A stretch of DNA of 64,000 nucleotides, taken from Liolophura sinensis. Its lineage: Eukaryota > Mollusca > Polyplacophora > Chitonida > Chitonidae. Position 1 is the first letter of the stretch, and each line of letters starts with the position of its first letter. Shown here piece after piece: positions 1-64,000 of this stretch. The notes under the pieces were generated by a model. It saw only the letters and a list, made by a program, of their open reading frames with translations, made no database searches and was not told where the DNA came from. A program made the translations under genes and the position numbers. Where the stretch lies: positions 30,449,732 to 30,513,731 of the forward strand of contig NC_088304.1 of the NCBI RefSeq assembly GCF_032854445.1, in the 5' to 3' direction.

Positions 1-2744
1 CACTCCACCTTTACCTCCCTGGTGAAAGATCTTACCAGAGACTGCACCTCAGACTTGGAAAAAGTGAGGTATGCAGACTTTTAAATCAGTCATCTGTTTG
101 CACCAGATAGAGTAATTACTAATGTTTTACAGTGAGGTTGATTGCATTTTATTTGTATGCATAATGTAAACAATTTTAAAACAAGCAAAGAAAACATGTA
201 TTTTCAAATATTCCTGTCTAGACTCCAACTTGTCTTTCTTATGGTTGTTCTTATTTTAATTCGTCAGAGCGCTATTTCTGTGGATTACCCTCAAGGACTT
301 GAATAAGTTGGACATGAAAGAAACCGTCCACCCAGATTCGCCAATGGGATTGCTGCGAGGCATTAAATGCGGAACTGAGAGTTACCATGACTTATTCAAA
401 CGGCTGTGCAGGTTTGTCATCTTTTGTCAGGTTTATCTGTCTTAATTCCATAGTCTGTCGGCGAATTTTGGCCTCGCGGCTAATCTTTCGTTTGCAAAGT
501 CACTGAATCATTAGCCCAAAGCTAGTTGGGACGCTACAATAACGTAGCACCCAGCTAGGTCCACACGGGCCTATTTCACTAAAATTAACAGCTTGAACCG
601 ACCTTATATTTGGTATGCTTTAGTTATTCTATTTATTTATTTGTTTTACGCCGTACTCAAAAATATTTGACTTATACGACGACGGCCTGCATTATGGTGG
701 GGGGAAACCCGACAGAGCACAGGGAAACACACCTTAGTCATTCTATCCGTACTGGTATAGATATGTCAAACCATCTTTTAACAGTAATCCAACCGTTTAA
801 AATTTTAAATCGAGCATATGGTCACCTATTGTCACAGCTAGCCTTGGGTTATGAAATTCTGGACTTGCCAGCTCATGGTGTTCATTGTTTACACCCTTTT
901 ATCGATATTGTCGCCGTACGACTTCGTGGTAAATCATAACTCGAAATTGTGATGTTAGATATCGGGGTGCGATTCCACACGCCGATTTGAACATTTAAAC
1001 TTCAATATGACACGCAGCTTGTAGCCCCCCAAGTTTTGCCACATTTGTCAAAACTAATATTTGTTATAGATGTATGTTCCCTGTTCAACTCACGCGACAC
1101 AAAAATCAGCGTTTATGTCACATTTAAGCTTTGAGGAGTGGGTCTCACTTGTTTTATGAGGCCAAATCTCTAATTTGAATATGAATTTTACACTTTTAAG
1201 GAGAGAGCTGAGTTTGCGCAATAAGCCCTGATATCAGATTGAATGCAAAGTTTTCATCAGCTAGAAGGCACGAGGTGACCAATGAAAGTAAATATGTTTC
1301 TCTATCTGTCAGCGAGAAACATTTATACATTGTTTATTATTAGTTCATAAATATTGAACAATTCATTTGCCTTCTTTTCAGTTACGCCGGGTTGTTCTGT
1401 GAGATCATTCAGGGATATTCCAAAGGAGCGGGATACAAGCCTGGGATGCGCATGGATAGCCCAAGATTCCGGAATTGCTGGACAGCTGTCTGCATTGATG
1501 GGTGTTGGCAGTTTATCAACTCTAACTGGGGTGCCAGACATGTCAAAGGACACCTGAAGAGCGATCTGGACGATCCGTCCGAACTGCATTATAAATGTGA
1601 TGAGTTCTACTTTGTGACTGATCCCGAAAATCATATTTACCAGCACTTTCCTGACGATCCAAAATGGCAACTTTTGGAATGTCCAATATCCATGGCGGAT
1701 TTCATCAATCTTCCCGTGGTTAAATCCCCGTTTTTCTCGTTAGGACTTCAGTTTGCAACACACTACGATTCGTTGCTTGAAACGCGCAATGGTGCCGTCG
1801 AAATAGAATTAGTGGCCGTGAAACTGACAGAATTTGGTCACCTTCTAGACCCAAAGGACAAAACCGAAAACCGGAAGTCTGCAGAAGGTCGTGTGTTTGT
1901 TCGCCAAATTGGTCAGAGAGTAATTTTCACTGTTGCACCACCCTATGTAGGAAGGTTTTACTTCACTGTCTACGCTAAAGAGGACTGGGTCTCTGAATCC
2001 CTCCAAAGTGCCTGCTCCTTCCAGATCCGATGCACGGCGAGAGACAGGGTAAGGCAAGCACACTATCCAAAAGTGCCTTCGTTCGGGCCGATGCCTAGCA
2101 TTGAAGCCTATGGAATATTGCCGAAATCCCATTCAGATCCCTTTGTACAATTTACTGGGGAAGATTTGTTCATCGAGTTTGCCTTAACGAGAAACTTAAA
2201 AGTGTCCGGCATGTTGGAGTACTATTTTCCCGGGCAATCGGAGCGCCACGAGGACTGCAAGAGAGGTGTATTTTTACATTACAAGAGCAAAGACGATGTG
2301 GTGTTTTGCATACGCTGTCCAAAAGTTGGAATGTACGTGTTTTCCATATTTGGTGGTGATAACAACGAAACCAATGGTGCCGATGACAACAGCAGGACAA
2401 ACGAGTGCCTATTTAAATATCTCATAGAAGCTAAGACAGCTTCCAAGCTACAGACAGGCCTCCCAAGGGCTTGTCACCGCTGGCACGAGTGTCGCCTTAT
2501 CTCGCCGTTTCACGGGACATTGTCACGTGACAACAAGATCATGTTTCGACTCCTGGCGCCGTTGGCGTTAGACATTGCTGTTATGATAGCAGATGTGTGG
2601 TTTCACTTGAAAAAGAACAAAGACGATGTGTGGGAAGGGCATGTGTACACAGGAAAAACCAGCAATACAAAAGTAAAAGTTTATGCCAAGTTACAGAAAG
2701 ACAGGTCACGCTTCTCTCCCCTGGTGGAGTTTATTGTCTCTTGA
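1..2744 (+). CDS. KY/hillarin-type transglutaminase-like protein, 3' part of gene, probable pseudoenzyme
   Basis: Three exons are visible: 1-68 (continuing from the left), 268-411 and 1382-2744, with GT-AG junctions and matching phase 2 at both joins. They encode the last 524 residues, ending at TGA 2742-2744. Family marks are EKVRALFLWIT across the first junction, then YHDLFKRLC, GYSKGAGYKPG, CWTAV and NWGA, the order seen in the transglutaminase-like core of kyphoscoliosis peptidase (KY) and hillarin. About 350 residues follow, rich in beta-type hydrophobic alternation, as in the Ig-like repeats C-terminal to KY domains. KY-family proteins act at the cytoskeleton and muscle Z-disc; that role here is inferred only. 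Against the usual Cys-Glu-Gly-Tyr, Asn-His-Ala-Trp and Asp-x-Thr-Trp motifs, this protein has Thr-Glu-Ser-Tyr, Arg-Asn-Cys-Trp and Asn-Ser-Asn-Trp, so Cys, His and Asp all look lost. The reading frame is otherwise intact, so it is not an obvious pseudogene. Confidence 0.8.
627..731 (-). repeat. SINE-A copy, truncated (3' part)
   Basis: Contains TTTACGCCGTACTC, a diverged ATATTTGACTTATACGACG and GGAAACCCGACAGAGC, the inverted tail half of the family. It lies in the intron before the third KY-like exon, antisense to that gene. Confidence 0.8.
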
Positions 2745-3334
2745 CCAAACTTAATATCATACGTTGTTTTGATTTTTTCTTCACTTAGCGACTATGGCAA
2801 TAAGCCAGTTGAGAGGAAGAAAATGGCATATTTCCTATTTTTGTCAAGCATATAAAAAACATATATTTACATTGTGTGTTTTTCCAGGTAGATATAATAT
2901 GCTAGTGGATGTCATTCTGCTGGTAAACTAGGCATGCTCGATGACTGGTCCATTTGCCTTGTTCGGAAAGTTAAAAGTGCTGACAACGCAACACTTTGAG
3001 ATTTTCTCCCCCAAATTGTAATTAACACCACTACGTTTTTCTTCAGCGCGTAATTCTGCTTAAGCCATTGGTGCAAGGGGGCGTGTAAATCGCTGCAAGG
3101 GGAACATTTACATGATCAGCTGGAATTAAACCTTAACTGAGGGAAACTAGTATGAAGGGCAGATTTCAACGGTTACATGTGGCCATTTGCCAACTATCAC
3201 ACCGTCGTCGCTGCTCTTGTTTGACTCTGTCCACTGTAGTTTTTTATATTAGGGAAATGGGTCGTCCATTCAAGATTAAAATATTGGGAAGTGTATTAAA
3301 CTACGCTCACAGGGAACTATCTGGAACTATCAGC

Positions 3335-3568
3335 GGGGGGCAGTAACCCAGTGACCTCCTCCTACCATTGTGCTCGCTATGAGTTTAAGTACAGTTTTTG
3401 CTGGCTACCTCTCTGGCCGTACGTGGAAAGGTGTGTCAACAACCTGCGGATGATCCTGGGTTTCGTCCAGGCTCAGTCCGGTTTCTCCTATTGTAATGCT
3501 GGTCGTTGTCGTACAAGTGAAACATTTTTGAGTACGGCGTAAAACACCAATCAAATAAATAAATAAAT
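3335..3568 (+). repeat. SINE-A copy, nearly full body
   Basis: Runs from the AACCCAGTGACCTCC head remnant through GGCCGTACGTGGAAAGG to GAGTACGGCGTAAAACACC and an AATAAATAAATAAAT tail. Intergenic, downstream of the KY-like gene. Confidence 0.85.
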
Positions 3569-5118
3569 CGGATATATCCACTCGTATTCCAGTGTAGAGG
3601 ATTGAAAACAGGACAAACTGCATGTATTTCTTGCGATTCATAACATTCAGATAGATCAATGGATTATTCACAAGTTACAATTTTGCGACAAATTGCACGA
3701 AATAGGCGATTTAATCATAATCTACGCTTTAGTGTGGACTAAAATCTCTTTGTATGTGCTATCATAAACTGGTATTAAGATATATGTCGGGCAGTCAGCT
3801 CCAGAATGTTAAGATAGGTAACAGAACCAATCGGTTATATTAGACATTTAGTCATAAAACCTAGTCATCTAAGAAGAAGTATTACAACAGCTGTTAGTTT
3901 GGTAACCCAGTGAGGATTAAGTTTGAAGTACAAGACGGTCATGGTAGAAGGTCATTGTGTGAATAACTGAACAGAAGTTAAGTGGAAACATAAAAGCAAT
4001 AGTACAATAGACATTTGAAATGAAATTGCATTATATATTATCTACTCTTCGATTTATTTGGTCAATATATTTCTCATTTTAACACTAGCTGCATGTAGAA
4101 CGGGATGCGTGTGGACGGAAATACCTAGGTTTATCGCCGGTAGTGCTTAGAACGTAATGCTTATTAGACAGAAGGACAATTTTAATTAGTGTGAATATGT
4201 CAATAGAAACTATATTGTGCAGATAGTTCATGCTGGGAGATGTTACTAGCTCAGTGAGCTATATGTCTCGCCCAGGTATGAATGTAATGCTGTCGAAAGG
4301 GTGTTAAGCTATAATCCTTTATTTGATTCATGCTTTGCGAAGTACATGTATCATGTGATTTTGTATCGACTTGTTAAAAGTAAGCTGGAAGGAGGTAACA
4401 ATAAGAAATAATGATGTCAGTGATAACGTTAGTTGCTACTCCAAAACTGAATTGTGTTTTAATATAGGCCTATCCCTTTAAACGAGAAATATGTTAGTCC
4501 TTGAGCAGTTTTTGCACCGTTCTCTCTTTTCACTGAATTATACATATGCATGTTCAAACCTTGAATATGTATCCATGCTGGCCATTTATTTCAGTATTTG
4601 CATAATACGTGCGGTGTCAGACAAAGAATAAGGTCTTTCCCAATAATACTGCTATATCAGCTTCATTTGTCATATCAATTTGTCGCTTGTCAATAATAAT
4701 TATAAACTCTGTGACTGAGCTTACAGTTTTTTAGTAAGCAGTATTAATCTGGTAAACGGAACTGTTGTTGTTGTTGCTTCTTTATTTAATTCTTTATTGT
4801 ATTACATTATGATTTTTAATAAATGGTTAATTCTTAAAGTAATTCAGTACAGCCTATGTCAAAATCCGCCTTTTCCAGAGACCGATTATCGCTTATCAAG
4901 AGCAATACTACTATAGTTACTATACATTTTCTGTTATATGATGTAACTGGTTAGAGTACATCAATAAAACCTTGAAGTACCCTTGCTCAAACGAAGGCTT
5001 AATGTTAAATACCATTGTGTGATCACCATCCAACACTGTTGGGAATGACTGGAGGAGTTATTTCCCCTGAATATTAAACTTGATCATAGACTTCATGTGA
5101 ACACACTGATCTTACTAA

Positions 5119-5445
5119 TGAATGGATGGATGAATAAATGCTTGGGTTTTATGTCGTACTAAGCAAATTTTAGTCACATGACGAAGGGAAGTCATAAGGT
5201 CTGTGTACATATTCTGTATCTCCTTGCGCCCGAGATGAAACGTTGCCGACAAAGTGTTACCGCCACTGAAGTGTTATGCCGAAGGCACCAGACATTACAC
5301 CCCACTTAGTCACCCAATCCTTGCTCTAACCTTCCAGTGCTGAGCGCAGAGCGAGGCAACAACAACCGCCATTTTAAAAGTATTTGGTATCCGGGTTCGA
5401 TCCCAGGTCTCCCGAAGTCTCCCGAAGTCTCGCGAAGTCTTACGA
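5119..5445. repeat. Probable further tRNA-related repeat, with a 10-bp tandem
   Basis: GAATGGATGGATGAATAAAT, then TTTTATGTCGTACTAAGC, and near 5394 a B-box-like GGTTCGATCCC. It is followed by four copies of CCCGAAGTCT-like 10-mers at 5407-5443. Only one copy is seen in the window, so the family call is tentative. Confidence 0.4.
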
Positions 5446-5817
5446 CTGGCTGTACACGTTTACACGAGTTATAGATTGGTATTGATACCACGCTAAAACG
5501 TCAGTAATGTTTCTGATCTTGTGTTTCCTTTCATTTTAATTTCTTTCAAATATTTACTTCACCATTACCAGTGTGTTAAGTATTGGGAAATTGAGAAGCG
5601 AAATGCTTAAATTTGCTTACAAAATTATCCTACTGTAAGTAAAGATAAAAAAACTTACATTAGCCTTTTTTAAAAAATTATATTCGCTAATGAACTGAAA
5701 TTTTCTGTGATTACCGAGAATAGTTTTACGTTGTATTTATAGTGTTAAAATTATTCTAAAATTTGAAACAGTTATAAAACGACGCACTATGTACATTTTA
5801 AGAGCTTTATTACGTGC

Positions 5818-5975
5818 CAACGACAATCCACAGGTTGCTGGAAGACCTTCCCACGTACGGCCGGAGAGGAAGCCAGCATGAGCTGGACTTGAACTCACAG
5901 CGACCGCATTGGTGAGAGACTCCTGGGTCATTACGCTGCGCTAGCGCGCTAACCGACTGAGCCACGGAGGCCCCC
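5818..5975 (-). repeat. SINE-A copy with intact tRNA-like head
   Basis: On the minus strand it starts GGGGGCCTCCGTGGCTCAGT then CGGTTAGCGCGCTAGCGCAG, an A-box-like tRNA head. A B-box-like GAGTTCAAGTCC and the body up to CCAGCAACCTGTGG follow; the tail half is missing. This is the best-preserved head in the window and shows the tRNA origin of the family. Confidence 0.88.
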
Positions 5976-6241
5976 TGCTCTCTTATATGTAGGAAATACA
6001 ATAACAAGCGGAGACAGAGGTCAAATTATTGACGTCTTCCACACAAGAACATTCTTCTATACAGAACAGACATGCACCTTTCCCGCCAAAGTGGGCTCTG
6101 GAAATTAGCATATTATCCTGCAACATATGTTGAAGAATCAACGTATTTAAGCATTTCCTAATGTCACATATCTAAAATTGTGTGTTCTACTGTATCTCTG
6201 TGAAAGGATCAAAATAATTATTATAAAAAAAGCAAATACAC

Positions 6242-6246
<5 letters not shown>

Positions 6247-6311
<65 letters not shown>
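6247..6311. repeat. (AT)n microsatellite
   Basis: Uninterrupted AT dinucleotides directly upstream of a SINE-B copy. Confidence 0.97.
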
Positions 6312-6317
<6 letters not shown>

Positions 6318-6378
6318 TTTAATCAGAATTCATAAATAAAATTGTTTTAGGCTTTGGGCCGTGACCCTACTGACCTCG

Positions 6379-6749
6379 GACCGGCCCGGATAGCACAGTT
6401 GGTAGAGCGTCCGCTTCGGGACCGGTAGATCCAGGATCAATCCTTGATCGAGTCACACCTAAGACTTTAAAAGAGGAAGTTGTAACTTCCTCGCTTGGCG
6501 TTCAGCATGAAGGAGATAGTGCAACGACTGGTTGACCCGTATCAGTATAATGGCTCGGGCGGGGCGGCTTGCTTGCCTTCGGTAAGTCGTCTCAGTGAGG
6601 CAGCACTAAATAAAAGAGCGGTGGAAATCCGTCCTGCAACAAGGAGGCACATTACACGTACATGCACCCTAATGATTCCTTCGTCGTCAATTTTTCAACT
6701 GAAAAATTGTTGAAAACGACGTTAAACCCCAAGCACTCACTCACTCACC
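6379..6749 (+). repeat. SINE-B copy, full length
   Basis: tRNA-like head CCCGGATAGCACAGTTGGTA, then AGAGCGTCCGCTTCGGGACC. Body marks are AGGAAGTTGTAACTTCCTCG, GCAGCACTAAATAAAAGAGC and CAAGGAGGCACATTACACG. The 3' end is ACTGAAAAATTGTTGAAAAC, then GACGTTAAACCCCAAGCACT with ACTC repeats. Confidence 0.85.
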
Positions 6750-8629
6750 TACTGACCTCCGCGTTCTACATTTCTGTACTAAATTTCATATTGGTGTCAG
6801 TGATGTAAAGCCAAAGGTAGGGAGCGACACATGCACTTTAAGGAGTATGGCGCTGATCAATTTTTGTCAGAAATCTTTGGTATAGCCTCTTTAAGAATGT
6901 TGAATCCCTTGTCTGTTACAACTGTTCTTCTCGGCGACGAAATGCTTCCCTCCCAAAATAATTCAGAGTTGTACAGACTTTTCTCCTTTGCGTTCAAGTT
7001 TTCATACACAGTAGTTACACTGATAGTGTAGCCTATATCACACAATTTCGTCCATTTAAAAGTTACTACCTGCCTTATTCTGCTGTAACATTCCACGGGC
7101 GAAAATGTTTTCCTTGAAGATCTGTAGATCACTGATTGTAGATAATTTTTCTTCACTGAAGATGGCTACGATTCTCATTTGATTCAGCATTTCCACCTGT
7201 CTCGAGACTCAGTTTCTGAAAATAATATCTGTACCTATTTACCGCCTGACGATGAGAAAAATGATGGGTTATATTTCTGAATGAATGGTCTGGTGTGGGT
7301 TGCTGGAGATTATTAATCTGTCTACAGAATCAATAGTTCAGCGCTAAATATCATTTTGGTTTCATCTGTTCATGGTAATTTAAGTGTGTTACAAAGCAAA
7401 CCTTTGTTTTGAATCTCTCACATTTTACGACGTTGCCCATAAACGCTTGACCGGGTGTCGAGCGTATTGAAGGTATTTCCACCCTCTTTGCAACGTAAAA
7501 TCAGATAATAGTGGTATATAATCACTACCTGAGTCGAGAAAGAGATTTAAATGAAATGGTCAGGGGATGTAACTCTGGTTGGCAAATGTCATCCTAAAAT
7601 AGGACTGACCCACCGCCTTCGTTCAGAATCTACAATTAAAATTTTAAATGGGTATCGTGGGTCTCAGTTATGTAGTTCCTATATGAAGATATATGTGAAG
7701 ACTAACGTCACATATGCCCCAAAATTCCACGGATTCATCTTGTCCTACAGTATGCTGTTTTGCTTATGTTGGAGTCGACAATTGTTTTTCACACTGAAAG
7801 ATTATTTGCAGTTTTGAAAACGAAGTCAGATCATTCCCTCATTCACATATTGAAACAACGATTCTGAGAAGTCCAAGCGCTTGAGCCCTCTACGCAAAGA
7901 GAGTTCATCAGAAAGACTGGAACTGGTGTTACCACAGGTCTAGTTAGCAACAAGTCAGTACTGGGTGAGAATACATTTTTAAACCAAATAATTTTTTTTG
8001 GCATATATAATTCCGTAAATTATGTATACAAATGTACAAGAATTATGTTTTCATGATATAGGCCAATAGCCTTTAAATAATGAATGACAGCAGATGCAAA
8101 TCACTGTCAATAGCATACTGTGTACAACCTTTGCCGAGCTTGGGCAAAATCAACACATTCAACCAGCATATGACTGATATCGGCCATCGCATAGAATACT
8201 CTTGTTAGCAATGCTCTCATTGAGGCTATAACTTTGTGTTGCACGAGACAAAATAGGCAGTTATATAATTCTCTGTAGGTTTTTTGATAAATTGATTGAT
8301 ATTTTATTCAATAAATTCAATTTATTAGAGCTGGTGTTTGGCACAATATTGGTGGGAGTAAAGCACCAGAGAGCTGGATTTATCACAACATGTTTCTTTA
8401 CATTGTTTGGTGTCGAAGGTGAATTATCAAGAAAACAAATACCATGAATATTTTTGAAAATTAATGTTTTTAAAAAAGACAAAATCAAAATCATTTTATG
8501 CTACCGAGCGAACGCTACATAAGATGAACATCTATATGTTACAGGAGTTGTATAGTTGTGATTTAAGCAGTGACATGGAAGCATGGTTTGTGTTAATCAA
8601 TAATTTCATTCAGAACAGAACCACTTTGG

Positions 8630-8985
8630 TGGCCTAATGGTTAGAGCGTCCGCCTCGAAGTCGACGGACCACGGGATCAAACTCGGGTCGGGTCATACCA
8701 AAGATTTCAAAATTTTCTTGTTCCTGCCGGGCTTGGCGCACAGCACAGAGATTACAGCAAGGAAACAGGACTGCTTGGTCCGGTGTCAGTATATTGTGAC
8801 TCGGTTAGGTGTCATGCCTGGTGTCTTCAGCTTGATACCTCAGTGGCGGCAGCACTTTGGCGGCATGGACTTTCTCTGCCACAAGAAGACACATTGTACG
8901 TAAACACACTTAATGATTCCTCATCAGTCATATGACTGAAAGACTGTAAAGTACGACGTTAAACCTCCAAGCATACATACATACG
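8630..8985 (+). repeat. SINE-B-like copy with a different tRNA-like head
   Basis: Head TGGTGGCCTAATGGTTAGAG, then CGTCCGCCTCGAAGTCGACG, with a B-box-like GGGATCAAACTCGGG. Its 3' end AGTACGACGTTAAACCTCCA matches SINE-B, while the head and upper body differ, so this may be a chimeric or sister subfamily. Confidence 0.75.
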
Positions 8986-9239
8986 TACTCGAGGCATGCT
9001 TACTTGAAATGAGCCGTACGATATATTACTGCAAGGTGGTTTACTTAAATTAACAGATCTTCCTCGGGTATGATAATACTGTACAACAGTTTTACTGATG
9101 AAATAGTTGTTAAAACTGTTTGGAATTCGTTCCGACAAATTTTTGCCTAAGAAGGAGAATTGCGAAGTTGGTATGTTCTGATAACACCAAGATTTCTAGT
9201 CGTCGACATATTGGGGCTGTATGCTTGTAACTGTGACCT

Positions 9240-9492
9240 TTCCTCCATGGTAGAGGTGGTTAGCACGTTACCAAGACCAAGGAGCCTCTCACCAGAGCGG
9301 TCTCTCTGGTTCAAGTCCAGCTCATGCTGACTTCCACTCCGGCCGTAAGTGGGAAGGTTTGTCACCAACCTGCGAATGGTTGGGGAATTCCCCCGGGCCG
9401 ATCCCGGTTTTCTTCCATCATAGTGCTGGCTGTCGTCGTATAAGTGAAATATTCTTGAGTATGGCGTAAAACTCCAATCAAATAAATAAGTA
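9240..9492 (+). repeat. SINE-A copy, near full length
   Basis: Head remnant GTGGTTAGCACGTTACCAAG, body TCCGGCCGTAAGTGGGAAGG and tail GAGTATGGCGTAAAACTCC then AATAAATAAG. Confidence 0.85.
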
Positions 9493-11025
9493 AAATTCTT
9501 TCTTTGACTTGAACATGACGTACATGGTGGCGCAAATACACATACCCTCAAAGAAATGATCCGTGAAATTTAACACAAAGTCTGTTATTTGATTAATGCT
9601 TGAATGCATTCTGTATTGTGGCCGATTATTCTTTAAAACATAGGACAAACTTTCTATCAACTCAACATAGAGATTTTATTAGATTTATGTTCAAAAGGAC
9701 ACAGTATTATGTTATAATAACATAATGTATTCTAGCATGACTTAAACAACATACTTCCTGTTAAGTGTATATTTTTAGTGTGTATAATTTGTGTATATTT
9801 TATGATACTGTGTACATTTTATCCAGTATGAGTTGACATGGAGTAAGAGTATCAAAGTGGGGGAAATGGCTGAACCAGTAGGCAACACTGACCACTTAGC
9901 AGCTGGGGTAGAATGTTACATGGTTACAGGTCCCGATACCGTCTGAACCAGATGCCAGCACCTGGCTGAAGACGTCGGCCGACTTTAACAACAGATATAT
10001 ACACGCTTTAACAATGTTCAGAACGAACATTCATAGTTCTTTGCTCCCTGACTGTATATACATGCCGTTCACTATAGGGAGCTCCTCAACGTATAAAGCA
10101 TGACAACCTTGGCAGACTGCTTTGTACGCTTGAGCAAACATCAAATCTATTATCTGCTCTACGCTAAAATGCACCTTTTATGTCGGCGTGCAAATTAATA
10201 CGGGCTGTTCAAACCTATTGCATGGTAAGAGTTTTAGATGCAATATGATGTATTTTCATACGGTGGACGACATTCTTTTGGTCATTTGTGCATTGTAACC
10301 TTTGCTGAAGAGCACGTTTCTACCAGTATTACGCTGTGCATATCTGTGTGACACACGCGGAAAAGTTCACCTTGCCAATAATCAGTGGTTTACGCTGGGT
10401 ACTCTGGTTTCCTCTACCCCTAAAACTGACCGTACATAAATATGCACGAATGAAAACTTTGTAAGTATGGACATAAACGACAATTAAAAATAAAGTAAAT
10501 TTGGTCAAAATAACCAAGGCTATCAATGTGTTACATAACATACATGTAAATAAATTTTATTATACAAGCAATAAGCATAACTGAAGCCAAAATAGTTTCA
10601 CAGATCTGTTTGTCATCACACAATATTTAAAACAAGTTGTCAGTATTTCCTGAATGCGCACTGATTTGTTGATAGTGATAGGTTTTCCATCTGTTGAACA
10701 CATGAATGTGCAGATATTACCTAATATGTCAATTAGGGTAAAATACATGTACTGTCTAAAATCTCATTGGTACTCGGCTTTTTTTCTTAAATATATGTCT
10801 GCAGAGCTGGTGTAAACACTATGGAGAGGAAGATATTCTAATACGTTCGTGCACTCGGCCAGCAAGTGTAATGCGTAAGTGATGAATTTCAAGCGTAGCT
10901 AGGAAACTTTGATACTGTATCGTTCGTTCGCATGCCCAGTTATAGGAATATAGTACGATATGTCTACATCAAAGATCCAGTTATTTGCAAGGTAATGTTT
11001 GAGTACTTTCCTATATGCACTTTTA

Positions 11026-11029
<4 letters not shown>

Positions 11030-11081
<52 letters not shown>
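11030..11081. repeat. (TA)n microsatellite
   Basis: About 25 TA dinucleotides downstream of the LRR receptor gene. Confidence 0.96.
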
Positions 11082-11083
<2 letters not shown>

Positions 11084-11892
11084 ATTCTAGATATTTCAAA
11101 CACAAACGGAAATTGAAATGACAGTTTCATGTCAAACCATGTGACTAGAGCTCAATAAAACGGAAACTAGTCAACATTTAAACATATATTAACTTTTGAC
11201 ACAGATTGCGTATTCTTGAATAGCATGAAAGCGTTCGTGGAATATTTGAGAGTAGAACTTCAGGCCGATCTGAAGCATTTCTATGTGTTGATTCGTAGAC
11301 TTGGATCAAAGCAGTTCATTTTTTCAGCGAGAAAATGCTCTTTCCTTGGGATAAGTAAATGAGGCCTCCCATATCGCATTTTTAATCGTAACTAACAGTG
11401 ATACGGTTCGATTTTTATAATCATTACTCCGTATGTCAAACACATCATAAACAGTCATTTTTATAACTGAACTATCTTATAAATCCATGGCAAGTGTTAA
11501 CATCTAAGGATTACATTCATGTATAGGCACACAACTGACGGCAAAATGTAGCAAATACTTTCTTTACAGCTTAATATTTCACTGCATAAAACCTTTTGGC
11601 AGACGTTTTACTAATTTAAACACAATTACCTTCCGCCTCTGTTAGACGCTATTAGCAGGCAGATTTGATTATTGCCAGATGAAACATTTTGGGTGATTTT
11701 ACGTGGTATTCCTCACAGTATTAATCTGACGGAAATGCTGTAGAAGCTTTATAGAGAAACCATGCCTTGTGCACAGTCTAGATCCTGACACTTCACTCGC
11801 ACATTCTCTGTGACAACTGGCATTCGAACTCAATTAGTCACCAGTTACAGTACAACAGTAGGGATAATTATTGCATCGCACATTGTCTATAT

Positions 11893-14800
11893 TTATACCT
11901 TAGAACTGTCCAACTCTTCGTCCAAAGGTCCCGACCGAGCACGAGATCCGTTTACATTGTTCAGGGACACCTGTGAAGGCTCCACATCACGTTTGGCATC
12001 CAATTTTTTGGAATCATATACCGTGGTATTGCCGTCGTTCACCTCTGGGTTAAATGTCAAATCCTCATCGTAGGCGTCGTTCATGTATCCAACATCTGAC
12101 GTGGGCTGAAAATAGGATCCACGAATATTCGAATTATCTACCCGTTCGTGAATTTGATCTCCGTTAACGGTGGTCCTATGTTTGCGTCGCTGGAAACAAA
12201 GTTTTAGCTGCTTGCGTTTCCACACCAAAGCGACGACGACAATAATGGCGATGAGGATGATAACGACCGCTATGGCTGTATCCCGCTCAACAGTCCCCGG
12301 AGCCAATGCTGCTGACAAAGTCATCGTGGTGCACAGCTGTGTAGTGGACGGTCCGTAGTTAAGCTGACCAGTAATACAGGCGTTATAACTGTGATCAAGC
12401 TGCAAGTCCGATAACACGTGAGACCGCTGATCGGGTTGTAAAGTTGTCTTTATCACTGCAGATGGGCGCAGAGAGTCCGTGTACTCTAGACTCAGATATT
12501 GAATGTAGACTTGCCCTGGACCAACGACCGACCACTCGAGAATCAATGTCTCGTTGTCTCTTCTGAAAGTCAAGTTCTCGATGCCAACTGATTTGTTATT
12601 CCTTTGCTTAATGCAAGGAGTTTCATAGAGTTTCGCATCCCGACACACTGCATCGGTTGTCGTTCTCGTGGACAGCCTGGGTTGCACGCAAATGCTGTAT
12701 TGATGCCCGCAGAGAAGATCGAACAAGACAACTGATCGGTTACTGGCAGGAATGAGGCGTTGTTGAACCATGGCGTCCGAGACGTCTTTGGACGTCAAAC
12801 GAAAATGATCGATGTAGCCAGCCCCCGGTCCTGATACAGACCATTCTAGCGTCACACTGTCATTGTTACTATCTAGGGAGAAACGCCACGTTGAAATCGC
12901 CAAGTCCTTCTCACAGTGTGCTGTTGTTGGTGTTGAATCTGATGATTTTATTGTTTCAGAGATGGAATTCAAAGCACATCTGGCTAAAGAGTAACAAGTC
13001 ACAAGATAGAAATTTAGTTCCGGAGGGAACTGACAGCGAGCGCCGTCCAGCCTATTAACCATGGAACTTCCTCTCAAAGAAGCCCCTTCACAATCACACA
13101 TTAAGGGATTGCCAGTCAAATACAGCTTTTGCAACTTTGTCTTTGATAAAAGCTCCGAGGCTTTGTTCAAGGAGGCAATCTGGTTCAAACGAAGGTCCAG
13201 TTCGCTCACACCTCCAAAGCTGTCTGGAGATATCATTGTTAGCCTGTTGCCCATTAAATTTAGGTGAAGGAGTCGGAATGTTGATGCATCTGATTTAGGC
13301 ATTAGGGAGTTAAATATCTCTAGCTTGTTGTGACTAAGATCTAAGATTTGAACTCTACCCAGACAGGCATTTGGAAAAATATCAACAATAGCGTTCCGCG
13401 AAAGATTCAATGAGTGAACCAAAGAAGACTCGCAAGGATTCCATTCTCGCGATGATCCATCATTTGAAACCTTCAGGGGAAATATGGTTATACGTTCCAA
13501 GGAGTTGTCTGAAAGATCCAAAAGCTCGACAGAGGTTTCATTTGAGAATACCAATGGAAGCCTGACCCGGTTTCTGCTAAAACGAAGCAGTTGAAATGCC
13601 GCTTCCTGCGAGGCATGAATGATCACATTTTCTATCTGGTTCTGACTCGCATCCAAACGGCCATTCGTGATTTTTTCCTGATTAAAGACAACGTTGACCT
13701 CTTGAAGATCATTGCCTGAGACGTCAACATTTACAACGGATCCTGTGATTATTACTAGCTCATCACTTTTTCCGAATGTCCTCAAACGGTTGCTGGAGAC
13801 GTCAATGTGTCCTGGTAACATAGCTCCGTCAAAGTCAGTGGTTCCGGTCAAAGAACAATTTCTAAAGCTCACCTGGAAGAGATTTACGAACCCTTTGGTA
13901 ATGTTTTGCGTTAGTGCTGGTAACTTATTGTAAGACAAATCCAGTTTACGTAAATGGTAGAATACGGGAATTCGTTGTAGAAGATCTGATATTGTCTCTG
14001 AGGAGAGATCATTATGAGATAAGTTCATTCCGCGCAGCTGTATTCCTAGGCCGAAGATAACACTTTTGTCGATTCGACTAATCATGTTTTGTTGGAGATA
14101 CACATATTTGAGCCGAGGTGAGTTTGCCAACACATCACGTGGTATTTCCGTCAGCTTGTTATTATCCAAATACAACCGAGTCAGAGTTTTCAAATTCTTG
14201 AAAGCTCCAGCCTGTAAGCTTACTATACTGTTGTTACTGGAATGAATTGTCTTTATTTTCGGCCAATATTTAGACACACGCGTCAAAAGTGTCTCGATGT
14301 TACTTCTACCATCGTCAGAGACGTTCTCGTTATTGCTTAAAGATAAATATTCCAGCTTTTCCAGTCTCCGAAATGCGCCAGGATTAACCATTCCCAGGTG
14401 ATTGCCATTCAGATCCAGGATACGCAATGCCGTTGTGCTGTTGAAGAAATCGACGGGGATATCCGAGAGTTTATTTCCCGAGGCGTACAAGCCGGTCAGC
14501 ATGGCTAAATTGGAGAACAACTTGTCCGGAAAACTGGCAATCCTGTTATTACTGAGGAACACGAACTTCAAATTCGTCGTATTTTGAAACAATTCTGAGG
14601 GTAAACTATCGATGTTGTTGTCCTGCAAATATAATTTTTGGAGACTCTGCAGCTCAGAAAAGAGAGAACTGTCCAGCTGTTTTAACGCGTTTCCGTTCAA
14701 ATTCAGCGTTTGTAATTTGATAAGCCCAGAAAATGATCCAGATTCAACAAACGAAATGTTATTCCATGACAAATGCAAGCTTTCCAGTTTAACCAGACTT

Positions 14801-15267
14801 GCAAAGTCACCGCTTTTAAGTGTCGACATTCCGTTTTGAAAGAAAACCAATTTTTTCAGTTTGACAAGAGGAGATAGGGCGCAACTGGGTACCGTTGTCA
14901 ACTCGAAGTTATTCGTAAATTCAACGGAATTCAGTTCAGATGCTAGCCCGGCAAAATCTGTGCACCCAAAAGAAGACGTTCGTGTAGAGCCTATGATCAA
15001 GTTTGTAACACGTATACCTTTGAAAGCATCCTTTGCGAAAGAGACACGCTGGGGACTGGAGACATAGAGCCGGTGGTATGACACATTCGATGGTAGAAAC
15101 GCGATTAGATTCTTGTCCAGATTTAAGCACATAATGTCGGTGCCGTTTTGTTCCGAGCACTCGCAGAGTGGGTTTAATGGACACTGTTGGCCACGGGCAC
15201 CATAGGGTAAGGCGGCTAATGTGGTCAAGATGACCAGACCGAGAAGCATGTAGACATTTGCCCCCAT
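11893..15267 (-). CDS. Leucine-rich-repeat receptor with two FN3-like domains, single membrane span, intronless
   Basis: This is one uninterrupted frame of 1124 residues. Residues 1-26 form a signal peptide with a hydrophobic core. A Cys-rich LRR N-cap (CPLNPLCEC) follows, then more than twenty leucine-rich repeats to about residue 715 (consensus LxxLxLxxNxL, many NxS/T sites), and a C-cap beginning NPLMCDC. Two related FN3-like segments start near residues 790 and 900; both carry LEWSV followed by GPG. The membrane helix is at about 996-1018 (IAVVIILIAIIVVVALVW), followed by basic KRKQLK and a tail of about 100 residues. The tail holds GYMNDAY, a pYxN-type (Grb2-SH2-like) motif, and TVYDSKK. 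There is no TIR domain, so it is not a canonical Toll receptor. The LRR-FN3-TM order fits neuronal adhesion or invertebrate recognition receptors; ligand and role are unknown. The ATG at 15267 directly precedes the signal peptide. Confidence 0.88.
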   Translation of the reverse strand: MGANVYMLLGLVILTTLAALPYGARGQQCPLNPLCECSEQNGTDIMCLNLDKNLIAFLPSNVSYHRLYVSSPQRVSFAKDAFKGIRVTNLIIGSTRTSSFGCTDFAGLASELNSVEFTNNFELTTVPSCALSPLVKLKKLVFFQNGMSTLKSGDFASLVKLESLHLSWNNISFVESGSFSGLIKLQTLNLNGNALKQLDSSLFSELQSLQKLYLQDNNIDSLPSELFQNTTNLKFVFLSNNRIASFPDKLFSNLAMLTGLYASGNKLSDIPVDFFNSTTALRILDLNGNHLGMVNPGAFRRLEKLEYLSLSNNENVSDDGRSNIETLLTRVSKYWPKIKTIHSSNNSIVSLQAGAFKNLKTLTRLYLDNNKLTEIPRDVLANSPRLKYVYLQQNMISRIDKSVIFGLGIQLRGMNLSHNDLSSETISDLLQRIPVFYHLRKLDLSYNKLPALTQNITKGFVNLFQVSFRNCSLTGTTDFDGAMLPGHIDVSSNRLRTFGKSDELVIITGSVVNVDVSGNDLQEVNVVFNQEKITNGRLDASQNQIENVIIHASQEAAFQLLRFSRNRVRLPLVFSNETSVELLDLSDNSLERITIFPLKVSNDGSSREWNPCESSLVHSLNLSRNAIVDIFPNACLGRVQILDLSHNKLEIFNSLMPKSDASTFRLLHLNLMGNRLTMISPDSFGGVSELDLRLNQIASLNKASELLSKTKLQKLYLTGNPLMCDCEGASLRGSSMVNRLDGARCQFPPELNFYLVTCYSLARCALNSISETIKSSDSTPTTAHCEKDLAISTWRFSLDSNNDSVTLEWSVSGPGAGYIDHFRLTSKDVSDAMVQQRLIPASNRSVVLFDLLCGHQYSICVQPRLSTRTTTDAVCRDAKLYETPCIKQRNNKSVGIENLTFRRDNETLILEWSVVGPGQVYIQYLSLEYTDSLRPSAVIKTTLQPDQRSHVLSDLQLDHSYNACITGQLNYGPSTTQLCTTMTLSAALAPGTVERDTAIAVVIILIAIIVVVALVWKRKQLKLCFQRRKHRTTVNGDQIHERVDNSNIRGSYFQPTSDVGYMNDAYDEDLTFNPEVNDGNTTVYDSKKLDAKRDVEPSQVSLNNVNGSRARSGPLDEELDSSKV

Positions 15268-15780
15268 CTTGATCCGTCGTCTCTATTTCGACCGGTTCAT
15301 GTGTGAAGCAGTACTCTGCTCTGAACCACACTGAGCATATCACATATCATACCATGGTCACACCCAACATAAGACAGGAAGAACCTGACAGTACTTCATG
15401 TCGTATTTTATTCACCATAGTATACCAGTATAGGATCATCTTGATGCGTGGAGATAAACTACGCCTGGAAAGCCATTCAAGGCTTTACCACCATTCCAAT
15501 TGTTTGAATCTGCGTTTTGGCGTTTTTTAAGTGGGTGTCATGGCAACACGCGCAATGGGGAAGGGCGCTTCATTGTTGCCGTTCCAAAGTGTTTAAAATC
15601 ACATTCATTGTAAGCTTTCACCAGCCTGGGGCGTTACACATACCAGTGATTTTCAATGAACTGATTCACCCAACAGATACCCGACACACATTTGCATTCA
15701 CAGGGAATAATAGCAAGTCTTCTTCCACTAAACTGTACTCCGCGGCAGGTACCCATTCCTGACAAGTGAGCAAGTGTCGT

Positions 15781-15902
<122 letters not shown>

Positions 15903-16835
15903 TCACCTGGAAAGAACAGACCAACAAAACTAATAGTTATCAGGCTGCGTGAAGGAAATATTATATTCACATCTGGATATAGGGGCTTAATTCCACTGGT
16001 TAAGTGTGATCATTTGCTAACACCATGGCACTGTCGTCGTTGATTTGGTTTTAACATTCATACTGTTTCCCACGTTTATATAATATCACTCCTGCACCTA
16101 TTTTGTTATTTCATTCATTTTCACTCTTTCCATTACTCATCTTAAAAGCAGAGTACTGACACTTTGGTTTCCTTAGGTTTAGCTTCGATTCTGTGTTACT
16201 TCACCTCACGTTCATACTGTAACCGGTCCGACACAAAAGTCTTTCAGTGGCCTTATACATTATAAAAGATATGCTTTGCGACTATATAATAACGACCTAT
16301 AAATATCTCTTCACGACAGAGTACACAAGAAAGCGTGGGGCTGTTTCAAAGGCACTTTATATTCAATGAATTGTAAAGGTGTATTACCTAAACGCCTATC
16401 CCTTTTGCACTTTTAGAGGAACTTTTTTTCCTGCAATGTGTACGAAAAAGCAAATCTGATATTAAATACCTATTTTAGGGCCAGAGATCATCATTATGAT
16501 CCCTATAAAACCCGCCTTACAATCCAAATATTTGGCTGCATTTAATCCAGTCACGAAATGTTGCTTTTTGAAAAAAAATCTGTGAAGATATAGCTTTTGG
16601 TGGTTTTTCTAATGATGGTTTCTTTATTTTTTTCACGTTTTCGTTCGCTTTAAAGCCTGGTACACATACACTCGGCGGATGACAGTAGTTGACCGGCGTA
16701 TTCGAGTTTTAACATGTCATTACATACCGGCGGTGACCGGGAAAGTTGAACACGTTTCAACTTCACTGGTGGCTAAAGCTGTTGGCCATGTTCTCATAAG
16801 GCCGGTTGGGTCAGCCGTTGGGGGACAGATGGTTC

Positions 16836-16975
16836 TGGGGGCACTTTCACAAATACGTCGTACTTGTACGATATCGCATGTATAGGACAAAGGTACGTTA
16901 ACAGTCACGTACAAAATGTCGTACGACAAATGTGCGATAAAAAATGTCTTACGCCGCTTTGTGAAAGTGGACCCA
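16836..16975. mobile_element. 140-bp MITE-like palindromic element
   Basis: Left end TGGGGGCACTTTCACAAA and right end TTTGTGAAAGTGGACCCA are imperfect inverted repeats. The interior has further TACGTCGTAC/GTACGAC inverted motifs, so most of the element could fold into a hairpin. No coding capacity. Confidence 0.75.
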
Positions 16976-17171
16976 GGTGATCCAACAGATGAAAAATGTC
17001 CAGTAGGTAATGGCAATGAGCCAAGTTACTAGTATCCATCAAAGCCAGTTGCTTTGTCCTCTAACCGCATAGATATCATTACAACAATCGTATTACTCCT
17101 GGTATTAATCCAGGTATTAAGGCGTTAAGCACCAATCAAATATTCCAAGCCAGCTAAGCCCGGCAATCAGT

Positions 17172-17430
17172 GAGAGAATGAATGCATGAATGATTATGGC
17201 TTAAGGTCACGTCAGCAGTATTTCAGCCATATTCTGGCGAATCAGGGAGAGATGAGCAATGTACAAATACCCTGTCCATAAGGCAGGGACTAACCCATAC
17301 CTCGTCTGTCCTAGGGATTAAAAAAGACAAGCATCTCAACAGTTCGACCACGAATCTTTCCTTCCCGGGACCACAGACAACCGATGGAAGAATGTACCGG
17401 TGCTGTCGGGAAGAGTTACATCCCTTGAGT
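17172..17430. repeat. Dispersed repeat C, copy 1
   Basis: AATGAATGCATGAATGATTA, then TGGCTTAAGGTCACG and CAGTATTTCAGCCATATT are shared with 58163-58222. The rest of the boundary is inferred. Confidence 0.5.
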
Positions 17431-18176
17431 GATATTTTCACCATGACTACGAGGTAGACCAGAGCCCTTTGCCACTTTACATAGCTATAATCAATATCAT
17501 GTATTCTATTTTTTTCAGCCAGCTGGCCTTGGTCATGGAATTTTTAAATTTCCGCAGCTTAAATGTTCGTGGCGCCTTGTATTACGAGAAACAACAAGGC
17601 GGTTTGAACAATCTCACGTTTGTAGAAGCTTACTTGTCTTCCACTGCTATGTACTGCACATAACACGTGGAAAGGTAATCAGTAACTAGATAAATTTCGA
17701 TGGTTTACCCCACTCACACCGGGTTTCATACAACCGCCGTTACCTGATTTCTTTGGAATATGGTGCTGTTCAATAAATTAGAATCATCCGGTACATGATC
17801 AAACCTAATGTGAGTGATGGTGTCTTTCAGCCACGATCTTAGTGTGTTTTCTAGCACAGATTTTTTTAACTGCATAGCCGGAGTTACTGAAATACTAATT
17901 GTGCCATGCTAACCGAAAATCCATGAATAACAGAATAGAAGCGATAGCCTAAGAAGATATAACAGTGTACAGTGTGGAAAAACATGCATTTCTTAGGACA
18001 GGTTTAAATTTACATTGTCCTAAAAATATATATATAGTGACCAACCTGTCTCACTGGAGAACCAGTTCCTTAAAGAGAATATAAAGTTTGCCACAATATA
18101 TACACAGAAAATTTGATATAGGACACAGCTATCACAGAAAGCTATCTAAAAAATCCTAAAAATTTTTGAAAGACGA

Positions 18177-18450
18177 CAAGATGAAGTTTAGTATTGGGGA
18201 TATGGCAATTAAGTCCTTCCATGTTGTGGAAGCCCTTATGAACTTGGCCAATCACTAGCGCTGAAAGCGTCACGTGATAATTGGCTGTCACGTCAAACAA
18301 CCTATTAGCTCTCGGTTGTCAGAGTGGTTTCTTATGGTGAATTGACAGAAATCGATGCAATCAATTGGATTTTGCGGATAGTTTAAGTCTTAAGCTGATA
18401 CATTATAAACCAGACATTTATGAGCAGGGAACTAAGAGCGGCATGTTGAG
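18177..18450 (+). repeat. Dispersed repeat D, copy 1
   Basis: Shares an ordered set of segments with the inverse complement of 27307-27612: GATGAAGTTTAGTATTGGGG, GAAGCGTCACGTGATAA or close variants, GGTTTCTTAT, ATCGATGCAAT and TATGAGCAGGGAACT. A segment of about 25 bp is missing relative to copy 2. Confidence 0.75.
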
Positions 18451-19273
18451 CAAATTCCCTAAAGTCGGTACAGTTATCCTGTCGCACGTTATCCTGTCTC
18501 AGTTGGGTTATCAACAGGGTACCCCTTTCCCAGAGCAGGTAATAAGAAGTGGTGCAGGAAGAGGTAAGAAGGGGGTATTGCGTTGAATATGACAAAGTAT
18601 TATGTAATAATAACTGAATACATTCAAATATCACTGAGACCGCAGACTTCATGTTAATATTTTAATAGATTAGTTTCTTGGTGCAACTTCATGTTTAGAC
18701 AAGAAATCAGATAAACTTAGTGACAAGACTTTGTCGGAAAATGGAGCTTCTTCCCCTCCACTTCGTTTTCCCCATACGAAACAAAACCACAAGAAGACAT
18801 ACACACAAAACAACAAAACTTGTTTTGTTTCGCTCAACACAGAAATGTGTTAACCCCAACACAAATATGTATTAAACAGCCGTACGTAACCGGTGAATTA
18901 CGGCTTCCTGTGAATGTACCTCAACAGAACTATGTAACAAAATGCGGAAATGTTAATTTCAAACGATTAGACGCCATCTGGAACATGTAGACTGACTTAA
19001 ACACAGACTTAAGCACACCAAGTCACAATAGCCATATGATACATGTAGATACGAATATCCATTGAATCATTGGGCTTGTCCCGGTACCCCATGTGGGTTT
19101 ACACGAGGTAACAATGTATCCGGTCAAATCCTGATGATGACAACGAGGAATGTCACCATAACAGCCTTGGTTTTTTTTTTCTGAGAATGACAGCGAGCAA
19201 CAATTCAAAGGTGTCCAAGGTAGACAGCAAAATTTTTCAGCAAAAATAGTTAACGACGTGGAAAATTTTCCGG

Positions 19274-21788
19274 TTACTCGACATGTTGCACTTTGAATAT
19301 CTCCACAGTCAGGAAGACGGCCATTGGTATAGCAAAGAGCATGGCCAATACTGTTGTAGCAAAAGACCACCCCAAGGTGAAGTTCGGTAGCACTAAACTG
19401 ACCCCGTACACGAGTAGCCCGGCAAACATAGTGGCAACTGAAACGAAAAGAATAGTTATTAAGACATGCATGTATTAGAGGTGTACACATTTAACCTATA
19501 ATCTAATAAACCATAGATATGGCGCCATTTTTGGAAATCATTTGAGAATTTCGTGCAGTTTGATTGGTCAAACTGGATCGTTACCCTCGGCGGAGTTTAA
19601 TGGAGTGGGCACTCTACAAGAACCCAGTGAAATCTACAGTGTATAACATGTTTGATATAATCCATTATCCGAGCCGACAAGATCGCCTGCAAAATACGCC
19701 TGTAGGGGTGAAAAAAATGGCCTAGCGCACATTTATTTATCTATTTATTTGGTGTTTTACGAAGTACTCAAGAATATTTCACTTATACAACGGCGATCAG
19801 CATTATGAAGGGAGGAAACAACGCAAAGGCCGGGAAAACCAACGACCGTCAGCAGGTTGCTGGGAGACCTTTCTACGTACGGCCGGAGATGAAGCCAGCA
19901 TGAACTGGGCTCGAACTCACAGCGACCGCATTGTTAAAGGGCTCCTGGGTCATTGATGTTATGTTTTAAGCTGAATGCATATAATGTACATTTTTTAAGA
20001 CATAAACTGCACAACATGTCGAAATTTTAAATGTTGTTTTGTCGATCGGTATCTGCGCGTCAGCAGCCTGCGGATGGTCGTGGATTTCCCCCTGGCTCTG
20101 CCCAGTTTTCTCTCACCATAATGATTGCCGCCGTCGTATAAATATTCGAAGTGAAATATCCTTGAGTATGGCGTAAAACACCAATCAAATAAATAAATAA
20201 GTAAATGCGCGTGTCAGTACGTGTAATATGTATATCCGTAATTAATAGAACGGGAGTTGGGTTCTCTTTTGTATGCTCATGGTTAAATGCTTGAATCCAG
20301 CAGTACATTTTGTAGACCAAAATGATATTCTTGAACGGACTCGCATCCAAATGACTTTATCTATACCTTAATATTCATCTATGGGTAAAAATTTTAACTT
20401 TTTTTTTTCTAACCAGGTCGAAGCATGAAAAAAAAACAACAGTGTGGACTTATGGTAAACAAACTATGACGTCTTCGTTGCACGCCATTGTATGGTGATG
20501 ACTTGTAAGTTATCTAGCCTAGTGGCAGATGACGTACCCGCTGTATACGACAACAACGCCACAAAAAAGGCAAACGCCTTGTGCCGCAGTCTGCTGTAGT
20601 ATATGTAAACAAACCCGAACATGGAGACCAGGCACAAGCATATGAATCCCATGAACTCCAATCCTCGCGCCGTTCGCAGGGAATCTGAAGAATAAATCGA
20701 GACAGTAAGTAATTTTTACACACAGGTGTTTCAGGAGAATATCATGATAGCGCATAACTCGTTGTAGCAATCCGGTTTCAATGCCGAAATTTTAATGCTT
20801 CCTCACTGGAAACACCACGTGAAAAACGCAAGACTCAACTCGACCCAATACTATCGAAGTACATACACCTGTGTATGGACGGAATATTGAAAGTTTTAGG
20901 TTGTGCGTGCGTACAACACAATTTATTACATTTAGATCTTTATAAAGACTCCAGATACACAAATAACCAAGAACCAGTCCAAAGCATCGTCTCTTTCAAT
21001 GGCTAGGAAAGGGATAAGGAATTTCTGCCGCGTTGTACCAACGATAACGTAGAAGTCGGCATAAAACTCTATCCTTCCAAGTCTTTACGCACCAACTATC
21101 ACAAACTATCTAAAATGTTGACACAATACTGATATTGAACGAGGTACGGTTTTTGCCAGCTGTTATTTTATTTATTTATTTACTTGATTGGTGTTTCACG
21201 CCGTACTCAAGAATATTTCACTTACAGTCTACAACGGCGGCCAGCATTATGGTGGGAGGAAACCGGGCAGAGCCCGGGGGAAACCCACGGCCAGCAGTAG
21301 GTTGCCGGAATACCTTCCCGCGTACTGTTGGAGAGGAAGCCAGCATGAGCTGGACTTGAACACACAGCGACCGCATTGGTGAGAGGCTCCTCGGACATTC
21401 TGCCATGCTGGCTTGCCAATACCTTCGGCAGAACTTCATCTCTAGCTCGTGTAATAAAATTTCCTCTCATTGCAAAATATACGATATCACGGGCAATTTC
21501 AAATTCGGTTATACGTGTAAACCATTTACATGGCACAAAAACAGATAATTGTGTTGTCTTACTTTCATAACTGGCGCCTTGTCCATTGACGGTGGAATAC
21601 GGTTGGCAAGTCAGTGTTCCGTTAGGCTCTGTACACCTGAACCACAACCCATAACTCACGTCATCCCCGTTATCTTGTCCCGTTTGCCAGCGAGATGACG
21701 CAAACCCCGAGATCAGGAAGATTCCGTCTGTCATTGCGATCAGTAAGGCTACTTTCGTTAAAATCGCTGCTTCTTTGAAACCAGACAT
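19274..21788 (-). CDS. Claudin/PMP22-superfamily four-span membrane protein (copy B)
   Basis: Exons on the minus strand are 21563-21788, 20538-20684 and 19274-19437, with GT-AG borders and phase-1 introns, giving 178 residues. Four hydrophobic segments are visible: ALLIAMTDGIFLISGFA, FMGFICLCLVSMFGFVYIYY, FVALLSYTAVATMFAGLLVY and FATTVLAMLFAIPMAVFL. The first extracellular loop has the claudin-type signature W...GLWFRC...LTC, the W-GLW-C-C pattern of the claudin/PMP22/EMP/CACNG superfamily. The tail is short and ends VQHVE. The start at 21788 (MSGFKEAA) gives the usual short N-terminus; the frame stays open to an ATG at 21884, which would add 32 residues. SINE copies lie in both introns. Family assignment is firm; claudin proper versus another PMP22-like subgroup cannot be decided here. 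Confidence 0.85.
19733..19960 (-). repeat. SINE-A copy in claudin-like B intron 2 (sense)
   Basis: Inverted tail TTTATTTGGTGTTTTACGAA, then ACTCAAGAATATTTCACTTA, through CGTACGGCCGGAGA to the GCTCCTGGGTCATT head part. Confidence 0.85.
20061..20206 (+). repeat. SINE-A tail half in claudin-like B intron 2 (antisense)
   Basis: CAGCCTGCGGATGGTCGTGG to GGCGTAAAACACCAATCAAA and an AATAAATAAATAAG tail. One of only two antisense intronic copies in the window. Confidence 0.85.
21167..21405 (-). repeat. SINE-A copy in claudin-like B intron 1 (sense)
   Basis: Inverted tail TTGATTGGTGTTTCACGCCG, body GAGGAAACCGGGCAGAGCCC, ending in the GAGAGGCTCCTCGGACAT head remnant. Confidence 0.88.
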
Positions 21789-23159
21789 ACTTTCAAGAAA
21801 TCTTCTTATCCAGTAAGAGCTATGATTTAAAATTCCATGTATGCTTTTCTGAGTGGGATTTCCTGCTTGTTTTTTAGTGCACAATATCTACTGGAGCAGG
21901 TAATTCATTCCTATAGCACCGGCTTTAAATGACACGGTGCGTCATATCATATTTTACAAATACACTCTGTACGTACTTGTATATAACTGACAGCTTTGAC
22001 ATATCGGAGATTAGCTAGCATGATAGCCATTTTAATTTCAGGTGCATGGCTTAATTCTAAACAGGTCGCACGTGACCCTGAGGTGTTCTTCAAGGTGTCA
22101 GGATCTACAATATCCATTTGATCCAATCAAGCCTGGTCGCCAACTAGTTGCTGGGTCTTTGGCATGCGAAGTTCGGGTCACCAGTTCCATGCCGCTTTGG
22201 AAGTACAAAGCGTCATAACGGACGCAGTGGTTGGCAAGACAATAAAGCCATAGCTCAAGGCGCAGTCCATGGACTACATTTAACATTACTTCCAGTTCCG
22301 TAATACTTGTTTTGATAGTCCTAAACACTTTAACAAGCTGTACTGTATTTAAAATGAGCAGCTGCTGTGAAGTAAATGGAACATGGCGTGTCCAGCATTG
22401 CCATCGAACTTAACTGAACAAGTAATTGTCAAGTAAATGGAATGGAGTATCTAGCATTGCCATCGAACACATCGCTAGATGAATTGGAAAGAGCAGAATT
22501 TCATACCAGAAACCATCATTCCCTACAAAGTGGAAAAAAATTAGTGTATACCTTTAATAAAAAATAGATTCTGTTAAAATAATGCAAAATGCTTCTTAAG
22601 TTCTCTCTTGCAAAATATAGTGGTAGAATGTATCCTGCTACAAATAACTAGGCTCATTGCACGGAAAACAACCGAGATCTATTTTTTATATAATACTTTA
22701 TTTTAAGGAAACATTATAAAGGGTTAACATTGAATTCGCTTGCTAAAACGTATCAAGTGACGCCCCTTAGTGGTATGATGTGGACATGTCATGTATATAT
22801 ATATAACATGTATATATTTATATATAGGCGAGGTATATAGAAGATTAGATTTCCGAATTATTAAGTGCACAAACAAACAACTGTTAATGGATAGCCAGAT
22901 AATTCCAAACTCAAAATCACAACAAATTAACCTTTTCAGAATGTCTGTTGTTTGAGTGATGAACGTATTGTATAATTATAACATTACGCTGTGATATACT
23001 CATCATATCATCCTGTTCTTAGTCTCATAAAATGTTCTTGATGAATTAACAGAATATTTGTACATATTTAACATGATAATCTGTTGCAGTAACAGAATAA
23101 CCTTCTAGCACCAAGACAGCAAATTTGCTAGTAAATTAACAGGCTATATTTTGAGAGCA

Positions 23160-23330
23160 TTGTTAACTGAGTAGGACTCCAAATGTCCTCGAAATGTGGC
23201 CGGATCACGGGATTGAACCCAGACCTGCCTTGTAACAAACAGATGCTCTAAAAGATTATTCCAACCTACAGGGGGGTCGGCACTTTTTGTATATTTTGAC
23301 CTACTGCATGTATATTCAAATTTCACACCT
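23160..23330 (-). repeat. tRNA-like remnant, probable SINE
   Basis: On the minus strand it reads GGGTTCAATCCCGTGATCCG, a good B box, within about 150 bp of non-coding sequence. No cloverleaf could be closed, so it is not called a tRNA gene. Confidence 0.35.
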
Positions 23331-23842
23331 TGCCTATCAATCTAAATAAACGAAACAACAAGCGTCTTTCTCGGTGACAAGAATTCCTTTCGGGCGTCTC
23401 CAATTTGCTATGGTGCTTTATACGCCCGCTGACGTCCATAGCTGCCTTTGTGTGCCAGGGTATACCTACTGTAAATACTCTATATAGAGATATGTGTATA
23501 CAGTCTGTATACGATAACGGTTTGGTCGTGACTTTTTATCTATCATAACAGGTTTATTGTGTATGTATTGTTGTAGTAACGCATCTGGTCTGGAAGGAAT
23601 TTAAACCTGTGTGACAGTGAGCTTTTTAACACTTCAGTCTCAGTTGGATGTAATCCACGAACGAGTGCCCTTAAAATTGGATAGGTGAGTGAAACAGGTT
23701 CCTTTTTTCCGGAATTTAAGAAACAATTTGTCAGAAATGTGTTCTTAAAATTTTGTCACTTAATTTGTCTTATACGAAAACATTTCGCTAACTGCTCTTT
23801 TCTTGACTATACAAGAGCTATTCTAGCAACAAAGTTTTAAAC

Positions 23843-23931
23843 ACCATACTGCTGGCCGTTGTAGTATAAGTGAAATATTCTGGAGTATACGGCGTAAAAC
23901 TCTAATCAAGTAAATAAATAAATAAATAAAT
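23843..23931 (+). repeat. SINE-A tail fragment
   Basis: TGCTGGCCGTTGTAGTATAA to GGCGTAAAACTCTAATCAAG with a long AAATA tail. Confidence 0.8.
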
Positions 23932-24407
23932 GAAACGTTTTGCCTTTAATCAACGTTGAGCTGCATTTAGTACTCTGTTAGTTGAGATGTTGAATCATTT
24001 AGAACGTAGATTTTTTCTTTAATTTTCCCGAAATCAGAAGGCAAATTTCTGACCACCTAAGTAGTGCCTATATCACCCAAATTTCTAATAAAATTAGTCA
24101 GTTGTGTCTCAGTTGTGGACATCTTTTTTAAATTCGTTTATCATTTAGCAAGAGTACTAATGCGTCAGCCCAAACTAATTGCACATGTGTAATTCGGTCT
24201 ATTAGCCTTGACCAAAAGTGAAGTAGTCCTTGATCAGTGATGTTGTAGAATGGACAGCGACTTTGTTAGAGATTGGTCAGCTAACTTAGATCGCAATGGT
24301 TTCCTCCGGGATCCGTTCGGTCTTCTAATCCATAAATCTCATGGCCGTCATAACAGTGAAATCCTCCAGAAAACGGTGTAAAATTCCAGACAAATGTATA
24401 CAAATCT

Positions 24408-24563
24408 CCGGCCGTACGTGGGAATTCCCGCCACAAGTTCGGGCTCTAATCAGGCTCTGCCCTGTTACTTCCCATCATATTGCTGGCCGCCGCAGTATAA
24501 GTACAACATTCTTAAGTACGGCGTAAAACCCCAATAAAATGATACAAAAATAAATAAACAAAT
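24408..24563 (+). repeat. SINE-A copy, diverged, upstream of claudin-like A
   Basis: CGGCCGTACGTGGGAATTCC to GTACGGCGTAAAACCCCAAT. It lies 300 bp upstream of the claudin-like A start codon. Confidence 0.75.
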
Positions 24564-24605
24564 AAGAATACAATTATGGATACCAAAGACCAACGAAGGC
24601 CTTAC

Positions 24606-24608
<3 letters not shown>

Positions 24609-24695
<87 letters not shown>
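24609..24695. repeat. (TA)n microsatellite
   Basis: Long TA run about 185 bp upstream of the claudin-like A start. Confidence 0.97.
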
Positions 24696-24697
<2 letters not shown>

Positions 24698-24878
24698 GTT
24701 ATGTATATATAACAAGTTACCTGTAATGGTGTGTAGAAAATTATTTAAAGAGAAATTGCTACATAGTGTATATGCGTACATGCCATATTTGTGTAGTTAC
24801 TACGTATGTGTAAATACTGGGTAGATATTTACGTATCGATCTGTCATTGTATGAATATCAGATAATTCCGTATCCAAG

Positions 24879-27800
24879 ATGGCGGCTCGAAAACCGAAGA
24901 AGGCGGGATTCTCCAAGGCATCGAAGTTCATCATATGGGGCTGGATAGTGATGTTTATTGCCATTTTCATCTTTGCCATCGGTATCGGGACTGACTATTT
25001 GGTGCGCACGTATGAAGGGGAAAGAGAGTACAGTCGTGGAATGTGGAAATTTTGCCGGGCGGAAAATATTAACATCCTGCCATACAGATATGAAATCCGA
25101 TGTTACACCCTTGACGTCACCGGTTCAAAACCATGGCAGTGTAAGTTTCCCCGAAAAACCTATGTAAATTCCATCAGAATTCATTTAATTGAATAAGAAA
25201 AACGTCTAAAAACAAAAAAAATCAGTAAATCAGATTAGATTGCCATATTGTTAAGCCTAAGTCAGCTGAAATCGCCATATTGTCGAGCCAAAATCATGCT
25301 GAAATTGCCATATTTTTAAGCCTAAATCATGCTGAAAGATATTGTTGATTTTCTTTGTACACATTCGTTTCCTTCAAAATATTTAATGCTTGATCACTTG
25401 CTTAATTATTGAGATCAATTTACATTTTGTCCAGTCTAGGTGGGATTAAAATTCAGCATTTTCAAAGAATTTATGTATGAAATTAAAAAAAAACGTTTTT
25501 TTTATCCTCTAGAAGAATACTGTAGTGCCAGATTTCGCACTGAAGTTTTTATAGTCCGTTAAAAGGTTCGTTAAAGCGTGCTCAGTTTGACAAATTTTAC
25601 ATATACACTCCGGATTGCTTCTTGGAACTTCTAATTCCTTCTTAGTTTGACTCAATTTAGCAAAAGTAACACCCAGCTTGTTTTTTGGAGATCATTACTC
25701 TCACTTGGCTCAGGTGGGCAAACTACATTCCAGGCTTGTTTCTTGATATCCCTGTTCACTTTGGTTCAGTTTGACACACCACACAACCCGGTTTGTTTCT
25801 TGGAATTCATACAACCTTTTCACCTTGGCTCAGTTTGACAAACTACACAACCCTGTTTGTTTCTTGGAATTTATACAACCTTTTCACCTTGGCTCAGTTT
25901 GACAAACTACACAACCCTGTTTGTTTCTTGGAATTTATACAACCTTTTCACCTTGGCTCAGTTTGACAAACTACACAACCCTGTTTGTTTCTTGGAATTT
26001 ATACAACCTTTTCACCTTGGCTCAGTTTGACAAACTATATGTACACTATCGGCTTGTTTTTTGGAACTTATGTGTGCGTACACACATCATTTATGATTTG
26101 TTGGTCCTAATACATTTTTTGTGTTCGAAAAGACAACATCGATCAATTTTCCCTGTTCGCTAAAAATAGGTTAATATTTTGTAGTTTTTGTACACGTAGG
26201 ATAAATGGTAACAATATTTGAGTGTTGCCAAAAATATTGTACGGGAAAAGATATTTGGAGGACATGTAACATCTTTGGCGCCATACTGTATCCAGTTCAT
26301 ACAGTTAGTATTGTATATATAAAATGTCAACGGCAACCTGCGGATGGTCGTGGGTTTCCCCTGGGCTCTGCCCGGTTTGCTCCCATCATAAAGTGAAATA
26401 TTCTTGAGTACGGCGTAAAACACCAATCAAATAAATAAATAAATAATTCAATAAATAATTCAATAAATAAATAAAATGTCCACATCCTTCATTCAGCATT
26501 GCCTGTTATACATATAGGATACGCCAGGTAACGGTGTAATGCCTATCACATTCATGCTTTTAGTTATGTATAAGCACAATACCAGTATTCATATTAAGGC
26601 TGTGCCACGTTTATGCAGATCCTCGCCCGTGTTGCGCTGAATTGGAAATATGGCCACAAAAATTCGTGATACACTGTCATTGTTTGCTAGTATTTTTTTA
26701 AACTGAGATCTTTTTGAGTTCACGAAAAGCGGTATCAACGAACCGCCATTCCCGCAAGGAAAACGGAATTATAAGCAATCCAAAATATAATATTGAATTC
26801 TCCTCAAAACTATCTTTTGTTTATTCTGACAGTTTTTTCATTTAGAAATTCTCTTAATTATCTTGGGGCTTTTACAAACTTATCATGTATATCTCATTAT
26901 CATCGGTACGACCTGATGGTTTCTTGTCAAAGCACACAGGGAAACCCACGAAAACCACGTAAACGCTGTGTTTTATCTCACCTTTTTGTATCAATTGTTC
27001 TGTCTGTTTACAGCCAAGGTCCGTAACATCCAAGCCATGGAGGCTTTGGCATTGGTGGTCCAGCTCGTATTAGCCATCTTCCTTATCCCTGTCTACATTT
27101 TGATTGGTCGATTAAACAGCAAGCCGATGGCAGGGATACTCATGGCACTGGCCTTCATAGCAGGTAAGAAGATATTTTCGTAATAAATCTGATTTTGCTA
27201 AAGAAAAATAATGCACGATATTTTTCTTCAAGCAATGGCTATCCCGAAGCGGTTTTCTTGCCATCTCACCCTGACAAGTTACATATATTGCAATATCGTA
27301 TCCATATACGCATTGTGACAAGGGCAGCCGTTCTCAGTTCCCTGCTCATACATATTTGGTTCAAAATGCATCAGTTTAACGTTTAAACTAGCCGCCAAAT
27401 CCAATTTATTGCATCGATATCTGGCTGTCCACTATAAGAAACCACACTGACAATGGAGAGCTAACAGATTTTTGACGTGACAGCAATTTATCACGTGACG
27501 CTTCCAACGCTGGTAATTAGTCAAGTTCATGAGGGCTTCTACAACACGGCTACTTGGAGTGAATTGTCCGTCAGTGTCATATCCCCAATGCTGAACTTCA
27601 TCTTCTAGGCTTTCAAAACTGTACAGAATTTATTACACATTTTTCTGTATAATTTTTCTATGTCTATATAATGAAATACTTTACATTCACTTTAATAGAA
27701 TGCATGCTGCGAATAATTGACATGTATAAATCAGTCCGTTTGTACGTGTTTATCAGCCATACATTGCTAAGTTGTACACTCTACCACTGACCTTTTCATC

Positions 27801-28012
27801 TATATTTGCCACTCAATCGATTAACCATTTTCTGACATGTACATATTACAGGAGCGCTGATAGTCGTGGGCATGGCACTCTTCTGGATCGACTTCATTGA
27901 CCAGGGCATTGGATCTCTTGGATTCTCCTGGCCAGTCGTCATGGCAGCGGCGTTCTTTACTTTCGTTTCCTTCGCCCTACTTCTGGTGGAGTTCATCAAA
28001 TATAAGCCGTAA
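24879..28012 (+). CDS. Claudin/PMP22-superfamily four-span membrane protein (copy A)
   Basis: Exons 24879-25140, 27014-27163 and 27852-28012 join in phase 1 at both introns and encode 190 residues ending YKP. The N-terminus is basic (KPKKAGFSKASK). Four hydrophobic segments follow: IIWGWIVMFIAIFIFAIGIG, ALALVVQLVLAIFLIPVYIL, MAGILMALAFIAGALIVVGM and VMAAAFFTFVSFALLLVEF. The first loop carries GMWKFC followed by a second Cys in EIRCYTLD, matching the GLW-C-C signature with Met for Leu. Exon lengths (262/150/161) and intron phases closely match the divergent copy B (226/147/164), so the two look like old tandem-inverted duplicates. The product probably sits in the plasma membrane at cell contacts or as a channel or receptor auxiliary subunit (inferred). 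Intron 1 contains two minisatellites and a SINE; intron 2 holds a repeat shared with 18.2 kb. Confidence 0.86.
25237..25336 (+). repeat. 33-bp repeat, three copies, claudin-like A intron 1
   Basis: Copies share ATTGCCATAT, TTAAGCC and AATCATGCTGA in order. Confidence 0.75.
25640..26075 (+). repeat. 64-bp minisatellite in claudin-like A intron 1
   Basis: Units at 64-bp spacing with TTGTTTCTTGGAATTTATAC and CCTTGGCTCAGTTTGACAAA. Four central copies are nearly identical and the outer copies are decayed. Confidence 0.9.
26330..26475 (+). repeat. SINE-A tail half in claudin-like A intron 1 (sense)
   Basis: CAACCTGCGGATGGTCGTGG to GTACGGCGTAAAACACC, with a long AATAAATAAATAAATAATTC tail. Confidence 0.85.
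27307..27612 (-). repeat. Dispersed repeat D, copy 2 (claudin-like A intron 2)
   Basis: Inverse complement of the 18.2-kb copy: minus strand GATGAAGTTCAGCATTGGGG to TATGAGCAGGGAACTGAGAA. It probably represents a mobile element of about 300 bp; no terminal repeats were identified. Confidence 0.75.
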
Positions 28013-30940
28013 ATAATCGGCGCATATTTATGAAATGTTCATGCATATGATATGCTAAACTCTGCTGTTAACAATTCTCAAGATGAAGGATGTCATTTCT
28101 AACTGCATGTTGAAGAATCCCGTCTTGACTTCTCAACGAATCAACGTCCAAGAGTTACGAACCTGATATTACAGATTCCTTTATATACCGACTTGTGTCA
28201 AAACTGTTCAAAGTAATTAAAAAAAAACAACAAAGAAACATAAACTGGGGAATTGGGTGTGAGTCTATTTAGGCTTACCTATCATTTAAGTGTCGAAGAA
28301 TAATACTATCTGTCCTTAACAGACAGTGTGAGACGTACCAGTGTACCATAACGCGCATTCAAAACATTTTGTGATACATATACAACTGAGGTATAGTTCA
28401 AATGGTCGCTCTAAAATGTATATAAATATATATATTAAAAACAATTTGTCAATGTTATCACGAGTCCGGTATTGTGAATACATTTTTATTGGCTAGAGTG
28501 TGTAGGAGTAAATTCGGAAAACCTAACATCGCCAGGTTTCACTTTCCAGCGATGGAAAGAAGGAAAGATGGAAAGAGGGAACCCATGTGGTTGCTCTAAC
28601 ACCGGCTTTGTTACATAACACTACTCGTCATATACATGTTTATTTACAGCCAAATGCTTATATTTAACATATTCACGTGTATAATTTATTGTCTGGTTTG
28701 TTATATTTTTAGTTCTGTACATGTTAACGTATTATTGGTGTACACGTCTATATAGGCGCCATGTTTTGCAACAATTCTGGTTATTTCGCATTATTTGTGT
28801 GGGAATGTAAGTGGTATAGCTCAGAGATGAATACAAACAACTTCATTTTGTCCTCCTAAACTCCCCTTAAAAAACTTAATCTTAAGTCCGCGCGACTGAT
28901 ATGCTTGTCCTTCAATAGTCAGACGCACGGGGTGCTGGTTCTACCTCAGCCTCGCGAGGGAATTATTGAGATTCCCTGACAATGAGCCTTCCACAGCGCT
29001 CCCAGAACAGTTTATGTCGTTGGAAATATCTCCTTTTCCTACTTATTTGGTTGGAATCTACCACGAATATTGCTCACGCACTAATCTCTCTTTGGGGAAC
29101 ATTTGTGCGTCGCCTCTGGGAAATTATTCTCAGACATTTACCAAAAATGGTTTGTGGTTTACTCTCGTTTTCAACGCCGTCTTTCATGTGATATATCCTT
29201 CAGCATGCACCGTTAAACAACATCTACAATCCTTCAATAAATCCCCAAGGGACACAGTAGGCATATGGCTCTCTATTGGGTAACTTTATATATTGCACTT
29301 CACTTATTCACGTTTTCTTTCATTCAAATAAATCGTTACTATTTTACCTTACGACACGATGCAGAAAGGCCACAAGGTCACTTTTTTTTGTTCAAAAAGA
29401 AATTCAGGTCATTACATCCACTATTGTCTACCTCTATGTTGATATAGAGTTATTTTCTTACATTAAGAATCCAAGGCTACATGCTGTTATATTTACCATA
29501 TTTTTATTTGTTATTGAAGTAATTCATCTTTAAAGATTCCACATGGGCAAACATATTGTTTACCTGATACAAATTAGGTTTCAGCGAACACTCTATCAAA
29601 GAATCAGTGTTGTACTTTATACCGGCTATGAATTGCTCAAACCACCTGAATTAGTATGTATAATGTTTGAATACCGCTCTCAAAGTTTACTGTGTTCATT
29701 TTTAACTTTTAAAGAAGTGTACATATTTTCTTTCTTCATTCTCCACAAAGAAATTTTTTGTTCTCGGATTTATTTCAATGGTGTCCCCTCTCCCGCTCAT
29801 TGGCGACCTGGGTCCAAGCTGGGCTGACCATTGCCCCTTTTTGTAACACGTGCACTCACCGCAACTTACACTCAAATCGTCACTGTACATTAAACGATTA
29901 AACAGATTTATCATTTGTTCATTATAAGTTACGACTTCTGTTGATACCTGATATAAAAATATTAAGAAAGGGTATATTAATCTTCTAATATGGCACATAA
30001 AGTTACTTGAAAATGAAGTTGGTTTTATGCATGTTTTCCGTAAACACTCTGAATAACGTTATTTAGTTCAGTGTTTAAAAAGCTACAACAGTGACAACAG
30101 GCATATCAAATTTCTCCATGAAATGATTTGCTGTTCGGCATATGGTTGTAAAAAAGGTCGAGGAAAAACCCTGGGGTTATTATTTTTTTTTCAAGTTTCC
30201 AGACGATTTGGCCCTCAGGGACTAAGACAGCACACCTTGTGTCTTACACAGGGGCTTTAAGGCTGACAATTGTACAGCGCTGTAGAATAGTGGCTTATCA
30301 ACCAGTGACCAACTTTCAGACAGAAAACTTCATCTAACTGTGAGCTAGAATCGAAAATTCGGCCGAAAGCTGTAAAGTTTAAATTAAGGCAAAAACAGAT
30401 ATAATTTTGTCGAAAGTAAACCTACAACCCTACCAGTAGGCTACCAATAAATAAATCAAAATACAAAAGGCGTGCAGTTCAAGGTGTGTATTTCATGATT
30501 TAAAACATGACAAGTGATTCAAAACTGATGCTACAGACACATGACGGGTATATGCTGATACTGTGATGGGCTTATCACAGGTATTCGTTCTAATACTTCA
30601 CACTGTTTTGTTGAAGGTGACAGTTGTTGAGATGGAAAAGGTACAAATTTTTCCCCATGATTTTTAACCAGAAGTATGAGACTATTTACTATAAAGAGTT
30701 AGTTGCTTCTAAAGCGACTGCTGTTTAAAAATTTGAAGCTTGATGAATTAAATCCATTTTGCGTGATTAGAAACTTCAATATAGAACGATCCTAAATTCT
30801 TAACCCCAATTTTAACTTCTTACATTACAAAAACAGAGTCTGAAATAACCCATACATACCTTTTAGAAACAAAATGTACTGAAAATATCATGTTTTTGTT
30901 TAATGCCCTGAACGTTATATGAGGTGTGCCGTAAACATAT
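28013..30940. other. Spacer between the convergent claudin-like A and UFD1 3' ends
   Basis: AT-rich and free of recognised SINEs or tandem arrays. The open frames near 28966-29827 are under 110 codons, overlap in different frames and show no family motifs. Confidence 0.6.
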
Positions 30941-33900
30941 TTATTTTCGTCCCTTCTTTCGTAGAGACTGCCCTGATCCTGAGAAAGCTTCAAACTCTTT
31001 GTCACTTTTGTCCTGAGAAACAAGAAATGACAAGTTAGATTTCACATCTGTTTTATAATACTCTCTATGACAGATTATAGATTATATGATATGATTATTC
31101 AAGGTTAAAATCTATGACTTCAAATGTTCATATGCCAAGATGGAAAGAGTAATATCTGATGTCTTTCCTTTCAATGTGTTTGCTTGCAAACGTTTATATA
31201 CCTGATGTGAAAGCTAGGCCTTTGGTCCCACGTTCACAATGAGATGAAACATACAACATCTGAAACTGTAATTCTTCACCATTTTCGCAGGTTTGCAAGG
31301 TGTTTATTAAGCATATTCTGAAGGCAATATTCTGCGTGAATTGATAAAATTATACTTTTTGTGAAGCTCTGAAATTGGCCAATCCAACTAATGTAGTTTT
31401 GTCTTTATTATCAAATTAAAAGTGTGCATAAATTACACAGAAAGTTGCTCTTTCATGTGCGAAGAGGTTGAGGAATTAGTATATCTTTGATTATAGGGTA
31501 TTTGATTATTTATTTATTTAATTATTTGATTGGTGTTTTACGCCGTACTCAAGAATATTTCACTTATACGACGACAACCAGCAATATGGTGGGAGAAAAC
31601 CGGGCAGAGCCTGGGGGAAACCCACAACCATATGCAGGTTTCTTCCAGACCTTCCCACTTACAGCATGAGCTGGACTTTAATAAACAGTGACTGCATTGA
31701 TGAGAGGCTCCTGGAAGAGGACGCTCCTGGGTCATTACTAGCTCGCTAACCATCTGAGCCATGGAAGGCCCCTTTAGTGTATTTGCCGTATTTTGTTGTT
31801 TAAAGCCAGCAGTGTACAGGGTGTCTCAGAAGTCGTGCACCATCCTGATTTTCATTTTTTTTCTGTGTTTCAGATTTAATACTGATTTTAAATTTTTTTT
31901 TCTCTTTCAGAGTTAATTATGGCTAATAAACAGTACAAGAAAAAGTTGAATTGGTTTTTATGTTTGGAAGAGTTGGGGCAACACACCGCTCTGTAGTTCA
32001 AGCATTCAACCTCATCCTGGATGGTGCGTGACTTCTGGGATACCCTGAATATTCCTCCAACCAATCCCACAATGAGATGTAAAGTAAAGTGTAAATGTTA
32101 AGATCAGATGTAATCATTAGGTGTAATGGTTAAGATCAGGTGTAATGGTTAAGATCAGGTGTAATGGTTAAGATTAGGTGTAATTGTTACGCGTGATCTG
32201 ACAATCATCTAATATGGTTAAATCAGCAGATTAACCATCTGCATGACATCCTTAACTCCCAATGTGACACAAAACACCTGACAGCTCTACAGATTAGTGA
32301 ACAAATTTGACAAAGTGTTAAACATGCTCTTCGCAATGGCAGAACTTACATTTCCACCCTCACTGGCTGCAGATCTTGAAGTCCTAATAAATGTAATCGT
32401 TCCTTTACGGTAGTCATAGTTTGGAATACCACTGTAATAGAAAGTAAAATTGTGAAACAAATTACTTATGGGTACAACTCAGGGGAAACACACAACCATC
32501 TGCCGAAACTTCCCACGTATGGCCGGAGAGGAAGCCAGCATGAGCTGCACTTGAACTCACAGCGATCGTGTTTTACTGAAGTATACCATTTAACATTTAA
32601 GTACTTGTTTTGTTCATTTGAATCTTGGTTAGCACCATACGCATGAAATGGGCAGACGGTTGGGAGAGTAAATTATATAAACCTTCTTTGTAGCAAACCT
32701 TAGAATTAAATGTATCGAATGAACTCACCGCTTGCCATTCCCTCCCTGAGTTGTCATAGGTGAACTTTCTGTTCCCTTTTTCTTCCCGTCTAATCTGTTC
32801 CCCTGACCCATAAAAGCCTACAAACAAACATATAACTAAGATGATAATGGCATAAAGAATCATACACACTCACCATTAATGTTATCTTAACATTTAAACA
32901 AAAAGCCAGTGATGTGAAATGTAGACAAAACTTGCGGGGTCATTTGCAGATACAGTGCACTTAATTCTGTCACACCAAAATGTATGTCTTTTTAGTCTCC
33001 TCCAGCTTATTCCACAGATTCACAGCACAATGAAATCCTGTCACAAAAACTCACCCGAAAGGATAAATCTTCAAACTGTTCTGCTTCTTGTTCACTCTGA
33101 AAAAACAAACAACAAAAAAACAAAGTATTTGTTTATTTGCTTGTAGTTATACCCGTACTCACAAATATGTCACTTACATGACAGCCGCCATTACTACGGC
33201 GAGTGGAAACCCAAGAGCATTTGCAGGTTGCTGGAAGAGCTGGAGAGCGACCATATTAATAAGAGACTTTGGGGTCATTGCGCTGCGTTAACACGCCAGC
33301 CGCTAGGCCGTAGCATATTCAAACAGTTTATATATCAAGAGATAGCAAGTCACACAAAGTAAATAATTCATTCTTGTTTCTTTTAACTTTTTTGGAGATC
33401 TTTCACAAGGGAATCAAATAGTGAAATGCTTGATTCGTTTACGGACTATTATCTAATTTAAATATTTGATAAATTAATTTGATGACATCTAAATCTAAAA
33501 CTAAGTATGTAATAAACAAGTGGTACTTTCAGATAAATTTTCTTCTGGTTAATCAATAGGCAATTACATTCATTATAATTAAAGCTTTCAGTGTCTGTAA
33601 CAAAATGATGCCTAAGGTTTGATTATATGTGGAACTGAGGCTCTTGTATTAGTGGGTGGGGAGCTCACTGGTGAGTCTGTCTGTTCTGTTCCTCGCACAT
33701 GTCTCTGTGGCTCCTGGTAACCCACAGGTGGGGCAAAGTCCACCTGAAAACCAAACATCAAAACAAAAGTTATTTTTCAGGCTTATTATGTTATCTGGTT
33801 TATGCGTTAGCTGGTGAATCGTGTTGATTTGGTTCCTGGCACTGCAGTTTCTTGCAACTGCAAAACCTGCAGTCGTTTGTATGAAAATGTTTGAATATGG

Positions 33901-36900
33901 CATTGTTTACAGATTTCTTTCTTTGATTGCTGCTTTACGCTGTACTCAAGAAGCATTATGGTGGGATGAAACCTGGCAGAGCCCGAGGGAAACCCACAAC
34001 CATCGGCAAGCTGCTGACAGACCTTCCCGCGTACAGCCAAAGAGGAAGCAAGAAGGAGATGGACTTGAACTCAAAGCGACTGCATTGGTCAGAGGGGAAT
34101 ATTGCACTAAGCGAACAAGTGAATCATTTGCCAATGGCAAACAGCTTCATTCCAGTATCATTCTGGAGCATGTGCTTCCAGGCTTCCACGGTTCCAACCA
34201 AAGCTGGTATGTGGTTGACTGTGCTCTCTATCAACGTAGTCTTACATGAAATACATGGTACGGTTGCTATCCATGAAAATGACATATGTCACGTGCAAAG
34301 TTCACCCATGTAACTTCTTAAAGGTCAATGGTTTACTAGTCGCACCTCTAGTTTCTTCCACGTATGAAATCCTGGTTGCTATAGTAAGAGATAAACTAAT
34401 GCCTCATCCTTTTCGCATGTAAAAAAGGAACTTATACTCATTTTTAATTTTATTTTGTAGTGACAACACTACATTGGTTGGGTTGGCCGATATAAAGGCT
34501 TCACAAAAAGTTTAATTTTATCTGTCTACACAGAATGCCTTCAGAATATGCTTGAATAAACACTTTGCAAACATGCGAAAAGGTTGAAGAATCACAGTAA
34601 CCATTCTTAAATTCAGCATTATTAATCAAATTAAATTAAAGACTAGCATAAACAAGACGATCAGTGAGACAGACACACAGATGGGTTAAACCCTATGTTA
34701 CAGCCTATATCCTTCAATGATGCCAATGCCTGTCCCGCCTAAACATGCTATACTGTATGTCCACTTTCATTCATATTCATATCAATTTTCATTTTCATAT
34801 GCATTCATATTAAATTCTATAATAAAAACAGCTGATCTCTTCACCATGTTTTATGATTTGACACTTACATTCATATCACATTCAATTATAGAAACAGCTG
34901 AGCCAGGCTTTGTTTCCAGCACGCACAATTCATATATCTGTAATAAAGTAAAAAGGGCCTTGTCATTGGGATATCTGAGCAAAAAGAATGTCTATAATTT
35001 ATGTATTTATTTATTTGATTGATGTTTTACGCCGTAATCAAGAATATTTCACTTATACGGTAGCGGCCAGCATTATGGGGAGAGGAAACCAAGCAGAGCT
35101 CGGAAGAAACCCACAACCATCTGCAGGTTGATGCCAGACCTTCCCACTTACAGCCCAGAGAGGAGGCCAGCATGAGCTGGACTTGAACTCACAGCAGTTT
35201 GTCTACAATACACAAAATATTATCTCAAATGCAGACTTCACACTTCATACCAAATGAATCAATGCAGCAGTAGAATGCATTCATTAAACTTGTAGTGTGA
35301 ATACTTCAGAAGAAATACAAGTTTTAGCGGTCTTTGTAAGGGTTGTCAAAGAAAACATTTCAATAGGGCATAACTGTAAAAGCCAATGTTGTTTTAAAAT
35401 CTATATCGAAGTTGAAAGCTGGATGAGCCTTCTCTTGCTACAAATATTTATACACACTCACAACAATTAGTATCTAAAATTCTCTCTTTCAATGCGGCTG
35501 TAATTGTTATTGCTTTTCTAAAGTACATGTAAGCCTTTACTTTTGTTTCATAACATGTTTGTGTCTTCTCGAATGTCAGACTTACCGGTATGTCTAATGC
35601 TTACCTTCTCATTATATTTGATGGCAACAACGTCCCCTGATGTCAGACAGGCAAAGTTCCGCAATGCGTTTTCCAGTCTGACAGAAGGTTAAGAATGTAC
35701 TGCATAAAGACAAAACAATTTCACCCCAAACTTCTATTTAACTGTCCCAAACCAGTGATTATATTAAGTTGTCAATGTATGTTGCAATATCAAATAAGAG
35801 TAGTTACAAATAAGCTTGTACTAAAACTTTTACTACACAAAATTAGTAGGACACTTACACTTAGTAGGAGACTTACACTTAGTGGGACATTTGCAATTAG
35901 TAGGACACATACACTTAGTAGGAGCCTTATATTGAGTAGGAGACTTACACTTAGTAGGACACTTACACTTAGTAGGAGCCTTATATTGAGTAGGAGACTT
36001 ACACTTAGTAGGACACTTACACTTAGTAGGAGCCTTATATTGAGTAGGAGACTTACACTTAGTAGGAGTCTAACACTTTATAGGAGCCTTATATTGAGTA
36101 GGAGATTTACACTTAGTAGGACACTTACACTTAGTAGGACACTTACACTTAGTAGGAGCCTTATATTGAGTAGGACACTTACACTTAGTAGGACACTTAC
36201 ACTTAGTAGGAGCCTTATATTGAGTAGGACACTTACACTTAGTAGGAGTCTAACACTTTATAGGAGCCTTATATTGAGTAGGAGATTTACACTTAGTAGG
36301 ACACTTACACTCTGTAGGACACTTACACCTAGTAGGACACTTACACTTATTAGGACACTTATTAGGACACTTATAATTCTTAATCAAAAGTGAAACAAAT
36401 GTTAAACAGAAGCCTCTCTCTTTGATATTTTCATTTACGGTTGGTAATTAATAAAAAAACAGGTGATCATTTTTATGCTTAAAAACAGCAAACTTGATGG
36501 TTAAGCGATCTTCATTTCCATTCACATGCCGAATGCTCTAGATATCACTCAGTTATACGTTAGAGGAATTTCAACCATGTGTGTTTGTATACATGTATAC
36601 CAAATATGTATACATGAACATTATTAAACATTATTTAACAACCACTTAAGGTACAGCAGATCTGGGATGAAAGCAGAGTTACACATTCTGTGGAAATCTA
36701 TAACTGATGTGCTACAAGGTGAGTGCTAACACACAGGATACACAGCTTTAGGGTTGGTGATGTCCAAGAAGTCAACTGACTGAGGCTGGAATTTGGCAAA
36801 TGTTGCCACGGACAACGACACATTTTCCACCTGGACCAAACCACCTTCTTCCAGCATTAGGTTCTGCATCATCTGTAATCAGTAAAACGCAGCAATGCGT

Positions 36901-39900
36901 TCTCGCCGTTAAAATCACATGATGTTTACTGGAAAATACATGTGGATATATCGATCACGATTGTAAATAAAACAGATTATCTTCCAGCAGTAAGCATATA
37001 CATGTATTTATTTACTTATTTATTTGATTGGTGTTTTACGCTGTACTCAAGAATATTTCACTTATATGACGGTGACCAGCATCCCGGAAACCGGGCAGAG
37101 CCTGGGGGAAACCCACGACCATCCGCAGGTTGCTGGCTTCAACGTGTACACACAGCAGATAGCTAACATGAACATATCTGTTGCAGTTTAGATTATACAA
37201 TAAAATCAACTTCAGATAAAACTATTGTCACAATATTTACTTTTCAACATTAATTTATTACACTAAATATCTTGATTAATTCTATACTGAATAATTGCCA
37301 AGGGAACTTAATAAAAAATAAAATGTTAGAGGATACTGTTACAATCTGAGGTAGCCTCCTAGCCTGAATCCTGACAGAATCCAAAATGATGAAATCAAAT
37401 AATTTAATTTCTCACCCAGTAGGGGATGTATATGCGGCCTTCATCTGCGACGAACTCTAACACTCCACAGTGTGTGATTCTGTCAGCCTTCCTGTTCTGT
37501 AGTTTGAACAACATTGGGTACTGGATGTGCAGACGTGCTGTAAAGAATAGGTCAGTCAGGTCACAGTATTAACAAAAGAAAAAAAAAAAAAAAAAAAAAA
37601 AAAAACAAAAACAAGAAAATGGACCATAATAGTGGCCAGTCGCCACATGTGTACATGTACTTTAGGAAAACCTCAATAAGAAATTTTCTCCTTTATATGA
37701 ATATTAATTTCTATAAGTCCATATCTATTTGAGTGACCAGAATTAATAATAAATAATTTCTTTTCAATCTATCACACTTTCCCTGTTTAGGTCTGGTCAT
37801 GCCCCACAAAGAATTTGTTCCTGTCATATTTGTCACTAGACTGGATACTTTTTTATCATGAACATGTGGGACATATAAGGCAGGACTGGAAGACAAGAGT
37901 AAGGGGCACTACAGAAGTTCAGTATTCATGAAGATGCAACATGAAAGAAAAAAAAATAATGAAATATTTCAGTTTTTGTGAATTTCTTCAACTTTGGTAT
38001 GTCTTGATGTAATATGTTTTTAAAGTACAGCATCAGAAGAAATACAAAGGGATTGTTTTGTTTTCTCATAAACAAATTCACAAAATCCATCAAATGAAAA
38101 GTTCACATTAACAAAATGAGATAAAGAAAAGAAGGAAACCAAAGATGACCAACAGCAGTCTCACTGAATTTCCTGGAGTGACTAAAATACAGGACAACAG
38201 TTTCTTCTCTGATCTCATCTGTAAGTATGAACTTGATTGGTGGGAACCTGTTTGACAACCTGTTTACAACAACATGACTGACGAACGGAGGGACAGATGG
38301 AACAAAAATAAACCGAGAGCATTTCCATGTTTCCTTATCACTTTTGTGGCATGAGACAAAACAGTTACAATGATACTAATTCCTAATTCACAAAATTATA
38401 CATAAAATTCAAAGCAACCACTACTGCTTCGTGGTTAATGTATAATGGCGTTAACACCAAAAACAATTTAGTGCTATGGGGTGCTGCAGGGCTGGGAATT
38501 ACTAAACACCGCACAGTCACTATGTGTATCGTACAGATATTATACTGCCAACCAGCAATAAGCAGCTGTCCAACAGTGCTGCCCTATTTCTGGGCAGTTT
38601 TGAATGGCAAAGAATTAGCCTTGGAACCATTCAGTACTATTAAATCTTGGATTCGCATCCAATGTGAATTTCACATAGTAAGTATAAAATCATGACACAA
38701 TGAACAGTGGGAGATTTTATCCCAGTAAACAACACTTACTTAGCTGGTCCAGTGCTGAAGGGGGCATTATAACTGTAAAGAAAGAATGAACAAGATGAGC
38801 TGTCAGAAGTATATATGGTCTAATTTAATATTTTTCACCATATGGCAAATACATTGGCTGTAGTGCAGAACAGCCATGCAATGCAGAGCTGGGTGATATG
38901 CTAAGTAAGATCATTAAGTTTAGCAATCAATTTTTTTTTTTTGTTATCTCGACTGGATCTTATGGTTCTAAGCACCTCATGACTGTTTGTATTGCTACCA
39001 TGGCTACCATGAACAAATTATGAAAATGTATCTTCCTGACCTCTAAAATGTTAAAGGGAACCATCATTTCCAACCTTGATGTGTTGTGTAGTTAGCAACG
39101 TTTCACTAATGTTTAAAACATTAATAAAACTAATGTTTTAAGATAAGCTCACTTTTTCCTCCTCTGTCCACGTCTTCTCTGTCCCCCAGCATTGTCACTG
39201 AGTAACATCGATATGTCTGAGTAAATGATCGCCCCGGCATCTCAGGAAATACGTTACCAAACCCAAACTGCCAAAGAAAATGAAATACTTAAATTTGACA
39301 TTGTGTGTTTTGGCAGTGTAGTACATGTACATGAACACTTATATCATGTTAAATGCCCAGAACATAAAGATTCTGGGCATCATTAAAAATATGATCATTG
39401 GGAGTTACCCGACCAACACTCCAAAAAGGGCTGTACTTTGACATACAAAGGTATGCTGGCAAGGCGAAGTATATCTGACATAGGCCTACATCAGACGTAA
39501 CCCCAGGTGGCTATTTCAACTCTTCTCTTTATACTGGGCTGGCCGGGGTATTACCTGATTACAGCCACACTGGCAACCAATGCTAAACCATACACCAATT
39601 CACACCACGGGGTTGGTGTGTCATTATCAAGTGGAATATACCTTGTATGTTACGTGTGCTGGTTAGATGTGAGGTAAGAGCCACAGTTGACAGCTGTTTT
39701 AAACTGCAGACAACATTTAGATACATGCAAGGGCAGCAAACTCAGAACCAAGGAGTGCAGGGTAAGTGAATGCTTGCATATAAGGCTAATACATTATGAC
39801 TTTTTAATTTAGAACAAACCATAGTCACAGTAGGCCACTATATCTTTAAATCTGAATGAAACAGCATCTTGTATATATCGTCCTATAACTTTATAATTCC

Positions 39901-40058
39901 AGCATCATTTACTTTGTTACCGAAATATACTTATACATCTCATCGCTAGTGCAATTCGTGAATGACTTGACGTTTTCCGGACTGTTGTTGTTGTAACTTT
40001 TGACAGGCCATCGTTTCAATCGACTACAAGCTGACGTGGGGAGGCAACATCTTACCAT
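30941..40058 (-). CDS. UFD1: Ubiquitin fusion degradation protein 1 homologue (p97/VCP-NPL4 adaptor), complete
   Basis: Twelve coding exons on the minus strand: 40056-40058 (ATG only), 39153-39267, 38740-38772, 37416-37537, 36742-36872, 35605-35677, 34869-34937, 33669-33743, 33055-33096, 32729-32817, 32350-32431 and 30941-31012. All borders are GT-AG and the phases agree, giving 301 residues (human about 307). The N-terminal UFD1 double-psi barrel shows [67 protein letters not shown] and [11 protein letters not shown]. The C-terminal part keeps both p97-binding SHP boxes, [11 protein letters not shown] and [11 protein letters not shown], plus GIPNYDY and the basic end RKKGRK. With NPL4 it recruits ubiquitylated clients to p97 for ERAD and chromatin extraction, including helicase disassembly. 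An AATAAA overlaps the stop codon; whether it is used is unknown. It is divergent from CDC45. Confidence 0.95.
31268..31478. mobile_element. MITE family E, copy 1 (UFD1 intron 11)
   Basis: Starts TAATTCTTCACCATTTTCGC and ends GCGAAGAGGTTGAGGAATTA. These are inverted ends flanked by TA, with interior AAGCATATTCTGAAGGCA and TTGGCCAATCCAACTA shared with copies 2 and 3. Confidence 0.75.
31503..31772 (-). repeat. SINE-A full-length copy in UFD1 intron 11 (sense)
   Basis: Inverted tail and body, then a head reading GGGGCCTTCCATGGCTCAGA on the minus strand, including a short internal duplication of GGCTCCTGG. Confidence 0.88.
31818..32048. mobile_element. 231-bp TIR element in UFD1 intron 11
   Basis: Left CAGGGTGTCTCAGAAGTC, then GTGCACCATCCTG; right CATCCTGGATGGTGCGTGAC, then TTCTGGGATACCCTG. 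The two ends are near-perfect inverse complements over about 30 bp. It is a non-autonomous DNA transposon by structure; superfamily not assigned. Confidence 0.78.
32086..32190. repeat. 19-bp repeat in UFD1 intron 11
   Basis: About five copies of GTTAAGATCAGGTGTAATG with minor changes. Confidence 0.8.
32477..32572 (-). repeat. SINE-A central fragment in UFD1 intron 10 (sense)
   Basis: CTCAGGGGAAACACACAACC through CGTATGGCCGGAGAGGAAGC to ACTTGAACTCACAGCGATC. Confidence 0.8.
33127..33310 (-). repeat. SINE-A diverged copy in UFD1 intron 8 (sense)
   Basis: CCCGTACTCACAAATATGTC at one end and GGGGTCATTGCGCTGCGTTA at the other. The body is partly deleted. Confidence 0.75.
33915..34096 (-). repeat. 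SINE-A copy in UFD1 intron 7 (sense)
   Basis: Tail TTTACGCTGTACTCAAGAAG, body GGCAGAGCCCGAGGGAAACC, ending GACTTGAACTCAAAGCGACT. Confidence 0.8.
34403..34597. mobile_element. MITE family E, copy 2 (UFD1 intron 7)
   Basis: Left end CTCATCCTTTTCGCATGT, right end CATGCGAAAAGGTTGAAGAA. The interior includes TTGGGTTGGCCGATATAAAG and CAGAATATGCTTGAATAAAC. Confidence 0.75.
35003..35196 (-). repeat. SINE-A copy in UFD1 intron 6 (sense)
   Basis: Inverted tail TTATTTATTTGATTGATGTT, through GCAGGTTGATGCCAGACC to GGACTTGAACTCACAGCA. Confidence 0.85.
35845..36372. repeat. 18-bp minisatellite in UFD1 intron 5
   Basis: Tandem ACTTACACTTAGTAGGAC units with a second type (AGCCTTATATTGAGTAGG) inserted periodically, giving a higher-order repeat. 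Because 18 is divisible by three, it leaves a 232-codon open frame at 35695-36393 of SRTLTL-type repeats that is on the strand opposite UFD1 and not a credible gene. Confidence 0.9.
37003..37136 (-). repeat. SINE-A tail half in UFD1 intron 4 (sense)
   Basis: Inverted tail TTATTTGATTGGTGTTTTAC to CGACCATCCGCAGGTTGCTG. Confidence 0.85.
37577..37606. repeat. Poly(A) tract in UFD1 intron 3
   Basis: An uninterrupted run of roughly 29 A on the plus strand, poly(T) in the UFD1 transcript, about 40 nt upstream of the exon 4 acceptor. Confidence 0.95.
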
Positions 40059-41115
40059 CTTGAAGTCGTTTCGACTAAAAATCCTTCCAAAAACAGATAT
40101 AAATTTACACGGTTTCTTTTAGCGCGGCACAATTCTACTAGCTTAGGGACAAGTCATTTCTATTCCAGTGGAAAGCGAAAGCCTGGCATAAAAACATAGG
40201 TTAACCAAAACCAGCTAATCCACAGCCCTTTAAGAAAGGACCCTTGTGACTTAGCTAGGACGACAGTTTTGTTGTTCCAGTGTTATACATGCATGTACCG
40301 CTACTAAAGTTTAACACAGTATATGTTATACCATGGATATATCACATAATTTGATTTTATGTATATACCTCAACAATTATAGAATTGAAGAATTTGATTT
40401 TATTAAATTTTATTTAATAAAATCTAATCAAATGCCTACAATATCTTACGAACAGGCTACAAGTACATGTAAAAACAACACCTAGCTGACAAAAGTGATG
40501 ATGCGGATATTTTTCCCCGTGTGAAGTACAATGGATTTACAAGAAGAAACATATTGAATGTAGTAGGAAAATATTTTAAAAAAGATATATGCATGATTTT
40601 AAATTAAAGAAACACACGTGTGCATAGCTAACGGGTAACTTTTTATATGACATCTATAGCATTAAATACATACGCGCGCTCGTTACAGGGTGCCATGTGA
40701 AGCTACCAACCAAGAATGGGGGACTGACCAGTTGTAATCAAATTTTTTTCTTCATCTGGTCTGCTAGAATTGAAGCTGTTAGAATACATTTTTGTTTAAC
40801 GTCATACACTCAAGAACGCTGATTTCGGTCTCCCATCGGGACTTGGAACTCACCTGCACACTCCTTCGTAGGCGTATAATATATACGACGTGGAATTAAA
40901 AAGAGCAAATCGTTGTGAAATTTGTAAAGTGTATATTATTATAAATAACATCTATCGTCATTTCAATGCTACCAATGTATGTGTATGTTTTTCAACTTTG
41001 CTGTATCAATTAGCAAAGTGGTAATCGAAGGCGATAAAAGTCACGCATGTAGGCCTACCACCCGTCTTACCTTTTCCAGATATCAAGGAATGTGTGAAAA
41101 AGAATGATTCGGATG

Positions 41116-41187
41116 CTGTTTATGACGCCACAAGTGTTTATGACGTCACAAGTGTTCAAGACGTCTCAAGTGTTCATGACATCACAT
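41116..41187. promoter_or_regulatory. Four 18-bp repeats centred on CRE-like octamers
   Basis: The unit GTGTTTATGACGTCACAA occurs four times in succession with substitutions. The second copy contains a perfect palindromic CRE, TGACGTCA, at 41141-41148; the others read TGACGCCA, AGACGTCT and TGACATCA. This octamer is the CREB/ATF site. The position between two divergent promoters is suggestive; function is inferred. Confidence 0.55.
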
Positions 41188-41731
41188 TAATTAGGTGCAG
41201 TTAGGTGCGTTCGTCTGACGCAACGTTACGTATGGGTACTATGACGTTCACGAGCTTCACATTACTCCGAGGGTCGCATTTGCGTTAAATAACTTATGAT
41301 ATAGCACCCAGCCCTTTTACAAAGCCGTCGCAGCCGTGCCAATCAGGCGCATTAATTTGCTGTGGTGACGTATCTTTTTATGGAAGTTACGCTGAGCGTA
41401 TATACACCCATCAACTGTTACTCCTGGAAATGTGTTATACACGTGGATCGGTATTGGGTCAGAATCAGTCCAGTTGCTATAAAACAAATTAAATGCCGGT
41501 AAATATAAGCGTGAGAGCCGATATCCATTTGTGACCCGTGAAGCCATTCGAACGTTTCTAACGCAGCTAACGCCACACACAAAAGCATGCATATATGAAA
41601 CACACGTGCACAGTGTATACTACGCGAACGGTACCATAAAATGGCTTGCTCTAGGAAAATGGATTCAATGGAGCGAACAAACAAAAAAAAAAAAAAAAAA
41701 TTAAACTATACCGGTATATGTCGGACACACG

Positions 41732-41733
<2 letters not shown>

Positions 41734-41815
<82 letters not shown>
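41734..41815. repeat. (TA)n microsatellite in the UFD1-CDC45 intergenic region
   Basis: About 40 TA units, preceded by an A-run near 41681. Confidence 0.97.
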
Positions 41816-41817
<2 letters not shown>

Positions 41818-42178
41818 GTATAATTGCCCAAGTGGGTGTACCCAATAATCACGCATCTGCACTGAACTCTTTATACAAATATGTTATAGTTAGGCCTATG
41901 TAAGTATACTGGGAAAGCCTTCCTTATGTATACACAACCGCTTGGTTGATTATCGGGGAATTTACTAGTCTAGCATTTGGTAGTAGCTAAGGTCCCAACT
42001 TAGACGGGTGCTGTTTAATTTGCAGAAGATTTCCACAACGGAAGTTCACCTTTTGATTTTTGTCCAATGACCGAAGCCGAATTTCTCTACTGCATTATAG
42101 CCCGCCAGATTTTAACAATGTTATCGTGAGGTTGAGTTTCAAGAAGGTTGAAAATTTCAGGTTTATCTTCACTGCAGG

Positions 42179-45100
42179 ATGTTCGTGAAAGATATCAGAC
42201 GAGAGTTTTACGAGGCAGTACTACACCAGGTATCTAGATATGGATAAGCTTCCCATTTCAAGAATGTAAAGCGTTTGAAAGTGTAGTCACACCTGGGTTG
42301 CACGAGCACTACAACATCAACATGTTTCTTATACTATACGTTACATGGGTATGCGGCGATAGGATTCGGAGTAATCCTCATATTGACGCCGAACCCAATA
42401 TAAAGGTTACTGACACCATATATTTCCATATCCTATCACAGAGTATGTTTAATAACCAAGTGACGAATTTATTCCGCCAAAGACCCATGAATTCTGTCCT
42501 AAAGATCGATATATACGAGACAGCAGACATTCAGGTATTTGCCATTTGACCTGCATCAGCACGCTTATTCCCTCACACACTGTGGTGAAAACATTGTCTA
42601 AATAACATGGGAGTCAACACAAAATTCTGCTTCAGGGCTTTTGTTGACCTTCACAGTTTATACATGCTGTGCACATTGTTCTGTTGTTAAACATACTATA
42701 ATTTCTGGTTATTAACCTTACTTTCCTGAATATCGTCCAGTGTTGTTCATTTCCCTACACCTTCCCATGTTATCTTTCACCTCGTCGTCGTCTGCTTGCT
42801 GCTGCCTAGTAATGGTGAAGTGCCAGGATGTCTGCGGTCTCGCACAGGTGAACCCTTTCAGCTATGTGACAATTGTTTTCACAATTCAACAAAGGGAGAC
42901 AACCTACTCAACAGACATGTTTGACATCATCTGCAGGATTCAAGAATACACATGTCCCCTCACCTGACAGTTTAGTTCATATGTACCTATTTTAGTTGAC
43001 AACCCAACAAAACCGTCCCAGCCATGTTTCTAACTCTCAAGTTTTGAGGCTATTCTCTACGATGTGGATTTTTGTCTCGTCTAGCTGCATGATTTTTATC
43101 TGTACTTTTCTATGACTTATGGCCATCAGCATGACGAAAGGTCTCCATCATGGATTATGGAGAAACTCTGCAAATCACCGAAACGGCAAACATGGCTACA
43201 TGTCCAAAGGTGTGCTGGGTTTTTGGCCAACAAATGACCGATTTTAGCAGAACAGAAGCTGATTTTGGTCCAGTTAAAATGTGATTCCTTTGGCTTGGGA
43301 TTGTCCGTTGAAAAAATGTCAGGAAATGTTTTGTGGAGGTTGTAAGTGTGGATAGGAAAATACATACATGTACCCGGCATATTGAGAAAGAACGTCTGTT
43401 AGAAGTTGTATCGTAACCATGCCTAGGGTAATTCATTAGGCTGGATATAAAGGAATGCAAGGATGCAATTTCTTTCTTTTTTTTTTCGCATAAAGGAAGG
43501 ACAGTAGTAGAATCCTGCTCAAATGATCACAATAAAATGTCCTCAACATTGATCAGAACATAATACTGAATTATATCGCCCAACATTTGACAATTCTCAA
43601 AATAAATGCTCTTAGATCTTGCGATAAAACTAACAGGTTCGTCACCTGTTAAACATTTCTATGAGTACTACAGAATAATTTAAGTCAACAGTTAGTGCTA
43701 GCATTTTCAGGTTCTGTACAGAGGGGGTGAGCATGTGAAAATATAACCAAAATCTTGTCCAGCTGATACTTTTGATGCAGTGAAGCAGAACCTACTGAGA
43801 AATCTGTTTCCATTTTCCTAAATTTCCTAATTTTAATTAAACTTTGTGAGATTTAGGGGATTTTTCCTTCATGTGAAGGATCAAATATTTATTCTGTCTT
43901 CAATACATCATTCATTGTACATGCTTGTCTAAAAGTGTGAAGAGAATAAGCACCCAACTGAACCTCAGCTCAGATCACCAGCCTTGACCTAATTTACAGT
44001 ACAAAACATTTATACATGAGGAAGAGGAGAGCCCAAATCCTATTGCGTTGCATGAAGATGGAATATAACAGCTTTGTCTTTGTATGTGAACTTCCCTGTA
44101 TCCATTTAGAAATGCACCTACCCTTTCTAGTGTCACTTACATTGTTTCCTCTTCACAACAATGTATCAGTAAACAAATGCTTCATTTACATGCTCCCTAG
44201 CATAGACTTTGGCAGGGAGAAAAGATGTCCACACCTGACTAACCATTTTTATATTTTGGGATCTCCTGAACGGTATCTTTCCATGCCAACAGAGGGGGCT
44301 CATATGGAGGACTGTGATACTCATAGATTGGAATTCGTTATGATGTATTTTTACATGATGTCAGATTCTCAATAGACGTCAGTGTGATGGACGTACCAAT
44401 TTAGGTCAATCAGGTAGACGGCATCACGCGGTGAGTAGCTCAAAGCAGACCTTATTTTCAAATTGGACAGAGATTTTCTGAGGAAATATCGAATAAAGGT
44501 CAGTGTCAGTGGGTGCAAAAGGTGTATGAATGTTGAATACAGATACAAAATCATAATTGGGTGCACACATCATCGGGGCTAAGGATGGCAGCGGTCTCCG
44601 TGCATCAGTAAAAATAATCCATGCTTAGACCGGATTTTCGGAAATTGTATATCTCGAAAGAGCACTTGTCATCTGTATAAACAGGGTGACATTTCAAACG
44701 ATAGGTGGGGGGTGGTCGGGGGGTGGGGGGGAATATTAAATGAAATAAAATAATTTGGCATCTGTAAAAGCATGAAAAAAGAATTTGGGTTGGGACCTTT
44801 TGGAATAGTCGGTCACGTAACATCAAACGTATATCCCATTCCACCACCATGTATATGACAATAAGGAGGACATAGAGGCTTAATTTGGGGATTAAGGTTT
44901 TCGTCATTGACATAAAAGGTCACTGTTATAGAAGAATGATCATGTGACTGCCACCTTGTGAGGTAGCCACATATGATGTTAAAACTCCACTTGTTAAATA
45001 AGCGTTATTTACCTCGGAAACAGAAATTTAAAGTTATTGTTTGCTCGTATTGTGTGCAATTTATCCATAAGTCACGTGGCACACACAGTCTTGTCTACTG

Positions 45101-48100
45101 TTCTTCTTCCAGTTGAACATCACATAAGTGGTCAAGCGACCAAATGAACTGCCGTGAACAAACCAGCACAAATTGTCAAACTGAAATCCATATTGAAATC
45201 CATATTCCCTCAGAATGTTATTAACCAATCATTTTAAACTTCTCTTAACCAGATACATGTACCATGCTTCTAGCTGTTTTGATGGCAAAAAAAAAAATAG
45301 TTAACAGAGCAAATGAGTAATTTACATGGTCTTACATGAAGTTTGTAGTCTAGTCTGAGATCACCGATGTTCCTAGTCTGTTCTGAAATCACCAATGTTC
45401 CTAGTCTATTCTGAGATCACTGATGTTCCTAGTCTAGCCTGAGATCAAAGATGTTCAGAGTTTTCATTTAGAATTGGAGAAGGAGGTCAGAGTTCAAAAG
45501 TAGGCGGCTGAAATGAAAGTAATTATGTTAGTGTTAATTATGTTATTAATCACAGTTAGTACTGATTTAAATGTTAAGAATATTCAAAGTAGGCAGTTGG
45601 GGGGATGGCAGTAGATAGCTGTCTGCAACCTGCTACTTGCCCTTTTTGAACACCTTGATGTTCCTAGTGTGGTCTGAAATCACTGATGTTCCTAGCCTGG
45701 TTTAAGATCACTGATGTTTCTGGTCTGTTCTGAGATCACCGATGTTCTTAGTCTGGTCTGAGATCACCGATGACCCTAGTCTAGTCTGAGATCACCGATG
45801 TTCTTAGTCTGGTCTGAGATCACCGATGCTCTTAGTCTGGTCTGAGATCACCGATGACCCTAGTCTAGTCTGAGATCACCGATGCCCATAGTGTAGTCTG
45901 AGATCACCGATGACCCTATTCTGGTCTGAGATCACCGATGTTCTTAGTCTGGCCTGAGATCACCGATGACCCTTGTCTGGTCTGAGTTCCCCAATGTCCC
46001 TAGTCTGGTCAGAGATCACCGATGACCCTTGTCTGGTCTGAGATCACTGATGACCCTTGTCTGGTCTGAGATCACCGATGTCCCTGGTCTGGTCTGAGAT
46101 CACCGATGACCCTAGTCTGGTCTTAGATCACTGATGTTCTTAGTCTGGCCTGAGATCACCGATGTTCTTAGTCTGGTTTGAGATCACCGATGACCCTAGT
46201 CTGGTCTGAGATCACCATTGACCCTTGTCTGGTCTGAGATCCCCGATGACCCTAGTCTGGTCTGAGATCACCGATGACCCTTGTCTGGTCTGAGATCACC
46301 GATGTCCCTAGTCTGGTCTGAGATCACCGATGACCCTAGTCTGGTCTGAGATCACCGATGTTCTTAGTCTGGTCTGAGATCACCGATTTTCTTAGTCTGG
46401 TTTGAGATCACCGATGACCCTAGTCTGGTCTGAGATCACCGATGACCCTAGTCTAGTCTGAGATCACCGATGTTCTTAGTCTGGTCTGAGATCACCGATG
46501 CTCTTAGTCTGGTCTGAGATTACCGATGACCCTAGTCTAGTCTGAGATCACCGATGTCCATAGTGTAGTCTGAGATCACCGATGACCCTAGTCTGGTCTG
46601 AGATCACCGTTGACCCTTGTCTGGTCTGAGATCCCTGATGACCCTAGTCTGGTCTGAGATCACCGATGACCCTTGTCTGGTCTGAGATCACCGATGACCC
46701 TTGTCTGGTCTGAGATCACCGATGTCCCTAGTCTGGTCTGAGATCACCAATGTTCTTAGTCTGGTCTGAGATCACCGATGTCCCTAGTCTGGTCTGAGAT
46801 CACCGATGTTCTTAGTCTGGTCTGAGATCACCGATGTCCCTAGTCTGGTCTGAGATCACCGATGTTCTTAGTCTGGTCTGAGATCACCGATGTTCTTAGT
46901 CTGGTCTGAGATCACTGATGTGCCTAGTCTGGTCTGAGATCACCGATGTCCCTAGCCTGGTCTGAGATCACCGATGACCCTAGTCTGGTCTGAGATCACC
47001 GATGTTCTTAATCTGGCCTGAGATCACTGATGACCCTTGTCTGGTCTGAGATCCCCGATGTCCCTAGTCTGGTCTGAGATCACCAATGACCCTTGTCTGG
47101 TCTGAGATCACCAATGACCCTTGTCTGGTCTGAGATCACCGATGTGATGTGCCTAGTCTGGTCTTAGATCACTGATGTTCTTAGTCTGGTCTGAGATCAC
47201 TGATGTTCTTAGTCTGGTCTGAGATCACTGATGTCCCTACATCACATTAGCGAGAAAGCACATCGGTTATTTGCCAGTGGCTGGTGGATTATCCAGGCAC
47301 TCAGGTTTCCTCCACCTGAATGGAAATTAAATTGACTTGCCATCAGCTTTTGCGTTCATTTAGTGAAATTATTCTTCAGTCACTGAAGTCATCCTGTTCA
47401 GCAATATTTTTTGCTGTACATTGTCCTTCAAAAGAACTTGCATATAGCAAATAGCAGGACATTGTACCTGAGGTCTTGTGTGATGTCATGTCTTGTATGA
47501 TGTCATGCCTTGTATGACATCATGTCTTGTATGACGTCAGGTCTTGTATGACGTCATGTCTTGTATGATATCATGTCTTGTATGATGTCATGTCTTGTAG
47601 GATGTCATGCCTTGTATGAGATTATGTCTTGTTGCATCACATACATGTAGGAATGTTGAAGTTGGCTAAACTGTTATTATGATGTGAACCCACTGACCTC
47701 GGATTGGAACGTTATAAAACAAAATGTTTCTGTGTTTTAATGTCTCGCACACCGAGGTCGGTGTCTGGGAGTGAAATCTGAAAATGTAGTAACAAAAGTG
47801 GTATCTGAGTGAAATATCACTTTTAAATATCACATCAGTGACGGAAATCCTGACATTTCACGCTTTATAAATAAATGTTTGGTTTTTCAGAGAGTGCTGG
47901 TATTTGTTGGATTTGATGTGGATGGCTTGTGCGCTGTTAAGATTTTGCAGGTAAAAACAGACTTTACATTTATCATTTTTCAGACATTTATCTTCCATCT
48001 TATAGCTACATTGCCAGGTCTTATGCTGGCCTCCTCACCCGTTGTTCATGGAAAGGTCTTCCAGCAACCTGCGGTTGGTGTGGGTTTCCCACGGGCTCTG

Positions 48101-51100
48101 CTTGGCTTCCTTCAATTGTTGGCCCGCGTTGTATCAGTGAAATATGATGGAGTAAGGTGACCAATCAAATAAGTGAAGAAATAAATGAATATATTTAGTT
48201 TGCATTCCGTTAAACCCTACAAACCTTAAGGGAAACTGAGACTTTCACCATCAACTGTTTTTTGTATGTACCACCACTGGTAGCCTTCTTGATTACACTC
48301 AGCTGAACAGCATCGTGTACACATTAGGACTGGCTTGTTTCCACAAAGAAACACAACCGTGAAGTCACTAAAATACATCCAGATTACACTCAGTTGAAGC
48401 AGCACCGTGTGCATGTTAGGACTGTCTTGTGTCCACAAAAGAACACAACCGTGAAGTCACTAGATTACATCCAGTATTGGAAGTGAAACCCTGAGCAGAA
48501 ACAATCACAGCTACTGTCATGACTGAAGTGGTGTGAAGCTCTTGATAAACAGAGTGTATGGGGAATTCTGCACAAACAATCCATATCCGCTAATCATATC
48601 TATTTTTCTCTGTTAACAAGAATACATATTGCTCAGGTTATTGTTTGTCCTCTCTGGTCTGTACTGTTTATAATGGTAAAATGAGTCTGAAGTTTGGAAA
48701 ACTGCTAATGCGGCCAGCTTCATACATTTTAGGAATTTTATTTCTGATTTTGAATGGTGATATGTACCCTAATTCTTCAACCTTTCCACAAGGTGTGAAA
48801 GAGCAAGTTTTTTAATTTATTTTGGAGACAAAACTGCAATAGTTGGATTGGCCAATTTCAAGGCTTCACCAAATGTGTAATTTTACTAGACTACACAGAT
48901 GTCTTCAGAATATGCTTGACTAAACACCTTGCAGCAAACATGCCAAAAGGTTGAAGAATTACAGTATACCGATTAGGCTGATATAATAAAATTGTGAATG
49001 ATAATTATATGGGCTGTTCTCAAATACATGTACTTGTTGTAGCAAAAACTCAGTTGGATTTGCGCTGATCAGTTGTTTGGAATATACATGTATGTCTGAT
49101 ATTTGTTATACTAGCCTCTTTAAAACAAAATTAAAGAAGCAGTGTACAGCCGAAGTTACTAGTGAGATAAAAAAAATATGTTCGTAAACCAGGCCAGTAA
49201 TTAACGCACAAACAATGATGTAATGTCTCTTTTGTGTTTTAGTACTTGTTCCAGTGCGACCATGTCTTGTACACAATCATTCCAGTGGCAGGGAAGCAGG
49301 ATTTGGAGAGGGCCTTTGTGGAGAACTCGGAAGGGGTAACAAAACACTCTCGTGTTCAAATGTTTTAAACACTTCTAAAATGGTGTTGAGTGATGAAAAG
49401 AGAGCATTACTTACCAATTTGTTGAGGCAGCCACCATAATTAACACTGAAAGCAACTTGTGGCAAAGTATTTATGAAGCTTACTAGTCTATCAGTTACTT
49501 GTACACCTTGAGTTGGAAGTTCAGTTCAAACCAGTGTTAATCAGTTACACGTCCACCAAGTTGATGGCTGAAACAGAAACTTAGCCAAATTTGGGACCCT
49601 GATTCAGCACTTCTGACATGGAAGAAGAAAATATGAAATCTGGACACCCTACTGAAACAAAATGGGCTCAGAAAGGACAGTCCGGACACCTTTTTCCATA
49701 TTTCTGGCTATCCGCCTAGTTCATTTCCGACCTGGACAGGGAAGTTTTGGATTGTGATTGGAGTTACTTTTCGCAAATGTTCAAAGGGATGGGTTGGTAT
49801 AACACAGAAGTTCGTTGATTGATGGCGTTCAAGTGTTCAAAGGGATGGGTTGGTATAACACAGAAGTTCGTTGATTGATGGCGTTCAAGTGTTCAAAGGG
49901 ATGGGTTGGTATAACACAGAAGTTCGTTGATTGATAGCGTTGAAATGTTCAAAGGGATGGGTTGGTATAACACAGAAGTTCATTGATTGATAGCGTTGAA
50001 ATGTTCAAAGGGATGGGTTGGTATAACACAGAAGTTCGTTGATTGATAGCGTTGAAATGTTCAAAGGGATGGGTTGGTATAACACAGAAGTTCCTTAATT
50101 GATAGCATTGACAAGATTGAAGATAATCAATGTTTAGCCGGAAAAGTTCAGCTGAACCACATAGATAGATGAATGTTTTTGTTTTTTCTTCATTTGTATG
50201 TTTCAGATGAAGCATGTGTTGATGATAAACTGTGGAGCTAACCTGGACGTGGTGGAGCTGCTACAGCCTGATGAGGGTGTGGTCTTCTACATCTGTGATA
50301 GGTACATTGCTATTAACACATATTATACACTGATATGAATATAATATGTATTGTGTCCAATGTGGACACAGTCATATGAAACAAATTTTAGAACAATTAA
50401 CGCCATGAGCCGAAGTTCAGATTCAAACGTTACTCTTCAACGTAACTGGTGACTAACAAATTTTGACACGTTTGGATGGAACTGGGTATCTAGTTTCAAA
50501 ATTGAAAATGTTCATGTTAAAAAACAGGTTTGCTAAGTTAATAAAAGTTTTTTTTTCTCACCCTTGTTGAGTACCCCCTGTGAAGCGAATTTTATACCAA
50601 TCATAGAGCATAAATATCACTGCTTCATTCCTTTCCAAGATGGCGTCCCCCAACAAGAAATGGGCTTGTCACGTCTTGCTTGGGGAAAAGAGTCCGTTTA
50701 TTTCGTTCACTGATGTTTTCGGGATTAAAATTATTGACCGGGTACATATATGGAAAGGTCTAGATCGTATAGAAAAGGGAGCACTAGTACTGTTCCGTCA
50801 CATAGTCAGATCTTCCTATGCCTGTCATCAACCTTGTCATCAGAGGTACACTGACCAACATAGAATATCGCTTAGTGTAATACGAAAACGGAACGGAACA
50901 TTATGGCATACCAACGAAGGTGTTCAAATACTTTATGAAGAACCCTATCAGACATCGTTTAAGTGATCGCATTTCAAATTCTGAAAATTTGTCTGCCAGG
51001 AGATTGGCAGATGTTTTACCTGCGGAATGTATCATCTGTCGTAAAACTAAAACAATTGCTGGCCAGTCAACCATGAAAGGAAGACAACAGCGACCAGTTA

Positions 51101-54100
51101 TGTGTGAAAACTGCGTGCAAAGGCCCAGGACATACGTTAAAGTCTAAATTTAGAAAGAATCTAATCCTTTGCATGGGTGAATTTCACACTGCTATGGCAT
51201 TTCTTGCTTTAGGTTCCATTTCAGGAGTCATGAATGGTCATCACTGTAATCGTAGTTTGAGATCAACGGCAAAGCTCTGCATCAATTAAGGATGGATGCA
51301 GGAATATCTTCACAGCGTAATGAGTCAACAGCATCAAGAATCCTCAAGAATGAGCAGTGATGTTATGACAACTGTTGAAGAGTTCACCAACTTGTTTACA
51401 TCTGACCATAATGATGAGCCTATACATAGCTGTTCTGGAAAAATTGCGCCAGAAGAGTTAAGGTCGAGCCTATCCAATGCCTATACACTTGGAGAAGAAA
51501 ATTGAAAAGGATTTGTCAATGAGAGGTTATTGAAAGAGAAATCTGAAGGGAGAGATACATCTGATAAGCTGACACTTCCACCAAAAAAAAAACATTCTTA
51601 GGTATTAGATAAGTTACCTCAATGTGCTCTCTTGCAAATGCACCTGCAAATGAGAGTCGACACCTGTTTCACCGCCCTTTGATGGTTGAAGAAGAGAAAG
51701 GTTTAGAACTGAAGGAAGTGTTGAAGTATCCATTGGCCACTGTTCCCGCAGCAGTAGCCACCTTTGATGGCAACATGACGAAGACCAACAAATCAGCACT
51801 TTTACATCAGGATGTAAAATGCATCTCTAAAGAATCAGTCGACCTGAATATTGTTTTTAACTCGGAAATTGTTGTCATTGTTGATGCCATGGTTCTTATC
51901 CAACAACAGCATCAACTCCCAGAAACCTTTGGTGAGCTTGCAATTGCTATATTGGAACGGTTGAACTGGATATCAAAGAAATATCATGCCAAATGAATCG
52001 ACTTTATGGCAGACGGATACAAAAATAAATCGATCAAGCAATATGAATGAGACAAAAGGTCAGCATATAGATGCACCAAAGTTCATATAACAAGACCTGA
52101 TGAAAGGCTACCAGAACAGATGAGCAAATTTCTTACATTTGGAAGCAACAAAGAAGACCTAGTTAATTTTGTTGTGGGAATGTGGAAAGCCTGCTCACCA
52201 CATACTGTGTCTGGCATTCAAGTGTATGCAACACAAGGTGAGAAATGTTTCAGGCTATACCAGTCATCCTTTCAGCAAATTGCGTTATAGAGGTGGAAGA
52301 GCTCAGCCCCAACCAGGAGGAAGCAGATACCAGAGTGTTTCTCCATGTTTCACTTGCTGCATAGAATGAAACAACAGCCATGGATATCATAATCGGTACA
52401 GTGGATACGGATGTCTTTGTATTGGGTCTGTGGATGTCAGCAGTTGTAAACGCTCATGTGATTTTACATTTAGTGACTGAAACCTCCAAGCATATTGATA
52501 TACAATTAGTAAGAAACCTTTCAGAAAATGTTGCCGAAAGACTTGTAGGATTCCATCCATTTTCAGGATGTAATAGGATGTAATAGTGTAAGTGGTTTCA
52601 GAGGATAAGGAAAAGTAAAAGGATTGAAACTAATGGTAAAGTCAGAACATTTTGTAATTTAGAGAAACAATGGACTATGTCAGACACCTCGGTTGAATAT
52701 CTGGAGAAATTTGTTTGTGAACTGCATTGATGGGGTGACTTCAGACTTGGTTCATTTAGTGATATGATGATGTCCCCAAACAGGGAAGCCCTCAAGCTTC
52801 ACATAATATGTGCAAACTACCAAGCCAAAATATATTGATCATGTCTGCAGGAGATGTTCACAGTACCTGAGCCAATTGGACATGGATGGAATGTTAAATC
52901 TGAACTATTGTCCATCCAGTGGACAACACTTCCTGTTGCCCATGGTTGTGTCCTTAAGACCATCAACCCCGGGCTCTGCCTGGTTTACTCCCACCATAAT
53001 GCTGGCTGTCGTCGTATAAGTGAAATATTCTTGAATACGGCGTAAAACACCAATCAAATAAATTAAGAGCGTCCGTTATGGTTGTAAGAAATCGTGCGAC
53101 AGTTTGATACGTTCATGTAGGAAGGCAGGGATCAAGTGCATGTTGTAGATGCTATGCATGCCTCAACCGCCAGCCTGTTCAGCTTGATGAGGGTTTGAGT
53201 GATAGTGAAAGTAATGAATCTGACAGAGACATGGAAACAGTGGAACAAACTATGACAAAGAAACAGAAAGTTCTTTTCACATAAGCAATTAAACAAGGCC
53301 CATGCAGGTTTAGCTCACTGAAGATTTTGTTCGGAATGTACTAATGTCTTTGGCTTTTGTAAAATAATGACTTCTTAAATGACTTCAGACATCTTTGTAG
53401 ATTAATATGTATCCCATTGTGTAAATGAGTTTGTGAACTGATTGGTTTGATGAACTGTGAGTGAAACTTGAAACTTTAAGAAAGGATCTTCAAGCCTAAC
53501 ATTCGTCGTCATATGACTGAAAAATTGTTAAGTATGACGTTAAACCCCAAGCACTAACTCAAGCCTAACAAACTTTACGCCCGTACCCCAAACTTCATCA
53601 GCTCTACATCGGGTATTGGTGTTAGTGTTGAAAATGTTTCATGTTGTAATTACATATAGTTAACTGAACATTCCATATATGTACAGATGTTGGTTTTTCT
53701 GATGTGCTGAAACGTATTGTAAGAAAAAACAGAGAATTTTCTCATTTTTTACATCGTTGTGCTTTTTATATATGTGCGTGTATATATATATCGCGTGAGC
53801 ATCAAAAATTGGGTTGTACTTTGATGCTTCATTACTCCATTATCCTTTGTTCAAACCCTTTCAAACTTGGACATTCAAATGGCATGATTTTGTTAATATA
53901 CTGACCAGTTTTCAAGGTCATAGCTTCAGTAGTCTGTACACAGGGTTAAAATGAAAACATAACCTCAAAAATGCACGTTCCGGTGGCCCACATTGCATCA
54001 CCTGTCAGGCGTCATGTGTAGAGCGCGCACCTGTGTGACACGCATCAATGACTGCTGGAAAAAAAGTTTCCGCGTCGAGAAGATGGAGGACCAATTGATC

Positions 54101-57100
54101 ACAAATCTTGATCAAATTTCTTGATCCGGTACACAACACATCTGTGTTGGAAAGGCTTGTAGTTGTTAATGAACCTGTGGTTTAACTTGAACTTTGGTGT
54201 TTTTGATTGTCATATAAAAAGAAAATTCTTGAAAATGGCATTTAACACCAATAAAGAAAGATGGAATGATCTAGTAAATTTCTCAGCTTCTGTATTAATT
54301 ACAACTGGTTGTAATTTGTATTGTGCTTGTTTCTAGCCATCGCCCAGTGGACATCTACAATGTGTTTAACGCTGTCCAGGTCAAGCTGCTAATGAAACAG
54401 GAAGAGTTGACTGACGTGCCTGAATATGAGGAGGTTTTCTGTGATGAGGAGGTTAGTCTATGGGATTTTGTACTTTTTTTTTTTTATTTTTTTTATTTTT
54501 GTTTAAAAAAATCTTGAATCTTTGAACTTGGTTACATCATTGAGTAGGAAGTCCGTATTCTCAGACAATATTTTACAGAGTTCTGTCTCTTTATTTCAGA
54601 ATTCTGCCTTGTTTTACTTTGCATTTTCCCAAGTCTGTTTGTCAAATTCATTGAAACTTCTCTTGGTATATAGACTCACTGCCAGGTCCCTTGATCACAT
54701 TAGATTTTACTACTTTTGGTACCCTTTTATTAAAACGGTCAAAAATCCAAAATCCAAAAGTTAATTATACCAGGAAACATTATCACTGGTGGGCAACACA
54801 AAGGATGTTTTCAGGCCAGATTTAAAAATTAAAAAAGAACAAAACTTCTGTTATATTATGCATCTATATGTACCCTATTTCTTCAACCTTTTCACATGTT
54901 TACCTGATGGTGTTTTTGATATTGTTCAAGAATATGTTTCTGCTGAAACTGTAAAATTGTTTTTGGTGAATTGCAGATGTTAACCATCCACCAAAGGAAA
55001 AATTTGATGTGGGTAAATTACCCTGACTTTTTTTTTTAATGTGTGATAAACTCAAAGATGTGCCGACAGTGTTCGCACACCAGCACGGTGCAATAACCCA
55101 GGAGCCTCCCACCAATGCAGTCGCTCTGAGTTCAAGACCAGCTCATGCTGACTTCCTCTCTTTCTGTATGTGGGAAGGCCTGACGGCAGCCTGTTTTCTC
55201 TAGCCATAATACTGGCTGCCATCGTATAATTGAAATATTCTTGAGTATGGCATAAACACCAATCAAAAAAATAAATAAAGACACAGGGTACAAGAATACA
55301 TTGTGTTTTGGGCTTCCACTTAAATTGAGCCAAGGCTAAGGGGTATTTTTAGCTGAGTTTTTTTATTTTACATGTAGATTTCTGAGCTGGAAAATTTTGC
55401 AACATTGAAGTACTCATTTATAAATTTGAAATTGATTGATCAAAATTACAGCAAATTCAACTTTGAGTTACATTATTCTTATGTCAACTTTTTTTTTTTG
55501 GTCTTTTTCTCACCATAATACATATATCGTAATTAACAATTTGAAGCCATGTTTGTTGTCAGTCTGAAGATGACTCTGGCAATGAGAGCGATAGTTCTGA
55601 CAGATTGGGGAAAAAACAACGGTTTGACGATGAGGCCATAGAGAGGCGCAGAAAGAAACGACAGTGGGAGGAAAATAAGTAAGGCAGTAACAACAGCAAC
55701 ATGGCTTATGTCACAACAAGTCAAGACTATTATCTGGTAGTAACTGTTAAGTTCTGGCCCAGGGATCATGAAGCAATCTTTATAGACAAAATAAAATTTC
55801 AATCATTAACGTTGGTATGTTACTATGCGTTTATACTTTAGCTGAAATTTGTTTTACAACAATTTATATAGCTTACATATTATATTAGCCCAGAATTTAT
55901 GTCATCAAGCAATATTTTGACCTTGTTAGGTAATAAATAACAATTTTAGAGTGGTGTGAAATTTTGACTCGCGTTTAAGATCGTTTCGTGATCCAGGGGC
56001 CTGATCCCAATCTTTCAAGGTAACATTGTGACTGTGCATAAAGAAATTTTGTAATTCTTTGCTTGACTGTCGTAGTAATCAAGGTGAAGGCCATTGTACA
56101 AGTATAATTGTAAACTGTTCATGTTCAGTGTAAAGAAAACGCTAATATATAATTTGAAGTGAATTACATTTGAAACATTCGATTCTACTGTGACATTGTC
56201 CTTTTTTTTGGTACTAAATACATACGACTAAATGAGTATACCAGTAGAGCTGTGAATGTGTTTACCAAATGCACCTTCAAACAAACTATTTCCAGTAAAG
56301 AATATGTATACAAAGCTTTCATATGTGCTTGGTCCCAACAGACAACCATAGAATCTAAGTGTTCAAACACATTTTGTTACAGTTGGCAAGGAAAGTTCTG
56401 AGAAAAAAAATCAAAATAATTTAATGTTTAATGGTATTTTATCAGCCCTTCAGTTTAATTTCCATACCCCCCAAACTGCTGCTGGCTCCATATTGTGTGT
56501 ATTGGCGCACAGTCTGTGTTCTGCAATTAGACTGAAAAGTTGAAAGATTAGATGTCGTGTTTGGCTGTTACATATACAGTTAAGTTTAAATTATGTAGTT
56601 GAATATTCTTTTTGTCAACCTGACTGAAAGACGCTTAATATTTCTCTTTCCAGAAACAAAATTCTATTCAATTATATGCAGTTCTCAACATTTGGAACAT
56701 CGGTAAGTATATGTAGATGAATAGAGAATCCCCCAAATTACTACGTCATGCACTCTGTTAAATATTGTACATACTAAACATAGAGCTTGGGATTATTAAA
56801 ATGAACAGGTTACTCCGTGGCTGAGTGGTTAGTGTGTTAGCACAGCACAGTGGCTGAGGAGCCTCTCACCAAGGTGGTCACTGTGAGTTCAGCTCATGTG
56901 GCTTCCTCTCCGGTTGTACATGACGAGGTCTGGTAGCAACCTGCACTCGGTCGTGGGTTTCTCCCCAGACGCAGCCTGATTTCCTCCCACCATAAACCTG
57001 GTTACAGTGGTTGCTATTGTATAAGTGAAATATTTATGAGCACGGAGTAAAACACCAGTGTAATAAATAAGTTAATATAAAAGTTAATTTTATGACCATA

Positions 57101-60100
57101 TTTTTTCCCACCATGGTAAGAAGCATGTGTTTGTGTTTTGGTGTTTGTCTTGTAGGAGAAGTTGGGCAGAATGCAACAATGTACAAATGTAGCAGGTTTA
57201 AAAGTGCAACACCAGTTATTATAACTCTGCTTCTGGGAGCATAAAGTTGTCAGTCATGATGACAAATCCTTCAATTGCATTAAGCAGATGTAGCGTTGTG
57301 AGATTTCCAGTTGTAAATCAGAAATAGTTTCCGGGATTTTATGTCAGTGTTTAAGGCAAACTATGCTGGGTGTTTCAGGCAGCACTGACAATGTTTGAAC
57401 TTGCCTGGAAAATGTCCAAAGACACCACAGATTTATTATGGTGAGTTCTGGTGATTTTTTTATTTATTTATTTGATTGGTGTTTTACGCCGTACTCAAGA
57501 ATATTTCACTTATACGATGGCGGCCAGCATTATGGTGGGAGGAGACCAGGCAGAACAGTTCTGTTGATTTAATTGTTGATATAAATTTCTGCCCCAGTAG
57601 TTTAGTATAGTTTTAGGTGCGCCTAAACTTCATTTGAGAAGTTGAAAACAACTTTTGTCACTGACTGTCTGACTTTGGTTAAAAGTTTTGTTGGGCTCAA
57701 ATGGTGCAAAGACTATGTTAATGCTTTTGGCTTATTAATAAAATAGGCTGATGAATGGGCTTATGAAACTGTCTCAGGATTCACTTTGACCAAATTTGGT
57801 GTGTTGTCAAACTTTTTGTTAAAAAAAGAAAGTTTGAGAAGAAAGTAAATTGTATGTGAAAGGTAATTCCCTGAAGTTAGCTTTGATAGCTTGAAGTCTG
57901 ATTGGTGTGTTGTAGGCTGGCAATTATTGGCCTCACAGATCAGTACATCCATTACAAGGTATGCAGAGATAAGTACATGGATGATGTCCTCACCTTACAG
58001 TCACACGTCTCCAGGCACAGTCACAGGTAAATGATTCACCTGGTTTTCTCACATGTTTCTCAGGTATTCATGTATTCTTCAGTTTCTCATGTATTCTAGC
58101 ATTGCCCGTGTTTATGTTTTGTGAATCAGGCATTCATATAGTCCTGAATTTCTCAGCCAGAGAATGAATGAATGAATGATTATGGCTTATCAGCAATATT
58201 TCAGCTATATTGTGACAAGATCCTACCCAGAGAAAGCCCACATTATGTCTGCAAGAAAATGCATGTTATAACTGCTGTTGCAGACAAGTTCTTCTGATGC
58301 CTACCGGCGCCGATAGCACAGTTGGTAGAGCGTCCGCTTTGGGGGGTGATGGGGGGGTAGATCCAGGGTTTATCCTGGGTCGAGTCGCACCTAAGACGTA
58401 AAAAAGGAAGTTGTAACTTCCTCGTGTGGTGTTCAGCATGAAGGGGATAGTGCATTGACTGGTTGATCAATATAATGGCTCTAACAGGGTGGCTTACTTG
58501 CCTTCGCTGAAGCGTCTCAGTGAAGCAGCACTAGATAAAAGACCGGTGGAAATCCTCCCTGCAACAGGAAGGCACATTACATGCACTCTAAGGATTCCTT
58601 TGTCGTCACATGTCTGAAAAATTGTTAAGTATGATGGTAAATGACATGAGTGTCTGAAAAATTTGAACGAAACGTAAGAGTACATGAATGATGCAGAAAA
58701 ACAAAGAGTTGCTTGAACAAAGAGTTAATCACATTATGTCACATGGTAAAGTTGGACTGTTTTACCTTTAGAGACAATAGAGTTCAAACTCTCTTATTGT
58801 TTTTTTTTTTTTTTTTGTGATATGCACCTTTGAACTCCTCGTGTGTTTGCAGGGGCGATGATGCAGACAATGTGATTTCTGTGGACTGTCTGCGAATTGT
58901 GTTTGAGGAAGAGCTAAGACTGACGCTGTATCGTCATTGGACACTCTATGACAGCATCTGTCACTCCATGAATTTCTCGTGTAAATTTAAAGTTTGGAGT
59001 TTACGGGGACAGAAGAGGTTACAGGAGTTCCTGGCAGAAATGGGGTAAGTTACACAGTTATAGTTTACGAGGACAGGAGAGGTTTCAGGAGTTCCTGACA
59101 GAAATGGGATAAGGCACACAGTTATAGTTTACGAGGACAGGAGAGGTTTCAGGAGTTCCTGACAGAAATGGGGTAAGGCACACAGTTATAGTTTACAAGG
59201 ACAGGAGAGGTTTCAGGAGTTTCTGACAGAAATGGGGTAAGGCACACAGTTATAGTTCACGAGGACAGGAGAGGTTTCAGGAGTTCCTGACAGAAATGGG
59301 GTAAGGCACACAGCTATAGTTTACGAGGACAGAAGAGGTTTCAGGAGTTTCTGGCAGAAATGGGGTAAGTTACACAGTTATAGTTTACGAGGACAGGAGA
59401 GGTTTCAGGAGTTCCTGACAGAAATGGGGTAAGGCACACAGTTATAGTTTACGAGGACAGAAGAGGTTACAGAGTTCTTGGCAGAAATGGGGTAAGGCAC
59501 ACAGTTACAGTTTACGAGGACAGAAGAGGTTACAGGAGTTCTTGGCAGAAATGGGGTAAGGCACACAGTTATTGTTTACGAGGACAGAAGAGGTTATAGG
59601 AGTTCCTGGCAGAAATGGGGTAAGGCATACAGTTATAGTTCACGAGGACAGAAGAGGTTACAGGAGTTCTTGGCAGAAATGGGGTAAGGCACACAGTTAT
59701 TGTTTACGAGGACAGGAGAGGTTTCAGGAGTTCCTGACAGAAATGGGATAAGGCAAACAGTTATAGTTCACGAGGACAGAAGAGGTTACAGGAGTTCTTG
59801 GCAGAAATGGGGTAAGGCACACAGTTATAGTTTACAAGGACAGAAGAGGTTTCAGGAGTTCCTGACAGAAATGGGGTAAGGCACACAGTTATAGTTTACG
59901 AGGACAGGAGAGGTTTCAGGAGTTCCTGACAGAAATGGGGTAAGGCACACAGTTATAGTTTACAAAAACAGAAGAGGTTTCAGGAGTTCCTGGCAGAAAT
60001 GGGGTAAGGCACACAGTTATAGTTTACAAGGAAAGGAGAGGTTACAGAGTTCCTGGCAGAAATGGGTTAAGGCACAGAGTTACAGTTTACAAGGAAAGGA

Positions 60101-63100
60101 GAGGTTACAGAGTTCCTGGCAGAAATGGGGTAAGGCACACAGTTATAGTTTACGAGGACAGGAGTGGTTACAGGAGTTCCTGGCAGAAATGGGGTAAGGC
60201 ACAGAGTTATAGTTTACGAGGAAAGGAGAGGTTACAGGAGTTCCTGGCAGAAATGGGTTAAGGCACAGAGTTATAGTTTACGAGGAAAGGAGAGGTTACA
60301 GGAGTTCCTGGCAGAAATGGGTTAAGGCACAGAGTTATAGTTTACGAGGAAAGGAGAGGTTACAGGAGTTCCTGGCAGAAATGGGTTAAGGCACACAGTT
60401 ATACTCACTTATTACATGTATCTGTCGGAATGTCAGTTTAGTGGATTTTACTAGGCCAGCATTAAATAACACGGTGCCAGGTTGTGAAATTGTTAAAAAA
60501 AAGTATGGATGTAGACATTTTTTTTTACCTGCTTTTACCATTAAAATTTGAAGGATTAAATTGAGTTCGTTATTGTTTTGATTTTGACAGAATGCCTCTG
60601 AACCAGTGTAAACAGAAGTTTGTATCTATGGATCCCTCCATTAAAGCTATGTTACTGTTTTGATTTTGACAGAATGCTTCTGAACCAGTGTAAACAGAAG
60701 TTTGTATCGATGGATCCCTCCATTAAAGCTATGTTACTGTTTTGATTTTGACAGAATGCCTCTGAACCAGTGTAAACAGAAGTTTGTATCGATGGATCCC
60801 TCCATTAAAGCTATGTTACTGTTTTGATTTTGACAGAATGCCTCTGAACCAGTGTAAACAGAAGTTTGTATCGATGGATCCCTCCATCAAAGCTATGTTA
60901 TTGTTTTGATTTTGACAGAATGCCTCTGAACCAGTGTAAACAGAAACTTGTATCTATGTATCCCTCCATTAAAGCTATGTTATTGTTTTGATTTTGACAG
61001 AATGCCTCTGAACCAGTGTAAACAGAAGTTTGTATCTATGGATCCCTCCATTAAAGCTATGTTATTGTTTTGATTTTGACAGAATGCCTCTGAACCAGTG
61101 TAAACAGAAGTTTGTATCTATGGATCCCTCCATCAAAGCTATGTTACTGTTTTGATTTTGACAGAATGCCTCTGAACCAGTGTAAACAGAAGTTTGTATC
61201 TATGGATCCCTCCATTAAAGCTATGTTACTGTTTTGATTTTGACAGAATGCCTCTGAACCAGTGTAAACAGAAGTTTGTATCTATGGATCCCTCCATCAA
61301 AGCTATGTTACTGTTTTGATTTTGACAGAATGCCTCTGAACCAGTGTAAACAGAAGTTTGTATCTATGGATCCCTCCTTTAAAGCTATGTTATTGTTTTG
61401 ATTTTGACAGAATGCCTCTGAACCAGTGTAAACAGAAGTTTGTATCTATGGATCCCTCCGTTAAAGCTATGTTATTGTTTTGATTTTGACAGAATGCCTC
61501 TGAACCAGTGTAAACAGAAGTTTGTATCGATGGATCCCTCCATTAAAGCTATGTTATTGTTTTGATTTTGACAGAATGCTTCTGAACCAGTGTAAACAGA
61601 AGTTTGTATCTATGTATCCCTCCATTAAAGCTATGTTACTGTTTTGATTTTGACAGAATGCCTCTGAACCAGTGTAAACAGAAGTTTGTATCTATGGATC
61701 CCTCCATTAAAGCTATGTTACTGTTTTGATTTTGACAGAATGCCTCTGAACCAGTGTAAACAGAAGTTTGTATCTATGGATCTCTCCATTAAAGCTATGT
61801 TATTGTTTTGATTTTGACAGAATGCCTCTGAACCAGTGTAAACAGAAGTTTGTATCTATGGATCCCTCCATTAAAGCTATGTTATTGTTTTGATTTTGAC
61901 AGAATGCCTCTGAACCAGTGTAAACAGAAGTTTGTATCTATGGATCCCTCCATCAAAGCTAACCTCAAAGAACTCATATTGGAACACACAGAGAAGTATG
62001 GGTGAGTTGTTTTCTTTTATTCAGAATGGATTTGTTAAACTAAAAACAAATTATTTCTAAAGTGAATATTTTTACAGCTACATGAATAAAGACAGATACA
62101 TAGACATCATCTACAGTGTGGTTTAGGTATGGTAGGATTGATAGATAGACACCAAATTGTCAAAAATCAAGCTTAAAGAAAAGTACTAAACAAAGTACAT
62201 GTGTCAACAGTTTCTGACATTTTTCTGGTTTGATTGACCCCACAACTTTTTAACTTGAAAACAGTGTGATTTTTCAGGTAATCTCTCCCTTGTCTGTTTT
62301 CTGTCTGTGGTAGTTTCAGTTCAGGATGATTCAGTTCATTATAATGTTATTTTTTTTCCCTGCAGGCTGGAAACTGCAGATGTTGTGGTGCCATCCTTCT
62401 TTGCTCAGTATGGCTACAGAAATAAACTTAGTGCTACAGATGTGGCCCATGCCTGCGTGGCAGCCCTGGAATCAGTGGTAAGTGCTGATTATGTTCAGTA
62501 ATCATACATTTTATTTCTTTTATTGGGGTTCTATGTTGTAATCAAGGAGAAACGCACACTTGTACTGGGGATTATTTTTGGTGTAGGTAGACATAACATC
62601 TGCCATGTACATGCAGGTCACTGACAAATCACCTGATACACATCAGGGGGCCTCCATGGCTCAGATGGTTAGTGCACTAGCACAGCACAATGACTCAGGA
62701 ATATCTCACCTAGGTGACTGCTGTGAGTTCATGCTCAACCTGAGAACTTCAACCTCTCTGGTTGTACGTGGGAAGGTCTTACCGGAACCTGAGCATTGTC
62801 ATGGGTTTCCTCTGGACTCGCCCGGTTCCTCTCGCTATTACACTGACCACCGTTGTATAAGTAAAATATTCTTGAGTGTGGTGTAAAACTCAAATACATA
62901 AAAATCAGACATCAAAAAGCCCAGTTGTCTGCTTGTAGTGAGACAGACACATTAGACAACCAAGCCAACTGGTAAGCCTTCTTATAGCTTGTAAATATTA
63001 TGTTGTAGATTCCAATGTTGTATGTTTTTCTCTGCACTGGTGCGAGTGTAATTTAGTCTTAAAAATCAATCTGATAACTTTCTTTTTATAAGGAAAGAGG

Positions 63101-63148
63101 AAAGAAAGCAACAGATAATTTCCTCAGTGCTTTGGACATACTTCATAG
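42179..63148 (+). CDS. CDC45: CDC45 replication helicase (CMG) subunit, 5' thirteen exons; 3' end outside window
   Basis: Exons: 42179-42229, 47891-47950, 49243-49335, 50207-50301, 54337-54451, 55563-55678, 56654-56702, 57379-57440, 57916-58026, 58853-59044, 61903-62001, 62366-62477 and 63093-63148. All are GT-AG with consistent phases, giving about 403 codons of roughly 566 in human. The start [14 protein letters not shown] matches the family N-terminus. DHH-phosphoesterase-like motif I is retained as [12 protein letters not shown], followed by [18 protein letters not shown] and [11 protein letters not shown]. An acidic loop follows ([13 protein letters not shown]), then [50 protein letters not shown] and [19 protein letters not shown]45 joins MCM2-7 and GINS to form the replicative helicase and lacks the nuclease activity of its RecJ relatives. 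The introns are crowded with minisatellites. Intron 10 is made of copies of its own splice junctions. Confidence 0.95.
45345..45450 (+). repeat. Detached small cluster of the 28-bp repeat
   Basis: Three to four copies of the unit found at 45655-47238, separated from it by about 200 bp of unique sequence. Confidence 0.75.
45655..47238 (+). repeat. 28-bp minisatellite in CDC45 intron 1
   Basis: Roughly 55 tandem units of 28 bp with core CTGAGATCACCGATG followed by a variable TTCTTAG / ACCCTAG / TCCCTAG segment and TCTGGT. Variants recur in blocks (for example around 45740-45900 and 46330-46560), suggesting higher-order duplication. It carries no coding potential. Confidence 0.92.
47468..47634 (+). 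repeat. 17-bp minisatellite with CRE octamers in CDC45 intron 1
   Basis: About ten copies of GTCTTGTATGATGTCAT. At least one copy reads GTATGACGTCATG, containing a perfect TGACGTCA; others have TGATGTCA or TGACATCA. It lies shortly upstream of exon 2. Confidence 0.8.
48022..48189 (+). repeat. SINE-A diverged copy in CDC45 intron 2 (sense)
   Basis: TTATGCTGGCCTCCTCACCC, then CCAGCAACCTGCGG, ending GACCAATCAAATAAGTGAAG. Confidence 0.75.
48292..48480 (+). repeat. Tandem duplication of about 95 bp in CDC45 intron 2
   Basis: Two copies share ATTACACTCAG, AGCACCGTGT/AGCATCGTGT, TTAGGACTG, CACAACCGTGAAGTCACTA and TACATCCAG in the same order. Confidence 0.75.
48770..48970. mobile_element. MITE family E, copy 3 (CDC45 intron 2)
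   Basis: Starts TAATTCTTCAACCTTTCCAC and ends CCAAAAGGTTGAAGAATTA, with TA at both borders. A half-end TTCTTCAACCTTTTCACATG also occurs near 54879. Confidence 0.78.
49775..50105 (+). repeat. 56-bp minisatellite in CDC45 intron 3
   Basis: Six near-identical units at 56-bp spacing, core GGGATGGGTTGGTATAACAC, ending about 100 bp before exon 4. Confidence 0.9.
50640..53284 (+). pseudogene. Decayed FEN/PIN-nuclease-like repeat element in CDC45 intron 4, interrupted by a SINE
   Basis: Broken frames in one orientation carry marks of a large uncharacterised protein family, often repetitive in invertebrate genomes. These are a Cys-pair segment ([10 protein letters not shown]), [31 protein letters not shown], then [24 protein letters not shown] and [13 protein letters not shown] followed by VSGF. 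A Cys-rich tail follows near 53075-53180 ([18 protein letters not shown]). EEADTR, DTDVFVL and GFHPFSGCN fall in the order of the acidic motifs and helix-hairpin of FEN1/XPG/PIN nucleases; that link is inference. Several frameshifts and stops (e.g. after SLAA near 52365) and the SINE at 52960 show it is dead. It is sense to CDC45. Confidence 0.65.
52960..53068 (+). repeat. SINE-A copy (3' half) nested in the decayed element
   Basis: Starts in CCCGGGCTCTGCCTGG and ends in the family tail GGCGTAAAACACCAATCAAA. It lies between the nuclease-like core and the Cys-rich tail. Confidence 0.85.
53502..53562 (+). repeat. SINE-B 3' fragment in CDC45 intron 4 (sense)
   Basis: TCGTCGTCATATGACTGAAA, then AAGTATGACGTTAAACCCCA and AGCACT. 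Confidence 0.75.
55075..55281 (+). repeat. SINE-A copy in CDC45 intron 5 (sense)
   Basis: CCAGGAGCCTCCCACCAATG head part, GAGTTCAAGACC B-box region, tail GAGTATGGCATAAACACC. Confidence 0.85.
56808..57076 (+). repeat. SINE-A full-length copy in CDC45 intron 7 (sense)
   Basis: tRNA-like head CTCCGTGGCTGAGTGGTTAG, full body, tail GAGCACGGAGTAAAACACC then AATAAATAAG. Confidence 0.88.
57458..57557 (-). repeat. SINE-A tail fragment in CDC45 intron 8 (antisense)
   Basis: TTATTTATTTGATTGGTGTT, then GCCGTACTCAAGAATATTTC, then GGCCAGCATTATGGTGGGAG. It starts 17 bp after the exon 8 donor. Confidence 0.85.
58163..58222. repeat. Dispersed repeat C, copy 2 (CDC45 intron 9)
   Basis: GAATGAATGAATGATTATGG, then CAGCAATATTTCAGCTATAT, matching the element near 17.2 kb. 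Confidence 0.5.
58303..58645 (+). repeat. SINE-B copy in CDC45 intron 9 (sense)
   Basis: Head GCCGATAGCACAGTTGGTAG, body AGGAAGTTGTAACTTCCTCG, GGAAGGCACATTACATGC, tail TGAAAAATTGTTAAGTATGA. A G-run interrupts the head. Confidence 0.85.
58998..60402 (+). repeat. 64-bp tandem array built from the exon 10 3' end plus 5' splice site of CDC45
   Basis: About 22 units of 63-64 bp, the first being the genuine exon 10 end. Each unit repeats the last 47 exonic bases (coding [16 protein letters not shown], drifting to [16 protein letters not shown] in many copies), the donor GGGTAAG and about 14 intron bases ending CACAGTTAT. Most copies keep a canonical GTAAG donor; a few have GATAAG or GTTAAG. In frame, the sequence after the true donor reads TAA at once, so use of any later donor would truncate the protein. 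Confidence 0.93.
60403..60569. other. Spacer between the two splice-junction arrays in CDC45 intron 10
   Basis: About 170 bp of AT-rich, apparently unique intron sequence. This and the array ends are the only part of intron 10 not made of repeated splice-junction units. No feature is seen in it. Confidence 0.7.
60570..61960 (+). repeat. 82-bp tandem array built from the 3' splice site plus exon 11 5' end of CDC45
   Basis: Seventeen exon-like starts lie at exactly 82-bp spacing from 60591 to 61903. Each unit has a pyrimidine-rich tract TTTTGATTTTGACAG, then about 58 bases of exon 11 coding [19 protein letters not shown]. Only the last copy continues into the rest of exon 11 and its donor at 62002. 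Earlier copies run on into ATGTTACTGTTTTGA and so meet a stop. Copies are nearly identical, differing at a few positions (CTATGG/CGATGG, TTACTG/TTATTG), which indicates recent expansion or homogenisation. Confidence 0.95.
62646..62904 (+). repeat. SINE-A full-length copy in CDC45 intron 12 (sense)
   Basis: Head GGGGGCCTCCATGGCTCAGA, TGGTTAGTGCACTAGCACAG, tail GAGTGTGGTGTAAAACTC. Confidence 0.88.
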
Positions 63149-63240
63149 GTAAGAAATTAAATCTTACTTTTAAGTACTATTAGCTGTGCAAAAAGTTCAA
63201 GAAAAGAGAGTTGACATGCCTTTGGGTCTAAGGCTAACAG

Positions 63241-63311
63241 AAAATTTACGGAGAAGCCAGAATTGACCAAGGAACAGCTGAAGACAGTGGTCACTCAAAT
63301 CTTTACATATG
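63241..63311 (+). other. CDC45: Candidate CDC45 exon 14 (tentative)
   Basis: It is preceded by an AG at 63239-63240 and followed by GT at 63312. It joins exon 13 in phase 2 without a stop and reads ELTKEQLKTVVTQ, which resembles the ELAKKQLRATQQ region expected next in CDC45. It would end in phase 1. A second, diverged lookalike at about 63570-63630 (LELVKKKLKALVTQV, then CLC) aligns slightly better to the family but has an in-frame TAG just upstream and a phase mismatch. One of the two is probably a duplicated remnant. Confidence 0.45.
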
Positions 63312-63337
63312 GTAGGTCATTTTGTCTAGGCTGTCCG

Positions 63338-63473
63338 GCTGTACGTGGGAAGGTCTGACAGCAACCTGTGGATGGTCGTGGGTTTTCCTCCCACCATTAT
63401 ACTGGCTGCTGTCGTATAAGTGAAATATTCTTGAGTACGGTGTAAAACACAAATCAGATTAATAAATCAAATC
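63338..63473 (+). repeat. SINE-A copy after the candidate exon 14 (sense)
   Basis: GGCTGTACGTGGGAAGGTCT to GTACGGTGTAAAACACAAAT. Confidence 0.82.
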
Positions 63474-63599
63474 CAGCTGTTTTGTCTAGGACATTTGTGT
63501 AGGACTTTTGTGTAGGACTTCAGTCAAGTGTTTACATGACTTGTTGCCTAGGACTTACTTTGAAAATACTTAGAAAAGTTTAGAGCTCGTCAAGAAGAA

Positions 63600-64000
63600 A
63601 CTGAAGGCCTTGGTCACCCAAGTGCTTATATGTCTTTGTCAAGGATATTACTCAAGTGGGAATGTGACTGTTTTCCTAGGATATCACCCAAGTCCTTACA
63701 TGTGTATTTGCCTAGGATATCACCCAAGTCTTTGCTTGTGTATTTGCCTAGGATATCACTCAAGTGTTTATAAGTGTATTCATCTAGAATATCCCCCAAG
63801 ACTTCATATGTGTATTTGTCTAGGATATCACTCAGATGTTTATATGTGTATTTGCCTAGGATATCACCCATGTGTTTATATGTATTTTTGTCTAGGATAT
63901 CACCCGAGTGTTTACATGTGTATTTGCCTAGGGTATCACCCAAGTGTTTGCATGTGTATTTGCCCATGATATCACCCATGTCTTTACATTTGCCTAGGGT
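63600..64000 (+). repeat. 36-bp minisatellite at the right edge, CDC45 3' introns
   Basis: Units of 36 bp, core CCTAGGATATCACCCAAGTG then TTTATATGTGTATTTG, at least ten copies, continuing past the window. Each unit contains a pyrimidine-to-AG stretch (TTTGCCTAG). The array starts inside the exon-14-like remnant near 63600, so it may have grown from another exon-intron junction. The long open frames on both strands here are by-products of a unit length divisible by three. Confidence 0.85.

What the first reader, a model, noticed from the sequence alone, without database searches (positions are those of the whole stretch)
58998..61960. CDC45 intron 10 is built from tandem copies of its own two splice junctions
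The left array (about 22 units, 64 bp) copies exon 10 end plus donor. The right array (17 units, 82 bp) copies acceptor plus exon 11 start. Together they fill nearly the whole intron of an essential gene. I know of no general description of paired donor-side and acceptor-side minisatellites flanking one intron. The spliceosome must choose among roughly 20 donors and 17 acceptors, with only the outermost pair coding. This could be a natural test of splice-site proximity rules, a source of regulated CDC45 dosage through nonproductive splicing, or an example of intron growth by junction duplication.
Basis: partly seen in the sequence, partly recalled or inferred. Interest (0 to 1): 0.92.

Follow-up and report, generated by a model that had tools for sequence, protein, structure and literature searches.

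The report
Intron built from repeated splice junctions
In a chiton's CDC45 gene one intron has grown about fourteen-fold by copying its own two ends over and over, and the same kind of copying sits beside roughly one in twenty sampled exons of two other gene families, so splicing must routinely pick the right outer site among many look-alikes.

Summary
Observation confirmed. The window is from the chiton Liolophura sinensis (assembly published as L. japonica, PacBio HiFi). CDC45 intron 10 (59045-61902, 2858 bp) is 94% tandem array. The left array (22 units of 64 bp) repeats the last 47 nt of exon 10 plus 17 nt with the donor. The right array (17 units of 82 bp) repeats 22 nt of intron end plus the first 59 nt of exon 11. 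16 of 22 donors keep GT; all 17 acceptors are identical. Of 272 donor-acceptor pairs only the outermost reads through without a stop, and NCBI's protein has that junction. Exon 14 also ends a decayed acceptor-side array.

It is not peculiar to CDC45: of 156 kinesin and MCM exon matches read in the same genome, 10 carry arrays of their own junction by inspection, 8 of these by a strict test, on seven contigs.

Best reading: minisatellites arise all over this genome; those spanning a splice junction survive because the outermost sites still define the exon. Introns thereby grow by junction duplication. The human CBS gene has single examples of each kind; the pairing and the frequency look new within the searches made. 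Regulated CDC45 dosage is untested. No RNA evidence was available.

The parts
58853..59044 (+). CDC45 exon 10 (192 nt); its last 47 nt are the exonic part of the left repeat unit
   Evidence: tblastn of NCBI CDC45 protein P0132, 65 of 65 residues identical over 58851-59045; splice sites
58998..60403 (+). left, donor-side array: 22 units of 64 bp (unit 1 is the functional junction); 16 of 22 donors keep GT
59045..59050 (+). functional donor GTAAGT (GGG|GTAAGT); 14 of the 15 other GT donors are GTAAGG, 1.2 bits weaker on a recalled weight matrix; unit 6 equals the real one
60404..60568 (+). 165 bp of unique intron between the arrays, the core of the ancestral intron
60569..61961 (+). right, acceptor-side array: 17 units of 82 bp; all 17 acceptors TTTTGATTTTGACAG|AATG are identical
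61903..62001 (+). CDC45 exon 11 (99 nt, functional copy); its acceptor is the last of the 17
59046..59048 (+). in-frame TAA met as soon as donor 1 is passed over
   Evidence: the open frame ends at 59045; pair enumeration
63538..63624 (+). decayed copy of the start of exon 14, with an acceptor-like site, inside intron 13; in-frame stop; 15 of 24 exonic residues identical (18 of 29 with the intronic side)
63614..64000 (+). 36-bp acceptor-side array (17.9 copies, 74% matches) that continues past the window to window-extended position 64237 and ends at the acceptor of exon 14 (first exon base 64236)
   Evidence: with flank L002

Best explanation
The two arrays are minisatellites born independently by tandem duplication of a segment that straddled a splice junction: 47+17 nt at the donor and 22+59 nt at the acceptor of a short (about 205 bp) intron. 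Later unequal exchange or slippage amplified them to 22 and 17 units and lengthened the intron to 2858 bp. The coding sequence was untouched because the first donor still joins the full exon 10 and the last acceptor still opens the full exon 11. Splicing is inferred to join this outermost pair, because cross-exon (exon) definition favours the donor nearest the exon's own acceptor and the acceptor nearest the exon's own donor (exons of 192 and 99 nt), with first-come preference helping at the donor. Internal sites are near-silent; when used they give stop-containing RNAs. The same process acts across this genome, whose introns are rich in minisatellites: those spanning a junction are tolerated. 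Shown: anatomy, frame consequences, recurrence in other genes. Inferred: the birth mechanism, splice choice, neutrality.
For: Anatomy and unit limits. 271 of 272 donor-acceptor pairs contain a stop; the open one is 59045/61903. NCBI CDC45 P0132 (564 aa) has exactly that junction. Different units, periods and divergence (91.6% and 97.0% identity) point to separate origins. Recurrence: of 130 kinesin exon matches (132 found; the other two lie in L034, where TRF finds no array) and 26 of 26 MCM exon matches, 10 carry junction-derived arrays by inspection (6 donor-side, 4 acceptor-side); 8 of the 10 pass a 32-nt junction test with 0 copies in about 250 kb of other loci. Around 30 kinesin exons 19 arrays lie in 90,498 bp, so about 3.5 junction-spanning ones are expected in 312 junctions; they are not depleted. 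First-donor preference with two consensus donors in human cells (PMC6783452 section 7). The distal copy is preferred in the human CBS junction duplication (PMC2630376, passage).
Against: No RNA was examined; the NCBI model may have chosen this junction by homology. The same human library found no order preference for tandem acceptors, so choosing the last of 17 identical acceptors is not predicted by that rule and rests on exon definition alone. No good branch point for the last acceptor was seen by eye. Junction-spanning arrays are if anything about 3-fold above the background rate (9 with at least 2.5 copies: ratio 3.0, P 0.011; 8 strict: ratio 2.7, P 0.026), which plain neutrality does not require.
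Confidence: 0.72

Rival explanations
1. Selected regulatory device: the arrays tune CDC45 protein level by nonproductive splicing and nonsense-mediated decay, array length acting as a dosage control.
For: All 16 internal acceptors are intact and every non-outermost pair yields a stop. CDC45 is a limiting replication factor (recalled).
Against: 6 of 22 donors have lost GT, including the first competitor after the real one. The right array is homogeneous throughout, so intact acceptors need no selection (1 of 22 intronic against 9 of 60 remaining columns vary). Similar arrays occur beside kinesin and MCM exons.
Confidence: 0.08
2. Mutational bias: splice junctions are hot spots for tandem duplication in this lineage, beyond the general minisatellite rate.
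For: 9 junction-spanning arrays with at least 2.5 copies in 312 junctions against 16 other arrays in 90,498 bp: rate ratio 3.0, P 0.011; with the 8 strict cases 2.7, P 0.026. Three junctions in one gene, CDC45.
Against: The background rate rests on few arrays near kinesin exons only; classification was by eye; P values ignore that exons of one gene are not independent; CDC45 was chosen because it was striking.
Confidence: 0.3
3. Assembly artefact: collapse or expansion of the arrays in the assembler.
For: HiFi coverage is only 14x and heterozygosity 1.2% (PMC11068029, passages).
Against: HiFi reads of about 8.3 kb on average can span 3 kb. 18 of 22 and 14 of 17 units are distinct. Similar arrays occur at other places of the genome. 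Exact unit number could still be off.
Confidence: 0.04

Closest known systems
Human CBS 31-bp VNTR, c.1444_1467+7(16_21)
   Same: A polymorphic minisatellite whose unit is 24 nt of exon end plus 7 nt of intron including the donor, in 16 to 21 copies (name and range from PMC2630376, passages; the split 24+7 is read off the name). It is the same kind as the left array.
   Different: Single gene, donor side only; no partner array at the other end of the intron is mentioned in the passages seen.
Human CBS c.844_845ins68
   Same: Duplication of an intron 7/exon 8 junction in which the distal copy is strongly preferred, so the upstream copy is removed (PMC2630376, passage). Same kind as one step of the right array. 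The passage itself says 'splice donor', although an intron 7/exon 8 junction is an acceptor.
   Different: One extra copy, not an array.
Internal tandem repeats at exon-intron boundaries in primate segmental duplications
   Same: Minisatellite expansions at exon-intron boundaries that change splicing; 27 intron modifications reported (PMC2812944, passages).
   Different: On average 30-bp units in 4 copies, in recent paralogs, discussed as making new introns or elongating exons. Here an old intron lengthens and the protein is unchanged.
[quoted passage not shown]
   Same: Tandem duplication at splice motifs (PMC2891723, passages).
   Different: There a new intron arises inside an exon; here an existing intron grows. 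The position looks old: an unnamed relative's predicted protein (P0008) ends at LAEMG and another (P0011) departs from CDC45 after LAEMG.

Membership tests
Minisatellite / VNTR | Head-to-tail units of about 10-100 bp in many copies | tested here: met
   64 bp x 22 and 82 bp x 17
Minisatellite / VNTR | Copy number varies between alleles | not testable with these tools
   One haplotype is held; a single genomic match to the 3-kb query
Junction-spanning VNTR of the CBS 31-bp kind | Unit holds exon end plus donor | tested here: met
   47 exonic + 17 intronic nt; 16 of 22 keep GT
Junction-spanning VNTR of the CBS 31-bp kind | Alternative donors used in RNA | not testable with these tools
   No transcript data were held
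Acceptor-junction duplication of the CBS 844ins68 kind | Duplicated intron end plus exon start, distal copy coding | tested here: met
   Only acceptor 61903 gives an open frame; P0132 has that junction
Intron gain by tandem duplication | Intron absent before the duplication | tested here: not met
   Indirect: P0008 ends and P0011 departs at LAEMG, and a predicted deer CDC45 (P0006) lacks exactly the 33 residues of exon 11, so both junction positions look old; a unique 165-bp core lies between the arrays. Other species' gene structures were not seen.
Mobile element as source of the arrays | Units match an interspersed element | tested here: not met
   The 3-kb query has one match in 609 Mb (the tool skips simple repeats and very common words); within the window long matches are CDC45 junction copies only

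The most novel reading that the evidence does not exclude
In this chiton, tandem amplification of splice junctions is a genome-wide and junction-biased mode of intron growth. About one exon in twenty carries a minisatellite made of its own donor or acceptor, and splicing ignores tens of near-perfect copies because exon definition reads from the exon outwards. The genome would then be a large natural experiment on splice-site choice, and the junction bias would point to a link between splicing or transcription and DNA duplication.
Probability: 0.35. Interest if true: 0.8.

Novelty: new variant of a known kind. Interest (0 to 1): 0.66.

Why it matters
Splice-site choice rules have been studied with engineered pairs of sites. 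Here are natural pre-mRNAs with up to 16 GT donors and 17 identical acceptors around one intron, in an essential gene, and similar arrays beside about 5% of sampled exons. If the outermost pair is used, exon definition operates strongly in a mollusc, and the acceptor side (last of 17 identical sites) is a clean test that site strength cannot explain. It also gives a simple route for intron lengthening that leaves proteins unchanged, and a practical warning: gene predictors and read mappers may mishandle such introns.

Tried and rejected
Considered and set aside: recursive splicing (exon 11 does not begin with GT, so no donor is regenerated; sequence); a known RNA family (0 Rfam matches at gathering scores); intron gain (see membership test); mobile-element origin.

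Led nowhere: six literature searches for a general description of junction arrays listed no paper that, by its title and abstract start, describes paired or genome-wide ones; the held library lacks most subscription journals, so the claim of novelty is limited to those searches. One search (aimed at CBS ins68) gave no better source. The classic duplicated-splice-site experiments of the 1980s are recalled only and were not read.

Dropped from the count: arrays that touch or adjoin exon matches but are not junction copies, L033, L068, L125; L115 is the far end of the L022 array. L054 and L070 count by inspection but fail the strict 32-nt test, as does the CDC45 exon 14 array. The strict test was run on the ten candidates and CDC45, not on all 156; its comparison loci were read on one strand, without L001-L003, without L115 for L022, and without L063 and L067 for L136, which share that region or gene. 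An automatic strict test on the first 90 kinesin loci gave 4 of 140 scored junctions, with 1 of 700 in the null; that one pair of loci (L061, L030) overlaps in the genome. The first rate comparison took 17 background arrays; three of the 19 are junction arrays, so 16 is right. The branch point of the last acceptor was looked for by eye without a clear answer.
Full report
WHAT IS THERE. Intron 10 of CDC45 (59045-61902, 2858 bp) consists of two arrays with 165 bp of unique sequence between them. The left array has 22 units of 64 bp: the last 47 nt of exon 10 plus the first 17 nt of the intron. The right array has 17 units of 82 bp: the last 22 nt of the intron, 59 nt of exon 11 and one extra base. 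Unit 1 on the left and unit 17 on the right are the functional copies. Arrays make up 2693 of 2858 bp; taking away the extra units leaves an intron of about 205 bp.

GENE AND SPECIES. The joined exons match Pfam CDC45 (PF02724, E 1.5e-64) and solved CDC45 structures. The genome paper (PMC11068029, passages) lists scaffold_6 with 36,638,032 bp and a genome of about 609 Mb; the window's assembly has 609,464,459 bp, and the contig as held there has 36,632,598 bp. P0132 aligns to the window from exon 1 (42179) to exon 13 (ending 63149), its junction residues LAEMG|MPLNQ being those of donor 59045 and acceptor 61903 (exon 2, at 47888, shows and not in the filtered list). NCBI taxonomy places L. sinensis in Chitonidae.

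CODING CONSEQUENCES. I enumerated 16 GT donors by 17 acceptors: 271 of 272 combinations contain a stop within exons 10-13, and one, the outermost, is open. The frame meets TAA directly behind donor 1. On a weight matrix with recalled vertebrate frequencies the real donor scores 9.48 and 14 of the 15 other GT donors 8.28, a difference of one base at +6; unit 6 equals the real donor. The acceptors are identical from the polypyrimidine stretch into the exon, so strength cannot explain a choice among them.

UNIT HISTORY. The arrays differ in divergence: mean pairwise identity 91.6% on the left and 97.0% on the right, with no strong fall with distance. Donor position +1 is among the variable columns (16 G, 2 A, 4 T), so internal donors decay. 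The right array varies at few positions anywhere, so its 17 intact acceptors are no sign of selection.

A THIRD ARRAY IN THE SAME GENE. The 36-bp array near the window's end continues into the flank and stops at the acceptor of exon 14: TTTGTCTAG|GACAAACACAG, first exon base 64236 in window-extended coordinates. A decayed copy of the start of exon 14 stands at its beginning (63538-63624; 15 of 24 exonic residues identical, with a stop), and a weaker one at 63230-63310. The unit shares the acceptor but only part of exon 14, and fails the strict 32-nt junction test (0 copies). I read it as an older acceptor-side array.

IS IT ONLY CDC45? A search of the whole genome with the kinesin motor family gave 132 matches, mostly single exons, some spanning an intron (122 of 207 first candidates were scored, so more may exist). 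I read 130 of them with at least 450 nt on each side; the other two lie in L034, where TRF finds no array. Thirteen had a tandem array within 15 nt of the match. Nine are copies of the exon's own junction by inspection: L009, L117, L136 on the acceptor side; L022, L045, L054, L070, L074, L131 on the donor side. L033, L068, L125 are not; L115 is the other end of L022's array. Of 26 MCM exon matches, all read with 220 nt flanks, one has an acceptor-side junction array (L161). Together 10 of 156 by inspection, on seven contigs. With a uniform test (32 nt centred on the junction, at least 70% identity, adjacent flank) 8 of these 10 pass, with 2 to 20 extra copies each and none in about 250 kb of other loci, read on one strand; 8 of 156 is 5.1% (exact interval 2.2 to 9.9%). 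The test was applied to the ten candidates, not blindly to all 156; an automatic version on the first 90 loci found 4 of 140 scored junctions.

ARE JUNCTIONS FAVOURED OR AVOIDED? Around 30 kinesin exons, 19 arrays lie in 90,498 bp, mean period 54; three of them are junction arrays (L009, L022, L117). If arrays were born uniformly, about 3.0 to 3.5 of 312 junctions should be spanned; 9 arrays with at least 2.5 copies were seen (ratio 3.0, P 0.011), or 8 strict cases (ratio 2.7, P 0.026). So in this sample junction arrays are not depleted, as they would be if they usually spoiled splicing, and may be favoured. The background estimate is small and local, and exons of one gene are not independent.

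HOW IT PROBABLY WORKS. A junction-spanning duplication leaves the first donor and the last acceptor attached to complete exons, so the protein is unchanged if these are used. In a human reporter library the first of two consensus donors was preferred, and no order preference was found for acceptors (PMC6783452 section 7). Exon definition accounts for both sides: the outermost donor is nearest the acceptor of the 192-nt exon 10, and the outermost acceptor nearest the donor of the 99-nt exon 11. In human CBS a duplicated intron 7/exon 8 junction is spliced at the distal copy (PMC2630376, passage). Splice choice in the chiton is an inference; no RNA was available.

WHAT IS NEW. Single junction minisatellites are known: the CBS 31-bp VNTR is c.1444_1467+7(16_21), that is 24 exonic and 7 intronic nt. 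Tandem repeats at exon-intron boundaries occur in human segmental duplications (PMC2812944, passages). New here, within the searches made, are the paired donor-side and acceptor-side arrays of one intron, and the frequency of such arrays in one genome. In the first chiton genome paper the words intron and tandem do not occur in the main text; in the second each occurs once, and the passages shown do not treat such arrays.

Noticed in passing
L022 (G000:C11:27411483-27414650) and L115: The 73-bp donor-side array of a kinesin gene lies between two copies of the 3' part of an exon, about 1.7 kb apart and nearly identical by eye, so either could be the spliced one.
   Followed up: partly
45657-47239: 28-bp minisatellite of about 56 copies in intron 1 of CDC45; 13 merged arrays cover 6941 of 26214 bp of the gene.
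   Followed up: no
for example 57455-57500, 63429-63471: Dispersed SINE-like element with core GGTGTTTTACGCCGTACTCAAGAATATTTCAC; 17 matches with up to 9 mismatches in the window.
   Followed up: no
58305-58345: tRNA-like stretch (AGCACAGTTGGTAGAGCGTCCGCTTTGG) that looks like a tRNA-derived SINE head; recognised by eye only.
   Followed up: no
11896-15282 (-): Long open frame of 1129 codons, an LRR plus fibronectin III protein; closest other protein is 72% identical on an 8-kb contig (P0013).
   Followed up: partly
1344-2741 (+): Open frame with KY-like Ig domains (PF23265).
   Followed up: no
35843-36361: 18-bp array (28.8 copies) inside a 250-codon open frame.
   Followed up: no
P0006 (Cervus CDC45): This predicted deer protein lacks the 33 residues that correspond to exon 11 here, an exon whose skipping keeps the frame (99 nt).
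   Followed up: partly
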